Assembly (NCBI RefSeq): GCF_041146795.1
Contig: NC_135177.1
Span: 7,852,560-7,916,559, forward strand
Length of the DNA stretch: 64,000 nucleotides
Direction: 5' to 3'
From: Maylandia zebra
Lineage: Eukaryota > Chordata > Actinopteri > Cichliformes > Cichlidae
Positions 1 to 64,000 of the stretch are shown piece after piece (within the stretch, counting starts at the first letter, position 1; every line of letters starts with the position of its first letter). The notes beneath the pieces were generated by a model. It was not told the origin of the DNA. It ran no database searches and saw only the letters and a program-made list of their open reading frames with translations. The translations under genes and the position numbers were made by a program.

Positions 1-876
1 ATGAACTTGAATTGTTTTGATAGTTTTTTTTATTTCAAGTACAGAGTTGCACACACGTACTGTGTGCATGGTGTATTATTTCTATACACTTTTGTATCAT
101 ATTTTTGTTGCCTTGGTCCTACAAATGACAGATCCTGATGTTGATACCTAAAAGTCTCTGGTCAAATTAACAGCTCACGAGTTTTTATTTTTTATTTTTT
201 TCCGCACATAAAATCATTGGAAGAAATAAAAAAAAAAACGGGTTATTGCAGGTCCGTTGAAATAGGCAGGGCTACAACTTTCTCCATGCTGATTGGTCAA
301 AATTCTTGATTCAAAAATGTTTCCAGTACGCCTTTAACACAGACCTGCCCCACCCCCCTTGTACAAAGATTATCAAAAGGACAAAAATTTTAATGAAAAA
401 AAACAACAACAACAACAAAGTAATAGAGGAAAAATGTTAAACAAAAATAAGTTAACCTTTGTTTAAAGTTTTTAATCTTTGAACAGAGGGGGGTGCCTTA
501 GCTAGCACATCAACTGCCTGCCACCTACAATGCAGTTTTGAGATCTGTTCCCAGGTGCCTCAACCCCCACTCACATCTTGCATCAGGTGATCTCAATAGG
601 TCACACGATAAGGCGACGCAAGGTCGCCTTGTCATGATAATGACCCGCACATTTTTTTCACATGAGCCAAGTGACTCCACTATTTGGTTTCAGAACTGAA
701 GCTTTTCGGATGACAGGTGAGATGTCTTCAAGAAAATTAAAGAAGTCCAGCCCCTTAGGCTACCATGACCTGGATGACTGAGAACCTACATAAACATATT
801 GCATCAAATGTAAAACTTGCTGGAATGATGATGAATTTCATGACACAATCATAGAAAAAGAATCCCATTTATTATA
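1..876. other. Intergenic, no gene seen
   Basis: No convincing exon, RNA gene or complete repeat is visible in this AT-rich flank. The only local structure is a short perfect hairpin at 610-630 (AAGGCGAC, 5-nt loop, GTCGCCTT). The sequence may be old repeat too decayed to recognise. Confidence 0.5.
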
Positions 877-897
877 TTAGTATATATATATATATTA
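877..897. repeat. (TA)n simple repeat
   Basis: An alternating TA tract lies directly before the SINE head. Its last bases, TATATATTAGGG, are the inverse complement of the bases just past the right end of the hAT element (CCCTAATATATA, from 5341). This suggests the tract belongs to the original hAT insertion site. Confidence 0.7.
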
Positions 898-1272
898 GGG
901 CAGCACGGTGGCACGGTGGTTAGCACTGTTGCCGCACAGCAAGAAGGTCCTGAGTTCAATTCCACCATCAGGCCGGGGTCTTTCTGTGTGGAGTTTGCAT
1001 GTTCTCCCCGTGTTTGCGTGGGTTCTCTCCGGGTACTCCGGCTTCCTCCCACCGTCCAAAGACATGCAGCTTGTGGGGATAGGTTAATTGATTAATCCAA
1101 ATTGTCACTAGGTGTGAATGTGCGAGTGAATGTGAGTGTGAATGTGTGTTGGCCCTGCGACAGACTGGCGACCTGTCCAGGGTGTACCCCGCCTTTCGCC
1201 CTATGACAGCTGGGATAGGCTCCAGTGCCCCCCGCGACCCTGAAAAGGATAAGCGGAAGCGAATGGATGGAT
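898..1272 (+). mobile_element. tRNA-derived SINE
   Basis: The head starts GGGCAGCACGGTGGCACGG, continues with an A-box-like stretch (GTGGTTAGCACTG), and has a degenerate B box near 952-963 (GAGTTCAATTCC). The body, with its conserved GTGTGGAGTTTGCATG block, ends in GGATGGATGG repeats. This is the layout of the widespread fish tRNA-derived SINEs mobilised by RTE-type LINEs. The B box departs from the GGTTCGAATCC consensus, so internal Pol III activity is probably weak. No clean target duplication is visible, because the 3' end runs directly into the hAT terminus at 1273. Confidence 0.8.
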
Positions 1273-1380
1273 GGGTGCAACGATACTTGTATCGATATTG
1301 AACCGTTCGATACAGTGCTTTCGGTTCGGTATGCATATTTATCGAACAATACAAAATTTGTAATTTATTTTATCAACTTT

Positions 1381-1504
1381 CCTTCTGACGATGCTGTCTG
1401 TGTTGAGCGCTCAGTGAATCTGCGTTCAACTACTCCGCCTAGGCTGCACTGTCGAGCGCAGATCCACTGAGCGTTCAACACAGACAGACAGCATCGTCAG
1501 AAGG
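1381..1504. repeat. Long imperfect hairpin inside hAT
   Basis: The left arm, 1381-1424, begins CCTTCTGACGATGCTGTCTG. The right arm, 1457-1504, ends CAGCATCGTCAGAAGG. They pair over about 44-48 bases with a few mismatches around a loop of about 32 bases. It lies just inside the left terminus of the outer hAT. Confidence 0.85.
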
Positions 1505-1968
1505 AAGAGCGCAGGGCAAACTAGCGAGACAGAAGTTAAGCTCTCCTTGCAACATGGCAAATTGAACCTCCCCCACCCTCATTCAGATCTGGCGTTTGGA
1601 ATTATTTTGGTTTTCATGTGACATATGACCCTGAAGGTAAGCGCGTCATGGACTAAAGTAAAACAGTATGTTGGATGTGCCACGCAATGCTCAATTACAT
1701 GGGTGGGAGCTAGTGTGTTAGCGCAGTTAGCTCGTTAAGGTGTTGGCCGCCGTGTTGTGGCGTTAACGTCATTTCAACGAGATTAACGCTGACAGCACTA
1801 GTGGGAACACAACGAATATGACTGCACATTTACACCGACATCATCCTAGTGCAAAGACAAGTGGAAGCAGACAAAAACAACAAGCATGCATGCTACAAAC
1901 TTTACCCGAGTCATTTAGACAGCCGTTAGCACATGATTCTCCTTATGGGGATCTGATATGTTTAATAT

Positions 1969-3261
1969 TGTGGCGAGCTCAGACAAGGAGGAGACGGAGG
2001 TATCGTTTGGTCTTGCTTCCCGTGAGCTAGCCAGGGAGCACAGCCGTTTATTGACATCTGCAGAAGAACACTGCCGCTAGCTAACTGCTCAGCGCGGCAA
2101 CCGCACAGCAACAACAACACACAGAGCGCCCTCTGACTCCGGAAGGACACACCGTTGCAGCGAGAAGGCGTCACCCGTCACTATGGCAACATAAACAAAA
2201 CATAACTGTACAAACAGAACCCCGAACAGCCCTGACCCGCTACATAGCCCCCAGCTAAGGGGTCAGTCATCCCCGACGACCCCATTACCCCACACAAAGT
2301 CCTGCAAATGTCCAGGTGCCTTCTTTTGGCGCACCGGCTGGTCACGACCGGTGTTGTGCCAAAAAGTGATTGTCTGCCAAAAACTGATTTCCAGTGTTTC
2401 TGTGTATTTTTTATGTGTAATATCTTTACGTATGTTCGTAAATAGACTTCAGTGAACAGGGGATACAAAGGGGTTACATAAAGAATTAAAAAATTATCTG
2501 TTTTTTAAGTATCTTTACAACTTGTACTTACATTATAACCAATCCGGTCCTTTATCCCCACTTAAAATATTTTTACAGAACTATTGTAATATTTGCTGCC
2601 GTTTCTGCTGTCCTGTTGGGCAACTTACTCTTACAAAATACATTTTTAATGTTAATGAGATTTTTTTTACTGCATAAATAAAGGTTATATAAAAGTCGCT
2701 GCCAAAAACTGATTGCGGCTTGTATCTTGTTACACGAATGTTGTTTGTGGCTCAAGATGACTTTATGTCATCCATAAGGGATGCATTTGACATATGTTTA
2801 ACATATTATAGCCCAACAAGTTACTTATAGCACTTTAAATATGAGCAATCGCTTTTTGGCAAATACCGGAAATCAGTTTTTGGCAGACAATCACTTTTTG
2901 GCACAACACCGGCGGGGGAAAAGTCACTCGGGTCAGAACATGGGGTGCCACCATCATCCCACTTCTGACACCAATGTGGCGAGCTCAGACAAGGAGGAGA
3001 CAGAGGTGTCGTTTGGTCTTGCTTCCCGTGAGCTAGCCAGGGAGCACAGCCGTTTATTGACATCTGCAGAAGAACACTGCCGCTAGCTAACTGCTCAGCG
3101 CGGCAACCGCACAGCAACAACAACAACAACAACAACACACAGGGCGCCCTCTGACCCCGAAGGACACACCGTCGCAGCGAGAGGGCGTCACCCGTCACTA
3201 TGGCAACATAAACAAAACATAACTGTACAAACAGAACCCCAAACAGCCCTGACCCGCTACA
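1969..3261 (-). mobile_element. Short LTR retrotransposon, non-autonomous
   Basis: Two direct repeats, 1969-2244 and 2975-3261, are nearly identical. They start TGTGGCGAGCTCAG, end CGCTACA (TG...CA), and differ mainly by an expanded CAA run in the second. Read on the minus strand, the bases after the upstream LTR (2974 downward) are TTGGTGTCAGAAGTGGGATG, a tRNA-primer-binding-site-like start. A purine-rich stretch precedes the other LTR. ATAT flanks both outer ends, compatible with a short target duplication. The internal part is only about 730 bp and has no gag or pol, so this is a deleted or non-autonomous copy. Confidence 0.8.
2348..2912. repeat. Perfect 45-bp inverted repeat with 475-bp spacer
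   Basis: The arms 2348-2392 and 2868-2912 are exact reverse complements; the left arm starts CCGGTGTTGTGCCAAAAAGT. A third partial copy (GCCAAAAACTGATT) sits near 2701 in the left-arm orientation. The whole unit lies between the two LTRs. It could be a foldback or MITE nested in the retrotransposon, or a captured internal palindrome. No flanking target duplication was found. Confidence 0.75.
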
Positions 3262-4007
3262 ATATGCTGCTGGGAATATAGCCCAGAAGAAGCGGATAGT
3301 ATAGCTTTTATTTTGGAAAGAGCCATTTCTCTGTAATAAACTCTCTTTTCCAAAGGTGAGTGATTCAATCAGATACAGGGCTCGCAAAATCGCTAGCCCC
3401 ACGTCCCGGGGCTAGCGATTTTTCCAGTCGGACTACCAAAATCTATCTCTGCCCTGCCCGTCGGGCTATTGTAGGAAGGAAAAATATATGCCAATGCTTT
3501 TGCATTCTTTCAGAAATGTAGCTGGGTAATTATGTCATTGGCATCGGTGAGCCACTGTCAATATGTGACATATTGAAATCGCGTTTGAATTTGCGCTTGT
3601 TTTTTGCTTTCACTTTGCAATCACGGGAACTGTGTATAGAGAGCGACAGTACTGATTGGTGAGTGATGATAATTTGCGCACCAATTCCTCTGACATCGTC
3701 TTATCAATCGTTAGCTTACTATGCAAACATGACAAGTGAAATCTCCCGCAGCTTAAACATGTGAGAGGTTGATCGCGCAGAGAATCGCTGACCGTTATGT
3801 GTGTGTATGTAAAAGCAGCAGGATATATATTTTAGTTCTGCTGAGCCAAATAAGAGAGGTCAGGGTGAAGAAGTGACAGCCAAAGAAAAGCTTACCACAA
3901 AACGGAAAAGTTATGACAAATCAGACTATAAGGCAAAAAGAAAGTGCAGCTTTATGGTTTCATGGACAAAAGAATTTCTGTGGCTGCAATATGACGAGCT
4001 AAATAAC

Positions 4008-4452
4008 CAGGGCTGCACATAAGTGGTCCGCAGGTGCGCATTCGCTGTCAAAATAAAAAACGCGCACAAGATATGAAGTTGCAACGCGTGTTTGCATACA
4101 TAAGATTTTCTGGAGGAGGACAGACATTTGTTTAGAACTCTTAAAGATGTCGAAGAAGCTCCTTTAAGCAATTACTTTGGTGTTCCTCCACCTCCAAAGA
4201 AATGTCAGAAGGAGTCCGAACCACAAAAGAAGCGCGTATTCTCAGAAAAGTGGTTGCAGGAGGTGAGCTGGCTTCAAACAAATGATGAACGCACAGAGAT
4301 GTGGTGCGGAATGTGCTGTGAAAATCCCACTCTAGCGGACAAAAACAGTGCTTTTTATATGGACGCAAACGCGCGTTGCAACTTCTTATCTGGTGCGCGT
4401 CTTTTATTTTGACAGGGAATGCGCACATGCGGACCACTTATGTGCACCCGTG
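4008..4452 (+). mobile_element. 445-bp hAT element with exact TSD
   Basis: The terminal inverted repeats are CAGGGCTGCACATAAGTGGT at 4008 and its near complement, ending at 4452 (CACGGGTGCACATAAGTGGT read on the minus strand). Inverted similarity runs about 70 bp inward. The 8-bp target duplication TAAATAAC is exact at 4000-4007 and 4453-4460. The interior (4128-4412) still encodes the start of a TTF-finger hAT transposase (APLSNYFGVPPPPKK, then KWLQEVSWLQ, then MWCGMCC). It is an internally deleted copy unable to make transposase. Confidence 0.9.
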
Positions 4453-4949
4453 TAAATAACATAATGTTCTGCCGGGTGTGTTGTTGGTTTTCTCTCGATT
4501 TCTGAGTCGACAAGCGCCTTTGTTACTGGGACCAGTCATTTTAAGAAAGGCCCCCATTAGAACCCATGAGAAATGCAAGAAATGCATTATTGCTCAGTCT
4601 GCAATATCTTTCCCAGAACAAACACCAATTGCAAATAACATACTAAAAATAAACCTGAAAAATCTGTTTAGAACAGCGTACTATGTTGCAAAGAGTGAAC
4701 TACCACTGGCAAAATTTAGCAGTCTTTGCAAACTTCAAAAAGCAAATGGCCTCGATCTTGGTTCCACTTGTCTCTTACCCGTGACTTCAGCGGAAATTTC
4801 AAAGTCAGGATCTGACACAGACTGATTCATGTCCTACAGTTCTTACAAGTTCATAGAACTTTCTGTTCAATTAGAACCAAGTATTTGAGTTGATGATTGT
4901 AATTTTTATACAATGTTGTAATTTGTTTTTCAACATTTTTTTGATTAAT

Positions 4950-5007
4950 GTTTTGTTTCCTTTACAATATTATACTTTAATGTATAATATTGTAAAGGAA
5001 ACAAAAC
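4950..5007. repeat. Perfect 26-bp hairpin, 6-nt loop
   Basis: The left arm 4950-4975 and right arm 4982-5007 are exact complements around the loop TTTAAT. GGAAACAAAACATCAATCAA (from 5009) repeats part of the right arm and pairs with TTTTTTTGATTAATG at 4936-4950, extending the palindromic zone. It lies near the right end of the 3376-5139 hAT. Confidence 0.9.
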
Positions 5008-5344
5008 AGGAAACAAAACATCAATCAAAAAATTGCTCTCTTTTTTTATTCGGGCTACTTACATTTATTTTGGGCTACCAAAAACTGAAGAGTCCCTGCC
5101 CGAAGGGCTACCAGGGATTTTGAAATTTTGAGAGCCCTGAGATATATTTATTTTTTAATTACTTTTGTTTCAGCAACATTAAATTTAAAAACTGTACTTT
5201 TGAGTTAAAATATATATTTATAATTTTAATAAATGACAAATTAAAAAGGCATGAACATTTTTTTTGTATCGAAAAAATATCGAACCGTGACACCAAAGTA
5301 TCGAACCGAACCGAACCGTGAATTTTGTGTATCGTTGCACCCCT

Positions 5345-5737
5345 AATATATAGCTATAATATATATAAACTGGTATGTATTACAGGTATTAACACACCAT
5401 TCTGCAGCTCTGTGCAGCTGGACAAATACATAGTGGATGAGATTGAGAGCTCCACTGCTGGCTCCAACAAATGAGTTCACAGAGGCCAAGAGCAGATTCA
5501 TCCACCTGATGGTAAAGAGGCCAAGTAAAACCAGTGACTGAGGAAGGTTTTTTGGTTTTTGTCCCACAGGAGCTGACTGGAGGGTAAGTAGTTGGATTAG
5601 CTGCACCTGAACCTGAAGTCGCTCACATTCACACTTACTGCCTGGTTGAACTGGCGTATGTTATTGTGTTGTAGATAACTGCACATTCCTTTTTAATGAC
5701 ATTTTTGCAAGTGAATATATCCGTTATCCCTCCTGTT
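5345..5737. other. Intergenic, probable LINE-derived sequence
   Basis: No gene is recognised. The stretch leads directly into an L2-like 3' tail and may be part of the same truncated LINE copy, but I see no readable reverse transcriptase. Confidence 0.4.
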
Positions 5738-5848
5738 GTCTTACAAGCTTGTCTTCCAAGCAGTTTCTGGATGGATGCAAACTGCATTTCTTTGCTTTGA
5801 ACTTGTGACATGTGCAATGAAAATAAAGTTCAATTCTATTCTATTCAT
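5738..5848 (+). mobile_element. L2/CR1-like LINE 3' tail
   Basis: The terminal block TTGTGACATGTGCAATGAAA followed by ATAAAGTTCAATTCTATTCT is characteristic of fish L2-type LINE 3' ends, with pentamer ATTCT repeats as the tail. No coding sequence remains, so this is a 5'-truncated insertion. Confidence 0.7.
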
Positions 5849-5922
5849 ACCTTGTCACAAAAAGAAAGGAAGAACACTACAAGGATTTTGTACGATTTTT
5901 CTGTATATATTTTTGAATCCAT

Positions 5923-6180
5923 GGGTGGGGAATTCCAGGCCTCTAGGGCAGGTGTCCTGTAGGTTTTAGATCTCACCCTGGGTCAACACACCCGAATCAA
6001 ATGATTAGTTCATTACCAGGCCTCTGGAGAACTTCGAGACATGTTGAGGAGGTAATTTCAGAATCAGAATACTTTATTAATCCCGAAGGAAATTAGCCAG
6101 TAATTCAGCTGTGTTGGATCCAGGACACGTCTAAAACCTACAGGACACAGGCCCTTGAGGCCTGCAGTTGGACACTTGTG
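5923..6180. mobile_element. MITE interrupted by a LINE tail
   Basis: The inverted ends are about 45 bp, with the core GGCCTCTAGGGCAGGTGTCC at 5938 and its complement (ending AAGGGCC/TTGAGGCC) at 6130-6162. Both arms share GTCCTGTAGGTTTTAGA. The interior includes the familiar CCGAATCAAATGATTAGTTC block of fish hAT-derived MITEs. At about 6055-6100 it is split by a minus-strand LINE 3' tail (AATTTCCTTCGGGATTAATA read on the minus strand). Confidence 0.65.
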
Positions 6181-6539
6181 GAATATACAACTTTGACACT
6201 TTGTGTTTGCTCTTCTCAGGTCAAAGCCCTGAGAAGAGCATGCTAAGTTTAATAATTCAACATTATAACGCATGCGATAAATTTTGTGTTTTTACAACAC
6301 TGCATTATACATTCTTTTTTGGGAGAAGTTTTCTGGCATGTGGATTAGTATGGAAGTATCATTACTGGAACATTAAATTTTTTGCTGGTGTTATTTACTC
6401 TTTATATTCCTATACTTATTGTGTACACCCCTTGGTTTGTAAGCTCATCAATCTATTAACTACTACTAATAAAATGTATTACCTGGTAGTCTATTGAAAT
6501 AAGTAGTAACATAACTAGAGACCACACACAAACAATGAC

Positions 6540-7090
6540 AATGTATTTGCATCCAAGTTTATTTTGAAATTCCCTACTCCCCCTGTACAAGAAAAAATGA
6601 CTTTCCACAAAGGCAGCAGTGAACTGTCAGTGATAGTACGTTTCTAGGGAAGGAAAAGAACAAAACAAAACAAAAAAAACTTATAGTCACAGTGTGTCTT
6701 AAATATTTCTACTGCTGTCATCTTTGGCTGGGTTTTCGGCAGACAGCTTTTCTGTCAAGCCAAATTCCTGGGAAGCAAAGGTTTAAGCCAATAGAGCAGA
6801 GCTGTGGGCTTTACATTTTACAGTGCCAATGCAGGAATGTTCTGGACCGTATACCTCTTCTTCATTAACACAAAAGAAAAATAAACAATTAAAACTGAAA
6901 TAAAAATAACAAGCTGTTTGTGTTCACAACACAAACATATTACCGCCCGGGGAGATGGCGACAGTATGTCGAATTTCATAAAATCGTTTAGACAAAAAAT
7001 AAATCTACAAAAATGGAGCTAGGTAAATATTACACAACAGTAAACATGTTTTTCTTCTTTTCCTTTTTTAAACTCTTCTTTGTTGAACTT
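6540..7090 (-). other. ubr5: ubr5 3' UTR
   Basis: This is the non-coding continuation of the last ubr5 exon after its TAG stop at 7091-7093. A canonical AATAAA on the minus strand (TTTATT at 6558-6563) is the most likely polyadenylation signal. It gives a short 3' UTR of roughly 0.55 kb. Confidence 0.65.
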
Positions 7091-36868
<29,778 letters not shown>

Positions 36869-37020
36869 TGGGCTAATCCAAAATCACACCGAGACGTGTG
36901 GAAATGGGTACTCTTTCGATTACTGTATATATGAGGATTCATAGGAATCTTTTAAGGGCGAAAAAGCTCGAGTTAGATCCCAGCCTCCTCACCCACATGC
37001 CGCCATCTTAACTCTAACCA
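36869..37020 (-). promoter_or_regulatory. ubr5: ubr5 5' UTR and core promoter with YY1 motif
   Basis: The region just upstream of the ATG contains GCCGCCATCTT at 36999-37009, that is AAGATGGCGGC on the gene strand. This is the classic YY1 site that often lies just downstream of the start site in housekeeping promoters. No TATA box is seen. Transcription probably starts close to 37015; the exact start cannot be read. Confidence 0.55.
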
Positions 37021-37950
37021 GCTTCTTCTGTGTGTGTTGATTAGTGCACATGCACTCGCTCCGCTGGTTGGACCTCTAGCACAAACAGGAAATAAAAAAA
37101 TTGGATGGGGCTGGCCTCGAGAAGAAAGACATCTGTAACAAAAAGCCAAGCGTTGCACTTCCACACTCCGAAGGCTTTGTTCTAATCCAGTGCACCTATT
37201 GCATCTTAGTATGTTTTGTCTGTTAGGCAGTCGAGGTGTTCATATGTTCACTAAAGCACTATGAAGGTCAAAGAAAGGGTTAAATTTTGCGAGGTTACCT
37301 CTTTAAAAGCTGGAACAATAGAATAGAAAAAGATGAGACAATTGGTTTTAAAATAGAATATCAACGAAAAAGAAGCAGCACAAATTTGTGCCTTTTGTGC
37401 AGTTACAAGCGGTATAGTTTTTTCTATTAAGAATTGCGTCATTATAATCTAGCTTTATTGTCTGCTTCCAAGTCAAAATGTTTAATCATAGATAAAATAT
37501 TCTTTCTAAAGCCATTCAGTTAAAAAAGGTATGTACAATGCATAACACGGTAACTAATCAGTGGTAAGAAATGTATTAATGTCAGCCTAAAATGCTAACA
37601 CGATGAACTGGACTGCTGTTGTTATAATAATGTTTCACAGCTAGCACTATTAGCTTTAGCGTTTAAGCTACCCAACTTGAATTCTTTGCTACCGTCCACT
37701 GTACTGTGGCTATTTTCTCCCTGTGAACACGTGTGGTTATGCAGGCCTCTGTGCGTGTCTGTAACTAGTAACTGAATTGAATTCTTTGCTTGTATGTTGT
37801 TTGCGATTTGCTTTTGCTCGCCTCTTTGTAAAACAATATTTATGAATAATAAAATATTAATGAAGAAATTAATGACAAGTATACTTTGCCCCTACTTGCA
37901 AAATTTCATCCTTGAGTTAAATCAAATGAAAGGATGATGAAAAAACAACA
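37021..37950. other. Intergenic, no gene seen
   Basis: This AT-rich stretch upstream of ubr5 holds no recognisable exon. It may carry distal promoter sequence. Confidence 0.4.
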
Positions 37951-37951
37951 A

Positions 37952-37979
37952 AATAATAATAATAATAATAATAATAATA
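37952..37979. repeat. (AAT)n microsatellite
   Basis: About nine AAT units lie directly before the LINE relic. It may mark the variable tail end of that insertion. Confidence 0.85.
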
Positions 37980-38014
37980 TCAGATGTCATTCTGCTAGAC
38001 AGATAAACTGTATT

Positions 38015-38620
38015 ATATAGAGTGATAGCACGAGGTGTGAAAGATTTCCTGTTTCTGTAATAGGTGTGTATCTGAATCAGCTCCTTGAAGCCCCTCTGCT
38101 TCCTGTCTAGTTAAGTGCTGCAGTCGAGGATTACCTAAGACTGATAATAGTTTGTTCAGTGATCTCCTCACCACCACAGTTTCAAAAGAGCCAGCCTCTC
38201 TAATCATTTTATGCTACCATCAGAGGTAGCATCACCACCTCTGATGCTACTCCTTCAGCCGACCACACCAAAGTACACTGCACTTGCCAGTACAGACTGA
38301 TATCTCGAACAATTTGCTGTGGACACTGAAAGCAAACAGAGCCTCATCATCCCCTTTTGTATATGGCCTCTTTATTGGTCTTCCAATTCAGTCTGTTGTT
38401 TATGTGGATCCCCAGATACTTGCACCCTGGCACCACACCAACGTCTTGTCCCAGGATTGGGTTGTGTGGCTGTCCTCTTCCTTCTAAACTCCATCACCAT
38501 CTCTCGGAAGCAGATGATTCCTCCCAGACCACTCCACAAAACCGTCCACTACTGCTCTGTACTCCCAATACATCCAACCACCTTACAGTTGTCAGAGTAA
38601 TTTTGCAGACTGCTGATGTT
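38015..38620 (-). mobile_element. Degenerate non-LTR retrotransposon 3' coding end
   Basis: Read on the minus strand, frames broken by shifts encode a CR1/Rex1-like reverse-transcriptase C-terminus. The pieces include KEMVMEFRRKRTATQPI-like sequence, VPGCKYLGIHINNRLNWKTN, LLSVSTANCSRYQSVLASAVYFGVV and RSLNKLLSVLGNPRLQHLTR. Several frameshifts and stops show that the copy is dead. A 3' LINE-like tail on the minus strand near 39155-39185 (GGGATGAATAAAGTACATCT) belongs to another fragment. Confidence 0.7.
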
Positions 38621-40330
38621 TCTGAAAAATGTTTAAAATTGTGATTTGTCCTGTTAATTTACCGTCAGCTGGTAAACCAAATATTATTTGTTGCAGATAA
38701 AGTAAGAGCAACATCAAAATCTGAAAATAAAATTATAATTTTTTATATAAGTAATTATTTATTACTCAAAAGTACTTGCAATATGGCGACATGGGGATTG
38801 TTGTTGGGTTATTTGGGGCCTCTTAAAAAGATTACGCATTTTGATTTATAATAGCAAAGTATAAATCTGTTATGACTAAAGTAAAATTATGACTAAATTA
38901 AAAATAAGAATAATTATTATATTGAGATGCAAAACTACATTTTAAGACCTTCATAAATTCTGCTCAGGGATAAAAACAAAATCAGATTATACTCTCAATC
39001 CATTTGGAAATAGGTATATTTAATCCTGTGTTTGGTTTTTCATTTTTTTGCTATATAACAAATATCCAAAACAACAACAGCAACAAAAAAACCCAACCAA
39101 CACTTACTATTAATCCATTATTTTGGCATATAATGAACATTATTTGTAATAAAAGATCAGATGTACTTTATTCATCCCTAATTCTGGGCAAGATCATAAA
39201 ACAAGACAGCTCCTAAATTAAAAAAAGAAAGAACTCAATTAAAAATAAAGATGAAGAGCTCATTAACTGACAAATGTAAGTAAATAAGTTAATATGTATT
39301 TATTTAAGTAGTATCTAAGTAAAATTAATAAGAATACCCATCTCACTACAGGGAAATGTCTGTTATATAATAAAGTAAAAGTAAATATACATTAAAAATG
39401 TATTCATTAATAGCAATAATGTTGATAAAAAATGCAACTGAAATATATCAAATCAAATGTTTTTTTGTTTTTTTTTAAATATCTAATAATTAAGAAAAAA
39501 TATGCTTGGTATAAACTGAATGTACACCAATCAAGTAAATGTCATTGTTCTATTATCATTTGTACATTGCTCTTATGTAACAAAATTACTTGTAAGATTT
39601 ACATTATATCAAATTAAAGTCAGCATTTTGGGCATATTTTATTTTTGAGTGTATAAAGCAGGAACTCCACTTTTCTTCTCCTCATGCCACAATACTCGTA
39701 TCTGTATTTGTGGCAGCAGAGATGAAACAGATGTTAAAAAAAGTGAAACAAAAAATCATGACCCTCAGATCATTGCTGCTATTCTTACACTGGTTTATAT
39801 TTCAAACTGAACCGCCTAAAACCTGAGCTCTATAAATGGAAGACCACTGGGAGTCTGTGCACAGCTGATCTCCCTCCCATAGAAAACTGTGTTAGTGCGG
39901 TATTCCCAGTCTATTTAAGCCCTGTTGAGTTAAGGAAATAATTTTCTGTTGTTTGAAAGAAAGAAAAAGTAGAAGACTCTAATTTAAGCACAAGGTTACC
40001 ATTATAACATTGTCAAAAGGAAACTCTAGTTTAAGCAGAGCTTAAAACTTGACCCATGCATGTCCTGGATGTGAGCAAAGGAGCTATAGTCAAGAGATAG
40101 CCATTTGGGAGAGGAGGGGTGAATGAGCCTCTGTTCAGTGCATGGTGCAAATGATAAGATTAGAATTTTCCAATTTCCTGAAATACAGATTTTGTGTTTC
40201 CTGTCCCCTCCCAAAAATTGCATTGTTAAAAGACAAATAAATAAATGAAAACAGCCTATACAAAACAATGATTTCCTACTCATATTTTGGTTATACACGT
40301 ACAATCCCCCGAAAGCTGCAGTTTATCTCA

Positions 40331-40343
40331 CCAGTAGGTGGCA
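40331..40343 (+). promoter_or_regulatory. CTCF-like core motif
   Basis: CCAGTAGGTGGCA matches the 13-base CTCF core consensus CCASYAGRKGGCR at every position. It lies between ubr5 and klf10, where an insulator or loop anchor is plausible. A match of this length will also occur by chance in a vertebrate genome. Confidence 0.4.
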
Positions 40344-42049
40344 TGGTTTACCTTTGATAATAATGTGAGACAGTTGTAGTGATGACAGCTGTCCTTCCTG
40401 CGCTGCTCTTCTGATTATTTGCCAACACAAAAATGCTGCAGAGTTTTTTCAGGATATTTATGCATTCTGATAAGCTCATGGAGAGTCGCCCTTCAAAGCT
40501 GGAACTGAAAATAAGAGTTTGCACTTCTGCCCCAAGTCAGGTTCCTCTTTTATCTGCAAAGTACAGCACAAGTTTCCACTCAGCTCTAGCAAAGAGAAAT
40601 GCAACCATCTGACTCAAAATTACCCACATGGATGTTACTGCATATGTAAGTGAGCAAATTTTCACTAGATTATTCGATCATACGTTGTTCTTCAAGTTTG
40701 TATGCACCACATCAACCAACCAGATGAGAGAAGAGCGTAACTTTTATCTGTGTTTACTGAATTCAACACAGAGGTTATTTAAACCAAGGCCATTGCTCCA
40801 AAAAAAACACCCTGTACCTTTTTTTAAGGGAGTAGACAAACAAACCAGAGCTATTTTTAGGTAGGAGGGTACTGGGTTATTAAATGACCCCTGGAGTTCT
40901 TAAATATGGGTACAAAGAGTCAGGGCCAGAAAACTGCATTATCATCAGAGAAAGGTTAGCAGGTTTGAGGATTTAGAAAGTGTGCACATTTTAGGCTGCA
41001 AATTTAACTCAATGAATAAAGTTTTATTGCACGCAGAGACACCAGAGACAAGATATCCTACTCGGTATAATCAGAGGTTTTCCAGTTGTTACACCTTAAA
41101 ACTAGACTGTTTTCATCAGTGAACCCAGACAAGCTGCTGTCAGTCAGCCCACAATCACTTCAGCCCATGTTTTACTGACTGGGGTAACATGATCAATAGC
41201 TGAAGAGTATGAGTTTAAAATAACTTCTCTTAGTGCTGGCAGAAGCATATCTTTGCAGGACTAGGGAAGGACAGAATGTAGCTCTACCTCTTAACATGCA
41301 CTCGCCTGCACAAACCAAAAAAAAACTATATAAAAAGAGAGAAAGAGCATTCAGCCAGTCCTGAAATGTAATCTATGAGGAAAATCCCACACCAGCACAG
41401 ATAAGATGGTGCTTTATTTGGGGCACAGTCTTCAAACTATTTTAAGCGGTTTTCACCTGATTTGACTGGCGACTATTAAAGTACTTTATAATGGTTCAGA
41501 ATAACTGCCCATTAAAGGTTTCAAGAAGGGTGCTGAGCGGTGAAGGACTTTGCACAAACTGTGTGCACAACCTACATCAAATCATAGATTTCTGCACAGC
41601 TTACAAGGCAATATATTGTATATGGCTGGTGAATAAAGAGATGTAGTGAGTAGTCTCTTTCTGGACATAGCAACACATCCATTTCTGAAACAGCTAAAGA
41701 GAACCCAAAGTCCTTGGTAATCTAGTCGAAGTGGAAACAAGCTAACAAGCTCCAGTTATCCATTTGTTACTTGCCATCTAGGGGTCAGGTCATAATATGA
41801 ATGAAGCACTGGTCGTAACACATTGCACAACTGTATACACATGTTGTGAGGCTCTGCTCTAAAGAGCTATTCTATGATTGGTCCAATGCCACAGGATCCT
41901 CTTTTATGCCATAACCTCTCACTTAAGCTGAGCTGTTTTGCAAACCAAGGATGAGGTGGAATTAAACTGCATGCTCATGCAGCAGCTGCTTGTCAATCAC
42001 AAAGTACACCCACCTTAGAGAGTACCACATTTATCATACATTTCTAATA

Positions 42050-42086
42050 TAATGAAGACCCCTGTGTACAACAGGAGTCTTCATTA
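42050..42086. repeat. Near-perfect 37-bp palindrome
   Basis: TAATGAAGAC (42050-42059) and GTCTTCATTA (42077-42086) are exact complements. The inner CCTGT/ACAGG bases also pair. It could form a compact hairpin; no known family is recognised. Confidence 0.75.
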
Positions 42087-43199
42087 TTTTTCCTCCTATC
42101 TTTCATCTTTAAATTGTTTGCAATAAACTCAACATGCAAACATGATTCATGTAGATTTATGAGCTGCGGATTGGCCAGTTGCAATGCACTATAAGTTGGA
42201 TTACTGATCAGAAAATACTTAATTCATATTTTTTTATTAGTTCTGAGACACTGAATGCAAGTTTCAGGGAGCTTGATAAAGTTACAAATGAAATCTTTAT
42301 GCATTGCATGGTCACACTTTTATTCTGTTCCAGCAAATATGCTTTTGAGGAACATCCCAACAATGCCAGACACAGTCAAATGGGCTGTGTGTCTGTGTGT
42401 GTATTTCCCCATTGTGTGTCTACAACCAGCCTTTTGTCCCGATTCTCTGTGCTGTGCAGGAAGGTCTAGACAGCTGACACTTACCTAATCCAGAGGGGTG
42501 GCTGAACCCATCTCCTGTTGGCTGACCTCTTTCCACAAAAGACAAGGGTCTGCTAATTTAAACACCAGTCACATTAATATATATCTATATTGGGGGAGAT
42601 TTTGAGAAGAAATAAAAAACCAAAAATTACTCAAGAGATGTAGCCTATTCACATTATTCACTGGTAGCATTTAGTATCTTTAATATGTGAAATGTATTGT
42701 TGTTGCTTTAAGCACCAAATTATCTGAACCTTCTTCCTGTCAGGTGAAATGATTAAAACACAGCTGCCTTGCAACAAAGTGGGGGACGAGATTTACACAC
42801 AAAACATTGGCACTAACAAAATGTAGTCTGGTTGCAACTCTGAATGAGATTAATGGTAATGAATAATAGTAGAAATTATTTGGTGTTATTTCACTTTTGA
42901 AAAGTAAAGGAGGATTAGTTAATTGCAGTGAAGGGGTGGGGGTATTATACAAAAAGGGGGTGGGGGGGTCTGAAGCACTTGTTCACATAATTTCCACTAA
43001 TGGATGAATTAAGAAGAAGAAATAGTAGCTTCATTTAGATAGATTTATCTGAAGATTGTTAAATAGTAACAAGTGCTATATTAATTACCTACCTGTTGCT
43101 ATCTCATAATGAGCATCTTTTCTCACTGTCTTCACTCCAAGTGTCATAGTGATGATTAGCCAAGACAGATGGTGAGCGTCTGCTCGTCAGGGCAAAGTT

Positions 43200-43559
43200 A
43201 CTCATTAAAAACGCCAGTTATTTGCAAAGTGGGTGTGTGGGTTGGGGGGTGGGGGTTTTTCTCACACTCCCTTGCTGTTGTGTACCACGCAGTCTCCACG
43301 GTGCCTTCAGCCCCTGATCACGCACGGTGCCCCCGCACCATTGGTCTACCCTAAAACACACCTTTGCGTCCCATTGGGCGCGGCTTCGGGCCACGCCCAT
43401 CTGTTCCCCCACCGCATTTGAAACGATGAATGGAAACGAGGCTGTGGAGGAAATTAGGAAACATACTTGCCTGGTCTTAAGTTGTTCGCACGAGACTTGT
43501 GGACGCGCGTCTAGGGATTAAACCTGTTTCCTGAACACTTGACGCACTCATACATATAT
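43200..43559 (+). promoter_or_regulatory. klf10: klf10 promoter and non-coding exon 1
   Basis: This is a GC-rich island-like stretch with an inverted CCAAT (ATTGG at 43374-43378) next to GGGCGCGG and CCACGCCC boxes, typical Sp/KLF sites. A strong donor (GTAAGT) at 43560 ends exon 1 and pairs with the acceptor at 44050. The frame upstream of the exon 2 ATG meets a TAG in exon 1 with no intervening AUG. Exon 1 is therefore treated as 5' UTR. A short AUG ORF at 43426 (about 31 codons) would act as an upstream ORF if the start site lies before it. Confidence 0.55.
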
Positions 43560-44059
43560 GTAAGTACATATTAGCTTCGTCATATTTACGGTTTAGCATA
43601 GTGTTTTCTTTTCTTCTTACGTGTTTAATGTTCGTGTAGAAACACGTTGATAAAGTGGTTGTCAGCAGCTAATTAGTCAGACAGTCTGGTGGGCTTCATC
43701 AATAGTTATTGAGGAGTATGATTACGGGTGCAGCTTGTGTGTGGTGATCCGGGCCTGGGCAGGGAGGAGTTCTTACAGTAGGTGTTGTGTGTCTGTTTTG
43801 TAACCACCACACATGCTGCTTTTGTCCCCCAGCAAAGTAGGTGAAAGGGCAACCGCGCTGATGAGCAGCAGCTGATCATGCTTATCTCTCATGCTCTTTG
43901 GCAAAATCTTTAAGGCCCTGAGATAATGGTCATAGTGTAAATTTGATCGTAGGTGATGTATTCACTTATTTTTAGTGAAGGCTATCATTGTTGGATTACG
44001 TTGCGTGAAATGTTATGAATTTAAATTACAGTTAATTTGGTCTTTGCCAGAGTTACACT

Positions 44060-45644
<1,585 letters not shown>

Positions 45645-46050
45645 ACTCCCTGCATGCAGTATCGTCTTCAGCAACAATAACAAACAAACTCCACTGTGAA
45701 ACCAAATGACATGCTCTACGCTGTTGAGACTGACTCACACAAGACTGTAGATGTTTTTTACGTCACCTTATGAAAGGGCTATTGTGCAAACTTTGCTATA
45801 CTGCTGTTCTGTAATCATTCTAATTGAATATAAACGAGGTAATCAAAGTGTTTACATTTAACTACTGCATTAGCATAAGCTGAGTAGTTACGTATTTAAA
45901 TGTTACTGAGTTTACTTTTTTGTCAGTGATATTTGACCAAAAAATGTTACATGTTGTTTTTTTGTGCCATGACAATCAGTATAAAATATTTTTGCACTTT
46001 TTCTTGCACAAAACACAGAATTCCTTAATAAACCTAAACACATTTTTTTT
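45645..46050 (+). other. klf10: klf10 3' UTR
   Basis: AT-rich sequence follows the TGA at 45642-45644, with AATAAA at about 46027-46032 as a polyadenylation signal. ATTTA words (for example near 45893 and 45857) are consistent with the rapid mRNA turnover known for this immediate-early-type gene. Confidence 0.6.
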
Positions 46051-46259
46051 AAGAGTTGTAATTTAAAATCTTTTCTGTGGTTCCCACATGCTTCTGATAC
46101 CTGAAAATGTATCCCACTTCAGCTCATCACATGATAACTGTATAAAATTATCAGGCTGTGAAACTGAGGGGTACCAATTCTATCTATGCATACAGCTGGA
46201 GGAAGTTACAATTTACAACATTTGTGCATTTCTGATAAGACACACACTGGGATTTACAG

Positions 46260-47308
46260 TCCACTCAGTGGGGTGTTTATTACTCTTCATTTAGACAAGC
46301 ACAGCTACACGTTAAAAGCAGGCAAGTGCCTGATAATTTATCATGCCTTAAGACAGATTTATGACAGTTTCACAGATATGATACACACAATGCAAGTATA
46401 CTTGGTGTCAGGAAATACTGCTATATTCTATCAACACAGATGTTGGAAGAATATTTCAAACTATATGAGTAGAAAAAGAACTTGCAGTAGTCTTTTAAAT
46501 CATTTTTTGTAAAGAAACAATGTCATTTTCAGTGTAAGTCGATTCATTATCCACCAGCACTTCCTGTGTTCCATCTGCAGCACATGCTGTCTAATAAAAC
46601 CTGCTTGGCTGTCAGGTAGCAGAGCACTCACCTGCCAGTCTTGGAAGCAAGACGCAAACACCACCTTATTTAAGGACACTCACCTTTTAGCTTTCAAATA
46701 ATTTTCAGAAACTGACGCCACGGTGACGCCAAACATTTTGTATGTACAGCAAAGATATGCTGCAAGCTCTCAATTTAATATGAAGATGCCACTTTTTAAA
46801 TGTAATAATGGATTCTAGCCTTTGTGCACACACAAAAAAAACCTACACAACAAATTAAAATACAAAATACAAATCTTTTGGCAAAACTTTCTATATAATC
46901 TCAGAAGTGTTTCTTTTTATAAATACACTGCTTCAATCAGGGATACACATAATATACAAGACTGACAACAGCAAAGGAGATATGAATAATAATATCTGTC
47001 AAATATAATCATTTAAAAGTATTATATGTCTACTGTAGGGGTGTAAACGGTAGTTCAAGAGGAGTCCCCAAACTGTCTTTTCTGGACTCATCCATTTTGT
47101 TGCATACTAATTAACACCTACTTAGGGTTTCCAGGGCTGACCACACAGAAGTGCAGTGCACTGGGGTCTGCGATATGAATATGGTCTGGTCCAGGCAATT
47201 TCAAGCACTACTGGGAGAGTTGACCCCAGGGGAATGTGAACCAAAGGAAGCTAGCAGCAGAAACAAGTGAGAAAAGTGAAAAGACTTCTGGTCCCAGTCA
47301 GATGTTTC
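46260..47308 (-). other. azin1: azin1 3' UTR (probable)
   Basis: Downstream of the azin1 stop no other gene is seen. A minus-strand AATAAA (TTTATT at 46276-46281) would give a 3' UTR of about 1 kb, ending roughly 230 bp from the end of klf10. The two genes are convergent. Nearer weak signals cannot be excluded. Confidence 0.45.
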
Positions 47309-50300
47309 CTAAGCTGGGACCGACAGTGCAGCCTCTGTTTGGCAGGAATTGAGGAAGTACGGGACCAGGGAGAAGTTCTTAAGCATAGCCTCGTTGGTAA
47401 CACCAGTGTCCTGCATCTCAAACCTGGTGAATGAAAATAAACAGGAATCAAGGACCATAACCTCCACATTCTTGCACAGAAAAGATTTTCTCCATCACTG
47501 CCAAACTTACCAGTCTCTAGAGGAGATGACGTAGTACACAGGGGGTGGTGGTGAGTCAGTGGGGGAGCACAGTGGTTGACCCAGACTGTAGGAGCCAGCA
47601 TGTGTGAACATGAGCCAATCTCCAATGTTGAGCTCAGGTAAAAGACAGTGCTCCAGTACCTGGTCCAGATCATCTCCAGAGGGACCCCACAAGCTGCTGC
47701 TGAACACCGGTACATCCAGGGAAGTGTTCTGCTAATAAGGCAATAATTATTTTAGTCATTTTACAATGTGTATATGTGTGGGCAGTAGCTGATTAAGATG
47801 TTGTTCCTAATTTAATAATATAGTCCGTATACACATTGAGAAGTATAGAGAAAGTATTGTGTGTTGTGGTTACACATTCAACTGGCCCTTTGTTAGGTAA
47901 AGGTCCTTTGTTGGCTGGCTGGATGGATGCGTCCGTCTCGCTATCCATCCATCCAACAGAGGACCTTTGTGGTGGAACAGATTTGCATTATGAATTTGCA
48001 GCCAACAGATCTACAGAAACTGCTTGCTGCGATCTTGTCAGTGTGACCCAAAAAGTCTTGCACAAGTTTCAAGCACCTTGTTAAATCTATGCAACAGTTT
48101 TGTAGATAAAAGTAGTCCAACCTGGTACTGCCAAAGTGTACCTATTAAAGTGTCTAGTAAGTGTATACTGATCCATTGAGAATCTTTGAGACTCACCTTG
48201 TGAACAGATGGGGCAGATATCAGTCCTTCAGAGAGTTTGCTGGCAAACGATCCATACACTCCTTCGTTCATAGTGTACTGGAACGCTGGCTCTTCATTGG
48301 GAGACAGATCTGTTCAGAAGAGGGCAGAAAAGTTTCTGAATTACATTTTACTGTTTGATTCATAGCTGCACTGCTAATTCCCAGTATAATAATACATTTC
48401 ATGCTGTACAACACTGGTTTCTGCATGAAAATGCATTGTGTACTGCTCGAGTTACAGCTGGAATGCAGTTTTTACAGAGTATGTCCTTAACAATCATTAC
48501 CGTTCCTAAGTGAGTATCTTGCCACTAACCATGATCCTGGTCCTGGGGATCACGTGCCACCACCTCCTTGGAGATGACATTGACAGCTAGTGTGAAAGCA
48601 GAGGACACGAAGAAGTTACCAGGCTCAGCAATGATGGAAACTCCTGAAGATGGAGGGAAGTATAGGTCCACCATAGACATGACTGCACTATTAATCTGCA
48701 AAAGAGATGACAGAAGCCGTTACAATTAACATTAAGACATTCCTTCCTTTTCCCCCCACATGCCTCTGAAAAGTAGTTTAAATCCAGCTTCACAGTGAGC
48801 AGCTAAAGCATGAATCTATATTAGAATATTCTCAACATTTAAGACAGACACTTTTATCTTACTGTTCAGCTAGTGCTTACTACAGCTACAATGTACAAAG
48901 CTTGTCTTTAGCACCCATATGGAAAAGAAATAGTAAAAAGATATTTGATTTACTCATGAAAGTGGCCACTTTCTCATTACTTTCATATATTTTTTTAGTA
49001 AGTATACAAAACATACAAGTTTCATTATATAATTTTTCAAGGGATCTTATACACTCAACAAAAATATAAACGCAACACCTTTGTTACTGCTCCCATTCCC
49101 CATGGGATGGACGTAGAGACCTAAAATTCATTCCAGATACACAATATAACCATCCCTCCCAAACAGTGGTCACAAATCAGTCCAAATGTGTGGTAGTGGG
49201 CACATCTGCTATATTGAGATAATCCATCCCACCTCACAGGTATGCCACATCAGGATGCTGATCTGACATCATGAGTAGTGCACAGGTGTACCTCAGACTG
49301 CCCACAACAAAAGGCCACCCTGGAATGTGCAGTTTTGTCTCACAGCAAAATGCCACAGATGCCACAAGCAATGAGGGAGCGTGCAATTGGCATGCTGACA
49401 GCAGGAATGTCAACCAGATCTGTCGCCCGTGCATTGAATGTTCATTTCTCAACCATAAGCCGTCTCCACAGGCGTTTCAGAGAATATGGCAGCACATCCA
49501 ACCGGCCTCACAACCGCAGACCTCGTGTAACCACACCAGCCCAGGACCTCCACATCCAGCAGGTTCACCTCCAAGATCGTCTGAGACCAGCCACCCAGAC
49601 AGCTGCTGGAACAATTGGTTTGCACAACCAAACAATTTCTGCACAAACTGTCAGAAACTCAGGGACGCTCAACTGCATGCCCGTCGTCCTCATCGGGGTC
49701 TTGACCTGACTCCAGCTCGTCGCCGTAACAGACTTGTGTGGGCAAATGCTCACATTCGATGGCGTCTGGCACGTTGGAGAGGTGTGCGCTTCACGGATGA
49801 ATCATGGTTCACATTGTTCAGGGCAGATGGCAGCTGAGAATGTCCCAGTTCTTGCATGGCCAGCATACTCACCGGACATGTCACCCATTGAGCATGTTCG
49901 GGATGTGCTTGACCGGCGTATACGACAGCGTGTACCAGTTCCCACGAATATCCAACAACCTCGCACAGCCATTGAAGTGGAGTGGACCAACATTCCACAG
50001 GCCACAATTGACAATCTGATAGACTCCATGCGACGATGTGTTGCACTGCATGAGGCAAATGGTGGTCACACCAGATACTGACCGGTTCTGGGTCCCCAGA
50101 CCCCCAATAGCGCAAAAAACTGCACATTCCAGGGTGGCCTTTTGTTGTGGGCAGTCTGAGGTACACCTGTGCACTACTCATGATGTCAGATCAGCATCCT
50201 GCTGTGGCACACCTGTGAGGTGGGATGGATTATCTCAATATAGCAGATGTGCCCACTACCACACATTTGGACTGATTTGTGACCACTGTTTGGGAGGGAT

Positions 50301-52735
50301 GGTTATATTGTGTATCTGGAATGAATTTTAGGTCTCTACGTCCATCCCATGGGGAATGGGAGCAGTAACAAAGGTGTTGCGTTTATATTTTTGTTGAGTG
50401 TATGTGTTTTCATTCTTGTATGCTTTTCATACAAGTCAGATAAAAACTTTATAAGATTTATATATATCTTTTCCATATGGGCAGTATCTGATAGAAATGC
50501 ACTGACCAGTTCCAGTTGGGCCTCAGAGCCACTGAATCCGCCTCCAATGTCCAAGATTTTCATGCTGAAGCCAATTTCCTCCTGAAGCAGACAGAAAATT
50601 GTTAATAACTTGGGTCTATACAAAGTACCTTGTGTTTATGGAGCATCCAAAACATAAAATTGTATTCAACAGAAATGCAAATAACAGTCATAGAGCTGAC
50701 TGCAAATAAAATGCATCATTTAACACCACATACCCCCATATCAAAGACACAACGGGCATCGGAGATGGCATGAACATACACCTGGTCATCGTCACAGGAG
50801 TTGGAAATGTGAGACCTGAGGAGTAGAAGAGGTAGTCGGTGATCAAACTGGCAACTTAACGTTTAAATTTCATTTGCAGACAAACTGACTAAATAATTTG
50901 TTCAGGAGAACTGTGCCATCCTTGCAGTGGTCTAAGTACAAAACCTGGATTTGCATTTCTCTTCATGTCCTTCCTGTAGTCCTTACCTGACCCCAGCTAC
51001 CTGCACACCCAGCTCCTTAGCACTCTCCAGCAGATGTCTGCAGTCCTTGAGTGAGCAGCCAAATGTCATGCTCATGTCATCGTCCGGGTTTGACGCTTCC
51101 GTTGACACCTGTAGCAGCAGCCTAAATTATCACAGAGGAAATAGATAACTTGGTTACTGTTTTGGGGAAACAATCGATCCAGATTAATCTATGATATAAA
51201 ACCAGAGCAGTAAACTACACAGAACCAAACAGTTTTGCAGGTAGATTTCTTATCAGAATGACGGTCGATAGTGTAACCAACAGATAATTACTATGGACTG
51301 ATAACATGGTCAGTTGTTTAACATATTCACTGGCACTTGGACTGATGCTTATCAAAAACTTACTTGGCATTGGGGTGGCAGCGAGAAATCTTGCGCAGCT
51401 CTGCTTCATTATCACACACCAGGAGGTCAATGCCATTTTTAGCAGCATATTTAATCTGGGAAACTTGTTTGCAAACACCACTGTAGATGATATCTTCAGA
51501 GGGAATACCATGGCTCTGCACCAATTCCAGTTCAGACTGAATTACAAAGATACACAGACAAAGCAATATTCCATTAAAGGGAACCTATTATGCTTTTTTG
51601 TCATCTTTTGCTTATATTACACTTAGTTTGAAAATTTCAGTGTATGTACAAAGAACTGTGAGCTAGAAGGTCAGTCTCTAAGCAGTTTTTTTCTACTCTT
51701 CATAGGATATCCTTTAAATGATCATCTCAGGATCATTGCTCTGGCTGTAAGCATAGAAATCTAATCCACCTGCTGTCCCAACCTTCCATTTGTAAGGGGT
51801 AGGGAGCCAATCCTTTGTCAATCCATTGCCAGACGGCGGCTTAACAGTGGGGCCGCACCAAAGCCAAATATAAGATAAATAAGGATTATTTTCAACTTTG
51901 AATCAGCCAAAGCTGCTCTAGAAGAAAGAAAATAGAATTTGAAATAAGTGTAATAGATCTCCTGTATCTATCTTGCAATGCCCATCAGGCAGATGCATTA
52001 GAGACAAATATTTATTAAATAATGTTTACAAGGTGGGCATTGACATGTGGTGACCACTTGGTGGTGCTTTTAAAAATATTTAAAGATCTTGGAAAGACAC
52101 ACATTAAATAGCCTTGGGGTGAATTCGTACCAGGGCCTCAGCCTTATGAAACACGGGTCAGCTTGATGATCAACACTAGTGCTAAATGTGCTTTTATATT
52201 TAGCAGAGAAAAGCCCTAATGACAAAAACACACACTGTCAAAGAGTACCTTGTTGGTGCATATGAACCCAGTGCCAAGGGAAGCAAGGACTTCAATCACA
52301 GCTGGGCTGCTATTGCACCTGACAGCATAGTATGGTCTGATCTGGGACATGTGGGTCCGCCAGCGAACATGCTGCCTCATTATGACTCCCAGATCTGCTA
52401 CAAAGAATGCATTTTTCTCAGACTGGAGAAGAGGGAAACAAACAGGTGTGGAAGAGTCAGAAAACACATTAAGATTGTATATCCATTAATCTACAATACA
52501 AGCATAAACAAAAGTGTGCCTGTATGTCAATTAACAACCTTTAGTTAACAATGCATTATAATACAATTGTTGGTTTTGAGACAATATTAAAACATTAAGA
52601 AATAGTACATATTATTAAAGATGAAGCCCATACCAGTGTTTGCTCATAAATGTGATTGTCAATAACATCACAGAGGGCCATGCCTCCTTCCAGCAGGTCA
52701 ACAGAATACTGCGGTTCATCAGCGATTCCTTTCAT
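47309..52735 (-). CDS. azin1: Antizyme inhibitor 1
   Basis: This is a homologue of ornithine decarboxylase (ODC) that binds antizyme, releasing ODC and raising polyamine levels. The coding exons are 52634-52735, 52249-52422, 51364-51536, 50987-51121, 50734-50815, 50507-50581, 48530-48695, 48197-48309, 47511-47728 and 47309-47423. They total 1353 nt or 450 aa (human 448), all in phase. The start gives [15 protein letters not shown]. The ODC-like barrel motifs remain ([34 protein letters not shown]), as does the C-terminal [14 protein letters not shown]. The ODC cofactor lysine position is Arg69 (YYAVRCNSS) and the catalytic Cys360 position is Gly, so it is predicted to be enzymatically dead. 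A Tc1 element lies in the intron 48696-50506. Teleosts can have two azin1 copies; which one this is cannot be told here. Confidence 0.95.
47900..47968. repeat. Imperfect hairpin with GGAT repeats in azin1 intron
   Basis: AAAGGTCCTTTGTTGG near 47899 pairs with CCAACAGAGGACCTTT ending near 47968. GGATGGAT and ATCCATCCATCC lie inside the arms. It resembles a foldback formed by two opposed GGAT-tailed repeat ends. Confidence 0.6.
49052..50400 (+). mobile_element. Tc1/mariner element with about 285-bp inverted repeats
   Basis: The termini are CACTCAACAAAAATATAAAC and its complement, bounded by TA at 49050-49051 and 50401-50402. The inverted repeats are near-identical over about 285 bp (49052-49335 and about 50117-50400), an unusually long arm. 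The interior encodes a Tc1-type transposase on the plus strand. The HTH region ([20 protein letters not shown], then [13 protein letters not shown]) starts near 49353. The first catalytic Asp motif is FTDESWF, and after a deletion come [14 protein letters not shown] and a normal C-terminus. A frameshift near 49640-49700 and loss of the segment with the second Asp make it non-autonomous. It lies in an azin1 intron, opposite to that gene's strand. Confidence 0.92.
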
Positions 52736-52844
52736 CCTCTCAACCGTTTTCTTCAAATCCAACAGGCATAAAGAATGTGGCTAGTGCGAAGTGGTCTTGC
52801 TCGCTCCCTCTCGAGCCCCTGGGGTCCTAGACTTATGCAACAAA
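52634..52844 (-). other. azin1: azin1 exon with start codon and proximal 5' UTR
   Basis: A strong acceptor (TTCCTTGTACAG on the minus strand, just above 52844) begins this exon, which carries about 109 nt of leader before the ATG at 52733-52735. The leader end, GGTTGAGAGG, directly precedes ATGAAAGG. Confidence 0.65.
52740..52769 (-). CDS. AUG-initiated 9-codon upstream ORF in azin1
   Basis: An ATG at 52767-52769 opens MPVGFEENG and ends at TGA 52740-52742, only 4 nt before the main azin1 ATG. The frame differs from the main ORF. Such a short, close uORF would limit initiation at the main start or require reinitiation or leaky scanning. Whether it is translated is unknown. Confidence 0.5.
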   Translation of the reverse strand: MPVGFEENG

Positions 52845-53897
52845 CTGTACAAGGAAAAGAGAAAAGCCAACATAAAGCACCAAGTTCAGCACCAAAAATC
52901 ACTTTTGGATAATTCATATTCCATGATGTTCTCTGCTGCTGAAACCTAAACGCCTCTTTTGAAATCCTGAACTGAAGTCATTTTCAACTCAACGGGCATC
53001 CAATCAGAGCAGAGAACAGGTTCTGCGTTATGGGATAGCTTTGTGGAAGAGGCCTATTCTTCCTAAAAGCCGCTGTGAAAACACATAGTCTGGGGCACAG
53101 GGTTCATTTACTTTATCATCAATTACCCCTTACAATCGCCATTAATCCCTGAGCCGGTGACCCGAAAATGTTCCGTTTGATGGCATTAACAAAGGTACAA
53201 TACTGGCGGCATCTGTGCCACAACTTTACTTTCAGTACTGTTGCACAGTACTTCAACCAGTCATGGTAGTTTGGACCAGACCAGATGTAGAAAGGTTACA
53301 TGGGGAGACTAGCAATATGCCAACAATGACTGCTGTGGTGTACAGTAAAAAATAAATACATTTAAAAAATTTAAATAAAATCACTGCTCAAACACTGGTT
53401 AAAAACACAATGGAACAAGGCTGAACACTAATATCTCTTTGAAAATAAACCAAGACCTTATGTAACTTAGAAAATGCTTAACTGGGTCACTTGTTCTATC
53501 TTCACAAAACATACAATATACAATGCAACCCAGCTTTAATCTCAAGGAAAATACATGCATATTAGTTGGGTTATAGCTCAGATTATTTCTCTCTGTTCCT
53601 GAAAACAAATCTAACAGCAAAGCCAGTGCAGATAAAAGCAGTCCTGAACAGTGTCCTGTTATTTTAATACAAGTGCTGAAAATAGATCTGAAACAGTAGA
53701 TCTAAAATAACTGAGTGATCTGGGACATGCTGAATGTTTACTCCTTTTGTCAGGACATGACAGTTACCGTAGAACTGCAATAATTCTTCACCATGCAAAC
53801 ACAAATACTGTACCACACATTCAACGTTTTTGCTATGAGATTTTTCTCAGCCCTCCAATTAAAGTGGATACATAAATTCCCCAGCTAGTTTACTCAC

Positions 53898-54019
53898 ATG
53901 GATGAGTCCTGGGATGAACTCCTCCACTATCAGCTAGGATCCCAAGGTGGCTCGGCGTTGAAGTCAAATGGCTCTCGGTATAGAGCTGCCCCTAGATCCT
54001 CTGGGTAGTTGTTGTACAC
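53898..54019 (-). other. azin1: azin1 5' UTR exon 2
   Basis: The donor is GTGAGT (the minus-strand reading below 53898) and the acceptor CCTTTGCAG lies above 54019. The exon holds the conserved C-terminal part of the upstream ORF and 32 nt after its stop. Confidence 0.75.
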
Positions 54020-54914
54020 CTGCAAAGGGGCAGATGAGGACGTGAGGCACAGCAGATTCAGTCAATGATCAGTCAATTGTTTCCCCTGCTAACACATGTT
54101 CCAGTGGTACTCCAAAGTACAATCAAATCTGTAAATCTGTAGAGGAAACTGGGTTTTTTCCTGGCTCCAAATGGATCTTTGGGTTATGACTACACACATT
54201 AGCACGATAATCCAGAATAGAAAGGCATTCCCTGATTTCCATATTTTTCGCCATTTGACAAAGACGAATTGTAAGCTCGAGTTAACGAATACCCGCATAA
54301 AGCACTGATACAGAAAACAGTATTTACATGCTGTACTTAATATGTGTTTTTTAAGGTGGTTTTTAATGTGTGAATTGTTAGTCTGAGTTACTCTGAACCA
54401 ACCACCGGAACTGATGCAATGATGGCCAGATTAGCAGGTTTGAATAAATTAATTAGCAATGGCTACAACAACACTCTTGCCCCGTGTTATTTATCATGCT
54501 GCCCCTTATAACCACGTTTAACTACAACTTAACATTCATTACCAATTACTTCAGAGTCAAATTTCTTGTTACTGTAACAGCTTGCTTTCAATTCATGGAG
54601 CACATTAGCATTAGTGTCCGCGGTAGTTACACAGTAATATACGATGTATTCCTTACACAGTAATATACGATGGATTCCTAGTACCAACATGTTTTATAAA
54701 AACAAAGTTTTTTTTTTAAGAATGCTACTGACAACAACGTTATAGCTAGTGTGTTTTATTTAGTATTTAGCTAGACAATGACACGTTACTCAGTGCATTT
54801 AGCTAATAACATGCTAACACTCATAGGAAGCTAACAGCGCGGTTAGCTAACGTTACTTACGTCCGCTGAAAACCCAAAAGAGGGGACAGAACGCTTTTTC
54901 TTTTTAGGCGGAAT
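53930..54914 (-). CDS. azin1 upstream conserved coding region (non-AUG uORF, PPW stall motif)
   Basis: Two 5'-UTR exons join into one frame: 54861-54914 (18 codons from a candidate ATT start at 54912-54914) and 53930-54019 (30 codons to TGA at 53930-53932). The join uses donor GTAAGT and acceptor CTTTGCAG, in phase 0. The peptide begins PPKKKKRSVPSFGFSADV, continues YNNYPEDLGAALYREPFDFN and ends AEPPWDPS. There is no AUG in the open region, which is bounded upstream by an in-frame TAG. ATT is the only strong near-cognate codon. Known biology: AZIN1 mRNAs carry a conserved non-AUG uORF whose Pro-Pro-Trp motif stalls ribosomes when polyamines are high, repressing the main ORF. The PPW here is at 53942-53950. 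The start codon choice is inference. Confidence 0.8.
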
Positions 54915-55080
54915 TTTTAAAGAGTGGTGGGGAGACTAGAAGAGAAAACGATATTTGCCATGGAGTAGTTCAAGTTATTGTCGTTCGACGTTTTCTCGAT
55001 GGCACCTATAGCGGACCATTTGTTACAACCGAGCAGACGACAGCAGCGGAGGGCGAACGGCAAGACCGACCCACAGACAG
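54861..55080 (-). promoter_or_regulatory. azin1: azin1 exon 1 and promoter zone
   Basis: Exon 1 ends at the donor after 54861 (GTAAGT). GC-richer sequence around 55020-55090 (CGGAGGGCGAACGG, ACAACCGAGCAG) suggests the start of transcription, but no TATA box or initiator can be fixed. An ATG occurs near 54960 with an in-frame stop soon after. Confidence 0.45.
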
Positions 55081-55090
55081 AAGCGTCATA

Positions 55091-58000
55091 TTAATGCTGA
55101 CACATCCGGTTTAAAATGTCAAAATAAAACCCACATTAACCGACATATTCGTTTTGAGTAACGGAGAAACCGTCAGAGTGAAATTAAACAAGAATTACAG
55201 CTTTTATTAACATTTTCCGGTTTGGCTCAACTGAAGTATGGTGAACTTGACAAACACTTGCTCGGAGCTGTCAAACCCTCACGCAACGCGATATTAGAGC
55301 TCGCATAGGAAGATGTGGAGCATTTATTAACATAATTTTAAAAAATCATTACTGACCTGCAACAGCCACAATAATAACAGTTAAAAAAAAGATTATTTTT
55401 TTCTATGCTGCAATATTTTGTGCACACAATTTGAAGACATTCTAACCAACTGGAAAAACAAAAACAAAACAATAAACCCCACAACTTTGTTGATCTTAGA
55501 CTATATTTATAACAGAATAGCTATAAAACCTATGCTCCGTGGTAAATAGGTAATTTCCCAAAAATTACCTGTGTTATGTCTTCACTGGATCCCCCATGGT
55601 TCAGTGATAAGGACAAAATATTGTCCAACAAAGGTGGCACAGTCCTCCTTATTTTCTCTAGTCTCAGTCAGCACTCGCAGACATAAGCCCTAGACGCAAT
55701 GGCTAGATGGAAACATGCATTTTGTCCTAAAGTTCAAGCTCAGACTATACTTTCCCTTCCTTTTGCCTTTGTTGTTGTGAAGTTGTGAAGTTGTGCCTGA
55801 CTCTGAAAACGCTTGGTATGAGGCAGTTTTTACCCCCTCCAGGAGATAAATTTGCATGTCTCCCTCCTCAGAGCTGAAGGGGGAGGGTGCAAAGAAAAGC
55901 TCGGCAACTGTTAGCTGAAGGGGAAATCTTTTTTCTGGGGCTGTTTGGACTCTGTGCTTACATTAAACATAGGAGAAAATACCCCTTTATCATTCAAATA
56001 TAAAGTGTTTTACTGCACAGTATCAGCATTTCAAGGCTTTGGGATTATGTTTGCCATTTCTAAAATAATACAAATAGGTTATAAAAATACAATTTATTTT
56101 CAACTATGTTCAGAAAAAATAAAAACAAGTATAGGAAAATAATTTTCAAATGCAATCCACTAATGTCTGTCTTCTACAGTAAAAGCCCATTTTCTGCAGC
56201 ATCTCTTCAGTCTGTGACCCTCATAGTTTAATTTTCACTTCATTTTTACAGAGTGACATACAGACACAAGTTCTCCATACCTGCTGTGAAGTTTAGGATC
56301 CAGGAATTTGTGACCTAGGACTACTGTTCTTGTATGAAAACCCTGTTTACCAATTACAAAGCATTATCCCTTAAATCCCCAGCACCCTGACTGACCCACA
56401 TCATATTTTTCTTATTTCACAGCAGTTCATGATGTCTTGTTGTTGTTGGGATTTTTTTCTTCCACATATCTATAAAATTCCTCAGAGTGTTAGATGAGAG
56501 TTGAGTGCTCCTCAGGGAAAAAATAAACAATAGCAGTGCCTGTTTCACTAATAAACCTATTTCGTGGAGTCCATTGTAAAGGCTGCGGAGGCGATGTACT
56601 GCGACACAAAAAAGTTGTTCCGTGTTTTGTGCCTGTTCTCTCTAACACTACACGAGTTATGTATATATAAGGCTAATCACACATAGCATCTAAAGTGGCT
56701 TCCAGTAACGCACAATGTTTGATTTCCATTGTTTGGATCATAATAGCCATCGCTGCCGTTGGGTATGCGACAGGGAGACATGTGTACCACCCACTGTGAG
56801 GGCAAATACTCTAGTGGCTGCATTGTGCAGCAGGAATTCTTATTTGCAAACATTGCAAACAGATTACATCAATGGACCGATATAGAAAGACCCTGAATCA
56901 CCCCTGAGTGACCAAGGCAGGCAAAAAAAAGGAATAAACAACATGTTCCAAGAATCAAAAGGTCAGACAATTACATACAGCCAACAATATTGATTCCCTT
57001 CATTTTTCAAACAGAAGAAGTTGTTATGGGTATTTGTTTAATGAATATTCGTAAACAATTTGAATTTGTTAAGAGAATATACACATTATCTATTAATTTT
57101 CCATAACAAGCCATGTGCATTTTACAATATGTAAAATGACTCATGTAAAATACACTTTTCTAGTGCTCAGCTCCACACAATTACAACCCCCATATATACA
57201 TATATATATATACACATAGCATATAAATAACTCATCTTCAGTGAGGCTGTGCAATATTAACTCCCAGTCTTATATAGCTGACAGCTTTCAAATACCTGTC
57301 AGTAAATGAGTTTAAATATTGCATTTATATTATGTCAGTACATTTATGGTATTTAAGCCTTTTCTTCTTCTTTTTTTGCACCATGTGAGTGAGTGTTGTC
57401 TGTTATGCTTGTATAATCACAATGACAAGTCATAAATTTACCATTTTGGTGGACATGAATAGTTGTTTAAAAACACCATACATTAGTCGTATGCAACAGG
57501 CACTTGTTAAGTCTCTCCCGAGTGGTTTCCCCTCTTTTTTTTTTGCCAAAGAATGTTGCTAAGTAAAAAGAGAACTCCAAACAAACTTCTCCTCACACTG
57601 ACCTGAATGTTAAGCAGGGAAATATAAAGCAGCTGACTGCAGGAATATAGCAAATATTCAACAGGTATATCTTTAGAAGACTTAAAGCAGCAATATCAGA
57701 TTAATAAACACCCTGATACTCCTTTTTTCATAAACACCACAGCCTTAGGTCTCACATAGCACCAAGAGGACCCACGGTAGTCTTATGAAGACTAATAGAT
57801 ACTTGAGAAATGTTAATGCACCCAAAAATAAACTGGAAAAATGGCTCCATATTTCTGTGATATGCCATGAAATGGGAATAGTCTTTATCACTGGGCTTTC
57901 CCAGGACATGTCATGTATAACAATAGTATCAAAGAGGTGGAGAGATACAACGCGATACCATAACGACTAAACAATAACAACGCCCAAAAAAATGATGCAC

Positions 58001-59050
58001 ATTTCACCCTCATTTCCCTTCTTGCAAAGATAGATTGCACAAAAATTATTTATCATTGTTACAGAACTCTAAAATGACTGGAATACTTTTGAAGTGCATT
58101 GTTTCTGGAGAAACCAAATCATCAGGTAGTTCCCATGAATGACACTAGAAAAGCTGCTTATGTAAATGCACTGAGTTTGGTGTGTGCATGTTAAAAGGCT
58201 ACATGGTACAAGCACACCTGTAAGCATCAGTTACTTTGGACCAAGCCGAAACAGGTGATGTGGAATGTACAGTACACAAAGCATTTAGAGAGAGACCTTC
58301 ATCCTTCACGTGTAGTTCTACGACACACTTGTGTGGCCTGTACTGTTAACATGGTTTTTATTATTAGCATTTTCTAAAGAAGCTGAAGGAGGGCAAGGGG
58401 AGAGCAACACGCTTGTTACAGGAGTTTTATGCTTCTATACTTTATCACTTGCCTCTGTTTCTGAACCTCCAGAGATCATGCAGCTGAATCTAAGCAGTAG
58501 CTGGCCTTCTGCAGACTGGCTGATTGTGGTGTGTGTGTCCCCTGATAACATCCAGGGAGACTGGCCTCTAGCCAGCTATGGGCAAACTCAACCCTGTCGT
58601 TTGATGTTGAGGGTTGGCTCCAGGCAGACCAAGCATTGTGTCCCAAAACAATGAACCCCAGACCCACTGAACTATAAACATGTCCCTTTGGGGGGCGTTT
58701 TCCTCAGTATTCTGTACAGGAGACACCCAAAGTCAGGAAACCTGACCCAGCTTTCCTAAATTTAGTTACTCTAAAGGCTCAAATGCTGCTGACTTGGCAT
58801 CCAACATTGTCTGCCTTCTTGTCTAATAGGGTAATAATGAGTTTGGAATGTTGACCCAGGATCAAGTCTGAGATTTGGGGTTTATAATTAAGGAAATCTG
58901 TTGAAAATCCATTAAAACAATTATATTTTTTCTCATCAAAACTTACATTAATTTTGTTTGCTGTTACATAAGTGTCAAACAATCTTGGTGTTTTATTTCA
59001 GAATGTGGCCTAGCTAAACACACTCTCTTTTATCCGGATTATAGTCTAAA
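55091..59050. other. azin1-atp6v1c1 intergenic region
   Basis: This separates two divergent genes. No exon with recognisable homology is seen. Contents are simple TA/CA stretches near 57190-57220, a 58-codon minus-strand ORF at 56677-56853 of unknown meaning, and moderately GC-rich patches at 55590-55900, 56580-56830 and 58440-58620 that could be regulatory. No transposon ends were identified. Confidence 0.45.
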
Positions 59051-59339
59051 CTATCCACATAACTCAAGCGTTTTTGAGCCTGAGCACCACCACCAGTCAG
59101 GGTTTTTGTGGGTTCAAGCTGAGCCAGGCTGCAGTACTCGCTCACCGCCAGCTGGGGTCGTTGGTGGGTCTCCGCAGCGTGTGTGAGAGGCCTTCCGGTT
59201 CCTCTTGCAGATCAGCTGACTGGTACTGCTGTCAGGAGCTCACGAACTGTACTGAATGGCAACTATGAACGCTGTCAAGCTATAGAAACACTATAAACAC
59301 CTTTATTTTCACTAACAACTGTAACGTTTTAATACCCCG
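59051..59339 (+). promoter_or_regulatory. atp6v1c1: atp6v1c1 promoter and non-coding exon 1
   Basis: A donor GTGAGT at 59340 follows AATACCCCG and matches the acceptor at 59766. The upstream sequence is locally GC-richer (GGTCGTTGGTGGGTCTCCGC) without a TATA box. No AUG in frame with the main ORF is needed, because the ATG is in the next exon. Confidence 0.45.
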
Positions 59340-59795
59340 GTGAGTGAACAGCTAAAACGATATCAAAAAGTACCTGAGTTGTTGCCGTTAATAACAAAGC
59401 TAGCGAAATGGCTAACGATAGCTAATCCCAGCTGGATGCTGCTTGACCTTAACCATGTTTTTGTTTTGCCAGCTGCGGTTTATGTAACATATTGCTTTTT
59501 TTATTTTATTTACGGTATTGTAACGTTAGTTAGTAGTCGGGGAGTGAAGATATGGACTGTTGGTGAAAGAGAAACGTCAGCATGTAGTTGTCTTGAATGA
59601 ATTGAATGAATTGTTGCTAGTGTAGCATCACTTGTTTAGTGGGGAACGGTGTCCCTGTAAGCAAACAGTCTTTTACTTGTAATCAGACAGACAGTGTTGT
59701 TTAACTAAATGCTGAGGCTAATAATATTAGAGAAAGCACTAGTCTAAGTCTGGATTTCCTTTCCAGCTTTCTCGAGCTGCACCAGTGCTGGAAAC

Positions 59796-62700
59796 ATGAC
59801 AGAGTTTTGGTTGATCTCTGCACCAGGAGATAAGACCTGCCAGCAAACATGGGACAAAATGATGGCAGCCACCACGCGTACCAACAACCTCTCCACCAAC
59901 CACAAGTTCAACATCCCAGACCTTAAGGTTAGTATGGGTTTATACACTTTTCAGGACAGTGTATAAACCCTGTGCTTGCCATGCTGTCCTGCTGTTCCCT
60001 CCAGTGCTGCAGCGCAGAGCTGTTACACTGTAGTAATTCATAATGATTTACCCCATTCATTTCAAAAAGTCATTTAACAATCGTTTAACAATCAAAATCA
60101 CTCACCTTCTGCATCCACTGTCAAGAATAAACCGATTCTGTGTATCGGAAGCAGTCTGTACACAGATCTGTTGCCTTCATGTTGAAGCAGCAGGTAGAGG
60201 AGTGTTTCATCCACAGAGCAGCTCTGCTTTTCTGAATTGGTCACTCTCCGTGCAGAAGGTGAAGTAACCCCGCTGACCTTGGTGCTACGCGGGGTTCCAA
60301 TGTCCCACTGCTGCTGTTAGCAATGCACGAACGCCTCTGGACAAAGAGGCGCCGTCCAAAGCGCACAGGGGCCCCCTGGATGTCACTGTAGGCAGACTGA
60401 ACCCCAGACGTCCCTGTTTAAACACAACCCTGCTGACACTGCTGAAAAAGACCCAAATCTCAGCACTGATAACTCAAAACATGTTTAATTTTTGTTTTTG
60501 TGTCCAAAAACAGGTTGGGACACTGGATGTCTTGGTCGGGCTGTCGGATGAACTGGCCAAATTAGATTCCTTTGTTGAAGGGTATGCAACCTGTTAATTT
60601 CTGATTTGTACCGAACATTATTTTTCTCATTAAAAAGTTATTTTCTGTTTATAATGGCTCTTACTATTGACCTATTAATGAGAGTTGAACACAAAACCTG
60701 CATTCCCAGTCCTCTGCCACTCTGTAATCTTTCCTCTACTTTGTAACAATGAGGAATTTCACAGGGACCTGAGGCTAGTGGGCCCTGCAGTCTAAACTTG
60801 GCAATTTACAGTTGGGTGATACACCCGCAGCTCCTTCTGTAGTCATATTTATAGCAGATGACTTCACTCTCATGAGTATGTTCGACTGTAATCTCTAGTC
60901 TTTTGGAAACATTGACATCCAAAGCTCACACACAGCTCTTAGTGCCTGAGCTCTGATATGCTTCCTCTGCTGACTGTGGGAAAGGCCAACCTTGCAACAC
61001 CGTTTCACTTGTTTGCCTACAGCCTCTCTTTAACCCAGTTCCTTTTTGATGTTTCTGCACGCCATATCTGAAAAAGAAACTGCTAAATTCTTAATTTCTT
61101 TCAGTTAAAACGTTAAGTTGATTTTTGACACTTGATATTATAATAACATTGCAAAATAGATGGGTAAAAGTTGAACATTAGTGGCTGATGTACTTTCTTA
61201 GGAACTTTTAGCCATCAAATGTGACTTGGCTCTTGGTGTTTCCATGGCTTCATGGCTGCTCTGATGAGCCATGGAACAGCGTGGTTAAAAATCTTGAGGA
61301 CTGAAAGTCTGCTGTTTTATAAATGACCTTGTCAGGAGATTATCTTTACACGAATATGTGAAACCCTTTGATGTGTGCGTCAGTTTGTGTTAAATCTGGT
61401 TGGGGGAAATCAGTTCCTGGGGGTCATGTGATGCTTAGTGCATGCAGTTTGTGTTGAGATGGCATTTTTGCTCTCTCCTGGGTGTTCACAGTGTGGTGAA
61501 GAAGGTGGCTCAGTACATGGCTGATGTGTTGGAGGACAGCCGGGACAAAGTGCAGGAGAACCTACTGGCTAATGGAGGTACGCTGATGGTTACAACACTC
61601 TCTGTTCGTATTATGTAAAAAAAAAAAAGGAAAATATAACTGTATTTTTAATTGGGGTAATGCAAAGAATGGTTAGCTGCAGAATAATGATATTAACTTT
61701 AGGCTGCCGTGAGATAATAAGCAGGTAATAGTGTTGCTTTTACAGCTTTTGTTTTCTTTCCCTTTAGTTGATCTTGTCACCTATATTACAAGATTTCAAT
61801 GGGATATGGCAAAATATCCCATAAAACAGTCCCTTAAAAACATCTCTGAAATCATCTCAAAGGTAGGTCTGTCACTTACACTTACTTACTTACTTACACT
61901 ACCAGTCAAAAGTTTGGACACACCTTCTCATTTAATGTTTTTTCTTTATTTTCATGACTATTTACATTGTAGATTCTCACTGAAGGCATCAAACGTATAA
62001 ATAATAACATATGGAATTATGTAGTAAACAAAAAAAGTGTGAAATAACTCAAAATATGTTTTTTTATTTTAGATTCTTCAAAATAGCCACCCTTTGCTTT
62101 GATTATTGCTTTGCACACTCTTGGCATTCTCTCGATGAGCTTCATGAGGTCGTCACCTGAAATCATTTTCCAACAGTCTTGAAGGAGTTCTCAGAGATGC
62201 TGAGCACTTGTTGGCCCTTTTGCCTTCACTCTGCGGTCCATCTCATCCCAAACCATCTTGATTGGGTTTAGGTCAGCTGACTCTGGAGGCCAGGCCATCT
62301 GGCGCAGCACTCCATCACTCTCCTTTTTGGTCAAACAGCCCTTGCACCGCCTGGAGATGTGTTTAGGGTCACATATCCCCCAACAGTGTCACCAGCAAAG
62401 CACCCCCTGACCATCACACCGTTGGTGGGAACCATGCATGTAGAGACCTTTTCTGCATAGTACAAAGGCACGGCAGGTGGAACCACAGATCTGAAATTTG
62501 GACTCATCAGGCCAAAGCACAGATATCCACTGGTCTAATGTCCATTCCTTGTGTTTCTTGGCTCAAACAAATCCCTTCTGCTTATTGGTTTTCCTCAGTA
62601 GTCGTTTCTATTTGGCCATAAAGGCCTGATTCGTCTTCTCTGTACAGTTGATGTAGAGATGTGTCTGCTACTGGACCTCTGGCATTTATCTGGGCTCTAA

Positions 62701-63971
62701 TCTGAGGTGCTGTTAACTTGCGGTTTCTGAGGCTGGTGACTCGGATTAATTTATCCTTAGCAGAAGAGGTGACTCTTGGTCTTCCTTTGGTCTTCATATG
62801 AGCCAGTTATATCGTGGTTCTTGATGGTTTTGGCAACTGCACTTGGGGACACATTCAAAGTTTTTGCAGTTTTCCAGACTGACTGACTTTCAGTTCTTAA
62901 AGTAATGATGGACTGTCATTTCTCTTTACTTAGCTGATTGGTTCTTGGCATAATATGAATTCCAGCAGTTGCCAAATAGGGCTGTCAGCTGTGTACCAAC
63001 CTGACCTCTGCACAACACAAGTGTGTCACCCAATCCCATTAAGAAGACAAGAAATTCCACAAATTGACCCTGACAAGACACAACTGTGATGTGAAAACTA
63101 TTTCAGGTGATTACATCATGACGCTCACTGAGAGGCCAAGGGTTTGCAGCGCTGTCATCAAAGCACAGAGTGGCTGGTTTGAGGAATCTAAAATATAAAA
63201 CATATTTAGAGTTATTTATCAATTTTTCTTTGCTACATAATTCCACATATCTTGCTTGCATATATTTGATGTCTTCGGTGAGTATCTAAAATATAAAAAG
63301 TAGTAAAAAATAAAGAAAAAAATAGTAAATGAGCAGGTATGTCCAAACTTCTGACTGGTAGTGTATGTATTGTTTTATTTATTTTTTTTAATTTTATATA
63401 CTCATGAGTAGCTGCAGAGTTTAATAATATCTTCTCACTCATTTAATCCAGGTCCCTCACTGCAGTTATTTTATTCTGTGGTCTTTTGTTGTATTTTACT
63501 TTGTCTGTCATTAATATTTTTTGCCATGTTTTTTTTGTTTTTGTTTTTTTTTTTACAGCAAGTAACTCAGATTGACAATGACTTGAAGACCAGAGCATCA
63601 GCGTATAATAACCTAAAGGGAAACTTGCAGAACTTAGAAAGGAAGAATGCGTAAGTTACTCACATGGACAAAAGTGCACCTGTAACATTACATGAAGGCT
63701 GCAGTGCCGACCTGGAACATCCTTTAGGATGACCGTTCGCTTCCTTTATTTTCCTCTACCTCATTATGCTTTACCTTGACCTTGTCTGTATACTCTGACT
63801 CCAAAAAGCTTTTATCAACAGCAGGACCCTCATATGAGTCTGTGCTGTTGTAATGCTATTGTGTGCCAACAGGGGGAGCCTGTTGACCAGGAGCCTGGCT
63901 GACATTGTCAAGAAGGATGATTTTGTACTTGATTCAGAGTACCTCATCACTTTGCTGGTTGTCGTACCAAA
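59796..63971 (+). CDS. atp6v1c1: V-type proton ATPase subunit C 1 (5' part; gene runs off the window)
   Basis: Subunit C links the V1 head to the Vo stator and controls reversible assembly of the vacuolar proton pump. The coding exons are 59796-59927, 60514-60581, 61492-61577, 61768-61862, 63559-63650 and 63873-63971. They give 190 in-phase codons of the roughly 382 expected, ending with two bases of a split codon before a GT donor at 63972. The start is [20 protein letters not shown], highly conserved in vertebrates. Next come [20 protein letters not shown], then [40 protein letters not shown], and [20 protein letters not shown]. The last exon in view encodes [20 protein letters not shown]. 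Exon 2 begins at 59767, 29 nt before the ATG. A Tc1 relic sits in the intron 61863-63558. Confidence 0.96.
61876..61896. repeat. (CTTA)n short repeat
   Basis: Four to five CTTA/ACTT units directly abut the left end of the Tc1 element, in the atp6v1c1 intron. Confidence 0.8.
61897..63363 (-). mobile_element. Degenerate Tc1-like transposon
   Basis: The ends are CACTACCAGTCAAAAGTTTG and its complement (ending CTGACTGGTAGTG), flanked by TA at 61895-61896 and 63364-63365. This is a very common fish Tc1 terminus. The transposase lies on the minus strand. The HTH segment at 62582-62797 reads [20 protein letters not shown], then [18 protein letters not shown]. The rest, down to about 62100, is recognisable (for example the ESGLYGQIE region) but full of stops and frameshifts. 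Length is about 1467 bp, close to a full-size Tc1 copy. Confidence 0.88.
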
Positions 63972-64000
63972 GTGAGTCAGCCCCAAGTAAACACAGCTAT

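Follow-up and report, generated by a model that had tools for sequence, protein, structure and literature searches.

Leader structure and predicted splicing

Every vertebrate antizyme inhibitor mRNA available in 2008 was found to contain an AUG-less uORF, the uCC, which is some 50 codons long and has a conserved AUU (Ivanov 2008, as cited in PMC4458265). The question raised by the present locus is whether two short exons upstream of an azin1 gene encode this element, and whether its polyamine response would be retained. The sequence analysed, referred to below as the window, is the whole 64 kb stretch of DNA from a probable fish.

Joining position 54861 to 54019 on the minus strand yields a single open frame, which reads F, stop, SPHHSLK and then IPPKKKKRSVPSFGFSADVYNNYPEDLGAALYREPFDFNAEPPWDPS followed by two stops. 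The peptide IPPKKKKRSVPSFGFSADVYNNYPEDLGAALYREPFDFNAEPPWDPS has 47 residues and a C-terminal end PPW-DPS-stop. It spans from ATT (54914-54912) to TGA (53932-53930), with a TAG directly after the TGA and another in-frame TAG eight codons before the ATT. All three frames of the spliced sequence are free of ATG between 54938 and the 3' end of exon 2. The original prediction had described a 47-residue frame without AUG, built from two leader exons, bounded by TAG and TGA and carrying PPW near its stop; this description was confirmed, and its coordinates proved correct to the base. The features of the model are listed below.

54861 to 54914, minus strand: uORF (uCC) part 1 in leader exon 1, 18 codons from ATT, IPPKKKKRSVPSFGFSAD
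53930 to 54019, minus strand: uORF (uCC) part 2 in leader exon 2, 29 codons plus TGA, VYNNYPEDLGAALYREPFDFNAEPPWDPS and stop
53942 to 53950, minus strand: codons for Pro-Pro-Trp, the motif at which ribosomes stall in the mammalian element (PMC9082881 and PMC8705083); three codons lie between Trp and the stop
53930 to 53938, minus strand: Pro-Ser-stop, with which the uORF closes; Pro-Ser is also the end of the human peptide as printed
54936 to 54938, minus strand: in-frame TAG 5' of the ATT
54017 to 54019, minus strand: GTG, a second plausible in-frame near-cognate and first codon of exon 2; as an alternative start it would give a 29-codon uORF
54020 to 54860, minus strand: leader intron 1, 841 bases, GTAAGT...CAG, with 17 ATG; predicted from consensus and homology
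53898 to 54019, minus strand: leader exon 2, 122 bases; 3' end predicted from the GTGAGT donor
52733 to 52844, minus strand: exon 3 from its first base through the main azin1 ATG (52735-52733); acceptor predicted from sequence

Between 55100 and 53800 the minus strand holds two GTRAGT sites only (the minus strand of the entire window has 44), and these are the two donors of the model, GGAC/GTAAGT for exon 1 (54860) and CCAT/GTGAGT for exon 2 (53897). The exon 2 acceptor, at the 3' end of intron 1, is TCTGCCCCTTTGCAG/G before 54019, and exon 3 begins at 52844 after TTTTCTCTTTTCCTTGTACAG. We infer the splicing of 54861 to 54019 from the sequence and from homology. In the spliced model, 141 nt separate the uORF stop from the main ATG at 52735, so the stop would precede the main AUG. 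An N-terminal extension of azin1 was rejected, as the frame is closed by TGA and TAG within exon 2.

Identity of the main gene

For the main protein, the query against PDB comprised 150 residues assembled by eye across three downstream exons. Antizyme inhibitor 1 scored highest (4zgz, 198 bits; 3btn, 197 bits), compared to 152 bits for the best ODC, and ODC was rejected as the main ORF on these scores. A later exon gave 74 bits for antizyme inhibitor 1 versus 55 for ODC. The assignment to azin1 in the original prediction is supported by both comparisons. The entry 4zgz, listed as antizyme inhibitor 1, is one which we take to be the human protein.

Orthology with the human AZIN1 uORF

The only peptide of another species used for comparison was the human one, as printed in a supporting-figure legend of PMC9648851. 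In a tblastn search of the 64 kb window, its top match was the exon-2 part (54022-53933, E 2.3e-13, 53.9 bits), while the best of 500 shuffled queries reached 26.9 bits. Human residues 1-14 aligned from exactly 54914 in exon 1 (57%, E 0.11), a match that is not significant alone and is slightly outscored by an unrelated place at 9711 (E 0.056). Both parts of the uORF were matched in order and on one strand. Aligned globally over the whole length, the two peptides score 153, whereas 2000 shuffles average −20 (sd 10) and reach at most 23; 32 of the 47 residues are identical when counted by hand.

Identity to human in the exon-2 peptide was 23/29 with one gap. The better tblastn match starts with a Gln whose CAG codon is intronic in the model, and this residue was left out of the 23/29. 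In the human uORF a Gln precedes VYN; its counterpart here is this last CAG of intron 1 (54020-54022, minus strand), a hint that the position of the acceptor may differ by one codon or more between the two species.

Over the final 12 residues, FDFNAEPPWDPS, D in place of E is the sole difference from human; the PPW and the terminal Pro-Ser are retained, as is the place of the start. The middle differs in length, with 13 residues here versus 19 in human. For comparison, the start of the main protein has 89 of 149 aligned residues identical to 4zgz, and the best of its 121 windows of 29 residues has 22 identical versus the 23/29 of the exon-2 uORF peptide. By this count, the uORF tail seems to be conserved as well as the best stretch of the compared start of the main protein.

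Two accounts that deny a functional element were weighed against these data. According to the first, the frame is a random open one that contains PPW by chance. Among 1407 stop-to-stop segments of at least 29 codons in the whole window, one had PPW near its end, namely this uORF; 60 first-order random resamplings averaged 0.35 such segments per window, with never more than 2. PPW alone was therefore rejected as evidence, being within chance. The frame is nevertheless far above chance because of its match to the printed human peptide, which lies 5' of the azin1 coding exons, and that match (E 2.3e-13) leads us to reject a chance origin, whose probability we regard as practically nil. According to the second, the frame is a relic kept by ancestry and absent from the mature mRNA, for instance if the main promoter lies downstream. 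The frame is wholly open across 47 codons, both donors fit GTRAGT, exons 1 and 2 are free of ATG after 54938 and the frame ends are kept relative to human, all of which make a relic very improbable.

We conclude, with a probability of about 0.95, that the uORF represents this probable fish's orthologue of the vertebrate AZIN1 uCC. It is thus an already known element, a well-preserved copy of the published vertebrate AZIN1 uCC, and not a new one. In the literature searched, which excludes most subscription papers, no study dealing specifically with a fish copy was found. Pfam contained no family for the uORF peptide. Pattern searches of animal-free collections returned 109 stretches from genome contigs and 14 from viral contigs, none of which was confirmed, and an animal-free plasmid collection gave no match to exon 2, the only part used as the query there.

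Comparison with known polyamine-responsive uORFs

The element resembles the vertebrate AZIN1 uCC (Ivanov 2008, 2018) in its place in the azin1 leader, the AUU position, the IPPKK start, the predicted stop before the main AUG and the tail VY-NYPE-LG--LYRE-FDFNAEPPW-PS. It differs from the human uCC in having 47 codons instead of 52, a shorter and diverged middle, and Asp for Glu before the final Pro-Ser.

The yeast HOL1 uORF (MLLLPS, then stop) shares the Pro-Ser-stop end and is dependent on polyamine and eIF5A, according to PMC11550727 and PMC10855120; unlike the present element, it has six codons, starts with AUG, belongs to a transporter gene and is without PPW. An AZIN1 'PS* uORF' is already named in PMC10855120. 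The AMD1 uORF (MAGDIS) is similar in that a ribosome pause on the leader peptide responds to polyamine (PMC8162569), but it has an AUG start, six codons and an unrelated peptide.

Start codon

Four near-cognate codons lie in frame: ATT at 54914, AAG, AAG and GTG at 54019. The ATT has A at −3 and C at +4, and the in-frame GTG has G at −3. One strong near-cognate start had been predicted; this did not hold on either count, as the +4 base of the ATT is C and the GTG is a second plausible start. The +4 base is C both in human and here because the second residue is Pro in both and every Pro codon starts with C. The weakness of the start codon thus appears to be kept between human and this species. 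In PMC9082881, non-AUG initiation is described as critically dependent on a G at +4.

It is conceivable that the conserved uORF begins mainly at GTG (54019) or another near-cognate instead of ATT, so that the 29-codon peptide of exon 2 would be the working unit with any first exon. This reading draws on the GTG being the first codon of exon 2, in frame and with G at −3, on the Val present at the same position in human (from the printed peptide, which does not give the human codon), on the concentration of human-versus-here conservation in exon 2, and on the C at +4 of the ATT. However, IPPKK from the ATT onward is identical in human and this species, PPKK was obtained just after the start in 251 of 200,000 shuffles of the exon-1 residues, and mutation of AUU to UUU in mouse essentially abolished the response (PMC4458265). 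We therefore consider a main start other than ATT quite unlikely.

Proposed mechanism

Reporter assays in mouse showed a 6.5-fold repression of the main ORF in spermidine-fed versus polyamine-depleted cells; this repression was essentially lost with the AUU to UUU change, and also on alteration of the ten final sense codons (PMC4458265). Ribosomes are reported to stall at PPW at high polyamine, with eIF5A as the sensor and queuing that increases AUU initiation (PMC9082881, PMC11058473 and PMC8705083). The background given with the original prediction, namely a non-AUG uORF, a PPW stall and queuing, agrees with these sources and with PMC4458265.

By analogy with mammals, most scanning ribosomes would bypass the weak AUU at low polyamine, and azin1 would be translated. 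At high polyamine, the few ribosomes on the uORF would stall at PPW with eIF5A hindered; the stall would produce a queue back to the AUU, AUU use would increase and azin1 would be repressed. With less azin1, antizyme would be freed and ODC destroyed. The sequence features needed for stalling, queuing and a polyamine response are present here, and we consider it quite probable that the switch works in this organism. The element clearly exemplifies how a metabolite can regulate its own synthesis through an effect on the ribosome.

The ATT and PPW are 41 codons apart here versus 46 in human, which means that ribosome spacing is not fixed; measured from the start to the P-site proline of PPW, the interval is 126 nt here compared to 141 nt for the human uORF. 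It follows that the queue would need no exact number of ribosomes, or would fit by means of compressible scanning subunits. Human and this species share the two ends and the site of the start but not the spacing, which constrains how exactly a ribosome queue must fit. The distance of about 30 codons between AUU and PPW given in PMC9082881 disagrees with the human peptide as printed, where codon 47 is the first of PPW.

A further, rather doubtful possibility is that the uORF is bracketed by eIF5A-dependent sites, Pro-Pro-Lys after the start and Pro-Pro-Trp with Pro-Ser-stop at the end. The PPK at the start and the PPW and PS-stop at the end are common to human and this species, and the middle has drifted in length and sequence. 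The uORF would begin Met-Pro-Pro-Lys if the AUU is decoded as Met. Under this reading, ribosomes at high polyamine would be slowed both at the end and at the AUU itself. If this were true, pausing at the start site would contribute to the switch directly and independently of any queue, and would explain the free change of start-to-PPW spacing (126 versus 141 nt).

Splicing variants and leader context

Skipping of exon 2 in the model gives IPPKKKKRSVPSFGFSADFVA followed by a stop, and retention of intron 1 gives IPPKKKKRSVPSFGFSADVSNVS followed by a stop; PPW is lost in both cases, and retention brings in 17 ATGs. Either event would be a reasonable off-switch for the uORF. Polyamine-dependent splicing, as well as alternative splicing and transcription starts, has been reported for mouse Azin1 (PMC4458265 and PMC6313458).

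Two AUG uORFs were observed on the minus strand of the leader region. The first, MANIVFSSSLPTTL followed by a stop (54961-54917), has its stop two bases 5' of the uCC ATT; if transcription starts upstream, it would compete with the uCC or feed it by reinitiation. The second, MPVGFEENG followed by a stop (52769-52740), lies in exon 3 and ends four bases before the main azin1 ATG. Its context is poor, with T at −3 and C at +4.

Folding of the leader, calculated with no shuffle control, gave −10 kcal/mol for 50-nt segments whose first base lies 9 to 18 nt 3' of the A in the ATT, and −96 kcal/mol for a 312-nt stretch. G-runs are present in the leader, and a G2-quadruplex has been described for human AZIN1 (PMC6067879).

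Other features of the azin1 locus

At 52335 on the minus strand, the protein has Arg where the PDB AZIN1 chains have Lys (PYYAVRC versus PFYTVKC); this position is presumably that of the cofactor lysine of ODC. At 47695 on the minus strand, Gly replaces Cys in the WGPSGDD of this azin1, and the Ser codon before this Gly is TCT. We take this Ser to be the site of the human AZIN1 Ser-to-Gly A-to-I edit; since the codon is TCT, a human-type edit is not possible at this codon.

A Tc1-like element is located at 49049-50403, between azin1 coding exons. Its 288-base inverted arms are 99.3% alike, and this near-identity suggests a recent insertion. An ORF piece of the element (49275-49709) scored above the cut-off for HTH_23 and below it for the Sleeping Beauty HTH model. 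A C2H2 zinc-finger gene (44397-45644, plus strand) lies tail to tail with azin1. It has what we assume to be a KLF10/11 look, and in the human gene order KLF10 presumably stands beside AZIN1.
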